DNA of 64,000 nucleotides from Bradyrhizobium sp. AZCC 2262. GTDB lineage: Bacteria; Pseudomonadota; Alphaproteobacteria; Rhizobiales; Xanthobacteraceae. Location of the stretch: positions 1,178,001 through 1,242,000 of the forward strand of contig NZ_JAZHRT010000001.1 of assembly GCF_036924535.1 (NCBI RefSeq), read 5' to 3'. Below the pieces are notes generated by a model. The model had not been told where the DNA came from, did no database searches, and saw only the letters and a program-made list of their open reading frames with translations. Shown one piece after another: positions 1-64,000 of this stretch. Positions within the stretch are counted from its first letter, which is position 1. Each line of letters starts with the position of its first letter. The position numbers and the translations under genes were made by a program.

Positions 1-818
1 TCGCAACGCCCATGGTGGTTCGCCGAACCCTTGCCGGCCTTGATCGCGCTGCTGCGCACGCCGGGAAAATCGATATCGACGGACGTGGCGCGCGGCTGCC
101 GCTGCAAGACGTGCCTTCCGAAATCGTTCCGCTGGTAACGGCGGTTAATGATGCGCTACGCCGCCTTGATGAGGGCTACGAGCGACACCAGCGGTTTCTT
201 GTCGATGCGGCGCACGAGCTCCGCACGCCGATCGCGATTCTTCAAACGCGACTGGAATCGTTGTCCCTCGGCCCTGACGCGCGGCGCGTGCTTGAGGACG
301 TTGCGCGTTTGTCGACGCTGGCCGATCAGCTTCTGGACCTGCAGCGCGTCAACCAGCAGGCCGACTGGTTTTCTTCCGTCGATATCGTCGCCATCAGCCA
401 GAAAATGACCGCCGAACTTGCTCCGCTGGCGATCGCCGCCGGTTACGAAATATCTTTCGACAGCGCTGCAGGGCACATCGCGGTGCGAGGCGATCAGGGA
501 GCCCTGGAGCGGGCGCTGACCAATTTGATTCAGAATGCGATCCAGCATGGCGGTCGCAAAGGGGGCATCGTGGTGCGGGTGGAGCCGCCCGCCACGATAT
601 CGGTGACCGACGACGGTCCCGGCATCCAGGCTTGCGATCGTGAGCGCGTATTTGAACCGTTCTATCGGTCGCAAGGCCACGGCCGCGGCGCAGGATTGGG
701 TCTCCATCTCGTCCAGGAGATAGTTCGGCGGCATGATGGAACGGTCGCGATATCGGAAGGACCCACCGGCGGCACATGCGTCAGGATGACGTTCAAGCCG
801 GCGCACGGCACGCCGTAG
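1..818 (+). CDS. Sensor histidine kinase, C-terminal part (5' end outside window)
   Basis: The reading frame is already open at the window edge, so the sensor and membrane domains lie upstream. Numbering from the ATG at 12, the visible part begins at the end of a HAMP-like linker. It then has a HisKA dimerisation helix with the phospho-acceptor His at about residue 68 (AAHELRTPIA), followed by a HATPase_c domain with an N-box (NLIQNAIQHG), a G1 box (DDGPGI), an F-box-like stretch (FEPFYR) and a G2 box (GAGLGLHLV). By family knowledge it autophosphorylates and passes phosphate to a response regulator, probably encoded just upstream because none lies downstream. The stimulus cannot be read from this fragment. 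Confidence 0.93.
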   Translation, partial: ATPMVVRRTLAGLDRAAAHAGKIDIDGRGARLPLQDVPSEIVPLVTAVNDALRRLDEGYERHQRFLVDAAHELRTPIAILQTRLESLSLGPDARRVLEDVARLSTLADQLLDLQRVNQQADWFSSVDIVAISQKMTAELAPLAIAAGYEISFDSAAGHIAVRGDQGALERALTNLIQNAIQHGGRKGGIVVRVEPPATISVTDDGPGIQACDRERVFEPFYRSQGHGRGAGLGLHLVQEIVRRHDGTVAISEGPTGGTCVRMTFKPAHGTP

Positions 819-965
819 AATCGCGCCCTGCATTTATCGCTGCCGCGCTCATTTTCTTCTGCGGCTTCGACGGCGCGCAATGTTCGCGCAACATCCACCC
901 GTCATATCGCGTCAACGCCGACATCAACGGGTGGTGCGGCTTGATGGAATGGGTGACTTACTTTC

Positions 966-1571
966 ATGACAGCACAAAATCTCTTGTTGTTCTTTCGCGC
1001 GCTCGCATCCAGCCCTCGCGCGGTTGGCGCCATCGCGCCATCGGGCGCGAACCTTGCAAGTCTGATTACCAGTGAGATCACCGCCGCCTCCGGCCCGGTG
1101 CTCGAATTGGGCCCCGGTACCGGCGTCTTTACCGAAGCGATGCTGGAGCGTGGTGTGCGCGAGAGCGACCTCACGCTGATCGAATATGGCTCGGATTTCA
1201 TGCGGCTGCTGCAGGCGCGATTTCCCAGGGCGCGCGTGCTCTGGATGGATGCAGCCTGGATGGCTTCCCACGATCTGTTCGAGCATCCGTTGGGTGCCGT
1301 GGTCAGCGGGCTGCCGCTGCTCAATTTTGCGCCAAAGAAAGTCGCCGCAATTCTCACCGCCGCCTTCAGCAAGCTGCGCAACGGTGGCTCGTTCTATCAG
1401 TTCACCTATGGAATGCAGTGCCCGGTTTCGAAGGCGCAACTCGATGAACTCGGACTGAAGGCGAATTGCATGGGCCGCGTGCTGCTGAACATCCCACCCG
1501 CGTCGGTCTACCGCATTACGCGCATCAAGCCCGCCAGGCTCGCGGATCAGGTCGAACCCGATGCCGTCTAG
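966..1571 (+). CDS. PmtA-like class I SAM-dependent methyltransferase
   Basis: A 201-aa protein with the SAM-binding motif I VLELGPGTGVFTEAML at about residues 44-59. Its opening, with a phenylalanine-rich start and IAPSGANLA, is typical of rhizobial phospholipid N-methyltransferases (PmtA), which methylate phosphatidylethanolamine on the way to phosphatidylcholine. The length fits that family. The core also resembles rRNA adenine dimethylases, but the short C-terminus lacks their RNA-binding domain. It starts at ATG 966 behind a weak ribosome site and ends 1 nt before the remains of the DedA start codon, so the two genes were probably co-transcribed. The exact lipid substrate is inferred. 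Confidence 0.8.
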   Translation: MTAQNLLLFFRALASSPRAVGAIAPSGANLASLITSEITAASGPVLELGPGTGVFTEAMLERGVRESDLTLIEYGSDFMRLLQARFPRARVLWMDAAWMASHDLFEHPLGAVVSGLPLLNFAPKKVAAILTAAFSKLRNGGSFYQFTYGMQCPVSKAQLDELGLKANCMGRVLLNIPPASVYRITRIKPARLADQVEPDAV

Positions 1572-1572
1572 C

Positions 1573-1698
1573 ATGGACATACCCGACTTCGTCACCGTGC
1601 TCGCCGAATCCGGGCCGATCGGAATTGCCGCTGTCGCGCTGGCCGAAAATTCTTTCCAGTGGTGCCGTCCTACGTCGTGTTTGTGGTGCTCGGCATGA
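1573..1698 (+). pseudogene. Displaced N-terminal frame of the DedA gene
   Basis: From ATG 1573 this frame reads MDIPDFVTVLAESG..., continues to ALAEN at about 1636-1650, then runs off frame and stops at 1696-1698. DedA proteins normally continue from such an ALxEN segment into FFPxxPSY. That continuation exists here one base out of phase (TTC at 1650, then FPVVPSYVV). The two halves join perfectly if the T at 1650 is read twice, meaning one base is missing. It may be a true mutation or a sequencing or assembly error. Confidence 0.7.
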
Positions 1699-2207
1699 TG
1701 GCCGCGTCAGGCGAGAGCGAACTGGTCGTCACCGTTGCGGCAACTGCGACCGGTTCAACGATCGGCGCACTTGCGTGGTACGGGCTCGGCCTTGCCCTGG
1801 GGGCGAAGCGAATCGAAGCGCTGATTGAACGGTTCGGGCGGTTCATATTCCTGAAGCCCGCCCTGTATCATCGGATGGCAGGTTCTTACAGGCGCAATCA
1901 CTTCTGGGTCACCGTTGTGGGACAGACCATTCCGGCGGTGCGGGTCTATCTCTCCATTCCGGCCGGCGTGCTCAATCTGGCGATCTTGAACTTCGCGGGG
2001 GCAACGCTGATCGGAAGCATCATATGGAGCGGGCCTCTTCTAACGCTCGGATATGTCCTGCGTGAGAGAAGCGCCGACGCGGCTTTTTCGGGCCTGCTGG
2101 TCGTCACTGCCCTGGTCGGGTTTGAATTTCTCGTTTTGCTCGCCTGGCAATTAACCCGTCATCCCGGTAGACCGCGACAGGATCATCAGGGCGGAGGCGA
2201 TCAGTAA
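1659..2207 (+). CDS. DedA-family membrane protein, frameshifted at its N-terminus
   Basis: This in-frame remainder gives 182 aa from GTG 1659. It has several hydrophobic segments and the DedA signature region GQTIPAVRVYLSIPAG at about residues 87-102, with the conserved Arg and Pro-Ala-Gly. DedA (SNARE-associated/VTT) proteins are inner-membrane proteins linked to lipid scrambling and envelope homeostasis. The expected first ~26 residues are encoded at 1573-1650 in another frame, so the intact gene would be 1573-2207. Translation from GTG 1659 would lack the first amphipathic segment and the acidic residue before the FFP motif. The 3' end overlaps the convergent MAPEG gene by 57 bp. Confidence 0.75.
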   Translation: MVPSYVVFVVLGMMAASGESELVVTVAATATGSTIGALAWYGLGLALGAKRIEALIERFGRFIFLKPALYHRMAGSYRRNHFWVTVVGQTIPAVRVYLSIPAGVLNLAILNFAGATLIGSIIWSGPLLTLGYVLRERSADAAFSGLLVVTALVGFEFLVLLAWQLTRHPGRPRQDHQGGGDQ

Positions 2208-2561
2208 GATGAACGTGATCGTGATGCCGCCGACCCGGCCGATGCGGAATTGCAGCGTGTTGGGCGCCGCGTACATGCCGAGCGGGTGCAGAAGCCGGGA
2301 AAGCAGCAGCGCGCCCATCAACAGATGGACCCATGTCGCGGCCAGGCCGGACATTTCCAGCATCGCCACCATCAGCGTGATGATTGGGACATATTCGATG
2401 AAGTTGGCATGCGCGCGGATCGCGCTGCGCAGTTGCAGGCTTCCATTGTCACCGAAGGTGGCCCGGTCGCGCTGGCGCAGCCGGCCGACTTGAACGGCGA
2501 GCACGGTGTAGAGCAGGGCGAGAACGGCGAGATAGGTCGCGGTGATCGAGGGCAGGTGCAT
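2151..2561 (-). CDS. MAPEG-family membrane protein
   Basis: A 136-aa protein with four predicted membrane helices. The MAPEG (membrane-associated proteins in eicosanoid and glutathione metabolism) signature is RSAIRAHANFIEYVPI at about residues 45-60, followed by RLLHPLGMY. Family members are microsomal glutathione-transferase-like enzymes, but bacterial ones are mostly uncharacterised. It starts at ATG 2561 behind GGAGAC, and its 3' end overlaps the convergent DedA gene. The role in glutathione conjugation is inferred from family only. Confidence 0.9.
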   Translation of the reverse strand: MHLPSITATYLAVLALLYTVLAVQVGRLRQRDRATFGDNGSLQLRSAIRAHANFIEYVPIITLMVAMLEMSGLAATWVHLLMGALLLSRLLHPLGMYAAPNTLQFRIGRVGGITITFILLIASALMILSRSTGMTG

Positions 2562-2591
2562 GTGCGTCTCCTCGCGGGCTGTCTATTGATG

Positions 2592-2706
2592 CTGTCATTC
2601 CGGGCGATGGGTGGCATCGATCCCGGAATCCATGATGGAGAGGGATTCCGGGTTCATCGCTGCGCGAAGCCTACGGTGTGCAATTGCACATCGTAGAATG
2701 ACGGCG
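2592..2706. repeat. Intergenic palindromic repeat element
   Basis: Starts with gtcattccggg, carries repeated 'cccggaatcc'/'gggattccggg' arms, and ends with 'tagaatgacggc', the inverted match of its start. This is the layout of REP-like elements scattered through Bradyrhizobium genomes. It fills the gap between the MAPEG gene and the end of the carotenoid oxygenase gene. Copy number cannot be judged from one window, but a related element occurs at 46309-46393. Confidence 0.65.
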
Positions 2707-2719
2707 ACAAAGGCTACGC

Positions 2720-4123
2720 TTACGCCGCGCCGACCCAATTGCCGTGAAAGCCGTCGGGCACGCGATGGCCGAGATGCACCAGCGCGACGGGCCCCGACTC
2801 GACATCCTGCGCGTTGAACACCGCGAGATCGCTGCGATTCTCCCGCGCGCGCCAGACCGCCGATAGCAGCCAGCCGTCGCCTTCGGCGGCGTCAGCGCCG
2901 CGTTCGACGAACACCGGCTCGGAAATCGTGTCGCCGGCGGGCAGCAGATAATGCCCGAGCCGCTTGCCCTTGCCGTCGACATGCACGATGCCGGAGAGCG
3001 CGCCGAACATCGGCAGATCGGGATTGGCGCAGGCGTACCAGCCATGGCTGTTCGTCTGTCCCGCGCGGCGGTCGTCGATGCGCGGGAATTCGCCGGTGAG
3101 ATCGTCGAGATAGGTTTGCGTGAAGCGGTCGGTATTGCCTGCGAGGTCGAAGGTCCAGCGACAGTACCGCGCGCGGGATTTCTCCGGATCGGTCTTCGAG
3201 CCGTCGGGATGGGGAAACAGCGGCGCCTCCTCGAACTGCATCACGTCGGCGATGATGCGGTTGCCTTCCTCCCACGCGTTCATGACGTGGAAGACGTAGC
3301 AGTTCTCGGCGCGGAACCAGACCAGATCCGCAGGCGTGCCGTTGCGCTTCATAATGCCGACATACGCGCCTTTCTCCGGCTCCCAGGCGTAAGGCGGCTT
3401 GCCGCGCATCGCGCGTTCCATGCTGCCGGTGATGGGCAGGATCGGAAACAGCATATGATTTTCGGTGACGATGAAGTCGTGCACCATGCTGGCATAGGGC
3501 GCGTCGAAGCGATCGAACCGCGTCACCACGCCCGCGGCGTTGACCGATCCGAAGGAGAGGGCGGGGGTAAGCGGGCCCGCGGCGTTGTAGCCGAAGAACA
3601 CCATCTCGCCGGTCACGGGGTCGATCTTGGGATGCGCGGTGAAGGGGCCCTTGATGGCGCCCTTGTAGTCGCAATAGCCGAGGCGATTGAGTGTGCCGGG
3701 CTCGATCTCGGTCGGCAGATGGCCTTCCTCCAGCGCCAGCAGCTTGCCGCCGTGGAAGATGATGTTGGTATTGGCGACGCCGCCATCGTCGGTGATTCCG
3801 GCCGGCGCCCCCGGCAGCTTGCGGCCGAAGCCGCCGAACAGGGCGCGGCCGGCGTCGTGCTCGGCCAGCCATTTCGGGGTCCGGACCCAGCGGTTGCGGT
3901 AGCTGGCGCGGCCGTTCTCCAGATGGAAGGCGTGCAGCATGCCGTCGCCGACGAACCAGTGGGCGCCAGGCGCGTCGAATTGCGGGTTGGGGCCGTTGCG
4001 GTAGAGCGTGCCGTTGAGTTCGCGCGGCAATTCGCCGGTCACCTTGAGATGCGGCGCGTCGCATTCCATCGGGATCGGCGCCAGATTGGTCCGCGCTGCC
4101 TCGGTCTTCACCTGGTCGAGCAT
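2720..4123 (-). CDS. Carotenoid oxygenase family protein (carotenoid/stilbene cleavage dioxygenase)
   Basis: 467 aa, the usual length for this seven-bladed beta-propeller family. The four metal-binding histidines are visible at about H164 (FTAHPKID), H215 (SMVHDF), H279 (VFHVMN) and H460 (FHGNW). Members use Fe(II) and O2 to cut a carbon-carbon double bond in carotenoids or in lignin-derived stilbenes. There is no signal peptide, so it is probably cytoplasmic. It starts at ATG 4123 behind GGAGGG. It is divergent from the TetR gene at 4236, and a palindromic operator lies 20 bp upstream of this start. The substrate is unknown; no carotenoid biosynthesis genes are near. Confidence 0.93.
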   Translation of the reverse strand: MLDQVKTEAARTNLAPIPMECDAPHLKVTGELPRELNGTLYRNGPNPQFDAPGAHWFVGDGMLHAFHLENGRASYRNRWVRTPKWLAEHDAGRALFGGFGRKLPGAPAGITDDGGVANTNIIFHGGKLLALEEGHLPTEIEPGTLNRLGYCDYKGAIKGPFTAHPKIDPVTGEMVFFGYNAAGPLTPALSFGSVNAAGVVTRFDRFDAPYASMVHDFIVTENHMLFPILPITGSMERAMRGKPPYAWEPEKGAYVGIMKRNGTPADLVWFRAENCYVFHVMNAWEEGNRIIADVMQFEEAPLFPHPDGSKTDPEKSRARYCRWTFDLAGNTDRFTQTYLDDLTGEFPRIDDRRAGQTNSHGWYACANPDLPMFGALSGIVHVDGKGKRLGHYLLPAGDTISEPVFVERGADAAEGDGWLLSAVWRARENRSDLAVFNAQDVESGPVALVHLGHRVPDGFHGNWVGAA

Positions 4124-4143
4124 CTTACGTTCCCTCCGGTTAA

Positions 4144-4162
4144 ATCTTTACATCGTAAAGAT
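4144..4162. promoter_or_regulatory. Operator 1, probable TetR-family binding site
   Basis: A perfect 19-bp palindrome, ATCTTTAC-atc-GTAAAGAT, lying 20 bp from the carotenoid oxygenase start. A near-identical site (4198-4216) lies 19 bp from the divergent TetR start. Placement and symmetry fit autoregulation plus control of the oxygenase by the TetR protein. Confidence 0.75.
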
Positions 4163-4197
4163 ATCAGTAAGGATGTTGCGGCCCGCCGTCAAGCAAA

Positions 4198-4216
4198 ATC
4201 TTTACAGTGTAAAAAT
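4198..4216. promoter_or_regulatory. Operator 2, probable TetR-family binding site
   Basis: ATCTTTAC-agt-GTAAAAAT, one arm mismatch from a perfect palindrome and the same motif as 4144-4162. Centres of the two sites are 54 bp apart. It sits directly before the ribosome site of the TetR gene. Confidence 0.72.
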
Positions 4217-4235
4217 TGCGGCTATAAGGAGTCGT

Positions 4236-4970
4236 ATGGCAAGAACATCTCGAGAAACCAGAACGATCCGTCCCACTGCGCGGCGCAGGCCGGCAAAACC
4301 CGTGGCGGAAAGGGCAGCCAGTCAGCGTCGCCGGGCAGCCGGCGAGACGCCTTATCATCACGGCGATCTGCACGACGCCTTGCTCGCCGCCGCCGAGCGG
4401 GTGCTGGAACGCGACGGGTTGCCGGGCCTGACCTTGCGGGCCGTGGCGCGCGAGGCCGGCGTGTCGCATGCCGCGCCGACCCATCATTTCGGCGATCTCA
4501 CCGGGTTGCTCAGCGAGCTCGCGGCCATCGGCTTCCGCCGCTTCAACGAGGCCATGATTGCAGCTCGCAATAGTGAAACCCATCCGCTGATGAAGGGGAT
4601 GGCCAACGCGAAGGCCTATGTCGCCTACGCCCAGGCGAGTCCCGGCATGTTCAGTCTGATGTTCCGCAACGAACGGATCGACATGACGCGGCCATCGCTG
4701 CACGAGGCGGCGACCGCCTCCTTCGAGGGCCTGGCGAGTGCGGTCGGTGCCGGCCGCAACGAAAGACTCGCTGGCGAGGCGCTGGAGGCAATCTCGCTCG
4801 ACCAGGCCGCGGCGATCGCGCGCGCGTGGTCGCTGGTGCACGGCTTCGCCTCGCTGCTGCTCGACGGGCGGCTGAAGGACATCCTGCACCGGCTGCCGGA
4901 AGGCACCGGCGTCGATCAACTGCTACATGCGATGCTGCTCTCGACCGTCGCCCGGCCGCCGGGGGCTTGA
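4236..4970 (+). CDS. TetR/AcrR-family transcriptional regulator (WHG-type C-terminus)
   Basis: 244 aa from ATG 4236, which follows AAGGAG by 5 nt; the upstream in-frame extension runs through the operator and is unlikely to be translated. A basic N-terminal tail precedes the TetR helix-turn-helix at about residues 47-90 (LRAVAREAGVSHAAPTHHFG). The C-terminal part resembles the WHG ligand-binding domain. It is probably a repressor of itself and of the divergent carotenoid oxygenase through the two sites at 4144 and 4198. The ligand may be a carotenoid- or lignin-derived aromatic; that is inference from the neighbour. Confidence 0.9.
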   Translation: MARTSRETRTIRPTARRRPAKPVAERAASQRRRAAGETPYHHGDLHDALLAAAERVLERDGLPGLTLRAVAREAGVSHAAPTHHFGDLTGLLSELAAIGFRRFNEAMIAARNSETHPLMKGMANAKAYVAYAQASPGMFSLMFRNERIDMTRPSLHEAATASFEGLASAVGAGRNERLAGEALEAISLDQAAAIARAWSLVHGFASLLLDGRLKDILHRLPEGTGVDQLLHAMLLSTVARPPGA

Positions 4971-5115
4971 TACTCCCTGCCGGAGCTTGGGTTAGCAAGC
5001 GGGCAGGGCGCGCAGTTCTCGCGCTACATTGCGCCGAAATGCCAGGGCCCGCAGCAGTGGCGCTTGCAAACGATGGCGCGGCGCCGGCCCACAATGGTCC
5101 GCTTGCGACCGTGCG

Positions 5116-5667
5116 TCAGGGCTTTACATACGACCAGCCCTTCTCCTGCAATTCCATCACGCGCACAACGCCGGACTGCACGATTTGCGCCTGCGGAATG
5201 ATTGGAATGTCCTTGCCCTCCGCCTTGCGCATGTTTTCCTGGGTATTGCCGCAGGCTTTGAAGGAGATTTCCGGCGTGCTCAACGCGAGCACCTCGATCC
5301 GCGCCTTCACCGGCGAGGTGTCGTCACGCAGCATGTGCAAGCCAGGGCCGAAAGTGACGACCTCGATCGACACCTTCTCGCCGAGGCCCTTGTAGTATTG
5401 CGCGACGTTCGTCGCATTGTTGAGTGCGAGATTCATCATCGCTGGTTCGTTGGTGTTTACCTGCAGGACAAGGTTGTGCAACTTCTTGTCAGCAACGGCC
5501 TGCTTCTGCGCTGTCGCTTGCTTCGTCGTCGGCGCCGCCGTTGATCGCGCCGCGACGATCTGCGGCCTTGTTGGTTTCTTCGCCGGCTCCGCCGCCGATG
5601 ACGGCGCGAGGATGAGCACCATTACGACTCCCATCGCCGCTCTGACAGCATTTTCAAATTTGATCAT
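5116..5667 (-). CDS. Periplasmic DsrE-like protein
   Basis: 183 aa from ATG 5667, preceded by AAGGGAG; an upstream ATG in frame lacks a ribosome site. An N-terminal signal-like hydrophobic segment (VVMVLILAPSSAAEP) is followed by an Ala/Thr/Gln-rich linker. A DsrE/DsrF-like fold begins at about residue 65 (LHNLVLQVNTNEPAMMNLALNN), with an FKACGNT segment carrying the single likely functional Cys. Cytoplasmic DsrE proteins handle sulfur; exported versions are uncharacterised. It follows the VasI-like gene by 38 bp and is the last gene of the TAXI cluster, so it is probably co-transcribed with it. Confidence 0.8.
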   Translation of the reverse strand: MIKFENAVRAAMGVVMVLILAPSSAAEPAKKPTRPQIVAARSTAAPTTKQATAQKQAVADKKLHNLVLQVNTNEPAMMNLALNNATNVAQYYKGLGEKVSIEVVTFGPGLHMLRDDTSPVKARIEVLALSTPEISFKACGNTQENMRKAEGKDIPIIPQAQIVQSGVVRVMELQEKGWSYVKP

Positions 5668-5705
5668 CACGCATCTCCCTTGAACGGTTCCCTGTTCGTT
5701 GCCCC

Positions 5706-6365
5706 TTAGTTGCGTGGCGCGGCAATGGCTTGCGGCCATCTGCATGCCGCAGCCAGCTTTTCTCGCACCATCTTCAATCCGCCGATCGAAAAATTCCCCT
5801 CGCGGGCGACACCCGTTCGGGGAGAAAGGCGAACGGTGACCTCGCCCTCCTCGGGGAGCGACTGCAACAAGCGCACGACATCGCCCTTGAATGCGACGCC
5901 GGTTCCAAACGATGGCGCGCCTGCCGCAGCTTGCACCGGCTGATCGCCATTGACGCGATAGAACATGGTGTAATCTCCGCCGCGGCCAGAGATGGCCGGT
6001 CCGGCGACCACAAGTTCAGTGCGGCCATTGCGACAGTAAATGGAGAGCTGCATCGCGGAGCCTTCCGTGCCGCCACGAGACGGTGTGACGGCCACGACGA
6101 GCGGCATATAGTCCACAGGCGATGTCGTCTCGCTAATAGTCCAGTTGCCGACCGCCGGCGCCGGGCGCGCCGGCTGCGCGGGATGCGCCGGCTGCGCCGG
6201 GGGTCCTATGCTGCGCGACAGCCGGTCCAGGCATTTCAGCCGCTCTGCGCGCTCCATCAGGGAACAGTCGCGAAGTTGCGCCAATGGATCGCTCGTGCCT
6301 TGTGCGAGAGCAATTCCACTCGCCAGCTCGAAGGCGACAAACAGGGGGATCGCAGCGGTCCTCAT
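5706..6365 (-). CDS. VasI/TagO-like secreted protein
   Basis: 219 aa from ATG 6365, which overlaps the TGA of the preceding TAXI gene (ATGA), so translation is coupled. A signal peptide ends near ALAQG. A short conserved block (LRDCSLMERAERLKCLDRLS) and a Pro/Ala spacer follow. The main domain carries features of type VI secretion-associated VasI/TagO proteins: WTISETTSPVDY, a CRNGRTELVV strand, YRVNGDQP, and a final GLKMVREKLAAACRWP. No type VI secretion genes are in the window, so its role is more likely tied to the adjacent binding protein. Family assignment is by pattern only. Confidence 0.7.
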   Translation of the reverse strand: MRTAAIPLFVAFELASGIALAQGTSDPLAQLRDCSLMERAERLKCLDRLSRSIGPPAQPAHPAQPARPAPAVGNWTISETTSPVDYMPLVVAVTPSRGGTEGSAMQLSIYCRNGRTELVVAGPAISGRGGDYTMFYRVNGDQPVQAAAGAPSFGTGVAFKGDVVRLLQSLPEEGEVTVRLSPRTGVAREGNFSIGGLKMVREKLAAACRWPQAIAAPRN

Positions 6366-7390
6366 TGCGATGCCTGCTTTCCACGCGCCTGACGATCCAG
6401 CCATGCCTGCGCCGATGAGGAGCGGGCTAATCCGGGGACCGTCGCAGCAAGGTTGATCGATTTCCATTTCGGGTCGAAGCCAGGCGCCTGCAGCCTGTCG
6501 ATCCGGGAAAAGAGGTAATCGACAAAGCGCGCGACGCGCTGATAGCGATTCGACTGCGCCGGCCAATTGAAGGCGACCAGAACGGTCGGCACCGCGATCG
6601 TCGACACGCGTTCGCCCTGCTTGATCAGATTGGGATATTCGGTCGGCTCCAGCACTGCGGGAAGATAGTAATCCTCGAACTTGCTCTCGTAAGCGACCGG
6701 AAGGAACTTGAAGCCGGGCTCCCAGCGCCCACGCAGAAAAGCGTCAACCGGCTTCGAGGTGATGAAAACGACGGCGGCCATTTCACCCTTGCGCATCTGC
6801 TCCAGCGCGACCTGATGCGGAATGAAGGTCTTTTCGACGTTGATGCCGAGGCGGCTGAAGATCAGCGGTCCCGAATAGGCGGCGGCCGTGCCCAGGGTGT
6901 TGAAATTCACTTTCTTGCCGGCGAGATCCTGCAGGCTGGCAATCTCCGGCCGAACGAAGATATGAAGTTCCGACGGGAAGAGGTTGAGAAGGTAGACGAT
7001 CCGGTGCTGAAGCTCAGGCGCCTGAACTTTGTACTCTTCGAGCGCGTCGGAATTGATGATCGCCATGTCGACGCCACGCAGATAGAGCAGCGCATTCATA
7101 TTTTCCGTGGCCCCTCGGGTCACGATTGGCAGCACAAGCATGTTCGGCCCGTCGTCGACGACGCGGGCGATTTCGGTAGCAAGACGGATGGGGGCGCCCT
7201 CCAACAGGCCGCCGGCGATGCCGACCGTCCAGGCATTCATCCGCTCTTTTTGTGTCTCGTACGGTGAGCCACTTCGCAGCGGGCGGGCGCTCTGTGCCTG
7301 TGCGTCGCCATCGGCAAGCTGAGGTGCCAGCATGACTGGCGCCAAAATGCTGAGCACGAGCAATAAGTGTGATCTAAAAAAAGTACTCAT
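6362..7390 (-). CDS. TAXI-family TRAP-type solute-binding protein (locus A)
   Basis: 342 aa with a signal peptide (cleavage near AQAQS). It has the TAXI arrangement: VGIAGGLLEGAPIRLATEIARV, then GATENMNALLYLRGVDMAIINSDAL, then LAGKKVNFNTLGTAAAYSG, and IAVPTVLVAFN near the C-terminus. TAXI proteins normally deliver substrates to fused TRAP permeases of the DctQM type. No permease gene is present here. It starts at ATG 7390 behind AGGAG. Upstream, 74 bp away, is the coiled-coil/Sel1-like gene; downstream the VasI-like gene overlaps it. A paralogue lies at 54132-55598. It may act as a periplasmic sensor or chaperone rather than in transport. Confidence 0.88.
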   Translation of the reverse strand: MSTFFRSHLLLVLSILAPVMLAPQLADGDAQAQSARPLRSGSPYETQKERMNAWTVGIAGGLLEGAPIRLATEIARVVDDGPNMLVLPIVTRGATENMNALLYLRGVDMAIINSDALEEYKVQAPELQHRIVYLLNLFPSELHIFVRPEIASLQDLAGKKVNFNTLGTAAAYSGPLIFSRLGINVEKTFIPHQVALEQMRKGEMAAVVFITSKPVDAFLRGRWEPGFKFLPVAYESKFEDYYLPAVLEPTEYPNLIKQGERVSTIAVPTVLVAFNWPAQSNRYQRVARFVDYLFSRIDRLQAPGFDPKWKSINLAATVPGLARSSSAQAWLDRQARGKQASQ

Positions 7391-7464
7391 CTACAAACTC
7401 CTCTTGCGTCAAACTCGGCTTTCAACTGCCATACCCCAGCTGCCCGATGAAGATGTAAATCATC

Positions 7465-9372
7465 TCACCGAGACAGCGCGTCGAATCGATTCTTGGCCTC
7501 CTGAATTCCGCCGGCATGAGCCTTGGCATAGAGTTCGCGCGCTTTCGTCACTTCGCCGCGCGTTCCGTATGTCCCCCATACGGACAGAATGACCGGATCA
7601 TACGTCTCCGCGAGCATGAAGCTCGCCTGTGCGCTGCCCGTCTCAGCAGCGCGTTCGAGTACGATCCGTGCCGCACCGACATTGCCCTGCGCAAGCAGCG
7701 TGCTGGCGCGCGCCATCAACCTGGCCGCTTCCGGATTACGTTGCGCGTCTGAGGACACTGCCTGTACTGAAGCGGTTGTCTCGGCAGCGAGCGTCGCCTG
7801 GGCGATTGAGCTGTTTGCAATCGGCCCAGGCGCAGCGCGCGCATCGATCGCGCGCTGCTTCATTGTCGGTCCGCGCGATATTGTCTTGGTCCTGTCGCGC
7901 TCGTGCTGCAGCTCTGCCGTCATCTGTTCCGCAGTCTGCTTGAACTTCGCCGCATCATCGCGCGCCTTGGTCAGCTGCGCTGCGTTCGCCTGGATTTCGC
8001 GGCGAGCGATCGCGAGTTCGCGCGACAGCGCCTCGGCGCTTTCGCGCTCTTTCTGCTGTTCGGCCGCGGTTCGTTCCGCAGTCTGCTTGAACTGCGCCGC
8101 ATCATCGCGCGCCTTGATCAGCTGCGCTGCGTTGGCCTCGATTTCGCGGCGCGCCATCGCGAGTTCGCGCGACAGAGCCTCGGCACTGTCGTGCTCTTTC
8201 TGCTGTTCCGTCGTCGTCCTTTCCGCAGTCTGCTTGAACTTCGCCGCATCGTCGCGCGCCGTGGTCAACTGCGCTGCGTTGGCCTCGATTTCGCGGCGCG
8301 CCATCGCGTGTGCGCGCGACAGTACCTTGGCCCAGTCGCGCTCTTGCTGCAGCTCCGCCGTCGTCCTTTCCGCAGTCTGCTTGAACTGCGCCGCATCATC
8401 GCGCGCCGTGGTCAGCTGCGCCGCGTTGGTCTCGATTTCGCGGCGCGCCATCGCGAGTTCGCGCGACAGAGCCTCGGCACTGTCGTGCTCTTTCTGCTGT
8501 TCCGCCGCCATCCTTTCCGCAGTCTGCCTGAACTGCGCCGCATCATCGCGCGCCTTGGTCAGCATCGCCGCGTTGGCCTCGATTTCGCGGCGCGTCGCCG
8601 CCAGCTCGTTCGCCAGCGCGGCTCCGCGAGCGCGTTCCTCTTGAAGCGCCTGGCGTTGTTGCTCGGTGCTTGCCGGCTGTTCCTGTCGTGCGGCGGTGGC
8701 CTCCAGTGCGAGACCCGTTGTTTTTTCGCGCTCGTGTTCGAGCGATTGTGCGGACTTCACAGCGGAAGGCGTCCGCAGTTGCAGATTGGATCCGTCGATC
8801 GCGTTGCGAGCCTCGGCAGCTTCATTCGCCAGAATTTCTGGACGCGGCTCCTTCTCCAAAAATTGTCCCGCCTCCGGCGCGGCCGCCTTCACCGCCTGCT
8901 TGAGCTGCGGAGTTTTCTGCGCTCCGTGATCGGCTTTGGTCTGCTGTTGTTGCCCAAATAGGTCGGTCTTCCGCGGCTCCGGACCCGCCAACCGGGTCGC
9001 TTGCTCAACGGTCTGCCCGCCGATCGCGCCGACGATATCCTGCTGACCGGCGTTTCCCGCCACCCAGGTGGCGACCTCGGCGCGGAAATACAGGCCGGTC
9101 AGCGCCGCCGCAATGAACGCTGCGGTGATGGAGAAAGCTGCAAATCGTCGACGCGCACGGCCGGCGTGAGAGGAGGGGTGCGATGGTTGAAGATATCGAT
9201 CGTGCGGCAGCGGCTGCCAATGCGTCGGCGTGATCTTGCTTGGCTCGCCGTTTTCACTGATCCATTCGCCCGCCTCAGGCGACCAGTGCGCGACATCAAA
9301 AATCCCACACACATCATCCTCAAGGATGATGGCCTCTTGGCCCTTGGGTGCGCTCTCGATCGTTTGGCGCAT
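7465..9372 (-). CDS. Membrane-anchored coiled-coil protein with Sel1-like C-terminus (locus A)
   Basis: 635 aa. The N-terminal ~75 residues are cytoplasmic and include DVAHWSPEAGEWISENGEPSK-like sequence. One membrane helix follows at about 78-97 (FSITAAFIAAALTGLYF). A long periplasmic region comes next: a variable linker and then about five 49-residue coiled-coil repeats built on REIEANAAQLTKARDDAAQF. The last ~85 residues (ARLMARASTLLAQGNVGAARIVLERAAETG...TYDP) form a Sel1/TPR-like helical module. The same module ends the protein at 55625-56425. Both genes stand directly upstream of a TAXI gene. It is likely the structural anchor of an envelope complex; function unknown. Confidence 0.82.
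   Translation of the reverse strand: MRQTIESAPKGQEAIILEDDVCGIFDVAHWSPEAGEWISENGEPSKITPTHWQPLPHDRYLQPSHPSSHAGRARRRFAAFSITAAFIAAALTGLYFRAEVATWVAGNAGQQDIVGAIGGQTVEQATRLAGPEPRKTDLFGQQQQTKADHGAQKTPQLKQAVKAAAPEAGQFLEKEPRPEILANEAAEARNAIDGSNLQLRTPSAVKSAQSLEHEREKTTGLALEATAARQEQPASTEQQRQALQEERARGAALANELAATRREIEANAAMLTKARDDAAQFRQTAERMAAEQQKEHDSAEALSRELAMARREIETNAAQLTTARDDAAQFKQTAERTTAELQQERDWAKVLSRAHAMARREIEANAAQLTTARDDAAKFKQTAERTTTEQQKEHDSAEALSRELAMARREIEANAAQLIKARDDAAQFKQTAERTAAEQQKERESAEALSRELAIARREIQANAAQLTKARDDAAKFKQTAEQMTAELQHERDRTKTISRGPTMKQRAIDARAAPGPIANSSIAQATLAAETTASVQAVSSDAQRNPEAARLMARASTLLAQGNVGAARIVLERAAETGSAQASFMLAETYDPVILSVWGTYGTRGEVTKARELYAKAHAGGIQEAKNRFDALSR
7867..8608. repeat. 147-bp tandem repeat inside the coiled-coil gene
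   Basis: Units recur at exactly 147 bp: a gagttcgcgcgacag-type anchor starts at 8014, 8161, 8308 and 8455, with a degenerate copy near 7867. Each unit encodes 49 residues, exactly seven heptads, so copies can be gained or lost without breaking the coiled-coil register. Copies differ by scattered substitutions. Outer boundaries are approximate. Confidence 0.85.
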
Positions 9373-9589
9373 AAAAACGCCTACTCTGATGGTACTATTT
9401 TCTGAAGTAATACCGGACTAACACTTCTCCATTTCCAATAGGAAAGCCTATTCCACGCGCAGCACAGCCTCAAGCACCCAGAAGTTGGGAAACGCGGTGG
9501 AATCACGCGCGAATTCGTCCGTGGTTTTACGGGCATGTTCGTCGGCGTCGGGATGGACCTGCGCGGCGACGATGCCGATGGTGTGCCGC

Positions 9590-9943
9590 TCAGCAACCCC
9601 TGCAAATCTTGGTTTGTCGCGCGAGCCTGGCGTCGGCCTCGGCGTCTTCGTTGGGCTGCCGCGTCCACTCGTCGTAGCGCGCTTTGACGTCTGACCCGGC
9701 TGAGGCTTCCCTGGGCGGGGCGCCATTCAGCGGGCCGAGAATGATCTCGCGATTGCGGGCTGTCTTTCGCTTTTGCGGCCGTTTTTCCTGGCCCGGTTCG
9801 TCGTTTGCCGTCGGCGCATCGCCCAACCCGTCCCAGGCGATCGGCGCGCCCGGGGTCGTCGAGGTGGCGCAGCCGGTGCCGGACGCGCAGCAGCCGGAGA
9901 GGGCGGCGCCGGCAACCAGCAGAACCATGAATCTCGTTAGCAT
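9590..9943 (-). CDS. Small putative lipoprotein, unknown function
   Basis: 117 aa. The N-terminus has a hydrophobic stretch ending in a lipobox-like LSGCC, so it is probably lipidated at the first Cys and outer-membrane or periplasm attached. The rest is hydrophilic and rich in Lys/Arg/Glu (GQEKRPQKRKTARNREIILG), ending in KICRGC with a Cys pair. I recognise no characterised family; the composition resembles genus-specific rhizobial lipoproteins. It lies 217 bp upstream of the coiled-coil gene on the same strand. Confidence 0.65.
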   Translation of the reverse strand: MLTRFMVLLVAGAALSGCCASGTGCATSTTPGAPIAWDGLGDAPTANDEPGQEKRPQKRKTARNREIILGPLNGAPPREASAGSDVKARYDEWTRQPNEDAEADARLARQTKICRGC

Positions 9944-10051
9944 CGTTGCTCCGGTGTGGCCGACGTTAAAACCCGTGACGTGAGAATATCAGGCACTGAA
10001 GGCTGTAGCTTTGACGTTATTACGGCGAAAACACGCCGGCCGCGGGCTGCA

Positions 10052-10687
10052 TTAGCGCTTTGCAAGGCTGACGGCGGAGCCCTTTTCACCGATCACCTTC
10101 ACTTCGTCCTTCCCGCACTTGAAATCACGGGCAAATTCGTCCGCCGCCTGGCGCGCGAGCTCGTTGGCATTGCGTTTGGCCTGGCCGTCGATATAGGCGA
10201 CATGGCAGACCGGCCCCGGCGGCAGCCGCGTCACGGCTAGCATCGGTTTTGAGGTCGGGCTTCCCGCCTTGTCCGGGTCGTTGTTGTCGGCGATCAGCCA
10301 GCGCTGAATGATCGCGAACGGCTTGCCATCCACCGCCCGCCATTCGACGGTGGGAGCGGTGGAATTGAAGGGGGCAAACCAGGCCTCCGCGGCCGGCTCC
10401 TTGCTGGCGGCTATGCGGTCGGGTCCGACCGAGACGGTTTGGCGCAGATCGTCCTCGCTGATCACCACCACCAGCCCCGATTTGCCGGGGCACACCTGGG
10501 TCGTGCTGCCGTTGTCCCCGGGCTTGCCGATGGTGCGGCAGTCCTTCGCCTCTGATGATGTGTAGCTGCTGCTGAATGTTTGGGCGCTGGCCGGTGAAAT
10601 CAGGCCAAATGCAGCCGCGAATAGTGCCGTGGCGGCCGGCACGATGGCTTGCCGATGGGAAACACGTTTCATCTGCACTTCTCGCAT
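10052..10687 (-). CDS. Secreted protein of unknown function
   Basis: 211 aa from ATG 10687, chosen because GGAGG lies 4 nt upstream; a start 9 codons earlier lacks a ribosome site. A signal peptide ends near PASAQT. The mature part contains CRTIGKPG, VCPGKSGLVVVISEDDLRQTVS and a C-terminal half with VCHVAYIDGQAKRNANELAR...FKCGKDEV. Four Cys in the mature protein could form two disulfides. No domain recognised. It is transcribed away from the SET gene at 10825. Confidence 0.75.
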   Translation of the reverse strand: MREVQMKRVSHRQAIVPAATALFAAAFGLISPASAQTFSSSYTSSEAKDCRTIGKPGDNGSTTQVCPGKSGLVVVISEDDLRQTVSVGPDRIAASKEPAAEAWFAPFNSTAPTVEWRAVDGKPFAIIQRWLIADNNDPDKAGSPTSKPMLAVTRLPPGPVCHVAYIDGQAKRNANELARQAADEFARDFKCGKDEVKVIGEKGSAVSLAKR

Positions 10688-10824
10688 GGAACCTCCAGGA
10701 TCAGACGTGCGCAATCTGGGGAAGGTTCATGGCAAAGGTGCGAAACACCTGACATTGCCGCGGAATCGTTCTAGAAGAGCGGCTCGCAATTCCGTCGTCC
10801 CGAGCGTGCAGTCAATCAGTCGTC

Positions 10825-11589
10825 ATGCCCTCCATACCTTCGAATAAGCCTTATCGCGTCGGCCGCTCCCCTACCGGACTTGGCCTTTTCGCCACCAAAC
10901 CGATCAAGAAGGGCACCAAAATCATCCGCTATTTTGGGCCGCTGCTGGATTCGAAGAAGAAAAAAGACGACGCGATCGAGAACAAATACCTGTTCGAGCT
11001 GAACGACCGTTGGACCATCGACGGCTCGGTGCGCAAGAACATCGCCCGTTACATCAACCACGCCTGCAAGCCCAACGCGGAATCCGACGTTCGCCCACGC
11101 AAGCGCAAGGTGTTCATCCGCGCCATCAAGAGCATCGAGCCGGGCGAGGAGATCAATTACGATTACGGCACCGATTATTTCAAAGCCTATCTGAAGCCGA
11201 TCGGCTGCAAATGCGCGGCCTGCGAAAAGAAGCGCAAGAAACAGCGCGCCGAGGCGCGGGCGGAGAAGGCCCGGCTGAAGGCGAAGGCCGAGCGGAAAGC
11301 GCTGAAGAAGGCGGAAAAGCTGGCCAAGGCCAAGGAGAAGGCTAAAGCGAAGCTGAAGGAAAAGGCTGAGCGGAAGGCGAAGGTGACGCTCAAGCTGAAG
11401 GGCCATTCGCTCAATGGCAAGTCGCTCAACGGCAGGTCGCTCAACGGCAAACGTCTGAACGGCAACAGCCGCGTCAGGGTTGCCGGCAAGAAATCCGTCG
11501 GCAGCAAGCAGCCGGCTTCCGCGCCTGCTTCGGTCCTTGAGGCTCAGCCCGCTGCTATCGCCTTTGAGGCTCAGCCCACCGCCATCTGA
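10825..11589 (+). CDS. SET-domain protein with basic C-terminal tail
   Basis: 254 aa. A compact SET domain covers residues 8-120: GRSPTGLGLFATKPIKKGT, then the SAM/substrate motifs ARYINHACKPN (about 74-84) and NYDYG (111-115). A post-SET-like Cys cluster follows (C128, C130, C133). SET proteins methylate lysines. The C-terminal half is a highly charged Lys/Ala/Glu helix followed by four five-residue repeats (LNGKS, LNGRS, LNGKR, LNGNS) encoded by near-identical 15-bp units. The target is unknown; the basic tail suggests nucleic-acid or chromosome association. Confidence 0.88.
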   Translation: MPSIPSNKPYRVGRSPTGLGLFATKPIKKGTKIIRYFGPLLDSKKKKDDAIENKYLFELNDRWTIDGSVRKNIARYINHACKPNAESDVRPRKRKVFIRAIKSIEPGEEINYDYGTDYFKAYLKPIGCKCAACEKKRKKQRAEARAEKARLKAKAERKALKKAEKLAKAKEKAKAKLKEKAERKAKVTLKLKGHSLNGKSLNGRSLNGKRLNGNSRVRVAGKKSVGSKQPASAPASVLEAQPAAIAFEAQPTAI

Positions 11590-11593
11590 AGTC

Positions 11594-11917
11594 TCATCCG
11601 CCGGTCTTGTGCACCGATTTCGGCAGCAACGAATCGCCGAAGTCGACCGCCGAGCGTTGAATGATCGCGCCTGTTTCATCGACCACGACGCGAAACCGCC
11701 GGTGTTCGGAGAAGAAGGTGAGGCGGTGCCGGCCGGAGTCGGCATCGACCCCACGCTCGGCAAGGCTCGTGATCCTGCCCGCGCGCATCTCTTCCTGCAG
11801 CAAAGACGGCGCCAGGCCGAGACCTTCCGCGACGATGGAGGCGTCGATCTGCACAGTGCCATCTTCGAACTCGATCGGTTTCATGAGTTGCACCTGAGTC
11901 TTCGTTGCGGCGGTCAT
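11594..11917 (-). CDS. DUF6522-like protein
   Basis: 107 aa from ATG 11917, which overlaps the stop of the Rrf2 gene (ATGA), showing coupling. The sequence (IEFEDGTVQIDASIVAEGLGL...LLQEEMRAGRITSLAERGVDAD...HRLTFFSEHRRFRVVVDETGAII) is consistent with the DUF6522 family. It has no membrane segment. Context with an NsrR-like regulator and a truncated globin points to a role in nitric oxide or nitrite response. Biochemical role unknown. It is convergent with the SET gene, 4 bp apart. Confidence 0.75.
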   Translation of the reverse strand: MTAATKTQVQLMKPIEFEDGTVQIDASIVAEGLGLAPSLLQEEMRAGRITSLAERGVDADSGRHRLTFFSEHRRFRVVVDETGAIIQRSAVDFGDSLLPKSVHKTGG

Positions 11918-12342
11918 GCGTGCGCCGGGCTCCGCATGGCCGGCGCGGGATAGGCGCACTCCGCCAGCGTCGTGGCGTCGAGCTCGCGCATGAAGGCTTC
12001 GCGGGCGGCAGCGAGTTTTGCTTTCAACCGGCAGCGCGGCTTCAGCACGCAATTGCCGCCATCCTCGCGAAAACATTCGACCAGCGGCGGCCCTTCCAGG
12101 GCGCGCACCACTTCGCCGATGGTGATCGACTGGGCGGGGCGGGCCAGCGTGAAGCCGCCGCCGACGCCGCGCTGGGTCGAGATGAAACCGCTATCCGCGA
12201 GGTCGCGCACCACCTTGGCCAGATGGTTGCGGGAAATGCCGAACTCGGCCGCGATCTCGTTGGTGGCGAACGACCGGCCCGGTTCGCCCGCCAACCGCAT
12301 CAGCGCGCGCAAGGCAAAATCCGTGAATGACGTCAGGCGCAT
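11914..12342 (-). CDS. Rrf2-family (NsrR-like) iron-sulfur regulator
   Basis: 142 aa. An N-terminal winged helix (TSFTDFALRALMRLAGEPG...IAAEFGISRNHLAKVVRDL) is followed by the wing TQRGVGGGFTLARP. Three Cys in CFREDGGNCVLKPRC (about residues 90-104) would hold an Fe-S cluster, as in NsrR, which senses nitric oxide. It is divergent from the truncated-globin gene, with a perfect 27-bp palindrome at 12388-12414 between them. It probably represses the globin operon and perhaps itself. The next gene, DUF6522, overlaps its stop codon. Confidence 0.9.
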   Translation of the reverse strand: MRLTSFTDFALRALMRLAGEPGRSFATNEIAAEFGISRNHLAKVVRDLADSGFISTQRGVGGGFTLARPAQSITIGEVVRALEGPPLVECFREDGGNCVLKPRCRLKAKLAAAREAFMRELDATTLAECAYPAPAMRSPAHA

Positions 12343-12387
12343 GGGAGATCCTCGAAAAGTTCTGCTTGCAAATCGACTATAGCCGGA

Positions 12388-12414
12388 TAAATAGGTATTT
12401 GAAATACCTATTTA
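12388..12414. promoter_or_regulatory. 27-bp perfect palindrome, probable NsrR/Rrf2 operator
   Basis: Arms TAAATAGGTATTT and AAATACCTATTTA are separated by one G. The right arm touches the GGAG ribosome site of the globin gene (start 12426), so the bound protein would block its promoter or leader. Site size and AT-rich arms resemble known NsrR sites. The left edge lies 45 bp from the divergent Rrf2 start. Confidence 0.85.
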
Positions 12415-12425
12415 GGAGCGGCGAG

Positions 12426-12896
12426 ATGGAAGCGATCGTGACAGGGCCGGAGCGGCGTGAGCGGATCACGGCCGGGATCATGGAACGGACGGGCATTGAC
12501 GGGCCGATGATCGAGCGTCTGGTGCACGGCTTCTACGCCAAGGTCCGCGCCGATGCGGTGCTGGGGCCGATCTTCGATGTCAGGATCAAGGATTGGGAGC
12601 CGCATCTGGCGCAGATGTGCGCGTTCTGGTCATCGGTCGCTTTGATGACGAGCCGCTACCACGGCACGCCGATGGCCAAGCATCTGCCGCTGCCGGTCGA
12701 CGCCGATCATTTCGACCGCTGGCTCGAGCTGTTCGAGACGACTGCCCGCGAGATCTGTCCGCCCGAGGCGGAAGCGCATTTCGTGGAACGGGCGCGGCGG
12801 ATCGCGGCGAGCCTCGAACTCGGCATCGCAGGCGGGCAGGGCGTCATGCTCGGCAACGGGCAAAGATTTCGGCGCAATCAGGCAGGAGCAGTGTGA
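12426..12896 (+). CDS. Group III truncated haemoglobin
   Basis: 156 aa from ATG 12426, with GGAG upstream; in-frame codons further up run through the operator. The fold signature includes LVHGFYAKVRADAVLGPIF, WEPHLAQMCAFWSSV and YHGTPMAKH, the last with the likely proximal His, and then HFDRWLELFETT. Group III truncated globins bind O2/NO and are often nitrosative-stress induced. The operator and divergent NsrR-like gene support NO-dependent induction. It overlaps the next small gene by one base (TGATG). Confidence 0.92.
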   Translation: MEAIVTGPERRERITAGIMERTGIDGPMIERLVHGFYAKVRADAVLGPIFDVRIKDWEPHLAQMCAFWSSVALMTSRYHGTPMAKHLPLPVDADHFDRWLELFETTAREICPPEAEAHFVERARRIAASLELGIAGGQGVMLGNGQRFRRNQAGAV

Positions 12897-13030
12897 TGGC
12901 TAATCGTGCGCATGTCGCGACCAGCAAGGAGCAGGCCGATCCTTACGCCGGCAGCAGCCTGGTGCCGATGCTCGTCATTGGGTTGGTGCTGACTTTTGCC
13001 GGGATGATCGCCGCCGTGCTGTTGAGCTAA
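12896..13030 (+). CDS. 44-aa single-span membrane protein
   Basis: ATG 12896 overlaps the globin stop codon (TGATG), so it is translationally coupled. The 44 residues have a polar start (MANRAHVATSKEQADPYAG) and one hydrophobic helix (VPMLVIGLVLTFAGMIAAVL). It is the second gene of the NsrR-controlled operon. Possible roles are a small subunit or membrane tether for the globin or a respiratory component; nothing in the sequence decides this. Confidence 0.72.
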   Translation: MANRAHVATSKEQADPYAGSSLVPMLVIGLVLTFAGMIAAVLLS

Positions 13031-13043
13031 GGATGCGCGCGTT

Positions 13044-13535
13044 CTATGGCTCCTCGGCGCGATCGATCGCCACTTGTTCGTGCTGCGCGGTCCGCTCCAG
13101 ATTGCCAATCAAGCGCTGAAGCAAATCGATCAGCGTCTTGACCTCGTCGTCGCTCATGCCTGCAAGCGCCATTTCATTGCCGGCATCAACGGCCGCATCG
13201 ACTTCCGGAAGTATTCCCAGCGCTTTGCGGGTGATTGAGATCAGGCTGCTGCGACCGTCAGCGGGATCGGGACTGCGCTTGATCATGCCGTCACGCTCAA
13301 GTCGCGACAGCAATTGAGCCATGCTCGGCTGCTCGATCCGGGCGCACAGCGCCAGCTCCTTCTGGGCAAGCTTTTGTCCCGTCCTCAACATGCTGAGAAC
13401 GGGGAAGCTGGCGACGCCGAGCCCTAGCGGCCGGAATTTGATGTCCGCGAGCCGGAGCATCAGTCGCGCCGCTCTGTTGATGAGATATCCCGGCCGTTCG
13501 TGTTGCGCCCATTTTCGCATCATATTCTCTTGCAT
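13044..13535 (-). CDS. MarR-family transcriptional regulator
   Basis: 163 aa as drawn from 13535. The first operator overlaps that codon, so the true start may be the internal ATG at 13523, which has AAGAGA upstream. The MarR winged helix covers about residues 48-120: LAQKELALCARIEQPSMAQLLSRLERDGMIKRSPDPADGR with the wing DGRSSLISIT. It is divergent from the FAD monooxygenase at 13676. Two ATAGG-N2-CCTAT sites in the gap suggest it represses both itself and the monooxygenase, possibly released by a phenolic or drug-like ligand. Confidence 0.9.
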   Translation of the reverse strand: MQENMMRKWAQHERPGYLINRAARLMLRLADIKFRPLGLGVASFPVLSMLRTGQKLAQKELALCARIEQPSMAQLLSRLERDGMIKRSPDPADGRSSLISITRKALGILPEVDAAVDAGNEMALAGMSDDEVKTLIDLLQRLIGNLERTAQHEQVAIDRAEEP

Positions 13536-13566
13536 AGGGTCCTATACAAAATCGATAGGCTCCTAT
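13534..13566. promoter_or_regulatory. Two tandem MarR-type operators
   Basis: ATAGGgtCCTAT at 13534-13545 and ATAGGctCCTAT at 13555-13566. Starts are 21 bp apart, two helical turns, so dimers would bind the same face. The first covers the annotated marR start codon. Confidence 0.7.
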
Positions 13567-13675
13567 ATATAGCCCGATTGAACCCTGAAGGATAGGCTCG
13601 CTCAAAGAGAGATCGTGGGGCCAACGTCAGTTGCGGCGCCAAACGATTGGCTCTTCCAACACGAAAGCAACAACC

Positions 13676-14767
13676 ATGATCACGATTGTGGGCGCCGGAT
13701 TGGGCGGCCTCACGCTGGCGAACGTGCTGCATAGGAACGGGATCACGGCAGTCGTCTATGACGCGGATATCTCGGCCGCTTCCCGACCACAGGGCGGCAT
13801 GCTCGATATTCATCAGGAGACCGGACAGGCGGCGCTGCAGGCCGCCGGTCTGCTTGAGGCTTTTGGCAAGCTCACCTTGGAACATGGCGATGCCATGCGC
13901 ATTCTTGACAAGACCGGCGCCGTGCGAATGACGCATGACGGCGATGGGTTGCGACCGGAAATCGACCGCGGCGCGTTGCGCAATCTGCTTCTTTCTTCTC
14001 TGCGTCCGGACCTTGTTCGCTGGAATGCGCAGGTGACCGGAATCAGCAGGGAGGCAAGCGGGTTCAAATTATCGTTCGCTGATGGCCGCGTCGCGACGAC
14101 GGAAATCCTGATCGGCGCTGACGGGGCGTGGTCGAGGGTCCGCCCGCTGGTATCGGAAGCGAGCCCGTTCTATTCCGGCATCAGCTTCGTCGAACTGCGT
14201 TATCTGGACGCCGACCGGAAGCACCTGACAGCGGCCGCCCTCGTTGGCAAGGGATTGATGTTCGCGCTCTCGGACGAACGAGGCATCTTCGGGCATCGCG
14301 AGCCCAACAACGAATTGTGCGTCTATGCCGCGCTCAAGGTTCCGGCCGATTGGTCGAGGCAGCCAATTTCCCGCGACCTGTTGCACCAGCATTTTCACGG
14401 CTGGCACGCTGATTTTCACGAGGTGCTGGCCAACAGCGATGGTGACTTGGTGCCGCGATCAATCTGGATGTTGCCGGAAGGGCATAGCTGGCCGCGTACA
14501 TCAGGTGTGACGCTGCTCGGGGATGCCGCTCACCTGATGTCGCCCTTCGCCGGAGAAGGGGCAAATCTGGCCATGATCGACGGGGCGGACCTCGCCAGGG
14601 CCATCATCGCGCATCCCAACGACATCGAACGCGCTTTTGCCGCCTACGAAGCCACGATGTTCCCGCGGGCGCGGGAGGCGGCTGCGGAATCCGCAGCCGG
14701 TCTCGAACTCGCGTTTGAAGCCAATGCCCCGCAGGCGATGCTCGATTTCTTTACGCCAAAGGGATGA
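13676..14767 (+). CDS. FAD-dependent monooxygenase (TetX/PHBH-like)
   Basis: 363 aa from ATG 13676, the codon directly before the Rossmann strand. The FAD motif GAGLGGLTLANVLHRNGI is at the N-terminus. The DG-type motif lies in EILIGADGAWSRVR, and GDAAHLMSPFAGEGANLAM carries the GD FAD-ribityl motif. This is the class A flavoprotein hydroxylase fold, closest in look to TetX-like enzymes that hydroxylate aromatic or polyketide compounds with NAD(P)H. Divergence from the MarR gene with paired operators suggests inducible detoxification. The substrate is unknown. Confidence 0.9.
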   Translation: MITIVGAGLGGLTLANVLHRNGITAVVYDADISAASRPQGGMLDIHQETGQAALQAAGLLEAFGKLTLEHGDAMRILDKTGAVRMTHDGDGLRPEIDRGALRNLLLSSLRPDLVRWNAQVTGISREASGFKLSFADGRVATTEILIGADGAWSRVRPLVSEASPFYSGISFVELRYLDADRKHLTAAALVGKGLMFALSDERGIFGHREPNNELCVYAALKVPADWSRQPISRDLLHQHFHGWHADFHEVLANSDGDLVPRSIWMLPEGHSWPRTSGVTLLGDAAHLMSPFAGEGANLAMIDGADLARAIIAHPNDIERAFAAYEATMFPRAREAAAESAAGLELAFEANAPQAMLDFFTPKG

Positions 14768-14833
14768 AATGATCGCGCGTCGGCCGCCGCAAAGTTAGGC
14801 TTCGCGGCGGCGGAAAGGCGAGGATCGGCAAGC

Positions 14834-15232
14834 TCAGGCCGTCACCACGCCGTCGCTCCTGCGCAGCCCGACATATTGCAGCTCGGCAAATACGCCGGTG
14901 GCGATCGCCTGTGCGACGGTAACGAGTTGCCCGAGCAGGTTCGGCGAAACTGCGCCCGAGAACAGCAGCGCGAAGCTGCCGAGCGTCCAGGCCGCGTTGC
15001 CTACGATGACAAGCAGCACCAGCGCCTTCGGCACCGATGACCGTGAAGCGAGCCAGCCGACCAGCGCGGTATAGGCGATCAGGAATAGCCCGGTCTCCCG
15101 CAGCAACGCTTCCGGCAGGTTGAGGAAGGGGGCCAGCATGCCGGCGCCGAGCGCAAGCCCGACGGCTGATACGCCGCTGAAGATGGCGTCGGCGAGCAGG
15201 GCGCGGCTCAGGAACGTGGACGGATGGATCAT
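14834..15232 (-). CDS. Four-helix membrane protein, unknown function
   Basis: 132 aa, strongly hydrophobic with about four membrane helices (LADAIFSGVSAVGLALGAGML, TGLFLIAYTALVGWLA, ALVLLVIVGNAAWTLGSFALL, and VTVAQAIATGVFAELQYVG). It starts at ATG 15232 behind AGGAGAA. The upstream gene on the same strand, 42 bp away, also encodes a small membrane protein, so the two form an operon, divergent from the MmyB-type regulator. Such pairs with an MmyB-like regulator are common in Proteobacteria; function not known. Confidence 0.78.
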   Translation of the reverse strand: MIHPSTFLSRALLADAIFSGVSAVGLALGAGMLAPFLNLPEALLRETGLFLIAYTALVGWLASRSSVPKALVLLVIVGNAAWTLGSFALLFSGAVSPNLLGQLVTVAQAIATGVFAELQYVGLRRSDGVVTA

Positions 15233-15274
15233 GGCAGTTCTCCTTTGCTTGGGGGACTTTGGGCGGGGAAGGGA

Positions 15275-15496
15275 TCAGCGCTGCAGTAGCGACCGGAGCT
15301 GACGCATCAGCCGCATCGGGCAGAGCGCCTTGCCGACCCTGTTTTCGATCGTCTGCACCTGCACGAACACGAAGACGCCGGTGTCGCGCACCAAAGGTTG
15401 CGGCATGTTCAGCGAACGCGCCAGCAACCAGGTGGCCAGATTGACCACCCAGGGGATCACGGCGGTGACGAGGCGGAAGAGGGAAAGCATCAGCAT
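15275..15496 (-). CDS. Small membrane-associated protein
   Basis: 73 aa from ATG 15496, with AGGAG 7 nt upstream. One hydrophobic segment (LFRLVTAVIPWVVNLATWLLA) is followed by a polar C-terminus with one Cys. It is the first gene of the operon with 14834-15232 and is divergent from the MmyB-type regulator gene at 15598. No family recognised. Confidence 0.6.
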   Translation of the reverse strand: MLMLSLFRLVTAVIPWVVNLATWLLARSLNMPQPLVRDTGVFVFVQVQTIENRVGKALCPMRLMRQLRSLLQR

Positions 15497-15545
15497 GGGT
15501 CATCTCCTGTGCCGCCTAAGATGATCCAGCCCGTGATCTGTTTCG

Positions 15546-15562
15546 ATTACCTCGGACGTAAT
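15546..15562. promoter_or_regulatory. Possible operator of the MmyB-type regulator
   Basis: ATTAC-N7-GTAAT inverted repeat in the 101-bp gap between the divergent membrane-protein operon and the regulator gene. Short arms make chance occurrence possible. Confidence 0.4.
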
Positions 15563-15597
15563 GGAATGGGTGAAATTCGCATGATAGGTTTTCCACC

Positions 15598-16422
15598 ATG
15601 AACGCACACGCTGCCACGGCGCGAGCCGAACGAACCCAGCCCGTCCATATCGGCGATCACCTGCGCGAATGGCGCCAGCGACGTCACTTAAGCCAGCTCG
15701 ATCTGGCCGGGGATGCAGAAATCTCGGCGCGTCACCTCAGTTTCGTCGAAACCGGCCGCGCCGCGCCGTCGCGCGAAATGGTGCTGAAGCTCGCCGAGCG
15801 ATTGGAGGTTCCCTTGCGTGAACGCAACGTGCTCCTGGTCGCGGCGGGGTTTGCGCCGGCCTTTCCGCAGCGCTCGCTCGACGATCCCGCGCTCAAATCG
15901 GCGCGGCAGGCGATCGACCTTGTCTTGAAAGCCCACGAACCGAATCCGGCGCTGGCCTATGACCGGCACTGGAATCTGGTGACAGCCAACCGCATGGTGG
16001 CGCCGCTGCTCGAAGGCGTCCCGGCGCGGCTGCTCGGGCAGCCCTTCAACATCCTGCGGCTGGCCTTTCATCCCGAGGGCCTAGCGCCGCGTACGGTCAA
16101 TCTCGCCGAATGGAGCGCGCATCTTTTGGAGCGATTGCACCGGCAATGCGAGGCGACGGCCGATCCCGAACTGCTGAAGCTGTACCAGGAATTGAAAGCC
16201 TACAGGATGCCGGCGCGTTCGGGCCCGGTCTCGGCCGACAATGTCGCGATCCCCTTCAAGCTGCGGAGCGCGGGCGGCGAGGTGCTGAGCTTCATCTCCA
16301 CCACTATGGTGTTCGGCACACCAGTCGACATCACGCTGCAGGAGCTGGCGCTGGAAACCTTCTTCCCCGCCGACGATCTGACCGCCGAGCGGATGCGGCA
16401 GATCGCGGCTAGTCTCACCTGA
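15598..16422 (+). CDS. XRE-type regulator with MmyB-like ligand-binding domain
   Basis: 274 aa. An N-terminal XRE helix-turn-helix at about residues 20-75 (LREWRQRRHLSQLDLAGDAEISARHLSFVETGRAAPS) is followed by an MmyB-like (PAS-related) domain containing YDRHWNLVTANRMVAPLLEGV and ending in FGTPVDITLQELALETFFPADD. Actinobacterial MmyB regulates antibiotic genes; proteobacterial relatives usually control a neighbouring operon, here probably the divergent membrane proteins. It starts at ATG 15598. A relic of a similar C-terminus follows immediately (16463-16651). Confidence 0.9.
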   Translation: MNAHAATARAERTQPVHIGDHLREWRQRRHLSQLDLAGDAEISARHLSFVETGRAAPSREMVLKLAERLEVPLRERNVLLVAAGFAPAFPQRSLDDPALKSARQAIDLVLKAHEPNPALAYDRHWNLVTANRMVAPLLEGVPARLLGQPFNILRLAFHPEGLAPRTVNLAEWSAHLLERLHRQCEATADPELLKLYQELKAYRMPARSGPVSADNVAIPFKLRSAGGEVLSFISTTMVFGTPVDITLQELALETFFPADDLTAERMRQIAASLT

Positions 16423-16462
16423 TGCGCAGTATGGGTAGAGCGCAGCGAAGCCCATCAGCGTC

Positions 16463-16651
16463 ATAACCGGTATTGATGGATTTTCGCCATCGCTCGGCAC
16501 ACCGCAAGGCGTCACGCTGCAGGAATTGCGCGTGGAAATGTTCGTGCCAGCCGACGAAGGATCGGAAGCATTACTTGCAAAACTGGCGCGCGCGGTACCC
16601 GGACAAAGGGCGCTTCCGAGGTTACCCGCCAACCGGACCGTGCCCGGATAG
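16463..16651 (+). pseudogene. Relic of an MmyB-type regulator C-terminus
   Basis: This frame has no start codon or ribosome site. It encodes LGTPQGVTLQELRVEMFVPAD, which aligns with the FGTPVDITLQELALETFFPAD end of the gene just upstream, and then continues to a stop at 16649-16651. It is preceded by a short repeat-like piece (gggtagagcgcagcgaagccc). It is best read as the remaining 3' end of a second, decayed regulator gene, from a duplication or a related neighbour. Confidence 0.65.
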
Positions 16652-16659
16652 GCGCGCGT

Positions 16660-17151
16660 TCACTTCTCTTTGGCTTTGGTTTCAATCCTGGCCGAAACTG
16701 CGATCTTTTCCTTCATTTCGGCGCAGGTTCTGCGTACCTGTGCGGTCACCAACGAGCAGTTCTCAATATGAAGGAAGACGCGCTTGGCCTCCTCGCGGTA
16801 TCGCGCTGCGGTTTCCTTCAGCTCCTCGATCACGTTGAGCGCATCGCGGCTCATGGCCTCACATTGTTTGACGTGCCCGACCAGTTCAACGCCCAGGTCC
16901 TCGATGTCTTTCGCCGCCGCTTCATATTCGCGGACAACCGCTTCCGCCGAAAGCTTGCCGATCTCCGTGGCTCCGGCGCGATGCTCGACATAGTCGGGCA
17001 TCGACAACTCCGGCGCACTTACGGAAGGCGGCGCGAAATCGGCCGGCTGGGATTCGCGAGTCGAGGGCAGTTTTCGAAATTCTTCCTCGATCTCGCGCTC
17101 GATATCGATCACATCAAAAATCGGCGGTTTTGTTGACTGCGACTGCGCCAT
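16660..17151 (-). CDS. Coiled-coil hypothetical protein
   Basis: 163 aa, no signal or membrane segment. The N-terminus is Pro/Ser-rich with an acidic DVIDIEREIEEEFRKLPS. Residues ~60-163 are predicted helical and coiled-coil (AEAVVREYEAAAKDIEDLGVELVGHVKQCEAMSRDALNVIEELKE), with Cys at three positions. No enzyme motif is visible. It looks like a genus-conserved cytoplasmic structural protein. It stands alone, with non-coding DNA on its upstream side. Confidence 0.72.
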   Translation of the reverse strand: MAQSQSTKPPIFDVIDIEREIEEEFRKLPSTRESQPADFAPPSVSAPELSMPDYVEHRAGATEIGKLSAEAVVREYEAAAKDIEDLGVELVGHVKQCEAMSRDALNVIEELKETAARYREEAKRVFLHIENCSLVTAQVRRTCAEMKEKIAVSARIETKAKEK

Positions 17152-17795
17152 GGCAATGCTCCAAAAACTTTTAGAATGCAGCCAAAACGGTTAGTTGCTC
17201 TGGGGAATCGAGCAACAGGATCTCCTTGGTAAGCTTGTTAGTTAAGCTTTACGTCCGCGGTGCGGGTTAATTCTGGAACCGCCAACGAGCCCCCGCGACC
17301 GCGGACATACGCCGCGCGCGGGCCGGCGGTAGTCAGGTGTTCGGAGGCGGTTTACCAAAACCTGCCCGGTAGCGAGGCCGACGTGATTCCGGAATGCGCA
17401 CCGAGGCGGACCTCCGTCGATGGCTTCTTATTTGCGGGTTCGCAGGCTCATGACGCCTGAACCTGCGCAGCGCGCCGCTCGAAGGTCATCGCCTGCAGCA
17501 CCTCGGCAAAAGCTCGCGCGTCATCAGCGCGGTGGTCGCGCTGCCCTGCAGCATCTCCGGCGACCAGGGGCCGCCCGCGTGCTCGGTAGCGCGAAACGGG
17601 GGGGCCTTCCAGCCTGAAAATGGCGGTCATTGCAGGGCTCGACGGTTCAAATCGATACGTGGCGTTCTAGAAACGCCGGCCGCCCGCCCGCCACAATAAC
17701 CGCGGAGGTGAAGTGATACGAGACATGCGGCTATTGCCCTTGTCTCCCGGTCCGATCGGATTACCTTCCGGGCACCATTCTGCGAGGAGACCCCG
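17152..17795. other. Gene-poor gap with a possible decayed thioesterase-like fragment
   Basis: No intact gene is convincing here. On the minus strand at about 17440-17640, a broken frame reads EHAGGPWSPEMLQGSATTALM followed, after a shift, by EVLQAMTFERRAAQV. This recalls the N-terminus of thioesterase-superfamily acyl-CoA thioesterases (RGPWxPxxxHGGxPAALL). Frames are interrupted and the match is weak. The rest contains the promoter region of the coiled-coil gene and nothing else I recognise. Confidence 0.35.
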
Positions 17796-18461
17796 ATGAG
17801 CACCCAAAAACCCCTGAAGATCGACATCGTCTCCGACGTGGTCTGCCCGTGGTGCTATATCGGAAAACGCCGGATCGAGAATGCCCTGGCGCTGGTGCCT
17901 GATGTTCCCGTCGAAGTGCGCTGGCGGCCGTTCTTCCTCAATTCCTGGGTGCCGCGCGAGGGCATCAGCCGCGACGAATATCTCACCGCCAAATTCGGCT
18001 CGGTCGAAGCCTACAAGGGCATCGCCGGCCGCGTGGTGGCGGCGGCGGGCGAGGAGGGCCTGACCTATCGGCCCGAGCTCGTGAAACGTCAGCCGAACAC
18101 CATCGATTGCCATCGCCTGATCCACTGGGCGGATGCGCAGGGCAAATCAGCCGAGATGAAGCAGCGCCTGATGGAATTGTATTTTCGCGACGGCGGTGAC
18201 CTGACGGATGTCAACGTGCTGGTACAGGCGGCCGCCGATGTCGGCCTCGATGCCGACGACGTCCGCAAGCGCCTTGCCACCGACCAGGATGTCGCGCTGA
18301 TCTCCAGCCAGGCGCAGGAAGCTTCCGACAAGGGTATCTCCGGTGTGCCGACCTTTGTGTTCGCACAGAAATACGCGGTCTCCGGCGCCCAGCCCGCCGA
18401 CCAGCTCGCCCGTGCGATCCGTCAGGTGTCCGGCGAAATCAACGCGCAGGCGGCGGAGTAG
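17796..18461 (+). CDS. DsbA-family (FrnE-like) oxidoreductase
   Basis: 221 aa, no signal peptide, hence cytoplasmic. A thioredoxin-fold strand with the active site CPWC at residues 17-20 is followed by the all-alpha insertion of the DsbA/FrnE family, and the cis-Pro loop SGVPTFVF near residue 185. Family members include FrnE dithiol oxidases and 2-hydroxychromene-2-carboxylate isomerase relatives. The CxxC favours a redox role. Start at ATG 17796, preceded by GAGGAG. It stands alone, 99 bp before the NIPSNAP gene. Confidence 0.92.
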   Translation: MSTQKPLKIDIVSDVVCPWCYIGKRRIENALALVPDVPVEVRWRPFFLNSWVPREGISRDEYLTAKFGSVEAYKGIAGRVVAAAGEEGLTYRPELVKRQPNTIDCHRLIHWADAQGKSAEMKQRLMELYFRDGGDLTDVNVLVQAAADVGLDADDVRKRLATDQDVALISSQAQEASDKGISGVPTFVFAQKYAVSGAQPADQLARAIRQVSGEINAQAAE

Positions 18462-18560
18462 CAGCGGCGTATCGGGTGAGGGGCCTCCTTCTGCAAGCGC
18501 AGTAGCGTTTGACGTGTGTTGCCCCTACAGAATCAACAACAAAAACCTAGGGGAGGCATC

Positions 18561-19199
18561 ATGATCTACGAACTGCGAACCTACACCGTAAAGCCGGGCA
18601 CGCTCGGCGACATGATCAAGGCCGCGAGCACGGTGTCGCGCGATATCCGCAAGGACGATTACGGCAAACTCGAAGGTTATTGGTCGACCGAGATCGGGCC
18701 GCTCAATCAGGTCCTGCATATGTGGAGCTACAAGGATTTCGAGGAGCGCGCGCGGATGCGGGCCGAACTTGCTAAGAACCCGCGCTGGACCGGCGAGTAT
18801 GTGCCGTTGATCCGGCCCCTGCTGGTGCGTCAGGACGTCCGCCTGATGAACGCGGTGAGGCCGCCGGTTGCGCCGGCGTCGACGGGCAATGTCTACGAAC
18901 TCCGCAACTATCGGGGCAAGCCTGCCGGTGGCCTGAAGCAGTGGATCGATGCGTTCACCGCGGTGCTGCCGGAGCGTGAGAAATATTCAAAGATCGTAGG
19001 CCTGTGGACGACCGAAGCAGGGCAGCCGAACGAGGCCTGCCACATCTGGGCCTATCCCAGCCTGAACGCCCGCGCCGAAGCCCGCGGCAACGCGATGAAG
19101 GATCCGGCCTGGCAGGAATTCCTCGGCAAGGGCCCTGGATTTCTCGAGGAGATGCACTCGACCATCATGCTGCCGGCACCGCATTCGCCGCTGCAGTGA
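18561..19199 (+). CDS. NIPSNAP-family protein
   Basis: 212 aa from ATG 18561, with GGGGAGG 5 nt upstream. It contains two dimeric alpha-beta barrel repeats: the first begins MIYELRTYTVKPGTLGDM, the second begins near residue 112 with VYELRNYRGKPAGGLKQW. Each carries a conserved Trp-containing strand (HMWSYKDFEERARM and HIWAYPSLNARAEA). NIPSNAP proteins are small cytoplasmic proteins of unsettled function; haem or small-aromatic binding has been proposed for the fold. Confidence 0.9.
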   Translation: MIYELRTYTVKPGTLGDMIKAASTVSRDIRKDDYGKLEGYWSTEIGPLNQVLHMWSYKDFEERARMRAELAKNPRWTGEYVPLIRPLLVRQDVRLMNAVRPPVAPASTGNVYELRNYRGKPAGGLKQWIDAFTAVLPEREKYSKIVGLWTTEAGQPNEACHIWAYPSLNARAEARGNAMKDPAWQEFLGKGPGFLEEMHSTIMLPAPHSPLQ

Positions 19200-19208
19200 G
19201 GTACTGAC

Positions 19209-19296
19209 GTAGCCCGGATGGAGCGTAGCGCAATCCGGGTTATCGCATCCAGCTGCACCGGTCCCCGGGTTGCGCTCCGCTTCACCCGGGCTACGA
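19209..19296. repeat. Palindromic intergenic repeat, possible bidirectional terminator
   Basis: Begins gtagcccggatggagcg and ends with the inverted match cacccgggctacg, with inner inverted pairs (caatccgggtt / cccgggttg). It can fold into a long hairpin. It sits between two convergent genes (NIPSNAP and the cupin-like gene). Confidence 0.75.
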
Positions 19297-19302
19297 CTGC
19301 TA

Positions 19303-20247
19303 CTACACGCCCTTCAAATAATAATTCGCCCGCTTGCCGAGCGCGATCCGCCGCAGCAAGCGGCGCATCGCCATCGAGGCGCGCAGCGGCTTGAGTGCCG
19401 TCGTTACCGTGCGATAGAACGCGAGTTTCAGCGCATCGAGCGCCGGCCGGTTGCCCGGCGGCTGCTGCGGCAGGCCGATGCCGCGCAGCATCGAATTGAA
19501 GAAGTGCAGATCGTTAAGCCGCCGCACTTCGCGCGTCTTCCAGGTGATCGCCATCGAGATCGAGAACGACCCTGCGGTGCGCACCCAGTGCGGCCATTGA
19601 TACGGCACATAGCAGCCGTCGCCCGCGAACAGATGGAATTCCGTAGCCCGCGGCGCAAAGCTCTCGTCATATTTCAGGTTGCGATGCTTGGTCATCGAGC
19701 GCTCGATCTCGTCATCACTGACAATCGTGTGGTCGGTATTGTCGAAGATCGTGAAGAATTTTTCGCCGTGGATGTGAACGAAGAAATTGTCCTCGCTGTC
19801 GAGATGGAACGGCGTGGTCGAGTTCGGCGAGGACACGAACAGAAAACCCTCGACCTGCTCGAAGCCGGCATCGAGCAGGCTGCTGAAACCGCGGGCGCGG
19901 GCCACCGACAGCAGGGTGTCCTCCAGCAGCCGACGATACTCAGGCGAATTCTCCACGCGCTTGAGCACCATCCAGGCGCCGGCGGTTTCGATGCTCTTCA
20001 CCACTTCGGTCGCGTCGAGGTCGATGGAGGGAATGGCGTCCGGATCCTGGCTGATTGCGACCTTGCCGGAATTGTATTCGATCAGGTCGCGCGGCAATTC
20101 AGAGGCCAATTGCGCGATACGCGGCAGCGTCAGCAGCGGGTGACCGGCGAGCTTGTGACGGATCGCGAACGGCTTGAACGGAAAATCGCGACGAAGCGCG
20201 TGATGATCGGCCGTAATCACGGGCGCGACGGCGGCGAGCGTATTCAT
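19303..20247 (-). CDS. Cupin-like (JmjC-related) protein
   Basis: 314 aa. The central region has the 2-oxoglutarate/Fe(II) oxygenase pattern HLDSEDNFFVHIHGEKFF, with HxD at about residues 148-150, and later a His in YVPYQWPHWVRTAG, as in cupin_8/JmjC-like hydroxylases. It starts at ATG 20247, immediately after the TGA of the upstream acyltransferase gene with no spacer, so the two are coupled. No signal peptide. The pair may modify a peptide or small molecule; the substrate is not evident. Confidence 0.78.
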   Translation of the reverse strand: MNTLAAVAPVITADHHALRRDFPFKPFAIRHKLAGHPLLTLPRIAQLASELPRDLIEYNSGKVAISQDPDAIPSIDLDATEVVKSIETAGAWMVLKRVENSPEYRRLLEDTLLSVARARGFSSLLDAGFEQVEGFLFVSSPNSTTPFHLDSEDNFFVHIHGEKFFTIFDNTDHTIVSDDEIERSMTKHRNLKYDESFAPRATEFHLFAGDGCYVPYQWPHWVRTAGSFSISMAITWKTREVRRLNDLHFFNSMLRGIGLPQQPPGNRPALDALKLAFYRTVTTALKPLRASMAMRRLLRRIALGKRANYYLKGV

Positions 20248-21444
20248 TCAGGATTTTTCCTGCCGGGCTCGGAGGAAACGAACGATACGGCGTGCCGGCT
20301 CGCGGATCCTGCCACGCAAGCCGAGCGCGGCGCGGATCAGCGACACGACCGGATCGCGGCGTCGCAGGGGGATCAAGACGTCGCCGATCGCAAGGCGTCC
20401 GCGCCAGATCGGGTTGATCATGGGATGGTCGGGGGCGGCGGTGGAATCGACCAGGCGAATGGCCGGATCCGCGCAGAGATAGCGCGTCAATTCCAGCGTC
20501 AGCTGCACGCCCGGTGAAAATTTTGCAAAGCGCTCGTCGACGCCGAGCTTGAAGTAGAAGGCGCGGTCCTGATGGCGCAGCACGATGGCGGCCGCCACCG
20601 GCGTTTCGCCGGCCCGCAGGGTCACGATCTCGCACTGGCCGGTCTCGGCCAGCGCTGACGTGGCGCGCCGGACAAAGGCGGCATCGCCATCATCCTGGCT
20701 GAGCGCGGTGCCGCGCTGCCCCTTCCAGCCGCTGGCTTCCAGCATCAGGAATGTTTCAATCGCGGCAGCGACGTCGGCGGGCGTGTGCGCCACGTCAAAA
20801 TTGACGGCTCCGTGCTCGGCGAGGCGATTGCGCTGACGTCGCAGTTCCTTCAGCTTCTTCGCGCCCAGGGCATCGCGAAGCATTTCGTCGGCGTCGCACG
20901 TCGCGTCGAGGCAGGCGCGGACATGCGATTGCAGCACCAGCGGCGCGATGCCGTCGCGGCCAAGCACGTCGGCAAAGGCCTTCATGGCCGCGCCATCAAG
21001 CGAGGTGGCGCGGAAGATCAGTGCGTGCGCGCCGGCCCGGCGGGCCTGCTCCATAATATTGCTAACGGCATCTTCTGCCATGTCGCGATCGAGCATCGGC
21101 GTGCAAAGCGTGCCATAGGGATCGGCGCTGACCAAAGCGGGCAGCGGGATCTTGTAGGCGCGCCACATCGAGATCACGGGCATCAGGCCGATCAGGGTGG
21201 ATGCATCACGCCACGCGCCGAGCGCGGCGGCATCGAGGCGGCCCGGCGCCGAAGCGTTCACCGCCAATTCCCATTCGGGCAAATAATAGCCGTTCGGCTC
21301 GGCGGTGCGCGTCGAGAGCGCGCGCCATTGGCTTACAGAAATGCCGGCGAGCGGCGTCAACGCTCCGCCGGAGCGTGGCGCGTGTGCGTTCGCGTCCTTG
21401 TTCGATGCACGACGAGCTGTCGATGTGTCGGCAATGTCAGCCAC
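20248..21444 (-). CDS. GNAT-fold acyltransferase (BioF2/CelD-like, FemAB-related)
   Basis: 398 aa with no signal peptide. It has the double-GNAT layout of the CelD/BioF2-like family: an N-terminal domain (ISVSQWRALSTRTAEPNGYYLPEWELAV) and a C-terminal acetyltransferase core (CEIVTLRAGETPVAAAIVLRHQDRAFYFKLGVDERFAKFSPGVQLTLELTRYL). Such proteins transfer acyl or aminoacyl groups in envelope polysaccharide or peptidoglycan pathways. Its stop is immediately followed by the start of the cupin-like gene. The joint substrate is unknown. Confidence 0.82.
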   Translation of the reverse strand: MADIADTSTARRASNKDANAHAPRSGGALTPLAGISVSQWRALSTRTAEPNGYYLPEWELAVNASAPGRLDAAALGAWRDASTLIGLMPVISMWRAYKIPLPALVSADPYGTLCTPMLDRDMAEDAVSNIMEQARRAGAHALIFRATSLDGAAMKAFADVLGRDGIAPLVLQSHVRACLDATCDADEMLRDALGAKKLKELRRQRNRLAEHGAVNFDVAHTPADVAAAIETFLMLEASGWKGQRGTALSQDDGDAAFVRRATSALAETGQCEIVTLRAGETPVAAAIVLRHQDRAFYFKLGVDERFAKFSPGVQLTLELTRYLCADPAIRLVDSTAAPDHPMINPIWRGRLAIGDVLIPLRRRDPVVSLIRAALGLRGRIREPARRIVRFLRARQEKS

Positions 21445-21618
21445 TTCCCCGTATCCCCGTTCGCGATTTATGTGGCTGACGGCACCATGAGGGGCCGCCT
21501 GGCCATCGCGTTCACGGGGCGACGGTAATGGAAAGAGGTAGAAAATAGCGTTGTCGCGAAGCTCGGATTTGAGCGGTCGCGTTAACGGATCGTTCAGCCT
21601 TTCAGGCCGCTCCAGCTC

Positions 21619-24339
21619 TTACGCGACCTCGGCGGTCGCGGGGGAGTTGAGGAATTTGGCCTCGAACTCGCTTGCCGGCATCGGCCGTCCAAAGAAATAG
21701 CCCTGTCCTTCTCCGCAGCCCATCTTGACCAGGAAATCGGCCGTGGCTCGGTCCTCAATGCCTTCGGCGATGACGGACAGGCCCAGTTGCTTGGAGAGCC
21801 CGATAGTCGAGCTGACGATCGCCGCGTCGTCGGGATTGGCCAGCAATCCAAACACGAAGGAGCGGTCGATCTTCAGTCCGTCGAGGGGGAATTTCTTCAG
21901 ATAGGTGAGGCTCGCAAAGCCGGTGCCGAAATCGTCGAACACGAGGCGAACGCCAAGCGCCTGAATTTTCAGGAACGTGTTCAGCGCGCTCTGCTCGTCG
22001 TGCAGCAGGATGTCTTCAGTGACTTCGAGCTCGAGGCTGGTTGGACTCAAACCGGTGCGGGCAAGCGCCTGCGCGACCGAGCTTGCGAGGTCACCCGACT
22101 GCAACTGGGAGGGCGAAAGGTTGACGCCGATCCGGAGCTTTTGTCCTGCGCGCTCCCAGGCGGCTGCCTTGGCGCAGGCGGTTTCGAGAACCCACTCCGC
22201 TATCCGTTCGGAAATCGGTGAGGTGTTGACAACAGGCATGAATTCTCCCGGCGAAACCAGGCCCCGCTCGGGATGACGCCAGCGGATCAGGGCCTCGGCG
22301 CCGATCAGGCTGCCGTCGGCCAGATGAATTTGCGGCTGGTAGAACAGTTCGAATTCATTGCGCTCTGCGGCCAGCACCAGCTCGGCTTCCAGCGTCAGGC
22401 GAGTTTCCAGTTCGCGGCGGATCGAGTCCTCGAACAGCACGTGACCGCCGCGGCTGGTCGCCTTGGCGCGGCTCAGCGCCAGATGTGAGTTGCTCAGGAG
22501 TTCAGCCGCCGTTCGCCCGTCGGACGGGAAGACGGCGGCGCCGATGCTGACCCTGACGCGGAGGTGACGCGTGCCGGCGAGCAGCGGCTCGTCGAAGCCT
22601 GCACCGATCTGCTCGGCAAAGCGGCTGACGTCCTGGCCGATAGCGTTCGTCGGAACCGCGATGGCGAATTCGTCTCCGCTCAGGCGCGCGATCAGGCCGG
22701 CCGCAGGCATCGCCGCCGTCAGCCGCTCTGAAATGGCGCGAAGCACGAGATCGCCGATCGCATGGCCGAGCATGTCGTTAATCTGCTGGAAGCCGTCGAT
22801 CCCGATGACCAGCAGCGCTACCTTGCGGCCGTCAGGCCCGGCTCTGGCAATCTTTGCTTCAAGTTTGGCATGAAGGGTGTTGCGGTTGATGAGGCCGGTC
22901 AGCGTGTCGTGTTCAGCCAGGTATCGAATTCTCTCGGCTTCGCGCTTGCGCACCGAGATGTCGCGAAGGATCGCGCCGAACTGAAATCCGTCAGTACCCT
23001 GCCAGCCTGAGAAGCTGGCCTCGACTGGAAACACCTCGCCATCGCTGCGGCGTGCGTCGAACTCGATCACCGTGCCGGCAGCGAGCTCTGCGGCATCCTT
23101 GACGGAAAAAGCTGGCGTATCGGGATCGCGGGCGCAAATCCATTCAAACGGCCGGCCGATCATCTCCTCGGGCTGGTAGCCGAAGATCGCCGTCGCGCCG
23201 GGATTCCAGACCGTGATCAGGTAATTGGAATCGGTGCAGATCAGGCCGTCGCCGAGCGACATCGCCACCCGTTGAAAGCGGCTCTCGGCGACCCTGCCGA
23301 GCAGATCCTTGATGTCGATTTCGTCGAGCGCGATGGCCGCGATGTAGACGATGATGGCGATCTGGACCAGCGAGGTGTCGGGAATGAGCGGGAACGCGGC
23401 CTGCAGGGCGAATGCACTGGCCTCGAGGGCTAAAGCCGTTGCAGCGAGTAGCGCCACTCGCTTGCCGGCGGAAAGGCGGCGCCATGAGAACAGCATGAGC
23501 AAGGCGAGCAAGGCGAGGCCGGTCAGCGTGACGACGGGCGAGGTCCATTGCAGCGCGCGGTTCTGCAGCAGCGATTCCGCGGCCAATGTCTGCAGCACGG
23601 GGCCGGACACGATGACGCCGTTCGGGACGCTGAAGCGGTCACCGAGCTCGAGCGCCGTGCCGCCGATGACCACCTTCTTGCCCTGCAGCTTTTGCAGCGT
23701 CGCCGGGTCGCCGCGCAGCACGTCGGCAAAGGAGACTTTGGGGATTCCCGCCGTTCGGATGCTGAAGTCGATCAGAAAGGGTGCGCGCTTTTCGTCGTAT
23801 TGGCCGGCGAGGACGGCAGCCATCGCGGGTACGAATTTGCCATCCAGCTTCTCACCGAACGGATAACGGCGGACAAGGCCGTCGGATCCGACCTCGACAT
23901 TGACGAGCGCCGGCCAGGAATGTTCGGCGAATTGCTGCAACGGGCGATTGACGTGAAGCGTCGTTCTGTCGGTGCGCGGCTGCTGGAAGGAAGGCAGCAC
24001 GACCGACCCGCCGGCGCCCTCGAGCGCTTCTGCAAAGTTCCGGTCCGAAGACGCGTCGGAGGGCGTGGAGAAATCGACATCGAGCGCGATGTCCTGGACG
24101 TCCGCCTTCTGAAGCTGCCGGATCAACTCGGCGTGGAGCAGGCGCGGCCACGGCCAGACGCCGATCCTGTCGATCGACGAGGCGTCGATCGCAATCACCA
24201 CAATATCGCCAGAGACCTGTCGCGACTGCCAGGCGAACCGCAGGTCGGCCAACGCATGGCGAAGCGAATTGTGCCAGCCGCCCGCCAGGACGATTGCGAG
24301 GGCAATCATCACGAAAATATGCGGCCGATATCGTTTCAC
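21619..24339 (-). CDS. CHASE2-PAS-GGDEF-EAL cyclic-di-GMP protein
   Basis: 906 aa. A membrane helix (about 8-24) precedes a periplasmic CHASE2 sensor domain to about residue 255. Three C-terminal membrane helices follow (about 265-340), then a PAS domain (FQRVAMSLGDGLICTDSNYLITVWNPGATAIFGY), a GGDEF domain with the signature RLSGDEFAI, and an EAL domain with GAEALIRWRHP. Both catalytic domains keep key residues, so synthesis, breakdown or both of c-di-GMP are possible. It lies 76 bp downstream of the FecR gene on the same strand, a pairing that suggests CHASE2 reads a signal connected with FecR. Confidence 0.95.
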   Translation of the reverse strand: MKRYRPHIFVMIALAIVLAGGWHNSLRHALADLRFAWQSRQVSGDIVVIAIDASSIDRIGVWPWPRLLHAELIRQLQKADVQDIALDVDFSTPSDASSDRNFAEALEGAGGSVVLPSFQQPRTDRTTLHVNRPLQQFAEHSWPALVNVEVGSDGLVRRYPFGEKLDGKFVPAMAAVLAGQYDEKRAPFLIDFSIRTAGIPKVSFADVLRGDPATLQKLQGKKVVIGGTALELGDRFSVPNGVIVSGPVLQTLAAESLLQNRALQWTSPVVTLTGLALLALLMLFSWRRLSAGKRVALLAATALALEASAFALQAAFPLIPDTSLVQIAIIVYIAAIALDEIDIKDLLGRVAESRFQRVAMSLGDGLICTDSNYLITVWNPGATAIFGYQPEEMIGRPFEWICARDPDTPAFSVKDAAELAAGTVIEFDARRSDGEVFPVEASFSGWQGTDGFQFGAILRDISVRKREAERIRYLAEHDTLTGLINRNTLHAKLEAKIARAGPDGRKVALLVIGIDGFQQINDMLGHAIGDLVLRAISERLTAAMPAAGLIARLSGDEFAIAVPTNAIGQDVSRFAEQIGAGFDEPLLAGTRHLRVRVSIGAAVFPSDGRTAAELLSNSHLALSRAKATSRGGHVLFEDSIRRELETRLTLEAELVLAAERNEFELFYQPQIHLADGSLIGAEALIRWRHPERGLVSPGEFMPVVNTSPISERIAEWVLETACAKAAAWERAGQKLRIGVNLSPSQLQSGDLASSVAQALARTGLSPTSLELEVTEDILLHDEQSALNTFLKIQALGVRLVFDDFGTGFASLTYLKKFPLDGLKIDRSFVFGLLANPDDAAIVSSTIGLSKQLGLSVIAEGIEDRATADFLVKMGCGEGQGYFFGRPMPASEFEAKFLNSPATAEVA

Positions 24340-24415
24340 GTTATCACCATTCTGGTGGTTCGAATTTGGTCGTCGTCAGGTTCGCCAGCTGACAATCCTG
24401 TCTGATTGGCTGCGG

Positions 24416-25525
24416 CTATTTCTTGCTGTTGCCGTAGGCGTTCCCGTTGCCGTTAGCGCCATTGCCGTTTCCATTTCCGTCGCCGTAATGGTTACCATTG
24501 TTGCCATTGCCGTTCCCGCCGCCACCTGAGCCGCTGACGGCAGCGACCGTGCCGCTCACGCCGGATGCCGCCGCGCTGCCTGCTGCCGCGCCGGCGCCGC
24601 TGCCAGCAACGTTGCTACCGTTGTTGCTCTGGCTGTTATTCGCCATGACCGAGTTGGAATCGGATGAGGTCCAGATCGTGTCCTTGTTGGCTGCATTCCG
24701 CGCAGCCCCGTGCACCGCCGACTTGTCCCGGGCGAGCCCGTGCGTGACGCGGTGGACATTCAAGTGGACTTCACCGATCGATGACGAGATGCGGGTGACG
24801 CCATGCTTTGCGGGCTGCACGCTGGCATGCCGCAGCTGCTGGACACCCAGTCCATTCGTGGCGTGGCGGATCGCCGTAAAGCCTCCGCGCGGCACCGGAA
24901 CGCGCTCGACCGACGGCGCGCGCGGCCTGCCTTGCTCGATCGGGGCGAGGACGCCGGAGCCGCCCAGCGAGAGACCCGCCTTGCCGTTCGCGAACGCCGT
25001 CGCGTGTTGGCCCGCCATCACCTGAGCGATCTGGCCCGACTTGAAATCTGCGACTTCAACCTGACCGCGGACCACATCGACGGTGGTCTTCCCCGCGTTG
25101 ACGGTGACGCGGAATTGCGTGCCCTTCACCACGGCCGCGAGGTAGGGAGTCTCGACCTCGAAATGCTTGACGTTGCGCTTTTCAACGTCGAGCAGGATCG
25201 AGCCGGCCTGCTGCATGATCGTCGTCGACAGTCCTTCCTTTTTCTGGGCGGGGACGCCGACCACGGAATTCGGTGAAATCAGGATCGTTTCGTCGCCGCG
25301 CTTCAAGAGGACACGTCCGGTGCGGCCGGTGCGGACCGTATCGCCCGGCTTCAACGCGTCTTCCTGCTTCAACGATGCCTGCTGCACGCCGCTGCCGGTG
25401 AGCCATACCTCGCCCGAGGACTTGCTGACCGTCCAGTCGCCGCCATCAGCGGCGAAAGCGACGGAAGCCGTCGCCAGCATGAACACGGTCGCGAGTGCTC
25501 TTGAGACGTGAGGGATTGCACGCAT
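24416..25525 (-). CDS. FecR-domain periplasmic protein with Gly/Asn-rich tail
   Basis: 369 aa with a signal peptide (cleavage after AFAA). The FecR domain covers about residues 45-165 (LKPGDTVRTGRTGRVLLKRGDETILISPNS...FEVETPYLAAVVKGTQFRVTV). The C-terminus is low complexity, ending in runs of Gly and Asn such as GGGGNGNGNNGNHYG. Here there is no sigma factor or TonB receptor; instead the neighbour is a CHASE2 c-di-GMP protein. FecR-CHASE2 pairs probably sense the periplasm. It is divergent from the TpsB gene at 25658. Confidence 0.9.
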   Translation of the reverse strand: MRAIPHVSRALATVFMLATASVAFAADGGDWTVSKSSGEVWLTGSGVQQASLKQEDALKPGDTVRTGRTGRVLLKRGDETILISPNSVVGVPAQKKEGLSTTIMQQAGSILLDVEKRNVKHFEVETPYLAAVVKGTQFRVTVNAGKTTVDVVRGQVEVADFKSGQIAQVMAGQHATAFANGKAGLSLGGSGVLAPIEQGRPRAPSVERVPVPRGGFTAIRHATNGLGVQQLRHASVQPAKHGVTRISSSIGEVHLNVHRVTHGLARDKSAVHGAARNAANKDTIWTSSDSNSVMANNSQSNNGSNVAGSGAGAAAGSAAASGVSGTVAAVSGSGGGGNGNGNNGNHYGDGNGNGNGANGNGNAYGNSKK

Positions 25526-25657
25526 GAAAACTCTTTCCGATTGCCGCTTTGTCCCGAGGCTTACCGGAAATGTTTCAAGATTGAGTGAGGGCAGGAACGG
25601 TCTTCTGCGGTAACTGCGTTAACCATTCATTGACCATAAAATTCTATTAAAAATCAT

Positions 25658-27451
25658 ATGGCTAGGGGTCCCACCAGCGATTGGCGGCGTGCATCCGTAT
25701 ATCTACTGGAACGCGTTTCTGCATCTGTAGTCTGGCACCGCTTCCCGATGGTTGGCCTCGGCCTGTGGATCATCATCGCCTGTTTTCCGGCGCAGGCTCA
25801 GCAGGCGAACCAGCCCGGTTATGATCCGCGGCAAACCGAAAAACGTTTCGAAGACCAGCAATCGCCTCAGGGGCCAACCGCGCGGCCGCAGTTGCCGATG
25901 CCGCAATTCGCGCGTCCCAAAGAGCAGGGGGATTCAAAGCCGCTGTTCGTGCTGCGGCATGTCTCCATCACCGGTGCCGTCGCGATACCGCAGGAGCGGC
26001 TGGTTACGGCGTATCAACCCTATGTCGGGAAAAAGGTATCGCAGGCCGATCTTGCGGCGATCGCTGCTGCGGTCAGTGACGTCTATCGCGCCGCCGGCTT
26101 CCACCTCAGCCGGGCGATCGTTCCGCCACAGGACATCCAGCGCGGCCGGCTTCATATTCAAGTCATCGAAGGCAGCATCACGGAGCTCGCGCTGAAGGGA
26201 GAGGGCGCCGAACAATTCGGCGTCCGGCCGATGCTCGATGCCGTCTTGGCCGAACAGCCCTCGCGGCTTGCGACGCTCGAACGGCAGTTGCTGCTGATCA
26301 ACGGACGGCCCGGCGTACAGATCGAGGACACCGCGCTCGAGGAGATCGGCACTGCGAGCGGCGATTTTCGCCTGATCGTGTCGCTGAAAACCTGGCACGT
26401 TTTCACGTCGTTCGGCGTCGACAATCTGGGATCGTCGTCGGTCGGACCGTGGCAAAGCTACGGGACGGCGGCGTTCAACTCCTATCTCGCGCCCGGCGAT
26501 TCCCTGGTGTTGAACCTGTCGACCACGCCCGGTGATCCGCGCCAACTCGCGTTCGGCCGCCTGTCCTACGACGTGCCTGTCGGCACCGACGGCGCCCGTA
26601 TCGGCGCGTCGGGCTACTACAGCGAGGTCTGGCCCGGCGACTACCGCCATCTCTACAGCGACAACATCAAGACCGAGTCGTTCGAAATTCGCGGCAGCGT
26701 CGTGCCGCTGCAATCGCAAAAATCGAGCCTGGCGCTGACCGCGGCGGCCGGCTTCACCAATGCCACCGAAAACGATGTGTTCGGCCCGATCTACGCCGAC
26801 CATATCCGCACCGCGAGCCTGACGTCGGATTACCGGCTGCAGGACGGTTTCGGCGGCACCAATTATCTGACGGTGAATTATCGCCAGGGCCTCGACATTC
26901 TCGGCGCTTCGCACCGCGACGACGACTATCTGTCGCGCGACGGCGCGTCCGGCAAATTCTCCGCGCTGAATTTCTGGTTCACGCGTTACCAGACGCTGAC
27001 GGATGCATGGTCGCTCAAGCTGGCCGCGGCCGGCCAGACGGCGTCCGGGCCGCTCTTCATCTCGCAGCAATTCTATCTCGGCGGCATCGCGTTCGGCCGC
27101 GGCTATGGCAGCGCCGAGATCAGCGGCGATAATGGTCTGGCGGGCACGGTGGAGCTGCGCTTCGACCAGAAGACGAATCTTCGATATCTAAGTGGCTACC
27201 AGATCTACGGATTCGTCGACAGCGGGGTGGCCTGGAATGACGGCTACCGCCTGAGCGACGGCCTTTCGCTGACCTCGGCCGGCGGCGGCGTTCGCTTCTT
27301 CCTCGCCGACGGCCTGCAGGCCGACATCGGCGCCGCCGCGCCGCTCACCTATCGCGCGCCAGATAATCCCACCCGCGGCGCGCGGGTGCTGTTCTCGCTG
27401 ACGAGCGCGCTGAAGCTTTGTCCAATGCGGGCGACGACGCGCTGCCTGTAG
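25658..27451 (+). CDS. TpsB/ShlB-family outer-membrane transporter (two-partner secretion)
   Basis: 597 aa with a signal-like hydrophobic segment (MVGLGLWIIIACFPAQAQQ at about 31-48). A Pro/Gln-rich linker and a POTRA_2 domain follow at about residues 90-170 (LFVLRHVSITGAVAIPQERL...GRLHIQVIEGSITEL). A second POTRA-like part and a 16-strand barrel (ShlB domain) come next, with the VRFF-type motif GGGVRFFLADGLQADIGAA near the end. TpsB proteins export large TpsA adhesins or haemolysins. No TpsA gene is nearby. Start ATG 25658, divergent from FecR across 132 bp. Confidence 0.92.
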   Translation: MARGPTSDWRRASVYLLERVSASVVWHRFPMVGLGLWIIIACFPAQAQQANQPGYDPRQTEKRFEDQQSPQGPTARPQLPMPQFARPKEQGDSKPLFVLRHVSITGAVAIPQERLVTAYQPYVGKKVSQADLAAIAAAVSDVYRAAGFHLSRAIVPPQDIQRGRLHIQVIEGSITELALKGEGAEQFGVRPMLDAVLAEQPSRLATLERQLLLINGRPGVQIEDTALEEIGTASGDFRLIVSLKTWHVFTSFGVDNLGSSSVGPWQSYGTAAFNSYLAPGDSLVLNLSTTPGDPRQLAFGRLSYDVPVGTDGARIGASGYYSEVWPGDYRHLYSDNIKTESFEIRGSVVPLQSQKSSLALTAAAGFTNATENDVFGPIYADHIRTASLTSDYRLQDGFGGTNYLTVNYRQGLDILGASHRDDDYLSRDGASGKFSALNFWFTRYQTLTDAWSLKLAAAGQTASGPLFISQQFYLGGIAFGRGYGSAEISGDNGLAGTVELRFDQKTNLRYLSGYQIYGFVDSGVAWNDGYRLSDGLSLTSAGGGVRFFLADGLQADIGAAAPLTYRAPDNPTRGARVLFSLTSALKLCPMRATTRCL

Positions 27452-27454
27452 CCG

Positions 27455-27862
27455 CTAGACCGGCTCGTAGCTCTCGGCATTGCAGGTGTCCTCGGCTTCG
27501 ACCTTTTGGCGATCGGCGATCACGCCGCCGGAAATCTCGACACGATAGGTCTGCGTGCCCAGCGGTTTTCCGGTCACCGAAACCACTTCGGCCTTGACGC
27601 ATGCGCTCCAGCCCGGACCGCGCAGGTTTGGGTGCGGAACGGAAACGCGGACATTGGTCGGTTGCGAAGCCGCCGTGAACACCGAGTCCAGTTTCTCTTT
27701 CAGCATGCGCTTGACGTCGGGTGCCGGCTCGAGCGGGGGCGGCTCCGGCACCTTGGCGCGCATGAACTCGGGCAGTGGCGAGCGGACGTCGCCAAAGCCG
27801 CAACCCGCAAGCATCAGCGCCGCGCCCGCCATCAGCGCTATGTGAATCACGATCCGCCGCAT
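27455..27862 (-). CDS. Small lipoprotein
   Basis: 135 aa. The N-terminus MRRIVIHIALMAGAALMLAGCGFG is a lipoprotein signal with lipobox LAGC. The mature part has a Pro-rich start and a compact domain with VRVSVPHPNLRGPGWSACVKAEVVS and DTCNAESYEPV, giving two Cys that could pair. Family unknown; widespread in rhizobia by its look. It converges on the TpsB gene with only 3 bp between the stops. Confidence 0.82.
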   Translation of the reverse strand: MRRIVIHIALMAGAALMLAGCGFGDVRSPLPEFMRAKVPEPPPLEPAPDVKRMLKEKLDSVFTAASQPTNVRVSVPHPNLRGPGWSACVKAEVVSVTGKPLGTQTYRVEISGGVIADRQKVEAEDTCNAESYEPV

Positions 27863-28080
27863 CGGAGGTTGTTTTAACCCGGAGACGCCACTCCGGACAG
27901 AGTATTAGGCCCAGATAGCAATCCCGATACTGTGATTTGCATCACGTCGCAGAGCTTGGGTCTGCGACAAGATCGCCGTTGAATCGGGCCTTTGTCACGC
28001 CTCTCGTGGCGCCGCCGGCTTGAACCCTTTGGCTTCGGGCTGTGACCAATCCGTAGCCTGCATTGCCCGGAGGTCGCATC

Positions 28081-29520
28081 ATGTTCCGTCACACACTTTT
28101 CACATTGATGATTCCCGCTGCGGTTCTTCTGGGAGCGCATTCGGCATCCGCCGAAAACCGCCTCGCGCTGGTGATCGGCCAATCTGCGTATCGCTCGGTG
28201 CCGGCGCTGCCCAATCCGGCCAATGACGCCAGAGCGGTCACGCAATTGCTGACCGATTCCGGCTTCGAGGTCTCGACCGCGGCCGATCTTTCGCAAGGCC
28301 AGATGCGGGAGGCGGTCAGCGACTTCGCGGGCAAGGTTGCGGCCAAGGGCGCCGACACCGTTGCCCTGGTGTTTTACGCCGGTCATGGGCTGCAGATCGA
28401 CGGCGAGAATTTTCTGGTTCCGATCGACATCGATCCGAAGCGCGAAGCCGACATTCCGATCCAGGCGGTGCGCCTCAACGACATCCTGAACACGCTGACG
28501 TCGGTGCCAAGCAAGATGCGGATCCTGATGCTCGATGCCTGCCGCAACAATCCGTTTCCGGAACTCAAGACCGCCGGCAGCGGGCTTGCCATCGTCGATG
28601 CCAAGGTCGGCGCTCCCGGCACCTTCCTGTCGTTCTCGACGTCGCCGGGCGCGGTCGCGGAAGACGGCTCCGGCTCCAACAGCCCGTATACCAACGCACT
28701 GCTGGCGGCCGGCAAGGAGCAGAACATTCCGATCGAGGAGACCTTCAAGCGGGTGCGGCTTGCGGTGAACAAGGTCACCGACGGGCGGCAGACCCCGTGG
28801 GACAGCTCCTCGCTGACCGAGGATTTCCGCTTTTCCGGCACGTCGGTCGCAGGATCGAAGCCTGCGGCGACTCCGAAGAAGTCGGTCGCCGAGTGGACCC
28901 GCGATCTCAAGGGCAAGCCGGTCGAGGCGGCGAATGAGCTGATCGTGGCCGACGGCACCGACGAGGCGTATGAGGCCTTTGCCGGCCTCTTCCCGCAGAC
29001 GGCGCTCGGGCGGCTGGCGCGCGACTGGCTGGTTCGGCACCGGCGCATGGTGGCGTGGAACGACGCCGTGCTGATCAATACCGCGTCCGGATATCGCTCG
29101 TTCCTGGAGAAATTCCCGGATAGCGATCTTTCCGCGACCGCGCGCAAGCTTGAACTGCGGCTGCGCAACCGTCCCGAGTTCACGCCCGCCGTCGCCGCCG
29201 CCAACGCCGCCCTGCCGCAAAACGTTGCGCTGGCCGGGCCGACCTGTCCCTGCAACGTGCAGCCGCCGCAACAGCAGCCGCAGCCACTTAAGGTCAATGC
29301 CCCGGTCCGGCGTGTCGAGCCGGATCCGCCGAAGAAGCGGGTCGATCGCAAGCGGCCGCGCCGGCCCGATCCGGATGACGATGTTGTCGTCGTCCGACGG
29401 GTGCCCCCGCGCGATGTGTACGAGCCACCGCCGCCGCCGGTCAGCATCGGCATCGGCATCGGTCTCGGCGGATTTGGCGGCGGCCGTGGCGGCAACTATG
29501 TTGGCCGGGGTAGATACTGA
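28081..29520 (+). CDS. Caspase-family (peptidase C14-like) secreted protein
   Basis: 479 aa from ATG 28081, behind GGAGG. A signal peptide ends near ASAEN. The caspase p20 domain covers about 26-240 with the catalytic dyad visible: H102 in VFYAGHGLQ and C154 in LMLDACRNNP. The C-terminal half includes a helical segment and a long Pro/Arg-rich tail (KKRVDRKRPRRPDPDDDVVVV) ending in Gly-rich GIGIGLGGFGGGRGGNYVGRG. Bacterial orthocaspases of this kind cleave after basic residues. Export suggests an envelope or extracellular role; the targets are unknown. Confidence 0.9.
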   Translation: MFRHTLFTLMIPAAVLLGAHSASAENRLALVIGQSAYRSVPALPNPANDARAVTQLLTDSGFEVSTAADLSQGQMREAVSDFAGKVAAKGADTVALVFYAGHGLQIDGENFLVPIDIDPKREADIPIQAVRLNDILNTLTSVPSKMRILMLDACRNNPFPELKTAGSGLAIVDAKVGAPGTFLSFSTSPGAVAEDGSGSNSPYTNALLAAGKEQNIPIEETFKRVRLAVNKVTDGRQTPWDSSSLTEDFRFSGTSVAGSKPAATPKKSVAEWTRDLKGKPVEAANELIVADGTDEAYEAFAGLFPQTALGRLARDWLVRHRRMVAWNDAVLINTASGYRSFLEKFPDSDLSATARKLELRLRNRPEFTPAVAAANAALPQNVALAGPTCPCNVQPPQQQPQPLKVNAPVRRVEPDPPKKRVDRKRPRRPDPDDDVVVVRRVPPRDVYEPPPPPVSIGIGIGLGGFGGGRGGNYVGRGRY

Positions 29521-29541
29521 CGTGGCAATAGGGTAATCGAT

Positions 29542-29569
29542 CCCGCAAGCGTTGTGTTGCGCTTGCGGG
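29542..29569 (+). promoter_or_regulatory. Stem-loop directly before the PQQ dehydrogenase start
   Basis: CCCGCAAGCG-N8-CGCTTGCGGG, a 10-bp perfect stem with an 8-nt loop, ending 6 nt before ATG 29576. The right arm overlaps the G-rich ribosome site. It could terminate upstream transcription weakly (no T-run) or control translation of the dehydrogenase. Confidence 0.6.
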
Positions 29570-29575
29570 GGCAGG

Positions 29576-31612
29576 ATGCGAAATCCGGTTCGTCTGTTCA
29601 CTTTCATCGTTGCCATCTTCTGCGCCGGCATCGCGTTTCCGGCTTCCGCCTGGGAGCATTGGGGCGGCGATCGCGGCGGATCGCGGTTTTCGCGGCTCAA
29701 CCAGATCACCCCCGAGAATGTCGGCAATCTCGTCCGCGCCTGGGAGTTTCGCACCGGCGATCTCGATCGCCGCGCGCCCGAGGTGATGAAGCGGACCAAG
29801 TTTCAGGCGACGCCACTGCTGGTCGAAGACAGCCTGATCTTCTGCTCGCCGTTCAACGAAGTCATTGCGCTCGATCCCGGCAGCGGCGCGCAGAAATGGC
29901 GGTACGATCCGAAGATCTCGACCAGCCAGCGCCCGGCCAACCGCTACAATTGCCGCGGCGTGGCCTATTGGGTCGACGAAAAGGCCGCCGGGACCGCCGG
30001 CTGCCGCGCGCGAATCTTCATGGGCACCAACGACGCGCGGGTGATCGCGCTCGACGCGAGGTCCGGCATTCCCTGCGCCGATTTTGGCACCAATGGCCAG
30101 ATCAGGATCGAGACCGGGATGCCGCTGGAATGGCCAGGCGAATTCCAGATCACGTCGGCCCCGGTCATTGCCCGCGACACCCTCGTCGTCGGTTCTGCGA
30201 TCGCGGACAACCGCCGCGTCGATGCGCCGTCCGGCGCGGTGCGCGCCTTCGATGTGCGAACCGGGCGTTCGCGCTGGAGTTTCGATCCGCTGGTGCATAG
30301 CGGCGTCGAGGCCGGCCATGCCAATGTCTGGGCGCCGATGTCGGTGGACGAGGGGCGCGGCCTGGTGTTTTTGCCGACGTCCTCGCCGAGCCCGGACTTC
30401 TGGGGCGGCAAGCGGCCCGGCAACAACGACTACGCCAATTCGGTCGTGGCGCTGCGTGCCGAGACCGGCGAGCGGGTCTGGTCGTATCAGACCGTGCATC
30501 ACGATGTCTGGGATTACGATTTACCGGCGCAGCCGACATTGGCGCGCATCGATACCGGGGAAGGCCCGCGCGATGTCGTGATCCAGCCGACCAAGCAGGG
30601 ATTTGTGTTCGTGCTCGACCGCGATACCGGCAAGCCGGTATGGCCGGTGGAGGAACGGGCCGTGCCGCAAGGCGGCGCCGAAGGCGAGCAGCTCTCGCCG
30701 ACGCAGCCGTTTCCGACCCACGTGCCGCCGCTGCTGCAGCAGCAGATTTCGGCCGACGATGTGTTCGGCCTGATCCCGTTCTGGGAGCGCGGTGCCTGCC
30801 GCGCGCAGGTCGCGGCGGCGCGCAACGAGGGCCTCTACACGCCGCCATCGACGCAAGGCACCGTGGTGTTTCCGATGACCGGCGGCGGCGTGAACTGGGG
30901 CGGCGCCGCCTTCGATCCCGTCAACCAGATCCTCTATGCCAACACCTCGCGGGCGATTCACATCATCAAGCTGCTTCCGCGCGCCGCCGTGGCCGATGGG
31001 TTCAAACCGCCGCCCGGACACGATTTCGGACGGCAGCAGGGCGCGCCGTTTGCGATGACGCGCGCGGTCGCGATATCGCCTCTGGGCCTGTTGTGCAACA
31101 CCCCGCCCTGGGGCGAGATGGTCGCGGTCGATCTGAAGGCCGGCAAGATTCTCTGGCGCTCGCGCGTGGGCACTACGGAAGACCGCGCGCCGCTCGGCAT
31201 CGCCTTTCATTGGGGAACGCCGCTCGTCAATGGCGTCGCGATCACCGCCGGCGGTCTCGCCTTCACCGGCGCGACGGATGCTTATCTGCGCGCCTTCGAC
31301 GCGCGATCGGGGCAGGAGCTGTGGCAGGGCCGGCTGCCGGTGCCGGGCGTCGCCAATCCCATGACCTATCTGTGGAAGGGCGAGCAATATGTCGCGATCG
31401 GCGCCGGCGGTCATTCGGAGGTGGGCACGACCATCGGCGACAGCGTGGTGGCGTTCCGCCTGGCGCGGCCGGGCGAGGCGCCCTCGCTGTGGTCGCGCAC
31501 CATCGACCGGCCCGGCGGGCGATTCATGAGCGGTGCGATCGCGGCTGGGTTCACGGTGCTGCTGATGGCGCTGTTGGTCTGGCGCTGGCGGCGGAGCAGG
31601 GTGGGGGCGTAG
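29576..31612 (+). CDS. PQQ-dependent dehydrogenase with C-terminal membrane anchor
   Basis: 678 aa from ATG 29576. A signal peptide (LFTFIVAIFCAGIAFPASA) leads to a quinoprotein beta-propeller that begins WEHWGGDRGGSRFSRLNQIT and contains HANVWAPMSVDEGRGLVF and HHDVWDYDLPAQPTL, typical of membrane glucose/quinate-type PQQ dehydrogenases. Instead of the N-terminal multi-helix domain of those enzymes it has one C-terminal helix (AIAAGFTVLLMALLVWRW). It would oxidise a sugar or alcohol in the periplasm and feed electrons to quinone. Substrate unknown. It follows the caspase-like gene by 55 bp. Confidence 0.92.
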   Translation: MRNPVRLFTFIVAIFCAGIAFPASAWEHWGGDRGGSRFSRLNQITPENVGNLVRAWEFRTGDLDRRAPEVMKRTKFQATPLLVEDSLIFCSPFNEVIALDPGSGAQKWRYDPKISTSQRPANRYNCRGVAYWVDEKAAGTAGCRARIFMGTNDARVIALDARSGIPCADFGTNGQIRIETGMPLEWPGEFQITSAPVIARDTLVVGSAIADNRRVDAPSGAVRAFDVRTGRSRWSFDPLVHSGVEAGHANVWAPMSVDEGRGLVFLPTSSPSPDFWGGKRPGNNDYANSVVALRAETGERVWSYQTVHHDVWDYDLPAQPTLARIDTGEGPRDVVIQPTKQGFVFVLDRDTGKPVWPVEERAVPQGGAEGEQLSPTQPFPTHVPPLLQQQISADDVFGLIPFWERGACRAQVAAARNEGLYTPPSTQGTVVFPMTGGGVNWGGAAFDPVNQILYANTSRAIHIIKLLPRAAVADGFKPPPGHDFGRQQGAPFAMTRAVAISPLGLLCNTPPWGEMVAVDLKAGKILWRSRVGTTEDRAPLGIAFHWGTPLVNGVAITAGGLAFTGATDAYLRAFDARSGQELWQGRLPVPGVANPMTYLWKGEQYVAIGAGGHSEVGTTIGDSVVAFRLARPGEAPSLWSRTIDRPGGRFMSGAIAAGFTVLLMALLVWRWRRSRVGA

Positions 31613-31633
31613 GTTCCCGCAACAACCATTCCA

Positions 31634-31761
31634 TCGTCGTCCCTGCGAACGCAGGGACCCATACTCCGCGGCAATTATTGCTGGAAAAGACAAGATAACT
31701 GCGACCATACCAAAACAATTTCGGCCGATGGCTATGGGTCCCTGCGTTCGCAGGGACGACG
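31634..31761. repeat. Palindromic element with long terminal arms
   Basis: Starts cgtcgtccctgcgaacgc and ends with its exact inverse (gcgttcgcagggacgacg), with the arms extending through gggacccat/atgggtccc. The arms flank about 70 bp. This structure is a well-known dispersed intergenic element type in Bradyrhizobium and could fold into a long hairpin after the dehydrogenase gene. Confidence 0.8.
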
Positions 31762-32446
31762 GAAGAGTTTTTGGATTCAATTCTCAAAACCGAATACACA
31801 TCCGCGATCTCGCGGCGCTGATCGCCCGAGGTTTGCATCTTTCGTTGGCCCTCCCGAAAGTCAGAGGGCGCAGGGAAGACCGGGTGCTTGCTGCACCCGC
31901 GGTCTCGCGTGCTATTTGCGCAAACAAAAGTGCACACGAGCATACAGGGCAGCGGGAGCATTCCGGCCTTCCCTGCGCAATGGCTTTACGGCTTACTTCG
32001 TGCTCTTCCCGGAGAACGGCTCTTTTGCCTCCGTCGCCCGCGCTTCTTATCGCAAGCTTAACGCCAGCACCGCGGCGCCCGAACCACACGACTTCGCCGT
32101 ACGCTTCCGGCGCGTACGTCTATCGCGCCATTCGCGTCCATCGCATCCCACCGCGCGTTCGTGACGTTCGCGAGCGCCCCTCCTTCGGGTGAGACGGGCG
32201 GAGTTATGGGACTGATTTGGGTGAGAACGAAAGCGGAATATTTTTGATTCCTGGGCTTGACACGATTTCGGAAAATCCGAATTGATTTGCCGACGATCAT
32301 TGCGAGCCAACGGGTCGCGCAAAATGCGAGTGGGGGCGGCGGCTTGTGGCAAAAGCGTGCAACCCGCTTGAGTCCCTTGTGCGCACGAAAGCGGAACTCG
32401 GTATCGGAGCGAAGCGGACATCGCCGAAGATTTATGAATACGTACC
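31762..32446. repeat. Non-coding region, probable Bradyrhizobium dispersed repeat
   Basis: About 680 bp with no gene. The stretch from roughly 31860 to 32180 (gggtgcttgctgcacccgcggtctcg ... cgcatcccaccgcgcgttcgtgacg) resembles a multi-copy non-coding element I know from Bradyrhizobium genomes. Open frames here lack ribosome sites and family features. Whether it is transcribed cannot be seen. Confidence 0.5.
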
Positions 32447-33412
32447 CTAGTTATTACCAGCCGTGATTCCCCGCTCCCGGATGATTGCGCCGAACCGTTT
32501 GGAATCCTCGCGGGCTCTTTCTCCGAATTCATCGGGGGACATTGCCGCAGGGATATTGCCGACGACCATGATGCGTTCTTTCAACGCAACAGTCGCGAGC
32601 GCCCGATTGATCTCCGTATTCAAGCGCGCAACAATGTCGCGTGGGGTGCCGGCAGGCGCGTAGACACCAAAAATGGCGTCCGCATCAAAACCGGCAAGAC
32701 CGAGCTCCGCGAGCGTCGGCACGTCGGGAAGTTGAGGCGAGCGCTGCGCACTGCCGATCGCAATGGCCCGCAGCTTGCCGGCTTTGACATGCTCGATGGC
32801 GATGCCGGGGTCGAACAGGAAGTCGAGTTGCCCTGCCAGCAGGTCGTTGAGCGCTGGTGCTGCGCCACGATAGGGCACATGCACAGCATCCGTGCCGGTC
32901 ATCTTCTTGAGCAACTCTGCCGCAAGATGCGGTGAACTGCCGATTCCGGGCGATCCGAAATTGCGCTTTCCCGGGTTGGCCCTGAGGTCGGCGATAAACG
33001 CCTTGAAATCCTGCACCGGATTTTCTGCCCGAACGACGAGATAAAACGGGACGCGCGCGACGGAAGCGACGGGAATGAGGTCTTTTGCCGGGTCGAACGG
33101 CATGCTGGCATACAGATGCGGATTGATCGCTACCATCGAGCCTGACGACATCAGCAAGCTGTAACCATCCGGGGCGGACCGGGCCACGGCCTCGCCGCCG
33201 AGATTTCCGTTTGCACCGCCCTTGTTCTCGATCACGACCGGTTGACCCAAGGTTTCACCGAGGGACTGACCTATCAGGCGCGCCAGCAGATCGGCGGCCC
33301 CTCCCGGCGGAAAGTTGACGACGAGGCGGATGGGATGAGTGGGCCAAGTCTGCGCCAGCGATGTAGATATCATGCCCGCAGCGAAAGCGAGCGCAATCAC
33401 AATGGCCCTCAT
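32447..33412 (-). CDS. Bug/TctC-family tripartite tricarboxylate transporter binding protein
   Basis: 321 aa with a signal peptide (cleavage near TSLAQT). It has the Bug-family hallmarks: WPTHPIRLVVNFPPGGAADLLARLIGQSL at the mature N-terminus, VVIENKGGANGNLGGEAVA, and PYRGAAPALNDLLAGQLDFLFD. These proteins bind carboxylates or aromatic acids in the periplasm. No TctAB permease genes are adjacent. It lies 54 bp downstream of the flavin monooxygenase gene on the same strand, so the two form a unit, probably for uptake and oxidation of one compound. Confidence 0.92.
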   Translation of the reverse strand: MRAIVIALAFAAGMISTSLAQTWPTHPIRLVVNFPPGGAADLLARLIGQSLGETLGQPVVIENKGGANGNLGGEAVARSAPDGYSLLMSSGSMVAINPHLYASMPFDPAKDLIPVASVARVPFYLVVRAENPVQDFKAFIADLRANPGKRNFGSPGIGSSPHLAAELLKKMTGTDAVHVPYRGAAPALNDLLAGQLDFLFDPGIAIEHVKAGKLRAIAIGSAQRSPQLPDVPTLAELGLAGFDADAIFGVYAPAGTPRDIVARLNTEINRALATVALKERIMVVGNIPAAMSPDEFGERAREDSKRFGAIIRERGITAGNN

Positions 33413-33466
33413 GTCTTTCTCCCTGGATTGTCTCAGCCGATAGATGACCGCCTGATACGGCCGGGC

Positions 33467-34510
33467 TCATCGACTGATCTGCGCGCGTCGCATTTGCGGA
33501 ATGACTTCCTCGCCAAAGAGAGCGAGCGATTCGCGGCGGCGCGGCGACATGCTCCTTCCCAGCATCGCAAGAAAATGGCCTGCGCCGCATTTGCGGCATT
33601 GATTGATCACCTGCTCGGTGACTTGCACCGGCGTGCCCGCGATATAGTCGTCGTCATGCACTGAAAATCCGGCACCCGTCCTCGGCGCATCGAGCAACGA
33701 GGATGCGCGGTCGATGGCGCGCGGATCGCCAGCTATGACTTTCAAGGTCGCCGCCTTCGCGACCCCGGCTTCTTCCCGCGCCTGAGCCGCATCACGTGAA
33801 ATGGAGATGTTGCGCCGGATGGCGAGCTGATCGGGACCCGCCGGCAGTCCGAGCCGGTCGCACTCACCCCGATACACGTCGAAGATTTCCGATATGCGGG
33901 AGACGGATTCGAAGCCGGTGCAGATCTTGGACCGCCTTTGAGCCGACTTTTGCGCGGATCCCGTGCTGACGACAGTTGTCCATTTCGGCGGGGAGGGCTG
34001 CAGAAAGACACCCGGCATCAGGCTGAGATTTTCGAATTTCCAATACTTTCCGCTGTGGCTGACGACGGGGTTTACCAGGGCAGCATCGAGTATCTCCAAA
34101 GCCTCATTGAACCGCTCGCGGGCCTCCTCCATTCCAAGGCCTATCCGCTGCAGTTCCTGGGGCACGCCGGCCGCAAAGCCGATCTCAAGGCGTCCATTGG
34201 TCAGGTGGTCGAGCATCGTCAGCTCCTCGATGATGCGCCACGGCTCATAGAGCGGCACGACGTTTCCCATCGTCCCTAGGCGTAGCCGGGTGGTGTGTCG
34301 AGAGATAGCTGCGATCAGGAGATTGGGGGAGGGGCTCAATGAGTGACTGAAGTGATGTTCGCTGAAGAATATTCCTTCGAACCCCAGCCGTTCGGCTTCG
34401 AGCCAAAATGCGTAACATCCGTTGAAAGCGGCGGTTATGGCGCCGCGCAGGGCCTCCCCCTCGTTCGGGGTCGGGGCCTGCATGAATTCAAAAATCCACG
34501 GCTTGATCAA
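33467..34510 (-). CDS. LLM-class flavin-dependent oxidoreductase (luciferase-like)
   Basis: 347 aa from TTG 34510, chosen because GGAGGAAG lies 3 nt upstream and the protein then starts at the usual KPWIFEFMQAP strand; an ATG 57 bp further up lacks such a site. The bacterial-luciferase fold is shown by LEAERLGFEGIFFSEHHFS, TRLRLGTMGNVVPLYEPWRIIEELTMLDHLTNGRLEIGFAAGVP and a C-terminal region used for flavin contact. Family members oxidise organic substrates with FMNH2 or F420. It heads the operon with the Bug protein and is divergent from the NodD-like regulator. Confidence 0.9.
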   Translation of the reverse strand: MIKPWIFEFMQAPTPNEGEALRGAITAAFNGCYAFWLEAERLGFEGIFFSEHHFSHSLSPSPNLLIAAISRHTTRLRLGTMGNVVPLYEPWRIIEELTMLDHLTNGRLEIGFAAGVPQELQRIGLGMEEARERFNEALEILDAALVNPVVSHSGKYWKFENLSLMPGVFLQPSPPKWTTVVSTGSAQKSAQRRSKICTGFESVSRISEIFDVYRGECDRLGLPAGPDQLAIRRNISISRDAAQAREEAGVAKAATLKVIAGDPRAIDRASSLLDAPRTGAGFSVHDDDYIAGTPVQVTEQVINQCRKCGAGHFLAMLGRSMSPRRRESLALFGEEVIPQMRRAQISR

Positions 34511-34639
34511 GATGCTTCCTCCCCCTGGGCACGACCGTTTCTTGATGCGGCTTCTCGTGCGGCCCATTCTCGATGACGTTTCGAAATTTGAAAAATAGAT
34601 TATATTGATCCGTGATATTTACAGTATGGATGTCATCCC

Positions 34640-35578
34640 ATGCGTTTCGAAGGCCTGGACCTCAATCTCCTGATCGCGCTCGACGCGATCCTTGAAGAAC
34701 GCAGTGTCATGGCGGCCAGTCGACGCCTTCATCTCAGCCAGCCGGCGATGAGCGCCGCCGTTGGAAGATTGCGTCAGTATTTCAACGACGAGATTTTCAC
34801 GATTTCACAGCGAAAGCTGGTGCCGACGCCATTGGCGCAATCGCTGGAGAAGCCGACGCGAGACATCCTGCTGCGTATCCGGGCGAATTTGATTTCCCCT
34901 CCGAAATTTGACCCGGCGAGCTCGGAGCGGCGTTTTCGGCTGGTCGTTTCCGATTATGCGAGCATCGTATTGATGCATGCGGTGATGAAGCGCGTCTATC
35001 GAGCTGCACCGCGTGTCTGCCTTGAAATTCTTCCTTTCAGTGATCGGGTCGACGAACAGCTTCAGCGAGGCGAGGTCGATTTGGTCGTGATCCCGGATAC
35101 CAGCCTCATTGATGGCCATCCCAGCCAGCATCTGTTTGCGGACGAGTTCTGCTGCGTGGCCTGGACCGGAAGTCGCCAGATCGGACGCTCAATCTCGCTC
35201 AGCCGCTATCTTCAGCTCGGGCATATCACAGCTCAGCTCGGACCCATTCGCGGGGTATCGTTTGATGAACGAGCGCTCGTCCAGTTGGGTTATAAACGCC
35301 GGATCGAGGTCATTGCCCCGAACTTTACCGCGATGGCGGCCATGGTAATCGGTACGGACCGCATCGCAACGATGCACCATCGCCTCGCTGCGATCTTTGC
35401 AAGAAACTTTCCGCTGAAGCTGCTACGGGCGCCGGTCCGCATCCCGGCATTTCGCGAAGCCCTTCAATGGCCGGCATCGTTTCACATGGATCCCGCACTG
35501 GTATGGTTGCGCGAGATCATAACCCACGTTGCTTCCGAGGTTGACCGGACACCGGCGGCGCAAATGAGAATTGGGTAG
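34640..35578 (+). CDS. LysR-family regulator, NodD-like
   Basis: 312 aa. The first residues MRFEGLDLNLLIALDAILEERSV closely follow the NodD N-terminus (MRFxGLDLNLLVALDAL), and the HTH reads AASRRLHLSQPAMSAAVGRLRQYFNDEIF. The C-terminal LysR substrate domain has the NodD-type strand FRLVVSDYASIVLMHAVM. True NodD proteins sense flavonoids and bind nod boxes. No nod genes are here, so this is probably a relative controlling the divergent flavin monooxygenase-Bug operon in response to an aromatic compound. Start ATG 34640. Confidence 0.9.
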   Translation: MRFEGLDLNLLIALDAILEERSVMAASRRLHLSQPAMSAAVGRLRQYFNDEIFTISQRKLVPTPLAQSLEKPTRDILLRIRANLISPPKFDPASSERRFRLVVSDYASIVLMHAVMKRVYRAAPRVCLEILPFSDRVDEQLQRGEVDLVVIPDTSLIDGHPSQHLFADEFCCVAWTGSRQIGRSISLSRYLQLGHITAQLGPIRGVSFDERALVQLGYKRRIEVIAPNFTAMAAMVIGTDRIATMHHRLAAIFARNFPLKLLRAPVRIPAFREALQWPASFHMDPALVWLREIITHVASEVDRTPAAQMRIG

Positions 35579-35851
35579 AGGGGCTCCCGCACCGGCCGGA
35601 ACGTTTCTGCCGGTTCGCGGTTATGTTACCGGCGACGGAATCTTCGCGAGGAGCGGGACAGTCCCGGCAGAGGCCATGCGGTGTAACGCCCGCCTGGCCT
35701 TTGTCTTGTGGGCAGTCTCGGCGAGGAACCAGTGGCTTCATGCGGACTTGAATCCGAAAGGCCAGTTTCCAAGCTGGTCCAGTACGGTCCCGCCAATAAG
35801 CCCCACCACGACTGAAAGGTCGGGCCGTGCTCCAACTCCGGAGAAAACGTA

Positions 35852-36013
35852 ATGGCTGAACCCAGCAAACAGGAAATCGACGCGCGAGCGTATCGGCTTT
35901 GGGAGCAAGCGGGTCGGCCCGAAGATCGAGAAGCCGAGTTTTGGCACTTGGCTGAACAAGAGCTGCGCAACGAGGACAAAGGTTCGCCGACGCGAACCCC
36001 TGACACGCTGTAA
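35852..36013 (+). CDS. DUF2934 small protein
   Basis: 53 aa from ATG 35852, with GGAG 9 nt upstream. The sequence IDARAYRLWEQAGRPEDREAEFWHLAEQEL is the complete DUF2934 motif. These small cytoplasmic proteins are common in rhizobia and are often linked to general-stress regulons; function unknown. It is followed 83 bp later by another small hydrophilic protein gene on the same strand. The 273 bp before it hold no clear gene. Confidence 0.88.
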   Translation: MAEPSKQEIDARAYRLWEQAGRPEDREAEFWHLAEQELRNEDKGSPTRTPDTL

Positions 36014-36096
36014 CGCAGTCGAACGACCAGCGGCGATCCCTGCACATTGCCGAACGATCACCAGCTCCAAGATCTGCGGCCAACCGGAGTTCTCAA

Positions 36097-36312
36097 ATGG
36101 CAAGAGAAAACGATTTGGAAGGCCGGCAGGACATGGGCGGCAAGCATGGCGGCCAGGCGGGCATGCCGAAGCCTGAGGACCGAAGCTCAGCGCAGCAGGG
36201 CATCGTTCGGGACGAGAGGGGACAGGAACAGCCAGCGGCCAAAGCGCGTGCTCAACACGTCAGCCGGAAAGATCGGGGCGATGATCCACCTGGTGATCCG
36301 AAACAGCGATAG
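36097..36312 (+). CDS. Small hydrophilic, probably disordered protein
   Basis: 71 aa from ATG 36097, with CGGAG upstream. No hydrophobic core; rich in Gly, Gln, Asp, Arg and Pro (GGKHGGQAGMPKPED, GDDPPGDPKQR). Composition resembles stress-induced small hydrophilins such as the KGG-type proteins, but the repeat motif is absent. It may be co-transcribed with the DUF2934 gene. The following 244 bp hold only the cyclase promoter region. Confidence 0.6.
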   Translation: MARENDLEGRQDMGGKHGGQAGMPKPEDRSSAQQGIVRDERGQEQPAAKARAQHVSRKDRGDDPPGDPKQR

Positions 36313-36556
36313 CCTTTTTCGACGACGCGTAACCAGGTCTTGCACCCATAAATCCGTCGGCGTGACGCGACGATAAGCCATGTCCGCTTTGCCCCGTTAG
36401 CGACTGAGGTGGCGCGGCGGCGCAATATGTCGCGAAGGACCTGACCGGACATTTCCGCGATCAGACGTTTGGCAGTACTGGCTCACCGGGCGACCTACCG
36501 GCAGGTCCATCCACGGGCCCGCAATTAGGTGTATAAGGAGGCTGGAGTTCAGCGCC

Positions 36557-38524
36557 ATGGCTACGTCGGGGCAGGACCGCATCGAACGCCGGCTTGCTGC
36601 CATACTGGCAGCCGATGTGGCTGGCTACAGCCGGCTGACCGGTGTGGACGAAGAGGGCACGCACGTCCGGCTTCAGGCCCATCTGCGCGCTCTTGTCGAT
36701 CCCAAGGTTGCCGAACACCGTGGCCGGGTCGTCAAGAACACCGGAGACGGAATGTTGGCTGAGTTTAGCAGCGTAGTGGACGCAGTGCGCTGCGCTCTTG
36801 ATATTCAGCGCGGGATGTCCGAGCGCAATACCGAGGTGCCGGATGAGAAGCGGATCGAGTTCCGCATGGGCATCAATGTCGGCGACATCATCATCGATCG
36901 AGGTGACATTTTCGGCGACGGCGTGAATGTGGCAGCGCGTCTGGAGGGATTGGCGAAGCCCGGTGGCATTTGCATCTCCGATGACGCGCACCGCCAGGTT
37001 CGGGGCAAGTTCGATGTCACCTTCGAGGATGTAGGCGAACGGCAACTCAAGAACATCGCAAGGCCAGTGCGGGTCTTCCAAGTCGCTCTTGATCATGCGG
37101 GACCCGCCAAGCCAATCTGGCGGTCGCACAATGCGGCGTCGGCTGTGCGTCGCGCCGGGTGGAGCACGCGCATCACTGCGATCGGAGCCGCAGTCGTGCT
37201 GATCGCCGCCGCTGGCGGCGCAGTATTGTACTTCCACCTCGGCCGCGCGCCCGTCGTTTCACAGCTGCCGGACCAGCTAGCAAAACGCTCTGAGCGCTTC
37301 TCCATTGTCGTGTTGCCCTTTGCCAACCTATCCGGCGACGCGAGCCAGGATTATCTGGCAGACGTCATCAGCGACGAATTGACCACCGGGTTCTCGCGTT
37401 TTCGGAACAGTTTTGTCATCTCCCGATCAACGGCTTTCACTTACAAGGGCAAGCCAATCAACGTTCGGCAGATCGGCAAGGAGCTCGGTGTGCGCTATGT
37501 GCTAGAAGGCGGCGTACAGCCGAGTGGCGACCGGCTGCGTGTGAATGCTCAGCTCATCGATACCGAGAGCGATGCACATCTCTGGGCTGACCGGTTTGAC
37601 GAGAACCGCTCCGACCTCTTACAGATGCAAGATGCCATTGTTCACCGCATCGCGTTGTCGGTCGGTCTCATACTAACCGAAGAAAGAGCCCGCCGGGCGC
37701 AACTTCGCGCTGGCAATCCCACTGCGGATGACCTTGCTTGGCGCTGCTCCGCGGCGCTCATGCAAGCGCCGTGGGTGTCGGAACGCGATTCCGCCTTCCG
37801 CCTATGCGAGCAAGCGTTGGAAATCGACCCTGAAAATGTTCGCGCGCTGGCCCACCTATCATTAAAATTCTCCAACCGCGTTGGCTTTTTTGCGAGTCTT
37901 GATGCGAAAGCTGATCTTCGCCGCGCGGACGAACTTGCCTCCCTAGCCATAAAGATCGATCCGGACTACTCTCCGGCTCACACGGCCAAAGGCGATGCTC
38001 TAGTGGTAGCGGGGCGCTATCGGGACGCAATCGATTCTTATGAACGCGCCCTGATTTTAGCTCCAAGCACCATTCTGCCTGGATTGCCTCTTGCCTACAA
38101 TTTTGTCGGTGAGCCGGAACAGGCCATCGCCTATGCCGACAAGGCGATGCGGCTCAGTCCACACGTCCCCTTGCGCGCAGGGCCAATATTTTATTTTTCC
38201 AAAGCGTTCGCCTTCGGCATGCTGCAGGACTATGAGCAGGCGCTTGTATGGATTGAGCGGGCTGAAGCTCCTGCTCCAGATATTCTGCTCATGGGATTTG
38301 TGCGGTCTGCTCTGCTCGCCCTGGCGGGCAAAGAGGACGAGGCGCGCGCAGCCATGCAGCGCTATTTGGCGAACGACAATGCCCCTATCCGGACCCTGTC
38401 ACAATGGCATGCTCGACAGTCGGGAAAACAGTTGCCATCGTACAATCCGCTTGCTCTTGCGCGTCTTTTAACCTTCAGGAGGAATTTCGACGATGGCCTC
38501 CGAAAAGCCGGACTGCCGGAGTGA
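36557..38524 (+). CDS. Adenylate/guanylate cyclase with TolB-like and TPR domains
   Basis: 655 aa. A class III cyclase domain at residues 10-175 has metal Asp in LAADVAGYSRL (D20) and KNTGDGML (D64), with GDIFGDGVNVAARLE completing the core. A membrane helix follows at about 208-230. Then comes a domain beginning SIVVLPFANLSGDASQDYLADVISDELTTGFSR (TolB-like/FlgO-like) and a C-terminal TPR array from about 400. This domain set is expanded in Bradyrhizobium. The cyclase lies in the cytoplasm and the TolB/TPR part probably in the periplasm. Start ATG 36557. Confidence 0.93.
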   Translation: MATSGQDRIERRLAAILAADVAGYSRLTGVDEEGTHVRLQAHLRALVDPKVAEHRGRVVKNTGDGMLAEFSSVVDAVRCALDIQRGMSERNTEVPDEKRIEFRMGINVGDIIIDRGDIFGDGVNVAARLEGLAKPGGICISDDAHRQVRGKFDVTFEDVGERQLKNIARPVRVFQVALDHAGPAKPIWRSHNAASAVRRAGWSTRITAIGAAVVLIAAAGGAVLYFHLGRAPVVSQLPDQLAKRSERFSIVVLPFANLSGDASQDYLADVISDELTTGFSRFRNSFVISRSTAFTYKGKPINVRQIGKELGVRYVLEGGVQPSGDRLRVNAQLIDTESDAHLWADRFDENRSDLLQMQDAIVHRIALSVGLILTEERARRAQLRAGNPTADDLAWRCSAALMQAPWVSERDSAFRLCEQALEIDPENVRALAHLSLKFSNRVGFFASLDAKADLRRADELASLAIKIDPDYSPAHTAKGDALVVAGRYRDAIDSYERALILAPSTILPGLPLAYNFVGEPEQAIAYADKAMRLSPHVPLRAGPIFYFSKAFAFGMLQDYEQALVWIERAEAPAPDILLMGFVRSALLALAGKEDEARAAMQRYLANDNAPIRTLSQWHARQSGKQLPSYNPLALARLLTFRRNFDDGLRKAGLPE

Positions 38525-38871
38525 GCAACGCGGTTGCCCACGCCGACGAGGTGATCGAAAGAGCGGTTTGCTGCATGTCTCTTGTGGGTCATTTTCGACT
38601 GATTTGGCGGGGGTTTTCGGCAGGGTGATGTCCGCTTCTGCCCGTAAGCGCCGAACCGGGGCCGAGCTAGGAACGTTGCGTTTCGCCGGACGCCCGTGAT
38701 TCAAACTCCGGGTCGCGACACGCTACGACAAGCTTGCAGCGAACTACCTTGCCTTCGCCCAGCTTGCATCCATCCGGCTTTGGCTGGCTGCGCGCTAACT
38801 AATAAGTCCACGCCCTGGTTCTCTTGTGCGATCGATTGATGGCAACGGCCGCCGCTACGGCCGCTCGTTTG

Positions 38872-39003
38872 TTAAAACGCGCGGCGTCGCGGCGGGGGAC
38901 CGGCCTGCGGGTGGCGCGCACGGGTGAGGAGTTCGTGCATTGCGATCACCGCGGCGCAGGCGATGATGGTGATGGTCGCCATCACCAGAACAGTTTTGAG
39001 CAT
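38872..39003 (-). CDS. 43-aa single-span membrane protein
   Basis: Start ATG 39003 with GGGAG 6 nt upstream. The peptide has one hydrophobic helix (MLKTVLVMATITIIACAAVIA) and a basic, Pro/Arg-rich tail ending RRRAF. Charge layout predicts the N-terminus outside and the tail in the cytoplasm. No family recognised. It is isolated: the 347 bp on its downstream side, after the cyclase gene, hold only short repeat-like fragments. Confidence 0.6.
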   Translation of the reverse strand: MLKTVLVMATITIIACAAVIAMHELLTRARHPQAGPPPRRRAF

Positions 39004-39095
39004 GTTTCGCTCCCGACAGATTTCAACGCCAAGACGCCAGAAGAATCTTGTTCCGGCAAGACCAGAGAACTACGGGGGCGGGCTGTTGGAAGGTT

Positions 39096-39163
39096 CGTAG
39101 CGTGGGCAACGCGACTTGTCCGCCGTAGCTCAACGAGCGAAGGCGGAAGCGTGCCCACGCTAG
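39096..39163. repeat. Short palindromic repeat
   Basis: gtagcgtgggcaacgc at the left and gcgtgcccacgctag at the right form inverted arms around about 35 bp. Another dispersed-element type typical of these genomes. It lies between the 43-aa gene and the end of the serine hydrolase gene. Confidence 0.6.
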
Positions 39164-39239
39164 GAAGCGCGTTCGGTGATAGATGGTAGGCACGGCGCGA
39201 TAGACCCGCCTTTGCCTACCCTGCGAGCGGATCTGATCG

Positions 39240-40583
39240 TCATTTTCCAAGCTGTTCGAGCACTGCGAACCAGAGCGTAAGCGGCTCTTTGGCAGAGCCC
39301 GGTTCAAACGGCTTCTGGCGAACGGCGGTGTGCACCATCACGAGCTTCGAGGCCGGATCGATCAGGATCATCTGGCCGCGGATGCCCATCAGAAGAAATC
39401 TCCGCTGCTCGCCGGGGAGGAGCCACACTTGATAGCCGTAGCCGAAATATGGAGTGGCTGTTCCCGGAGCGAGATAGCCATCGGTCGGCTTCACCGTCGT
39501 GGCATCCAGCAGCCACTGCCGCGGAATCAATTGGCGTCCTTCCCACGCGCCGTCATGCGCAAGCAGCCGGCCCAGGCGCGCGTAGTCGCGCAAGGTCGCG
39601 TTGAAGCAGCAGAAGGTAATCTCTTGCCCGGTGCCATCGACGGCCCATGACGCGTCGGCTTCGGCGCCGATGGCGTCCCAGATCCTGTCGTGGAGATAGT
39701 CGGCAACGGGCACACCGGTGACGGACCGCAACACCAGACCGAGAATCTCGGTCTCGACGCTGGCGTAGTGCCATTTGGTTCCCGGCGGAGCGGCGCGCGT
39801 ATTGAACTGTGCGACGCTGGCCGCAGGATCCTTTCCGGACTCACCGAACAGGCCGCGCGCGAGCTGCGCCACATCGTCGTGCCCATCGTAAACTTCCGAG
39901 AACGCTACGCCGGACGCCATGTGCAGGAGGTCCCGGATAGACGTCTTTCCATACTCCGTCTCAGCGAGGCCGGGAACATAGGTCGAGGCGGTGTCGTCGA
40001 TCGACTTGATCTTGCCTTCGGAGACGGCGATGCCGATCAGCATCGCCGTGATCGTCTTGGCCATGGACTGCGAGAGAAAACGGTCGCGGTCGTTGCGCGC
40101 GTATTGATAGTGCTCGTAGAGGATGGTGTCGTCCTTGGCGATCAAGAGCCCCGTCACCGGGTTGCGTTTGAGATAGTCGGCGATCGAGAGCCGTTCCGGT
40201 CCGAAACTGTAGGTGATCGATGGCTCCGGGGCCCGTTTGAACTGCCAGGGTATTGTCGCGCGTCGTACCAGGCGTGATGGAAACATTTCGCCGAAATGGC
40301 TGTAGGTCCCGACAAGGTTTTCAAGCTGGCTGGCGGTCGCCCGTGTGCCGACCGGATAGCCCGCCGCGGCGCCGTAGGCGGCCGCATCGGGGCCGCTGTC
40401 CGAGAACACCGGCCCCGGCCCAGCCGCGCCGCCATTACCCGGTGCGCTCACCGCCCCTTGCGCGTATGCCGATGGTGCCCATCCAGCCGCCACCAGAAGG
40501 AACGGCAACGAAAGTGAACGTAAACGATGCGGCATATTCAGCGCTCCGAATGCTGCCAAGGTCGACATCAAAATCCTTTTCAC
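39240..40583 (-). CDS. Secreted serine hydrolase (beta-lactamase/class C-like)
   Basis: 447 aa from GTG 40583 with GGGAG upstream; an ATG at 40535 would also leave the signal peptide intact. The signal ends near SAYAQG. The catalytic SxxK tetrad is S173-M-A-K176 (FLSQSMAKTITAML), and KWHYASVETEIL supplies the Tyr of the YxN-like motif. This is the DD-peptidase/esterase family broadly called 'serine hydrolase', acting in the periplasm or outside. The substrate could be peptidoglycan or an ester. Alone on its strand. Confidence 0.88.
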   Translation of the reverse strand: MKRILMSTLAAFGALNMPHRLRSLSLPFLLVAAGWAPSAYAQGAVSAPGNGGAAGPGPVFSDSGPDAAAYGAAAGYPVGTRATASQLENLVGTYSHFGEMFPSRLVRRATIPWQFKRAPEPSITYSFGPERLSIADYLKRNPVTGLLIAKDDTILYEHYQYARNDRDRFLSQSMAKTITAMLIGIAVSEGKIKSIDDTASTYVPGLAETEYGKTSIRDLLHMASGVAFSEVYDGHDDVAQLARGLFGESGKDPAASVAQFNTRAAPPGTKWHYASVETEILGLVLRSVTGVPVADYLHDRIWDAIGAEADASWAVDGTGQEITFCCFNATLRDYARLGRLLAHDGAWEGRQLIPRQWLLDATTVKPTDGYLAPGTATPYFGYGYQVWLLPGEQRRFLLMGIRGQMILIDPASKLVMVHTAVRQKPFEPGSAKEPLTLWFAVLEQLGK

Positions 40584-40628
40584 CTGAACTCTCCCGATAC
40601 GACCTGCCTTTGCCCACCCTGCGATTCC

Positions 40629-41090
40629 CTAAAGCATCGCGAACGCGCTCGAGACCATCGCCACCGGCTTGTTGTCGGTGGCGGACAGTAGCGTGACGCG
40701 GCCAAAACTCATGGTGCGGCCGAGGCGGACCACGCGCGCATCGGCCAGCACGTCGGAGCCTGCGACCGCGCGCATGAAATGCGTGGTCTGGTCGACCGTC
40801 GTCATCGGACGATAGCCGCGGTTGGCGGCGAGGTTGGCGATCACCATCGAAGTATCGGCGAAGGCCATCAGCGCCTGGCCCGAGACGGTGCCGCCATTGC
40901 GGCACAGCCGCTCCGAGAACGGCAGCCGCAGGATCGCGCCCGGCTGCCAGTCGGCGGCTTCTCCGGATGGCGCAAAGTCAAAGCGCTCGATCGAGAGATT
41001 GAGATCCATCACCCAGGGCGCAAAGACCTCGCCGAGCACCCGCCTGGCTTCCGAGATGCCGAATTCCGTCGCTTGTGGCTGTTGCTGCAT
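40629..41090 (-). CDS. PaaI-type hotdog-fold thioesterase
   Basis: 153 aa from ATG 41090; the upstream in-frame extension has no family features. The hotdog fold shows as AILRLPFSERLCRNGGTVSGQALMAFADTSMVIANLAANRG followed by TTVDQTTHFMRAVAGSDVLADARVVRLGRTMSFGRVTL, matching PaaI-like acyl-CoA thioesterases. These hydrolyse (hydroxy)phenylacetyl- or other acyl-CoAs in the cytoplasm. No degradation pathway genes adjoin it, so the substrate is open. Confidence 0.85.
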   Translation of the reverse strand: MQQQPQATEFGISEARRVLGEVFAPWVMDLNLSIERFDFAPSGEAADWQPGAILRLPFSERLCRNGGTVSGQALMAFADTSMVIANLAANRGYRPMTTVDQTTHFMRAVAGSDVLADARVVRLGRTMSFGRVTLLSATDNKPVAMVSSAFAML

Positions 41091-41313
41091 GAACGCCCGT
41101 TTCCTCGCCTGACATTTGTTGCAGGCCGTATTGTAGTGACCCTTGCGGCGAAGGGAACACTGGCGGCGGGCCACAAATACGGCATGAAAGCCTGCCAGTT
41201 CAGCCGCCTTGCCGCGTCGAACCAAAGGCTGGGGCCGTCCTGCTTGGCGAGACGCTTGAGCCGGTGGTATCCTTCCCGGAAACGCAGAGTCAGCGTCGCA
41301 TAAGGAGAGCGTC

Positions 41314-41589
41314 ATGAGAATGCTGAGCGCGGCCGCGGTGGTGGTGTTGTTGACGGCGCCGGCCTACGCGCAGACCCCCAATATCAACCTGATGCCGGAG
41401 TTCCAGTCCAAAACGCCGGAGGAGAAGGAGCAGGATGCGATCAAGGACAAAGCCTATAAGGATTCCTTGAGGAAGATTCCCGACGCCAAGGCCTCTTCCG
41501 ACCCCTGGGGCACCGTGCGCAGCACCGATGCGCCCAAAGCCGCAGCGGCGCCTGCCAAGAAGAGCAAGACCGGCAGCAACAGCCAGTAG
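41314..41589 (+). CDS. Small secreted protein, unknown function
   Basis: 91 aa with AAGGAG 7 nt before ATG 41314. A signal peptide (cleavage after AYAQ) leads to a short hydrophilic protein: NINLMPEFQSKTPEEKEQDAIKDKAYKDSLRKIP, then a Lys/Ala-rich tail. It looks genus-conserved. Probably periplasmic; no catalytic features. Confidence 0.78.
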   Translation: MRMLSAAAVVVLLTAPAYAQTPNINLMPEFQSKTPEEKEQDAIKDKAYKDSLRKIPDAKASSDPWGTVRSTDAPKAAAAPAKKSKTGSNSQ

Positions 41590-41669
41590 CTTCTCGCCAA
41601 AGCGGCGAGTGGGATTCGTTCGCCGCCACGCCTATATTCGACCTGTCGTCCTGTGTCTGGAGTTACGAC

Positions 41670-41900
41670 ATGGTCTTTCGTCCGCGCGATCTCGCGAGCC
41701 GGATGGCCGGCCGGCGCAAGCCGGGCGACGGCTATCTGCGCGAGACTTTTACGCTGCCGCGCGACGAGGCCAGGGCGAGGGCGCGCGACTTTCTCAACCG
41801 CTATCCCAAGGCGGCCTATATGAGCTCGGTCGAGAGCTGGCGTGAACTGCCGGATGGCGACATCGAATTCACGATGCGCCGGCTTGCCAGTGCGGACTAG
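41670..41900 (+). CDS. Small basic protein, unknown function
   Basis: 76 aa from ATG 41670, with GGAG 8 nt upstream. Arg-rich and soluble (FRPRDLASRMAGRRKPGDGYLRETFTLPRDEARARARDFLNRYPKAAYMSSVESWRELPDGDIEFTMRRL in outline: basic start, amphipathic helix, final beta pair). No known domain. A perfect stem-loop follows its stop codon by one base. Confidence 0.7.
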   Translation: MVFRPRDLASRMAGRRKPGDGYLRETFTLPRDEARARARDFLNRYPKAAYMSSVESWRELPDGDIEFTMRRLASAD

Positions 41901-41901
41901 A

Positions 41902-41934
41902 CCAGCATCGGTCCTGAATCAGGACCGATGCTGG
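41902..41934 (+). terminator. Perfect stem-loop after the 76-aa gene
   Basis: CCAGCATCGGTCCTGA, one A, then the exact inverse, followed by attcttgttt. Very strong stem with a moderate T-rich tail. The next 50 bp (gacgcgttttcttgacgcgaaccgg...) look like a common rhizobial repeat fragment. Confidence 0.75.
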
Positions 41935-42093
41935 ATTCTTGTTTGACGCGTTTTCTTGACGCGAACCGGTACCCAGTTCGCTTGAAAGCGCTGCGGGGCT
42001 CCCACGAATTCATCAACTGTTTGATTTTTGCCGAATTCCGATAACCCGGTATTCAGGTATTCCGCCTTAGGATTTCCCGCGCAGGGAGAAATC

Positions 42094-42396
42094 ATGGCGA
42101 GAAACCGCAAAGACCTTGGTGCCCGCAAGTTCGTCCGGGTCGACTTGCGCAAGCCGGGATTCCTGATTCCAGCGCCGGATGCGCCATGGATCCAGTGCTA
42201 CATCCTCGACATTTCCGAGAACGGCGCCTGCCTGGATGTGGGCGACCTCGCTGTTCCCAAGATGTTCGGCCTTTCCCTCACGGCGGGCGGCGAGGTGCGC
42301 CGGGTATGCTCGTTGATCTGGCGCAGGGGCGAGATGGTCGGCGTCCGATTCATCTCCGCCCGGGAGCTGCGAAAGGGCGCTGCTCCGGTCGGTTAA
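42094..42396 (+). CDS. PilZ-domain protein
   Basis: 100 aa from ATG 42094, with AGGGAG upstream. It is a single small PilZ-like domain: RKFVRVDLRKPGFL at the N-terminus, DISENGACLDV (the DxSxxG motif) at about residues 45-55, and LIWRRGEMVGVRF near the end. Classic PilZ proteins bind c-di-GMP using RxxxR and (D/N)xSxxG; here the arginine motif is only partly kept (RKFVRVDLR). It may report c-di-GMP or be a degenerate structural PilZ. Confidence 0.85.
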   Translation: MARNRKDLGARKFVRVDLRKPGFLIPAPDAPWIQCYILDISENGACLDVGDLAVPKMFGLSLTAGGEVRRVCSLIWRRGEMVGVRFISARELRKGAAPVG

Positions 42397-42430
42397 ACGG
42401 GTACCGCTTCCAAAAAGGCGGACGCCTGAA

Positions 42431-42685
42431 TTAGCGCGCTTCCTGATCGGGGTCCTGCAGCGTCTCCGCAACCAGGCGAATCCGGAATACCGGTTTCCTG
42501 GCTTCATCCAGCAATTCGATCTGCCACTTGGCGTTTTCGGAGAGTCCCCGGGAAATGTCCGCGATCATGTCCCCGCAAACGCCGGTCATTTCCTTCCAGG
42601 CGGCGTTATGATCGGCAAACTCCGCGCCATCATTGTTGACGCATGCATCCTCGCCATGTCGAACGCTGAAGAAGAAGACCGGCAT
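42431..42685 (-). CDS. DUF6894-like small protein
   Basis: 84 aa. Begins MPVFFFSVRHGEDACVNNDGAEFADHNAAWKEMTGVCGDMI, the DUF6894 pattern (short FFxxxxG strand, DxxGxEF, helix), and ends with a beta pair (WQIELLDEARKPVFRIRLVAE). These soluble proteins are very common in Bradyrhizobium and Methylobacterium; function unknown. It converges on the PilZ gene, 34 bp apart. Confidence 0.85.
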   Translation of the reverse strand: MPVFFFSVRHGEDACVNNDGAEFADHNAAWKEMTGVCGDMIADISRGLSENAKWQIELLDEARKPVFRIRLVAETLQDPDQEAR

Positions 42686-42903
42686 GGCAATGGACCAGAG
42701 ATAAAATGGGCCGCCGTTGACCCTGCGAATGCCTAAAGTATCGGCGGAGTGGATTCCTGGCGCGTGGAAAGATCAACTCCGGGTTTTTACGGGCCCATGC
42801 CCGTTGCCAAGCATATAAAGCGTCGCATTATAAAGTCGCAAGGTTTTGTAATCGTTGGAGATTGTTCCGATGGGGGTTGGCCGGAGCTTCGCAGCGAAGC
42901 GGG

Positions 42904-43083
42904 TTATTCCCGTTCAGCCTTTTTCAGCTCCCGATCGATCCGAAGCTGGACCCGCCGGATCGCAAGCAGATTGAGCCTGGCTTCGGTCTTGCCCGTGATG
43001 ACCTTGTCGCCGATGCGGAATTGCCATTTCCAAATGCCCGGAGCGACTGCCGTCAAGGTGAATTCAACACCCTTGTAGATCAT
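42904..43083 (-). CDS. 59-aa conserved small protein
   Basis: Start chosen at ATG 43083: MIYKGVEFTLTAVAPGIWKWQF is a compact beta start, followed by RIGDKVITGKTEARLNLLAIRRVQLRIDRELKKAERE, a helix. This matches small proteins I recognise as common in Bradyrhizobium, without known function. The in-frame extension upstream lacks similar character. The 218 bp downstream hold no gene. Confidence 0.75.
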   Translation of the reverse strand: MIYKGVEFTLTAVAPGIWKWQFRIGDKVITGKTEARLNLLAIRRVQLRIDRELKKAERE

Positions 43084-43161
43084 ACAAAAAATCCCGCCGA
43101 GGCCCCAACTGCTCTGAAATCCAGACTTAATGCTTGAAATTGCGGGTAGCAACAAGTGCAA

Positions 43162-43934
43162 CTAGGAAATGCAACCATATGAGACTTGATCGGGCGCCGG
43201 CTGGACGCCTGCGAAGGCGCGGAAAGGGCCGGGAATAACCCGCACGGACCTCAATCAGGACGTCAGTTGGCGCGCGCGCTTATCCGCGCTGTATAGGCGT
43301 TCCAAACCCCGCACGCGCGTTTGAATTCCCCCGCCGGCCCCGCTTTGCCCCGGCTGAAAAGCGCTGCGCCGCGCAAGCGGAGTATGGTCGCTTGGCGGCG
43401 CAGGCCTAATCCCCGAGTGATGCAATGTCCCAGGCAAGATTTTGTCTGGACGGTATGAGAAAGGTTCAATGCCCCGAGACGAATTTGCGCATTTTGCATG
43501 CTGAAACGGGGCCTTGCGGCAGACGTATCTGCTCGGGAGGGCGGGGTGGTCCTCCAGATTTTCCCCGCCGTCGGCGACCTCGCTGCATAGCCCCATGCGG
43601 CGGGGTCGTTTGGCTGCGCGGGGCCGGCGCCTATTCCTGGCGCGTTGGATAAGGCTGCCTTGGCGGCATATGGGGTCTCGATGGCGCATCCGGCCGGACC
43701 GGTTGCGGCACCCGCGAGGGCTCCGGAGCCCGGCTGAGGCTCAACAGCCACGCGAGGAGACGGGCGCCATGCATCGGCAGGGCGGGTTCGTGGGTCATGG
43801 CATTCTGTATGTGCATGCCGCAAGACATAGCGTGCGCGTCTTGACGGTCGGTTCAGATGAAACTGCAAGCACGCCTAAAATTGTAAGCGACGTCGCCCGC
43901 GGCTTGTTTTGCTGATCGACCGATAAAAAACGTT
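43162..43934. other. Gene-poor gap
   Basis: About 770 bp, GC-rich. Long open frames exist on both strands, but they overlap each other, have skewed Arg/Ala/Pro composition and lack ribosome sites. I see no RNA gene or repeat that I can name. Confidence 0.5.
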
Positions 43935-43957
43935 GAGGCCGCCGGTTCGGCGGCCTC
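43935..43957 (-). terminator. Stem-loop after the 59-aa stress-type gene
   Basis: GAGGCCGCCG-gtt-CGGCGGCCTC, 10-bp perfect stem. On the minus strand it is followed by AACGTTTTTTATCG, a T-run, so it is a good Rho-independent terminator for the gene at 43968-44147. Confidence 0.82.
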
Positions 43958-43967
43958 ATCGCGAGAG

Positions 43968-44147
43968 CTAGCTTTCCGGCTGCTCTACATCAGGCGGCCG
44001 GGGGCTGGCGTCCGGCGCCTCTTCACTCCTGGCCGAAAGGTCGGCGGCCTTGTCGAGAAATCCCGCGGCGACATCCGGATCCGTGGTGGCCATTGCAAAC
44101 TTCAAAAAGGTTGCCGCTTGTTCCGTCAGATATTTTTTACCCGGCAC
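43968..44147 (-). CDS. 59-aa small protein behind an EcfG-type promoter
   Basis: GTG 44147 is preceded by GGGGAA. The 59 residues (VPGKKYLTEQAATFLKFAMATTDPDV..., ending RPPDVEQPES) form a helical pair and an acidic Pro-rich tail. The TTDPDVAAGFLDKAADL region resembles small rhizobial proteins with an 'AxxTTDPxVRxGLxxxAxxL' helix. A stress-type promoter lies 50-75 bp upstream and a terminator 10 bp downstream, so it is a self-contained unit. Function unknown. Confidence 0.75.
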   Translation of the reverse strand: MPGKKYLTEQAATFLKFAMATTDPDVAAGFLDKAADLSARSEEAPDASPRPPDVEQPES

Positions 44148-44196
44148 AATCTGGTTCCCCGTTACTACCCGTTACGCTCCATCGCTCCCGATGCAA

Positions 44197-44222
44197 TTAC
44201 GCACCGCAGCGGATTCCGTTCC
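44197..44222 (-). promoter_or_regulatory. Possible EcfG (general stress sigma) promoter
   Basis: On the minus strand GGAAC, 16 nt, CGTAA. The EcfG consensus is GGAAC-N16-17-CGTT, so this differs only at the last base. It is 50 bp upstream of the GTG of the 59-aa gene. Confidence 0.6.
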
Positions 44223-44339
44223 GGGGGAACCGTACAAAAGTGAACTTAAGGCGAGCGCTGAGATTGGGCGTTGGTCATGTTTCGCGCCAGGCGCTGAAGG
44301 TCGGGCATCGGACCGATAGCGGAAGGGGAATTTGAAAGA

Positions 44340-44359
44340 GGCCGCCAACGGAGGCGGCC
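44340..44359 (-). terminator. Stem-loop after the 56-aa gene
   Basis: GGCCGCC-aacgga-GGCGGCC lies 6 bp beyond the stop codon of 44366-44536; on the minus strand it is followed by TCTTTCAAATT. Confidence 0.65.
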
Positions 44360-44365
44360 GTTTGG

Positions 44366-44536
44366 CTAATTAGGAGCGGCGAACTTATCGAGGGGAATCT
44401 GCAATTTTGCAGCCCGCTCCTCGCGATCCCTTTTTAGAAATTCCCGTTCGCGATGCTCGAAAGCGATGAGTTCCTTTTCGGCCGCCTGTAGAAAGCGGTC
44501 GCGTGGTGTGATTGCCAATTGAGTGTGTCCCGTCAT
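44366..44536 (-). CDS. 56-aa small charged helical protein
   Basis: ATG 44536 to TAG 44366. After a polar start (MTGHTQLAITPRDRF) the peptide is a long charged helix (AAEKELIAFEHREREFLKRDREERAAKLQ) and ends PLDKFAAPN. AGGG lies about 9 nt upstream. A terminator hairpin follows. No family recognised. Confidence 0.65.
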   Translation of the reverse strand: MTGHTQLAITPRDRFLQAAEKELIAFEHREREFLKRDREERAAKLQIPLDKFAAPN

Positions 44537-44645
44537 CACGCAGCCCTACGATTGCCCGGTGCCCTTACACGATATCCAACTGTTGGAATCGGCGAAAGGT
44601 TCGATGCCGTAAAATTACGGATTTATGACGGCGACTGAGGCGGCC

Positions 44646-44765
44646 TTATTCGTCGATCTCTCGGAGCTGCCGTTCCATGTCGGCAATTAGTTCCTTGATA
44701 CGCCTGGGCCGTATCAGGCTCTGTGGCGATCTGCCGGGCGAACCTCGGTATCGCAGAATCTTCAT
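44646..44765 (-). CDS. Possible 39-aa basic small protein
   Basis: ATG 44765 to TAA 44646: a basic peptide (MKILRYRGSPGRSPQSLIRP) followed by an amphipathic helix (RIKELIADMERQLREIDE). The helix looks genuine, but no ribosome site is clear, so a longer form or no gene at all is possible. Confidence 0.38.
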   Translation of the reverse strand: MKILRYRGSPGRSPQSLIRPRRIKELIADMERQLREIDE

Positions 44766-44987
44766 TTCGAGTACGACGTGCTCGCTTTTCGACTGCACGG
44801 CCCGGCAATTCGGTCAAAGCACGCGTTTTGCTAAATTTGTAACGGGGGTCGGCCTAGCCAGCGGCTCTACTTTTTTCGTGCTTAGACGCTAAGGAAACAT
44901 TCCGGGAACGCGGCCTAACTAGGACACTCCCCAAATTAACTTAGGACACCACAGGTTAAATCAGGCCAGTATTCCCCAATTCAAAAA

Positions 44988-45002
44988 GAACATATTGCGA
45001 AC
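44988..45002 (+). promoter_or_regulatory. LexA/SOS box and promoter of recA
   Basis: GAAC-ATATTGC-GAAC matches the alphaproteobacterial SOS box (GAAC-N7-GAAC; GTTC-N7-GTTC on the other strand). A plausible -35 TTGCGA (44995) overlaps it, with TACAAG 17 nt later as -10. The box is about 100 bp before the recA start. Confidence 0.85.
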
Positions 45003-45104
45003 ATAGAACAAACATGGTACAAGATTGCCATAGGCCATCGAATCCAAAACCTGCCACCGCCCGTTTGTCCCGCTCGCGAATCCCCGCCATAAGGAGCACG
45101 TACT

Positions 45105-46196
<1,092 letters not shown>

Positions 46197-46308
46197 GCTT
46201 CAGAAACGCTTCAGGGGTTAAGGCCTGAAACGTGACGGACGGGTGTTGTAGACGTTGAGTTGCCGACGTCTTCAGCGCCCGTTTTGTTTTTGCCCGCCGC
46301 AAATTTAC

Positions 46309-46393
46309 GCTGTCATTCCGGGGCGCATCGAAGATGCGAACCCGGAATCTCGAGATTCCGGGTTCGCGCTAAGGCGCGCCCCGGAACGACGGC
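46309..46393. repeat. REP-like element with a 32-bp perfect palindrome
   Basis: Begins tgtcattccggggcgc and ends gcgccccggaacgacgg (near-inverse). The centre, 46336-46367, is a perfect palindrome around CTCGAG with arms GCGAACCCGGAATCTC. It lies between the convergent recA and gcvP genes and could act as a terminator for both. Confidence 0.82.
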
Positions 46394-46403
46394 CTTTCGG
46401 CCG

Positions 46404-49277
46404 TCACTCCGCGGCCTGCGCGTAGTCCGCCACCGGCGGGCACGAGCACACCAGGTTGCGGTCGCCATAGACATTGTCGACGCGCCCGACCGGGCTCCAA
46501 TATTTATCGGTCCGCGAGACGCCGTCGGGGAAGCAGCCCTCGGCGCGGCTATAGGCGCGGCTCCACGCATCGTCGGCGATGTCGTGCACGGTGTGCGGGG
46601 CGTGGCGCAGCGGCGAGGCCTCGACCTTCCAGCGGCCCTTTTCGATCTCGGCGATCTCGTTGCGGATCGCGATCATGGCATCACAGAAGCGATCCAGCTC
46701 CGTCTTGGATTCCGATTCGGTCGGCTCGATCATCAGCGTGCCCGGCACCGGAAAGCTCATGGTCGGCGCGTGGAAGCCGTAGTCGATCAGCCGTTTTGCG
46801 ATGTCGTCGACGGTGACGCCGCTGGTCGCCTTCAAAGGACGGGGATCGATGATGCACTCATGCGCGACGCGGCCTTTTGCGTTTTTGTAGAGTACAGGGA
46901 AATGCGGATCGAGCCGGCTTGCGATGTAATTGGCGTTGAGGATCGCTATCTCGGTGGCGCGCGTCAGGCCTTCGCCCGACATCATCAGGATGTAGATGTA
47001 GGAGATGGTCAGGATCGACGCCGAGCCGAACGGCGCCGCCGACACCGGTCCGACGGAAGCCGGCGCCGCGCCGTCGGTTGCGGGATGTCCGGGGAGATAG
47101 GGCGCAAGATGCGCTCTTACGCCGATCGGCCCCATGCCCGGGCCGCCGCCGCCATGCGGGATGCAGAAGGTCTTGTGCAGATTGAGGTGGGAGACGTCGG
47201 CGCCGTAATCGCCGGGCCGCGACAGACCAACCTGCGCGTTCATGTTGGCGCCGTCGAGATAGACCTGTCCGCCATGGCTGTGAACGATGTCGCAGATGTC
47301 GCGGATGTGCTCCTCGAACACGCCATGCGTCGAGGGATAGGTGATCATCACGGCGGCGAGGTTTTTGGAATGCTTCTCCGCCTTGGCGCGGAGATCGTCG
47401 ACGTCGACGTCGCCTCTGATGTCACAGGCGGTCACCACCACCTCCATGCCGACCATGCTGGCGGAGGCCGGATTGGTGCCATGCGCGGAGGAGGGGATCA
47501 GGCACACCTTGCGGTGCGGCTCGCCGCGGGCCGCATGATAGGCGCGGATCGCGAGCAATCCTGCATATTCGCCCTGTGCGCCGGAATTCGGCTGCAGCGA
47601 GATCGCATCATAGCCTGTTATGTCGCACAGCGCTTTCTCAAGCCGTCTGAACAACACATGATAGCCCTTGGCCTGCTCGGATGGCGCGAACGGATGCAGA
47701 CTGCCGAACTCAGGCCACGTCAATGGAATCATCTCCGTGGTCGCGTTCAGCTTCATGGTGCAGGAGCCGAGCGGGATCATCGCGCGGTCGAGCGCGAGGT
47801 CGCGATCGCTGAGCTTGCGCATGTAGCGCAGCAGTTCGGTCTCGGAGCGGTGCGCGTGGAAGACCGGATGGGTGAGGAAGGCGCTGTCGCGCTTCAGTTC
47901 CGCCGGCAGCGTCTCGCGCGCGCTGACCTCGATAGCGGCATAGGACAGTTTGCCGCCGAACGCGCGCCACACCGCTTCGACGGTCGCTTGTGTCGTGGTC
48001 TCGTCCAGCGCGATGCCCAGCCGGCCTTCACCGATGCGCAGATTGATTGCTTCAGCATGCGCCCGGACGACGATCTCGCCCTGTCTGGCGCCCACATCCA
48101 CCGTTACGGTGTCGAAGAACGTCTCGCTCTTCAATGCAAAGCCAAGCTTGCGCAAGCCCGCCGCCAACACCGCGGCGCGGCGATGCACGGTGCACGCGAT
48201 ATGCGTCAGCCCTTCGGGGCCGTGATAGACCGCATACATCGACGCGATCACCGCCAGCAGCACCTGTGCGGTGCAGATGTTGGAAGTGGCCTTTTCGCGG
48301 CGGATATGCTGCTCGCGGGTCTGCAGCGCCAGCCGATAGGCCGGCTGTCCCCTCGAATCCACCGACAGGCCGACGATGCGGCCGGGCAGCGAGCGCTTTA
48401 GCGCGTCACGCACCGACATGTAGGCCGCGTGCGGTCCGCCATAGCCCATCGGCACGCCAAAACGCTGCGCCGAACCGATGGCGATATCAGCGCCGAGTTC
48501 GCCGGGCGAGGCGATCAGCGTCAGCGCCAGCAGGTCGGCGGCGATGACGGCCAGCGCCCCCTTGGCGTGCAGCGCCGATATCGCCGGCCTGAGGTCGCGC
48601 ACCGCGCCCGATGTTCCCGGATATTGCAGCAAGCCGCCAAAAATTTCCGCGTGCTCGAGATCGGTGAGGGGATCGCCGACGATCAAATTCCAGCCCAGCG
48701 GCTCCGCGCGGGTGCGCAGCACCGCGAGCGTCTGCGGATGCACTTCCGCGTCGACGAAGAACGATTTTGATTTCGCCTGCGCGGCGCGCTCGGCCAGCGC
48801 CATCGCCTCGGCCGCGGCGGTTGCTTCATCGAGCAGAGAGGCGTTGGCGACGTCGAGCCCGGTGAGGTCGCAGATCATGGTCTGGAAATTGAACAGCGCC
48901 TCCAGCCGGCCCTGGCTGATTTCGGGCTGATACGGCGTATAGGCCGTGTACCAGGCCGGGTTCTCCAGAAGGTTGCGCTGGATCACCGCGGGCAGGATGG
49001 TGCCGGAATAGCCCTGGCCAATCAGCGAGGTGAACACTTCGTTCTGCGCGGCGAGCTCGCGCATATGCGCCAGCGTCTCGGTTTCGCTCAACGCACGCCC
49101 GAGATCGAGCGGCGCCTTCTGCCGGATCGAGGACGGCAGCGTCTGGCTCATCAGCTCGCCGAGGCTTTTTGCGCCGACGCTGTTCAGCATCGCGCTGATG
49201 TCGCGGGGCGAGGGGCCGATATGCCGGCGCACGAAATCGGTGGCGGCTTCGGTGGTGGTTTTGAGCGGCGCGTTCAT
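46404..49277 (-). CDS. gcvP: Glycine dehydrogenase (aminomethyl-transferring), P-protein
   Basis: 957 aa, a full-length fused P-protein (N-terminal half plus PLP-binding half). The PLP lysine lies in [17 protein letters not shown] and is preceded by [26 protein letters not shown]. It decarboxylates glycine and hands the methylamine to the lipoyl arm of GcvH. It is the third gene of gcvT-gcvH-gcvP, separated from gcvH by a 174-bp gap that carries a repeat. Start ATG 49277 behind GGAAAG. The operon is headed by a glycine riboswitch at 51036-51206. Confidence 0.98.
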
Positions 49278-49308
49278 GGGTCTTTCCTCGTTATTTCGTC
49301 GTCATGCC

Positions 49309-49426
49309 CGGCACTCCTCGTCATGCCCCGCGAAGGCGGGGCATCCAGTACGCCGTGACGTCAGCGATTGAATCGAGAAGCCGCGGCGTACTGGATCGTC
49401 CGCCTTCGCGGACGATGACAGTGAGT
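49309..49426. repeat. Palindromic repeat inside the gcv operon
   Basis: Left part cgtcatgccccgcgaaggcggggcatccagtacgcc (two nested inverted pairs) and right part ggcgtactggatcgtccgccttcgcggacgatgaca mirror each other. It sits between gcvH and gcvP and could reduce or stabilise transcript past gcvH. Confidence 0.8.
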
Positions 49427-49451
49427 GTGGGGTTGCAAAATGCTTCATTCC

Positions 49452-49817
49452 TTAAGCCGTATGTGCCTTGTACGCGGCCTCATCCATCAGGCCGCCGAGT
49501 TCGCTCTTGTCCGCGATTCTGAGCTTGAAGAACCAGGCCTTGCCGTCGGCGTCGGAATTCACCAGCGCGGGTTCGGCGGCGAGCGCCTCGTTGACTTCGA
49601 GCACCTCGCCCGAGATCGGCGCGTAGACGTCGGAGGCGGCCTTCACCGATTCGACCACGGCGGCGGCTTCGGCCTTCTTCAGCGCGCGGCCGACTTTTGG
49701 CAGTTCGACGAACACGACGTCGCCGAGTTGCGACTGTGCGTAGTCGGTGACCCCGATGGTGGCGACGTCGCCCTCGATGCGGAGCCATTCGTGGTCTGAT
49801 GTGAACAACGTCGTCAT
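49452..49817 (-). CDS. gcvH: Glycine cleavage system H protein
   Basis: 121 aa. The lipoyl-lysine site is in [19 protein letters not shown] at about residue 59 (K). The small all-beta lipoyl domain shuttles the aminomethyl group among P, T and L proteins. It starts at ATG 49817 behind GAGGACG and follows gcvT by 18 bp. The L-protein (lipoamide dehydrogenase) is not in the window. Confidence 0.98.
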
Positions 49818-49835
49818 GAAACGTCCTCTGGTGAT

Positions 49836-50981
49836 CTAGCGTTTATAGGTATTGGGAACGAAGGGCATGGAAGCGACCTGCAGCGGCAGGCGCTGGCCGC
49901 GCACTTCCGCAAAAACCTGCGCGCCGTTGGTGGACAGCGATGTCGGCAGATAGCCCATCGCGACCGGTGCGTTGAGGCTTGGGCCGAATCCACCCGAGGT
50001 GACCTTGCCGATCGGCTCGCTTGAGGCCGCATCCGAAAACAGCGGCGCGCCTTCGCGCACCGGCGCGCGGCCTTCCGGCCTCAACCCGACGCGGCGGCGC
50101 GACGCGCCTTTTTCGAATTGCGAGAGGATTTTTTCAGCACCGGGGAATCCACCCGCCCGCGCGCCGCCAGTGCGGCGGCTCTTCTGCACCGACCATTCCA
50201 GCGCGCCCTCGACCGGCGTCGTCGTGGTATCGATGTCATGGCCATAGAGGCAGAGCCCGGCCTCCAGCCGCAGGCTGTCGCGCGCGCCGAGACCAATCGG
50301 CAGCACGTCGGGATTATCCAGCAGAGCCGCGACCAGCGTCTCGGCCTGAGCGGCCGGAACCGAAATCTCAAAGCCGTCCTCGCCGGTATAGCCGGAGCGC
50401 GAGACGAAGCAGTCGAAGCCGGCGACCTTGCGCGGCCCGGTATCCATGAAGCGCATTGCTGAGGCGTCTGCACAAAGTTTCGCCAGCACCGATTCCGCTT
50501 TCGGCCCCTGCAGTGCGATCAGGCCGCGATCAGCCAGCGAATCGATGATGCAGGTATCAGCGAGATGCGCCCGCAGATGCGCCTCGTCCTCGGCCTTGCA
50601 GGCGGCGTTGACGACCAGAAACAAATGGTCGCCGAAATTCGCCACCATCAGGTCGTCGAGGAGGCCGCCGTCATTATTGGTGAACTGCGCGTAGCGCTGC
50701 CGCCCCGGCGCAACCGCCACGATGTCCTGCGGCACCAACCGCTCCAGCGCCAGCGCCGCATCCTCGACCCGGCCTGATCTGGGACGCAGCGCGAACTGGC
50801 CCATATGCGAGACGTCGAACAGCCCGGCGCTCGCGCGCGTATGCAGATGCTCCTTGAGGACGCCCGCCGGGTATTGCACCGGCATCTCGTAGCCCGCGAA
50901 GGGAACCATCTTGCCGCCGCGCGCCACATGGAGCGCGTGCAACGGGGTGCGTTTTAAGGGAGATTCGTCGCGTGCCAGCAT
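49836..50981 (-). CDS. gcvT: Glycine cleavage system aminomethyltransferase, T protein
   Basis: 381 aa. The folate-binding T-protein fold appears in LHVARGGKMVPFAGYEMPVQYPAGVLKEH, ASAGLFDVSHMGQ, and SGYTGEDGFEISVP. It transfers the methylene to tetrahydrofolate and releases ammonia. It is the first gene of the gcvTHP operon, with the tandem glycine riboswitch ending about 55 bp upstream of ATG 50981. Confidence 0.98.
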   Translation of the reverse strand: MLARDESPLKRTPLHALHVARGGKMVPFAGYEMPVQYPAGVLKEHLHTRASAGLFDVSHMGQFALRPRSGRVEDAALALERLVPQDIVAVAPGRQRYAQFTNNDGGLLDDLMVANFGDHLFLVVNAACKAEDEAHLRAHLADTCIIDSLADRGLIALQGPKAESVLAKLCADASAMRFMDTGPRKVAGFDCFVSRSGYTGEDGFEISVPAAQAETLVAALLDNPDVLPIGLGARDSLRLEAGLCLYGHDIDTTTTPVEGALEWSVQKSRRTGGARAGGFPGAEKILSQFEKGASRRRVGLRPEGRAPVREGAPLFSDAASSEPIGKVTSGGFGPSLNAPVAMGYLPTSLSTNGAQVFAEVRGQRLPLQVASMPFVPNTYKR

Positions 50982-51035
50982 CCGTCAGGCCCTCATGGGT
51001 TCCGGGGACCACCCCCGAAAAACCCAAAGAAAGCC

Positions 51036-51206
51036 CCATCTGTCGCTGTGCCTGAGAGTATTATCCCGTCGGCGGACGCCCTGGGCCAAAGCGGCCCGGC
51101 GTCTCTTTCCAGATGCTATTTCGTCACGCGGTCCGTTTGCCTGAGAGTTTCCGGGGCGGTTGCTCCTTCGGCGCCGGCGCTTAAGCCGATCTCTCCCGAC
51201 GTGACG
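51036..51206 (-). promoter_or_regulatory. Tandem glycine riboswitch
   Basis: Read on the minus strand, aptamer 1 begins GGGAGAGATCGGC, has GCCGAAGGAGCAACCGCCCC and closes with AAACTCTCAGGCAAACGGAC. Aptamer 2 has CTGGAAAGAGACGCC, a loop, and ATACTCTCAGGCACAGCGAC. These are the conserved cores of the two-aptamer glycine riboswitch. It lies in the leader of gcvT, where glycine binding would turn on expression of the cleavage operon. Confidence 0.96.
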
Positions 51207-51416
51207 TCTTACAGATAAGAGGGAAACACAGGCCTGCCAAGCCTGTCAACGCAGCCGCAGCATTATCAACGGGATGTGCGCGCCCATCTTGTGTGCTGCG
51301 GCAAGCCTATGATCCGCCTGCACAGTTTCTGGACACCGCAGGCCGCCTTGTCTAAAAGCGTTGCGCCGGAAGGTTGAAGGCTGGTTGCCGCCTGACCCGG
51401 CCCCATTTCCGATTGG

Positions 51417-54098
<2,682 letters not shown>

Positions 54099-54131
54099 GC
54101 GCAGACCAGCCAGGGCGTCGGCGCGCTTCCG

Positions 54132-55598
54132 TTATCTGAAGTCAGGCTGTCTCCCAGAGAAGCCGCTGGACGGACGATCGGTAGTTGAGATGCCTTGAGT
54201 GGCGCCGGGAGGCGGAGTAGGGCCGGAGAACCAATTCCCCCAACCTTCCTCGCTTGCTCGGTGGCAGGCGTCCGGGTCGCCGCGGTAGCCATGGCGCTCG
54301 CATTCTGTCACCTCGCCTCGCTCGGCCAAGGTACCAATTGTCCGCCTTGCAGGCTGCGATCGGCGGGGCGAGTGGCGGCGAGGGGCAGCTTGCGTTGCTG
54401 AGGCTTGGTCGCGGTCTCGAACCTTCTTGGCGCCTTCCTGCGGGCCAGCCTGTGCCCGTGCGTTCCTTGCCGCCTCCCAAGCGTGAAATTGCTGGAATAG
54501 TGCTTCCTTGTCGGCCTCTGACTGAATGTTGGCAGCGGCTGGGTTCTCTTGCAGGAATGCCTCAAAGCGTCGCTTTACCGGTTCGACGCCGTGTTTGTCG
54601 AGCCATTGCTGCGCGAGCGGCAGGCGATCCCAGCCGGCAAGTGGTGCCGCCAGGGAAACCTCCTTCCACTTGGGATGAAAGGGCGGGTTCTGCAAAGTGG
54701 CGAATTTCGTGAAGAAGGCATCAACAAACAGAGCAAGCTTGCGACTGCGTTCAGTGTCGGGTGCCCAATTGTACGCTGCAAGCACCGACGGCACTGCGAT
54801 TGTATCCACCGTCTCCCCGTCGGGAATCAGGCTCGGATAGTCCTTTGACGTCAGCGTCGCCGGCAGATAATCGCTCTGCAGGGCCTTGGAATAGTCCACC
54901 GCAGCGAGATGAAAGCGTCCGTCATTGTTGAAGGTCGTGACAGACACATACGGCTTACCGCCAACCACGATGACGGCGTCGAGCTCGCCCTTCTTCAATT
55001 TTTCCATTGCGATCCGCTGCTCGATATAGACGAAGTTCGCCTTGATCCCGAGCCGCTCGAAAACTGTCAGTGCCGTCACAAACGTGCCGCCATTGGGCAG
55101 GTCGACGCTCACCGTCTTGCCTTCGAGATCGTTCAGACTCTTGATGGTCTTTGGTGCAATGACCTGCATCTCCTCATGGTAGAGCTTGGTCACATAGGTG
55201 AACTGCTTCTTGATGCCGTTGGCGAAGCCCTTCTTCTCGAGGTAGTCGAGCGTGTCGGCGCGCACGATGCCGAGATCGACGCCCTTCAGGAAAAGAATGT
55301 CGGCGACGCTCTGCACCGAACCTCGACCGATGATCGGCAGGACGCGCAGGTTACCGTCGTCGTCGAGCACGGAAGCGAGGTCGGCACCGAACTGCACATA
55401 GGTGCCGCCGATCGTACCGGTAAGCAGCGTGACCGTATTGGCGTTCAGCGCCTTCTTGGTCGAGACCGAGCCGAATTTGAAGATCGCCTTCAGGCTGTCG
55501 CTGACTTTGGCGGGGTTATAGTCGATCGGTTCAGCATGGGCCGCAACGCCGGAAGCTATCATGACCATCGCGGCAAACATTCTAAGGTACTGAGGCAC
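54132..55598 (-). CDS. TAXI-family TRAP-type solute-binding protein with C-terminal extension (locus B)
   Basis: 488 aa from GTG 55598, which has GGAGG 4 nt upstream and is followed at once by the signal peptide (ending AAHAEP). The TAXI core has VTLLTGTIGGTYVQFGADLASVL, GRGSVQSVADILFLKGVDLGIVRADTL, LEGKTVSVDLPNGGTF and IAVPSVLAAYNW. After about residue 375 it has an Arg/Ala/Pro-rich extension of roughly 100 residues, unusual for the family. No permease gene lies nearby. Its partner, the Sel1-like gene, is 26 bp upstream. It resembles the locus A protein at 6362-7390. Confidence 0.88.
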   Translation of the reverse strand: MPQYLRMFAAMVMIASGVAAHAEPIDYNPAKVSDSLKAIFKFGSVSTKKALNANTVTLLTGTIGGTYVQFGADLASVLDDDGNLRVLPIIGRGSVQSVADILFLKGVDLGIVRADTLDYLEKKGFANGIKKQFTYVTKLYHEEMQVIAPKTIKSLNDLEGKTVSVDLPNGGTFVTALTVFERLGIKANFVYIEQRIAMEKLKKGELDAVIVVGGKPYVSVTTFNNDGRFHLAAVDYSKALQSDYLPATLTSKDYPSLIPDGETVDTIAVPSVLAAYNWAPDTERSRKLALFVDAFFTKFATLQNPPFHPKWKEVSLAAPLAGWDRLPLAQQWLDKHGVEPVKRRFEAFLQENPAAANIQSEADKEALFQQFHAWEAARNARAQAGPQEGAKKVRDRDQASATQAAPRRHSPRRSQPARRTIGTLAERGEVTECERHGYRGDPDACHRASEEGWGNWFSGPTPPPGATQGISTTDRPSSGFSGRQPDFR

Positions 55599-55624
55599 GG
55601 TATCCTCCAAATGTGTAGTAGAGA

Positions 55625-56425
55625 CTAGTTCTGAAATTGAGTGAGACGCTGTTGCGCGGCGGCCGAGCCAAAGCTGGCGGCCTTGCGGTACCATTCGCGC
55701 GCCATCACGGGGTCGGGTGTGATGCTTCGCGTATCGCGCACGCCGAGCACAGCCGGATCATAGGTCTGTGCCAGCAGGAAAGCCGCAGTTGCGTCCTGTG
55801 CATTGGCGGCACGTTCAAGCAGCAATCGCGCCGCGGCGATGTCGCCGCGCGTCAGCATGCTCTTGGCGCGTGTCATCAGGGCTGCCAATGTTTCGGCATC
55901 GAGCGTTTTCGACGGCGCGGCGGCTTCATTCCCTGCACGTGCGGCCGCGACCTGACCCTGCGGGACTGGGTCTGATACGCGAGCGGGATCTTCCAGCAGT
56001 ACTTGGCGCACAGCGGGCTGGTTCGAGGCGCCCTGCGTCGCTGATTGATCCGCTGATTGATCCCTGGACGCGCCGCCCGTGGGTGCTCTTGCTTTGTCGA
56101 TAAGATAGCGCGTGACATCGGAGTTGAAGACAAGGGCGCGCGTGACATCGGAATTAATTACCGCGGCCAGGATCACGAACGCCAAAACCGCCAGTCCACC
56201 AGCCACCACCCGCGTCAGGATGCTTGTCCGTTGGCTTGCCACAAAAGGCGCAAATTCCTGCGGGGCAGGCTCTCTCTGGAGACCGGACAGAAACAATGGA
56301 ATGGGATCATCCGTTGACGGCCCGGACGTGTAGGATGCGGGCTGCGAATCCCCTCGCGGTTCGTCGAACACCAGGGCATTCGAACCCTGCGACGGGCAAT
56401 GTGTCGTCCGCTCCATGGCGCTCAT
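55625..56425 (-). CDS. Membrane-anchored Sel1-like protein (locus B)
   Basis: 266 aa from ATG 56425, with AGGGAAG upstream. A cytoplasmic Pro/Ser-rich N-terminus precedes one membrane helix (VVAGGLAVLAFVILAAVI). Directly after it NSDVTRA and NSDVTRY are a short duplication. The periplasmic part is a Gln/Ser-rich linker and a Sel1-like C-terminus (ALMTRAKSMLTRGDIAAARLLLERAANAQDATAAFLLAQTYDP) that aligns with the end of the 635-aa protein at 7465-9372. It is 26 bp upstream of the TAXI gene and clearly co-transcribed with it. Confidence 0.8.
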   Translation of the reverse strand: MSAMERTTHCPSQGSNALVFDEPRGDSQPASYTSGPSTDDPIPLFLSGLQREPAPQEFAPFVASQRTSILTRVVAGGLAVLAFVILAAVINSDVTRALVFNSDVTRYLIDKARAPTGGASRDQSADQSATQGASNQPAVRQVLLEDPARVSDPVPQGQVAAARAGNEAAAPSKTLDAETLAALMTRAKSMLTRGDIAAARLLLERAANAQDATAAFLLAQTYDPAVLGVRDTRSITPDPVMAREWYRKAASFGSAAAQQRLTQFQN

Positions 56426-56632
56426 GCTTCCCTCACTAAACGCAACGCAGGGGAGCCCCCCGGCGCTAAAGCGCCGGTCCATTCACACACGGAGGTGCCA
56501 GGAAAACCTGGCATATGCACCATAACCTCCCAGACTGTTGATCGTTCCTGAGCAGACGGCCTGACGGCGGCGCGCTCGCAGCTGCGAAAGGCCTTCGCTA
56601 TTCCCAAGGCAGGTTGCCGCACGTAAGCAGCG

Positions 56633-56890
56633 CTACCTCGCGCGCGCCTTCCCGAAACTCCACGTCGTGCCGTCAACGTACAGCTTGGGCGAGCGGATCG
56701 ACGTCGTAGACAGGCCGGCGCGTGGCTCACAGACTTCGCGATCGCCGGCGCTGTTGCCGCGATTGCAATGGCTGACGCCACATTCATTCGTCACGCTGCA
56801 GCCTAATTCGTGGTGCTCCTGTAGGGAATCCACGTTGATCGAACGCTCGATGGCGCCGCGGACCTTGCGGGCATCATTTGGTAGCGGCAT
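56633..56890 (-). CDS. Possible 85-aa Cys-containing protein
   Basis: A soluble frame with four Cys (CSVTNECGVSHCN ... DREVC) and the ending KLYVDGTTWSFGKARAR. The ribosome site is weak and no family is recognised. It lies upstream of the Sel1-like gene of locus B on the same strand, 207 bp away. Confidence 0.35.
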   Translation of the reverse strand: MPLPNDARKVRGAIERSINVDSLQEHHELGCSVTNECGVSHCNRGNSAGDREVCEPRAGLSTTSIRSPKLYVDGTTWSFGKARAR

Positions 56891-56960
56891 CCCCGTAGAC
56901 GACCCGATCGCTGGACTTACACGACAGCCGACTTTTGGCGTTCAGGCGAGAGGTGACAGC

Positions 56961-57305
56961 ATGACCTTGTGGATGATGAAGCGATCTCTATTTGCGTCGA
57001 TCGCCTTTGGCGCTTCGGTCTGCCTGGCCTCAGCGCAGGACGCCAAGGTTTCAGTCGAAATGATCGGAATAGGGAGCATGAGTTGCGCTCACTGGCGGTC
57101 CACGGAAGAGCACCGACTGGAGGGCACGGTCTGGATTCACGGTTTCTGGACAGGACTCAATTACGTTGCCGCAGCGAGCGACCAAACACAGCCGAAGACC
57201 AGTATGTCGTCGATCGTGGCGGAAGTCGAAAAGGCATGCGCCCGGAAAGCATCCCAGACGTTAGCCAGTGCCGTATGGACGACGTATCTTGGGGCCAAGC
57301 GGTAG
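56961..57305 (+). CDS. Small secreted protein, HdeA-like in look
   Basis: 114 aa from ATG 56961, with GAGGTGA 7 nt upstream. A signal peptide (ending LASAQDA) leads to a short domain: [32 protein letters not shown], then [26 protein letters not shown]. Two Cys about 60 residues apart probably form a disulfide, as in the small acid-chaperone-like HdeA fold. Conserved in rhizobia by its pattern; function unknown. Confidence 0.78.
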
Positions 57306-57427
57306 GGACGCCGATTGTCCGGGCGTCTCATCTGGGCAGTGCCGCTTTCGTCATTTCTGACTCTTTTGCGGGAACCTGGAGGCGCGGGACAAGTTGGCAG
57401 TTGAGCCTCGATGCCCAGAGGGAAACG

Positions 57428-57751
57428 ATGATCCGCCCGATATGCGCCGCCTTGGCGCTCACCTGCCTGTCTGCACAGGCATTCGCCGAAACCTGTGTTG
57501 CTTCTCACTATGGCTATGGCGGAGGCCGAACCGCATCGGGCGAGCGGATGAATCCAAACGCGATGACCGCGGCGCATCGCGCCAGACCATTCGGCTCTCA
57601 GGTCACAGTCACTTCGCATTCGACCGGGCGAAGCGTCACCGTTCGGATAAATGATCGTGGTCCGTTCGTGAAGGGGCGGTGCATCGACCTATCCACGGGG
57701 GCCGCCCGTGCGCTTGGCATCGGCGGGACTGCGATGGTCTCCCTTCGCTGA
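57428..57751 (+). CDS. RlpA-like double-psi beta-barrel protein, short form
   Basis: 107 aa from ATG 57428, with GAGGG upstream. After a signal peptide (ending AFAE) the protein is just a DPBB domain: [71 protein letters not shown]. RlpA proteins are septal-ring lytic transglycosylases acting on denuded glycans. This copy lacks a SPOR domain and a lipobox, so it would be free in the periplasm. The catalytic Asp (NDRGPF) and the His (AAHR) are present. Confidence 0.88.
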
Positions 57752-57774
57752 GGTGAAGTTACGGAGCTCGCCGT

Positions 57775-58293
57775 TCAGCCCTTGCGCAGGAACACGTAGT
57801 CCGCGGAGTAGGGCGCGTTGCGCCAGGTGCCCGCCTTGTCGCAGTCGCCCTCGAGTTTGCCACCCGCCGTGTTGATCCGCTGCACTGTGGTGACGCCGGA
57901 GAGGATGCCGGTGCCGCGCCCCGACGTTACCATAAGCTTCAGCCAGGGGATATCGTTCGCTGTGGCGCCAGGTGCGTTGCCGACGGCCTTGCCGACGACG
58001 GCGCTGGAGTCGATGTGTTCCCAGTTCGGCCCCGCATAGTGCCGGCCGACGGTCTTGCCATCGAGCAGCAAGGTCGCGATCGGCTCGCGGAATGCCCAGG
58101 CCAGTTTGCCGTCGCTGGCAGCCTTGCATTCGTAGACCTGCGCGCCCTCGGCGTGGAGTGTGAGCACGATCGTCTCGCCGGGCGCCGCGATGGCGTCGGG
58201 AAGCGGTGTCTGTGCGGAGACGCTCAAAACTGACGCCGATGACAAGAGCAGAGCGAGCGCGGCATTCCGGACAATCGGCATCATAAAATCCAT
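57775..58293 (-). CDS. DUF3455 protein (copy 1)
   Basis: 172 aa with a signal peptide (ending VSAQT). The DUF3455 domain starts LPDAIAAPGETIVLTLHAEGAQVYECKAASDGKLAWAFREP and ends with NTAGGKLEGDCDKAGTWRNAPYSADYVFLRKG. Members are exported proteins of unknown function. A paralogue follows on the same strand with the gene upstream (58385-58891), so this is a tandem duplication; the two proteins agree over most of their length. Confidence 0.9.
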   Translation of the reverse strand: MDFMMPIVRNAALALLLSSASVLSVSAQTPLPDAIAAPGETIVLTLHAEGAQVYECKAASDGKLAWAFREPIATLLLDGKTVGRHYAGPNWEHIDSSAVVGKAVGNAPGATANDIPWLKLMVTSGRGTGILSGVTTVQRINTAGGKLEGDCDKAGTWRNAPYSADYVFLRKG

Positions 58294-58384
58294 GGTGTTG
58301 GCCCCGAGAGACCAACACCATTACCAGCCAATTATGCCGTCGCCTTGACGAGGTTCTCCGAAACCTACGGATGGCAGCGTCGTA

Positions 58385-58891
58385 TCAGCCCTTGCGCAGG
58401 AACACGTAATCCGCCGAGTAGGGGACGCTTTCATAGGTGCCTGCCTTGTAGCAGGCGCCATTGAGCTTTCCACCGACCGTGTTGATCCGTTGCACTGTCG
58501 TCACCGGACCGAGAACACCGCTGCCGCGCCGGGAAGCCACTGCGAGCTTCAGCCAGGGAATATCCATCGCGACCGCGCCTGGGGCGGTGCCGACGACCTG
58601 GCCGACCACTGCGCTGCCGTCGCTGTACTCCCAGTTCGGTCCGGCATAATGCCGGCCGACCGTCTTGCCGTCCGACAAAAGCGTCGCGATCGGTTCGCGA
58701 AACGCCCAGGCGAGCGTGCCGTCGGCGCCGGTCTTGCATTCGTAGACCTGCGCGCCTTCGGCATGCAGCGTGAGAACAGCGGTTTCACCCGGAGCTGCGA
58801 TAGCCTCGGGAATTGCTGTCTGGGCGGTCGCGTTGACGAGCGACCCGATGAGAAAGATGGCAGTGAGTACGGCGTTCTTGGGGAACGACAC
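58385..58891 (-). CDS. DUF3455 protein (copy 2)
   Basis: 168 aa from GTG 58891, with a signal peptide (ending ATAQT). It is nearly superimposable on the copy at 57775: same APGETxVLTLHAEGAQVYECK start, AWAFREPIATLLxDGKTVGRHYAGPNWE centre and AGTYESVPYSADYVFLRKG end. It lies 91 bp upstream of copy 1 on the same strand. Function unknown. Confidence 0.9.
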   Translation of the reverse strand: MSFPKNAVLTAIFLIGSLVNATAQTAIPEAIAAPGETAVLTLHAEGAQVYECKTGADGTLAWAFREPIATLLSDGKTVGRHYAGPNWEYSDGSAVVGQVVGTAPGAVAMDIPWLKLAVASRRGSGVLGPVTTVQRINTVGGKLNGACYKAGTYESVPYSADYVFLRKG

Positions 58892-58915
58892 GGTATAGCT
58901 CCGTTGTTGTTATTG

Positions 58916-59036
58916 TCGTCGTCACGAGCAGCAAAGCGACGACGCAATCCATCGACTCGGGGGTCTATGGATTGCTTCGCGGAGCCTGTCATCGGGCGGC
59001 GCTTCGCGCCGACCCGTTGGCTCGCAATGACGAGGG
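58916..59036. repeat. Dispersed repeat element
   Basis: Contains gcaatccat ... atggattgc inverted arms and ends gctcgcaatgacgag, matching its start cgtcacgagcag in reverse. A common Bradyrhizobium intergenic element shape. It lies between icd and the DUF3455 genes. Confidence 0.68.
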
Positions 59037-59058
59037 TAGGTCTTCGCGAAAGTCGGCT

Positions 59059-60273
59059 TTAAGCCGCCATCGCCTTGGCGAGGTTGTCCGAGACCTTGTC
59101 GAGGAAGCCGGTCGTGGACAGCCAGCGCTGGTCGGCGCCGACCAGGAGCGCGAGGTCCTTGGTCATGTAGCCTTCCTCGACGGTCGCGACGCAGACCTTT
59201 TCCAGCGTCTCGGCGAACTTTGCGAGCTGCGGGTTGTTGTCGAGCTTGGCGCGGTGCGCGAGGCCACGGGTCCAGGCGAAGATCGACGCGATCGAATTGG
59301 TCGAGGTCTCCTTGCCCTTCTGGTGCTCGCGGTAGTGGCGGGTCACCGTGCCGTGGGCGGCTTCGGCTTCCACCGTCTTGCCGTCGGGCGTCAGCAGCAC
59401 CGAGGTCATCAGGCCGAGCGAGCCGTAGCCCTGAGCGACCGTATCCGACTGCACGTCACCGTCGTAGTTCTTGCAGGCCCAGACGTAGCCGCCGGACCAT
59501 TTCAGCGCGGAGGCGACCATGTCGTCGATCAAACGATGTTCGTAGGTCAGCCGCTTGGCCTCGAATTCCTTCTTGAACTCGCGGTCGTAGATGTCCTGGA
59601 AGATGTCCTTGAAGCGGCCGTCATAGACTTTCAGAATCGTGTTCTTGGTCGAGAGGTAGACCGGATAGCCGCGCAGCAGGCCGTAGTTCAGCGAGGCGCG
59701 GGCGAAGTCGATGATGGAATCGTCGAGATTGTACATTCCCATTGCGACGCCGGCATCGGGGGACTTGAACACTTCCCTCTCGATCACGGTGCCGTCTGCG
59801 CCGACGAACTTCATCGACAGGGTGCCTGCGCCGGGGAACTTGAAGTCGGTGGCGCGGTACTGGTCGCCATAGGCGTGACGGCCGATGATGATCGGCTTGG
59901 TCCAGCCGGGGACGAGGCGCGGCACGTTCTTGCAGATGATCGGCTCGCGGAAGATCACGCCGCCGAGGATGTTGCGGATGGTGCCGTTCGGCGACTTCCA
60001 CATTTCCTTCAGGCCGAATTCCTTCACCCGGGCTTCATCGGGGGTGATGGTGGCGCATTTGACGCCGACACCGACCTTCTTGATGGCGTTGGCGGCGTCG
60101 ACCGTGACCTGGTCGTTGGTCTGGTCGCGGTACTCCATTCCGAGGTCAAAATACAAAAGCTCGACATCCAGGAACGGGGTGATCAGCTTGTCCTTGATGT
60201 ACTGCCAGATGATCCGGGTCATCTCGTCGCCATCGAGTTCGACGACGGGGTTGGTCACCTTGATTTTTGCCAT
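59059..60273 (-). CDS. icd: NADP-dependent isocitrate dehydrogenase
   Basis: 404 aa of the dimeric eukaryote-like class used by rhizobia. Starts [28 protein letters not shown], with the substrate segment [18 protein letters not shown] and the C-terminal metal/NADP region [25 protein letters not shown]. It converts isocitrate to 2-oxoglutarate in the TCA cycle and makes NADPH. It is a single-gene unit with AGG upstream of ATG 60273. Confidence 0.98.
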
Positions 60274-60416
60274 GATGGAGGGGGCCTTTTCTCGGAAAAC
60301 CGCGCGTTTGGGCGGCGTGGAGTGATTATACGCGGCCTATAGCACTGCAGACCGGCTGGCGGAAGCCAAGCCGTTATGCAGTTTCAGCCCATCTTTTAGG
60401 TAAGAACGCCTTAAGG

Positions 60417-62144
60417 TCAGAACGCCGCCTGGGTCGCCGTCCCCGCCACCACGTACCAGGTGACGAACAGGCCGCAGATCAGGGCGCCGGGCAGGCTGGA
60501 GCCGGTCCTTCGCCAGGTGAAGGTCGCGATCACGGCGCAGATCGCCAGGAGCGGCACGAACTGGATGGCGACGATGGTGGACAGCGGCACGAAACCGGGG
60601 TCGGGCAGCGGGTTGAACAGCTTTCCGCCGAGCCAGAGGATGGCGTATTGCCCGCCCACCAGCACGATGAAGCCCAGCGTCAGTGCGAGGACATTGGTCA
60701 GATAGAGCGCCCCGCGGGGCGCGGCCATGGTCGAGAAATTGCGGTGCAGGACATGCAGCGCAATCACGAAAAAAGCCGTGAACGGCACGAGATAGATCAG
60801 GAAGATCAAAAACTGCTTCGCGCTCATCAATTTGAGCGCGACGATCCAGAACCTGAAGTCGATCTTGAAGGCGAGATCGGCAAGCCACAGCGCCGCATAG
60901 CCGATCGCGACGGACGCGATCGCGATCACGACCGATGGGGCGACGATGCCGGACCGGCTGGCGCGCTTGGGTGCAAACCGCATCAGGGCCAGCGTGATCA
61001 GGCCGTTGATGACGGCCCAGACCAGGATCTGGTTGGTAATGCCCTGCGGCAGGAAGGCGGAGGGCTTTACGAACGTGCCGCCCAGCGCAAACGCCGGATA
61101 ATAGGTCAGCGCCGGGATGAAGGCCGACAGGATGAAGGCGGTGGTCCAGCGGCGGCCGCTCGCGGCGGTGTGCTCCGGCATGGTGCCGTCGGCAATCTCA
61201 GGCAGCCGCAGGCGGGAATACATCGGCGCCTCCAGCAGCGCGTCGAAGGCGCCGATCAAGAGCGCCACAAAGCCGAGCAGCGCGATCAGCGTGCCGATCT
61301 CCTTGCGAAACCAGATCTGGTCATCAACCGGGCGGGGCGTGCCGCCCTGCAGGGTTTTTGCGAACCAGTCGAGGCTGTAGCCGATGGCCTCATGCGAAAT
61401 GTGTTCGGCCGGATGGGTGATGGCGGGGGTGTAGAGCACCCGCGCCGTTCCCTGCGCGATGTCGCCATAGACCTTGCCCGGCTCGACCGGCCCTTGCGTG
61501 CCGAATAGGGCCCACAGTTTCGGGCTCTGGGTGACGTCGCGGGCGAGGTCGACGCCCCACATCAGGGTCGAGAATTCCTCATATTGGGCGAACACCAGCG
61601 CTACGTTGCGCGGCCAACTGGTCGTGCCCTCGGCGGCAAACGGCTTGCCGGTCGAGGAGCCCTCCAGCACCATCGATTTGTAGTCGTTGGGCGCAGCGGT
61701 GGCCGCGGCCAGCACGGTCCAGCCGCCCATCGAGTGGCCTTCGAGGCCGATATTGGTCTTATCGACGAATTCGAGGCTGCGCAGATAGGCCAGCCCATCG
61801 GGGCCGCCGAAGCCGTTGGCGAAGGCGGGCGGGTCGCTATAGCCGTGGCCGGTCTGGTCGAGGGCGAGGACCACATAGCCGCGGCGGCCGAACTCGATGG
61901 CAAAGCCGTCCTGGGTCTCGCGCGAATTGATGTAGCCGTGGACGGCGAGGATGCCGGGGGCGGGAATCTGCGGCGTGGCGTTCGGCGGGATGTAGAGCAG
62001 CCCGCTCATCGTGTTGCCCTTGGCACCCTGGAAGCGGACGTCCTGGATGCGGATGCCGCCTGCGGTCTGGGTGAAATGGGCGAGCAGGCCGCCCGCCAAG
62101 ATCAGGACCACGCCCAGTATCGCCAACGACCACCTGCCGCGCAT
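60417..62144 (-). CDS. Alpha/beta hydrolase fused to a multi-span membrane domain
   Basis: 575 aa. An N-terminal helix (about 8-25) is followed by an alpha/beta hydrolase domain to about 270: oxyanion region LAVHGYINSRETQDG, nucleophile elbow GLEGHSMGGW (Ser in GHSMG) and the late His in THPAEHISHEA. The C-terminal half (about 290-575) has 7-8 membrane helices. The hydrolase probably faces the periplasm. The combination resembles dienelactone hydrolase-type proteins anchored in the membrane; the substrate is unknown. Alone on its strand. Confidence 0.85.
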   Translation of the reverse strand: MRGRWSLAILGVVLILAGGLLAHFTQTAGGIRIQDVRFQGAKGNTMSGLLYIPPNATPQIPAPGILAVHGYINSRETQDGFAIEFGRRGYVVLALDQTGHGYSDPPAFANGFGGPDGLAYLRSLEFVDKTNIGLEGHSMGGWTVLAAATAAPNDYKSMVLEGSSTGKPFAAEGTTSWPRNVALVFAQYEEFSTLMWGVDLARDVTQSPKLWALFGTQGPVEPGKVYGDIAQGTARVLYTPAITHPAEHISHEAIGYSLDWFAKTLQGGTPRPVDDQIWFRKEIGTLIALLGFVALLIGAFDALLEAPMYSRLRLPEIADGTMPEHTAASGRRWTTAFILSAFIPALTYYPAFALGGTFVKPSAFLPQGITNQILVWAVINGLITLALMRFAPKRASRSGIVAPSVVIAIASVAIGYAALWLADLAFKIDFRFWIVALKLMSAKQFLIFLIYLVPFTAFFVIALHVLHRNFSTMAAPRGALYLTNVLALTLGFIVLVGGQYAILWLGGKLFNPLPDPGFVPLSTIVAIQFVPLLAICAVIATFTWRRTGSSLPGALICGLFVTWYVVAGTATQAAF

Positions 62145-62454
62145 GGACGCCTCCCCTTTGATTCCCTCGCCGTTGAACCGGCTTTCGGGCTGGTTTGCAG
62201 CTTCGCTTTGTTTGTGATTGTTAGCCTATCCGAAAGTCTAACGCGCGCAAGCGGCGGGCGGGATCAAGCTTCTTTGAGGCTTTGACCGAGCGTTCGGAGA
62301 GGATACTAAGCCGCACAGCAGGCTTGCGAATTCCACCCGCCATCCGAAATGGGCGATGCTTGCGATCTTGAATCGTCCGCGCGCTTCGCACGCCGATTCA
62401 AATCTTCAGAGGTCGAATCAGCTCCAGAAGTTGAAGCAGAAAGTGAACTTGCGA

Positions 62455-63660
62455 ATGTCCGGTTCGGGCACCGATAAAACCAAGTCTGGTTGGGACTTAG
62501 CCGGACCCGTTGTGATCCTCGTCGAGCCGCAGCTCGGCGAGAATATCGGCATGGCCGCGCGGGCGATGGGCAATTTTGCGTTGTCCCGTCTAAGAATCGT
62601 CAATCCGCGCGACGGCTGGCCGAACATCGCCGCACAGCGGGCGGCGGCCGGCGCCGACCAGATTCTGGAACAGGCCCAGTTGTTCGACACGGTCGAGCAG
62701 GCGGTCGCCGACCTGACCTTGCTGTTCGCCACCACCGCCCGTGCCCATGACCAGGCCAAGCCGGTGGTCGCCCCGGTGGAAGCGGCGGCCGAGATCGTGG
62801 CCCATGTCGGCGGAGGTGGCGGGGCCGGTATCCTGTTTGGCCGCGAGCGCTACGGCCTTCAGAACGAGGAGGTCGCGCTCGCCAACCGGATCATCACCTT
62901 CCCGGTCAACCCGGGCTTTGCTTCGCTGAACCTGGCGCAGGCAGTACTGCTGATCGGCTACGAATGGTTCAAGCTGTCGACCGGCGGTGACCTCCCGTTC
63001 GCGATGCCCGAGCGTTCCGAGCCGGCCTCGCAGCACCAGATGCAGGCGTTCTTCGACAATCTGGTGCGGGAACTCGACAAGGTCGAATTCCTGCGCCCGC
63101 GCGAGAAGCGCGAGACCATGCTGGTCAACCTGCGCAACATCTTCACCCGGATGGATCCGACCAAGCAGGACATGCACACCCTGCACGGCGTGGTGATGGC
63201 GATCGCGGAAGGCCGCAAGGGGCCAGCCAAGGGCGGAGTGCTCGACGGCGAACAGGCCACAAGGCTCCGCGCGCTGCTGGCCGAGCACGGGCAGGGGCCG
63301 GCGGTGCCCGGCGACAGCTCGACCGTTCGCGGGCTCGCGCGGCTTCTGCGACGAAATCCGACCGATGCCGAACGGATCCTGTGGCAGGCGCTGACCCGCG
63401 ACCGCCGCTTCGCCGGGCAATTCAAGCGCCAGACGCCGGTGGGGCGTCACATCCCGGATTTCGTCTCCTTCGTCCATCGGCTGGCGATCGAGCTGGTCAA
63501 CGCCAACGAGTCGGAGGCGATCGTCGCCGACCGCGATGGCCGCAAGACCTGGCTGGAAGCGCGCGACTACCGCGTCATCGAGATGCGCGTCGGCGATGTC
63601 GAGCGCGATCTGGCGACGGAACTTGGGCGGCTCGAGGCGAAGCTGCTCGCGCGCAGCTAG
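62455..63660 (+). CDS. trmJ: TrmJ-type tRNA/rRNA methyltransferase fused to a DUF559 domain
   Basis: 401 aa from ATG 62455. The SpoU/TrmH knot has motif 1 VEPQLGENIGMAARAMGNF, motif 2 GILFGRERYGLQNEEVALA and motif 3 FASLNLAQAVLLIGYEW; TrmJ 2'-O-methylates position 32 of tRNAs. From about residue 290 a second domain follows: ARLLRRNPTDAERILWQAL, FKRQTPVGRHIPDFVSF, EARDYRVIEMRVGDVERDL, a DUF559 (Vsr-like, PD-(D/E)XK-related) fold. Its usual ExDGxxH core reads IELVNANE, so nuclease activity may be lost. Ribosome site weak. Confidence 0.92.
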   Translation: MSGSGTDKTKSGWDLAGPVVILVEPQLGENIGMAARAMGNFALSRLRIVNPRDGWPNIAAQRAAAGADQILEQAQLFDTVEQAVADLTLLFATTARAHDQAKPVVAPVEAAAEIVAHVGGGGGAGILFGRERYGLQNEEVALANRIITFPVNPGFASLNLAQAVLLIGYEWFKLSTGGDLPFAMPERSEPASQHQMQAFFDNLVRELDKVEFLRPREKRETMLVNLRNIFTRMDPTKQDMHTLHGVVMAIAEGRKGPAKGGVLDGEQATRLRALLAEHGQGPAVPGDSSTVRGLARLLRRNPTDAERILWQALTRDRRFAGQFKRQTPVGRHIPDFVSFVHRLAIELVNANESEAIVADRDGRKTWLEARDYRVIEMRVGDVERDLATELGRLEAKLLARS

Positions 63661-63754
63661 GCGGCCTGTCGGGCAGGCCGGCGCTGTCCCCGCGAGCACA
63701 AAGGGGATAAGCTTACCCTGCAGTCCAATCGAATACGCGAACGGGAGGTGTGCG

Positions 63755-64000
63755 ATGGCTACATCCGACTGGCGTCTCGAAGGCGAATGGATCAAGAACT
63801 GCAACTGCGCGTTTGGCTGTCCGTGCGATTTCAATGCCCTGCCGACCCAAGGCTATTGCAAGGGCGCGGTCGGCATGCGGATTACCAAGGGACATTTCGA
63901 GAAGACCAAACTCGATGGGCTCGTCTTCGCGGCTACCGTCCATTTCCCCGGGGCACTGCATGAGGGCAATGGCCAGCTGCAGCCGATCATCGACGAGCGC
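63755..64000 (+). CDS. DUF1326 protein, N-terminal part (3' end outside window)
   Basis: The first 82 codons are visible, with GGGAGG 7 nt before ATG 63755. The sequence WIKNCNCAFGCPCDFNALPTQGYCKGAVGMRITKGHF is the DUF1326 signature, with a cluster of four Cys (CNC, CPC) likely to bind metal or form disulfides. Function is not established; family members sit beside DUF2182 membrane proteins in many genomes. The frame is open at the window edge. Confidence 0.88.
   Translation, partial: MATSDWRLEGEWIKNCNCAFGCPCDFNALPTQGYCKGAVGMRITKGHFEKTKLDGLVFAATVHFPGALHEGNGQLQPIIDER

Follow-up and report, generated by a model that had tools for sequence, protein, structure and literature searches.

What does a TAXI-type binding protein do when its gene adjoins one for a coiled-coil protein with a Sel1-like domain and lies beside no transporter permease? 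The locus raising this question belongs to a 64,000-nucleotide stretch of the genome of Bradyrhizobium sp. AZCC 2262, which was analysed as a whole (the window). The initial annotation had described four tightly spaced minus-strand genes with one ATGA overlap and a second Sel1-like/TAXI pair at 54132-56425. Both descriptions are confirmed: the four genes (A to D, Table 1) form a cassette that recurs, in whole or in part, across 44 loci, with the overlap joining genes B and C, and the second pair consists of A2 and B2. From the N- to the C-terminus, gene A encodes a short head, a single transmembrane stretch, a long coiled coil and a TAXI-associated Sel1-like domain (SEL), the signature of which is visible in alignment A3. 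The putatively exported products of genes C and D contain four invariant cysteines and an invariant cysteine and histidine, respectively (alignments of 15 relatives each), and any roles assigned to them are predictions from sequence. A gene that reads as alaS neighbours the window cassette. A promoter and terminator scan of positions 4900-9700 was uninformative (one and five sites versus 0.7 and 5.2 expected).

Table 1. Features of the cassette and of the second Sel1-like/TAXI pair, in window positions.
Feature	Position	Strand	Description
Gene A	7465..9372	(-)	Coiled-coil/Sel1-like protein, 635 aa
Transmembrane stretch of A	about 9079-9153	(-)	Judged by reading
Coiled-coil array of A	7892..8594	(-)	147-bp (49-aa) tandem unit, 4.8 copies, 87% matches
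SEL domain of A	7468..7866	(-)	SEL2 HMM, E 9.5e-44, the sequence itself being in the training set
Gene B	6362..7390	(-)	TAXI-type binding protein, 342 aa; apparent signal peptide, by reading
Gene C	5706..6365	(-)	VasI-like protein; apparently exported, by reading
Gene D	5116..5667	(-)	DsrE-like protein; apparently exported, by reading
A2	55625..56425	(-)	Sel1-like anchor, 266 aa
SEL domain of A2	55631-56008	(-)	SEL2 HMM
B2	54132..55580	(-)	TAXI protein, 482 aa from the called start

By fold and Pfam match only, B is of the TAXI type: it has the TAXI fold and scores 31.9 bits with Pfam NMT1_3 (curated cut-off 27), and it is termed a divergent relative because its 34.2 bits with NCBIfam TIGR02122 stay under the curated cut-off of 84.35. 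A longer open reading frame of B2 begins at 55694, and the resulting 520-aa form scores 65.2 bits with NMT1_3, above the cut-off of 27, and 83.3 bits with TIGR02122, just under the cut-off of 84.35. Gene A has no Sel1 Pfam match above the cut-off and A2 reaches 22.4 bits (cut-off 30.7); the family profile A3 matches the solved Sel1 structure 8sxq with an E value of 2.7e-25. The C and D proteins of the window match neither VasI (Pfam PF11319) nor DsrE (Pfam PF02635), respectively. At E values up to 1, VasI matches 7 of 15 C-family and DsrE 12 of 15 D-family members, and among five members of each family scored against the curated cut-offs, one C relative exceeds that of PF11319 (L158), with two just under it, and one D relative exceeds that of PF02635 (L160). 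The D-family profile also matches 1l1s (E 2e-11), which we take to be a DsrE-type fold. For C, neither a structure model (pLDDT 75) searched against PDB structures at E up to 0.001 nor profile A4 searched against PDB sequences at E up to 1 gave a match. The top three structure matches of the model (E 0.006-0.02) were overlaps with very large proteins at TM 0.21-0.25 and were discounted, and the recurring match to IalB (3dtd; E 0.03-0.06, TM 0.49-0.58 by target length) is a weak hint that C may resemble this protein.

A, B, C and D form a conserved cassette. Loci were chosen solely because they encode a protein sharing at least 60% identity with B, with neighbours disregarded, and of the 46 such matches (that of the own genome plus 26 and 19 others) 44 were counted, two in G032 being left out. 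In 44/44 loci C is encoded downstream of B and on its strand, within 100 bp in 42 and at 438 and 528 bp in two. A relative of A precedes B by at most 300 bp in 33 of these loci, D is present in the stretch at 42, and all four genes are found in the stretch at 36. The same gene order with all four genes is also seen in L235 and L236, the genomes of which are labelled as the same class and another order. The cytoplasmic head of gene A, through which a signal could pass inward, is not conserved, and several A-type proteins look secreted by reading.

The Sel1-like neighbour also keeps its position beyond the cassette, both in the same family and outside the order, and the pairing extends from Bradyrhizobium to Rhodospirillales. 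Among the best 80 of 366 named loci retrieved by TAXI (82 TAXI genes), 68 TAXI genes have SEL in the stretch, 66 of them within 2.5 kb, and 10 of the remaining 14 sit on shortened flanks. Named loci and other family genomes overlap in some contigs; once 105 entries are reduced to 96 distinct sequences, 80 of the 96 distinct TAXI sequences have SEL within 2.5 kb. Across 288 other genomes of the class, with at most 6 or 15 candidates per genome scored, strong SEL was found in six, all of which belong to the eight with strong orphan TAXI, and SEL adjoins orphan TAXI at 7/7 places; these counts were obtained with profiles that favour TAXI-neighbouring domains because they were built from such domains (SEL2 from the own-genome SEL domains and L108-L207, the class profile A3 from 20 paired domains). 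Ten stretches of the own genome around other NMT1_3 genes (173 kb) gave no SEL match, and this control together with the neighbour-blind locus counts rules out chance neighbours. Gene order varies, with SEL upstream in 75 and on the same strand in 127 of 135 distinct pairs. TAXI and SEL distances are correlated (Mantel r 0.69; maximum of 999 permutations 0.057). Adjacency and matching trees are also expected from joint inheritance without contact. Two of the five SEL copies of the own genome have no adjoining TAXI. The 42-46% clade is mostly without SEL and was counted as evidence against. This group is common: when 8000 candidates from a protein search were scored, at least 6461 proved to be relatives of B (E up to 1e-10).

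Domain composition varies among the paired proteins. Of 16 SEL proteins scanned, several of them picked for length, four contain AAA_22 above the cut-off (L297, L308, L315 and L325) and one of these also SPOR (L308). TAXI proteins are fused to Cache in one clade of seven and to Peripla_BP_6 in one clade of four (two loci), and both kinds of fusion nest among Sel1-paired TAXI in a tree with low support at deep nodes. No SEL was found in the stretches of these fused proteins, with full flanks in only three of the seven Cache cases and short flanks in the other four.

With about even confidence, we hypothesize that the gene products make up an envelope module with no transport function, composed of a binding protein and a reader. 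The periplasmic, venus-flytrap TAXI-type protein would dock onto the C-terminal Sel1-like domain of its coiled-coil partner, which, membrane-anchored or exported, would read the state of the TAXI protein and serve as scaffold or relay. At other loci, the partner has an AAA ATPase domain at its N-terminus or the TAXI protein is fused to Cache or Peripla_BP_6; in the window cassette the pair would have recruited the VasI-like C and the DsrE-like D while the binding site was rebuilt. The analysis establishes the gene identities, the conservation of cassette and pairing, the missing TRAP permease neighbour and the residue patterns of the binding site; we infer docking, ligand control and a signalling or scaffold output, and likewise the ligand-responsive or scaffold complex as first proposed.

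The initial annotation had also stated that the TAXI gene here adjoins no TRAP permease, and a tblastn search with three own-genome DctM sequences found no DctM beside B or B2. TAXI genes are not usually neighbours of TRAP permeases at the other loci either, the sole adjacent one found being a Pfam-checked DctM in L172, where the stretch has no SEL and a second TAXI-cluster protein flanks the permease. Gene context thereby supports the earlier proposal of a TAXI fold without transport. Relatives of B may serve transport, since the sister clade (L168-L187) rarely has SEL (5/20 within 2.5 kb) and often adjoins a gene for the binding protein TctC (12/20), three of these loci having TctA/TctB-like genes nearby (L177, L184 and L187; Pfam-confirmed in L184). 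B and B2 might accordingly deliver their ligand to a permease whose gene lies elsewhere (TRAP, TTT or another carrier), the Sel1 protein being an assembly or stability factor, a reading that we consider rather unlikely. The Tct neighbours of the sister clade, the 22 DctM matches in the own genome and the published link of a TAXI protein to the non-TRAP carrier GltS (PMC12344293, accessible text) are consistent with it, whereas the arrangement in L172 argues against it, as do the fusions found, which join Cache and Peripla_BP_6 and not membrane carriers.

Sel1-paired relatives mostly keep the residues of the known glutamate site, and the site of B is different and invariant. In VcGluP numbering, B has Pro, Asn, Ala, Ala, Phe and Ser at positions 45, 93, 156, 157, 200 and 203 in 44/44 loci and so lacks Y45 and Q93; with Pro, Asn and Ala at 45, 93 and 156 throughout, B may bind no ligand. 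The 80 distinct paired TAXI sequences include 71 with Tyr45, 52 with Gln93, 24 with Arg at 93, 68 with Glu125 and 76 with Gly156, and B2 retains most of the site, with Tyr at 45 and Arg replacing Gln93. Tyr45 and Gln93 mark neither the TRAP-linked nor the Sel1-paired kind: in a loose alignment, three TRAP-linked TAXI proteins of the own genome have Tyr, Tyr and Gly at the first position and Leu, Met and Ala at the second, and the two residues occur in 78% and 54% of 59 TAXI proteins, hence are not universal (PMC11574862, accessible text). The altered site of B would suit a purely structural scaffold, in which a TAXI protein that no longer binds ligand helps to assemble the cell envelope together with the Sel1 protein, C and D. 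The SPOR domain of the L308 partner, the long tandem coiled coil of gene A and RgsF, a periplasmic protein with Sel1-like repeats that acts in cell-wall growth of Sinorhizobium meliloti (PMC7327166, accessible text), point the same way, but the glutamate-site residues kept in Sel1-paired relatives and the invariance of the B site, which is not drifting, make this unlikely.

The module of binding protein and reader could also be extended to the whole class, which we regard as doubtful: Sel1-paired TAXI proteins would be envelope sensors in which the binding protein, on recognising a glutamate-like compound that may come from peptidoglycan turnover, switches the Sel1-domain scaffold tied to a cytoplasmic AAA ATPase or the cell wall. 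The window cassette would then be a derived version that has a new ligand and includes two accessory proteins bearing cysteines. Hitch-hiking through linkage to essential genes without shared function (thrS and yidD in some genera, apparent alaS here) is already disfavoured and highly improbable, as the pair stays together despite flipped order and differing flanks and thrS lies within three genes in 0/43 B-type loci counted, although in the 20 loci of other genera (L188-L207; Pfam check in L199) thrS is at most three genes from TAXI in 13 and yidD in 8.

Binding proteins of this family normally serve nutrient uptake. Databases name relatives of B transporter subunits, and the conserved pairing with a dedicated Sel1-type domain gives ground to doubt this label for a large group. 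A TAXI gene beside that of a scaffold-like membrane protein suggests an undescribed non-transport use of the family, because the pairing without a transporter recurs in distantly related alphaproteobacteria. A literature search covering titles and abstract openings, with subscription journals mostly outside its reach, found no description of a Sel1-TAXI pairing; in papers containing both words, 'taxi' stood for TaxID (PMC7327166) or 'taxis' (PMC12826043) in the accessible text.

In contrast to the TAXI-type TRAP binding proteins VcGluP (VC0430) and TtGluBP, the locus has no adjoining gene for a fused DctQM permease, and B has Pro and Asn in place of their key Tyr and Gln. The TAXI-GltS system of Bordetella pertussis likewise combines a TAXI protein with a non-TRAP partner and was inferred from gene context and fusions, but its partner is a membrane carrier, not a Sel1/coiled-coil protein as at the present locus, and transport was proposed (PMC12344293, accessible text). 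Sel1-type proteins of Rhizobiales also include ExoR and RgsF of Sinorhizobium meliloti, and ExoR is reported to control a two-component system through binding to the sensor ExoS (PMC7327166); the accessible text of that paper mentions no TAXI pairing for them, and the domain described here has its own conserved signature. Activation of membrane receptors by solute-binding proteins has been termed a widespread mechanism, in which the accessible text names chemoreceptors, sensor kinases, cyclic-di-GMP enzymes and Ser/Thr kinases as readers (PMC9602780). Our literature search found neither a Sel1-domain reader nor a TAXI protein in such a role. The module proposed here would likewise have a membrane protein reading a periplasmic binding protein, and as a two-protein system it is simple enough to test whether binding proteins gate envelope scaffolds without transport.

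Pairing of a TAXI-type binding protein, from the solute-binding family of TRAP transporters, with a TAXI-associated Sel1-like domain (SEL) is wider than the four-gene cassette of the window (G000:C1:1178001-1242000; own genome 9.48 Mb, one contig; see table). For two proteins of the own genome, the nearest relatives with a name in the databases are from Bradyrhizobium, which makes that genus its probable source. A TAXI-alignment scan of the named genome contigs yielded 366 relatives, of which the best 80 were taken as loci, including ones from Bradyrhizobium, Methylobacterium, Microvirga, Hyphomicrobium, Rhodomicrobium, Pelagibius and the Rhodospirillales genera Denitrobaculum and Arenibaculum. 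In these best 80 loci, SEL was present in the stretch for 68 of 82 strong TAXI genes and lay within 2.5 kb of 66; ten of the 14 lacking it have a short flank, four of these ten being Cache fusions. Among 288 non-own genomes sampled across the class, strong SEL (E <=1e-20) was detected in six, all within the eight having strong orphan TAXI (E <=1e-80). All seven strong-SEL places in this sample adjoin an orphan TAXI, two on opposite strands, an outcome toward which the SEL profile is biased because it was built from paired domains. Weaker matches (E 1e-18 to 1e-13) in nine more genomes, and another in G371, have no such strong orphan TAXI nearby and were taken for ordinary Sel1 proteins. TAXI adjoins three of the five SEL copies in the own genome, a fourth copy (L047) has flanking genes in common with L147, at which a relative stands beside TAXI, and SEL had no match in ten control stretches of this genome (173 kb). 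Of 135 distinct pairs, 127 have both partners on one strand, and SEL is the upstream partner in 75. TAXI and SEL distances are correlated (Mantel r 0.69; highest of 999 permutations 0.057), showing that the two are inherited jointly, not that they are in contact. No description of the pairing was found in the literature searched.

Features of the window and fusion genes of the own genome
Feature	Location	Strand	Characteristics
Four-ORF cassette A-B-C-D	5116-9372	minus	
Gene A		minus	635 aa; 49-aa tandem coiled-coil unit, Sel1-like domain at C-terminus
Gene B		minus	TAXI-type binding protein
Gene C		minus	VasI-like; four Cys invariant (15 relatives)
Gene D		minus	DsrE-like; Cys and His invariant
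Second Sel1-TAXI pair (A2, B2)	54132-56425		two-gene form
A2	55625-56425	minus	Sel1-like
Two similar ORFs in tandem	57775-58293; 58385-58891	minus	same cluster; upstream of second pair
Peripla_BP_6-TAXI tandem	L042:6832-9279 and 9563-11998		own genome
Single-Cache-TAXI fusion	L039:8394-9920		own genome

The cassette search used B alone as query and covered 60 relatives and 248 family members, own genome included; 46 matches share at least 60% identity with B, and 44 were examined with their surroundings. C follows B on the same strand in 44/44 loci (the distance is at most 100 bp in 42 of them, and 438 and 528 bp in the other two), with an ATGA overlap of B and C in the window. A lies at most 300 bp upstream of B in 33 loci; counting any position in the stretch, A occurs in 38 loci, D in 42 (same strand in 31) and all four genes together in 36. 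Flanking genes vary, and A is found 1.5-5.2 kb downstream of B in five loci (L109, L121, L124, L125, L153), so the cassette travels as a set and is not frozen at one site. The same gene order occurs in L235 and L236, from two genomes labelled as the same class and another taxonomic order. Near 4/24 same-genus cassette loci (L109, L122, L124, L129) a member of one protein cluster is encoded; the L122 member, which Pfam identifies as HlyD-type, adjoins an ABC exporter with a C39-peptidase.

SEL carries the signature GD[IV]xxARLxxERAA ... [TS]YDP ... A..WY..A and matches solved Sel1-repeat proteins. The small head of the window's A is present in only 5/21 A-type proteins. Among 16 SEL proteins scanned, several of them chosen for length, four (L297, L308, L315, L325) carry an AAA_22 ATPase domain at the N-terminus that scores over the cut-off, and a hydrophobic stretch follows it in L297, L308 and L315; the L308 protein also contains a SPOR domain, and L289, L290 and L322 have five Sel1-repeat matches each. 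Many shorter SEL proteins have a hydrophobic stretch upstream of SEL. A2 matches the NCBIfam phenylmercury resistance protein MerG below cut-off over its Sel1-like end (E 4.9e-5), and both tandem ORFs upstream of the second pair read as exported.

The own genome also encodes two tandem Peripla_BP_6-TAXI fusions and one Cache-TAXI fusion. A tree built from 207 TAXI sequences places the seven Cache fusions in one clade and the four Peripla_BP_6 fusions (two loci) in another, both nested among sequences that are paired with Sel1. SEL was found in no stretch of either type, an absence that is firm for three of the seven Cache fusions, the other four having short flanks. We read this as putative replacement of one partner by another, and these other partners would point to ligand recognition. 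One Peripla_BP_6-TAXI tandem has as its neighbour a guanylate cyclase whose Cache-type region scores just under the dCache_1 cut-off (44.9 vs 45 bits). Several relatives of the L042 fusions are annotated as binding proteins for branched-chain amino acids or of ABC transporters. Another TAXI class without SEL (10 sequences) also nests among the Sel1-paired sequences. Loci L138-L144 contain a TAXI class lacking SEL, and in 6/7 of them a protein from one small cluster, whose match to TTHB210-like proteins is weak (best E 2.5e-4), follows TAXI.

Loci were probed for TRAP permease with three own-genome DctM sequences. Only L172 has an adjoining permease, which is flanked by a second TAXI-cluster protein, and four loci have partial DctM matches several genes distant. 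The own genome contains 22 DctM matches; among 27 places compared there, DctM lies beside only 7271457, 7274729 and 2889521. In the sister clade of cassette TAXI (L168-L187), a TctC-family binding protein adjoins in 12/20 loci, with TctA/TctB-like genes in L177, L184 (Pfam-confirmed) and L187; these neighbours may indicate transport there.

In VcGluP, Y45 and Q93 are the residues that lower glutamate affinity most when lost (PMC11574862). Its site positions were mapped via profile and family alignments onto 80 distinct TAXI that have SEL no farther than 2.5 kb away, which have Tyr45 in 71, Glu125 in 68, Gly156 in 76 and, at position 93, Gln in 52 and Arg in 24; B2 combines Tyr45 with Arg93. 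The two-gene form has probably retained binding of an acidic or amino-acid-like ligand. In the own genome, three TRAP-linked TAXI lack Gln93, thus residue 93 does not tell transport from non-transport. Cassette B proteins have Pro45, Asn93, Ala156, Ala157, Phe200 and Ser203 in 44/44, which suggests a site rebuilt once and then held.

The best-supported reading of these sequence patterns is that TAXI would act as a binding protein in the periplasm, with a Sel1-domain scaffold as its reader. This proposal has parallels in membrane receptors switched by binding proteins (PMC9602780) and in a TAXI protein whose partner is of a non-TRAP kind (PMC12344293).
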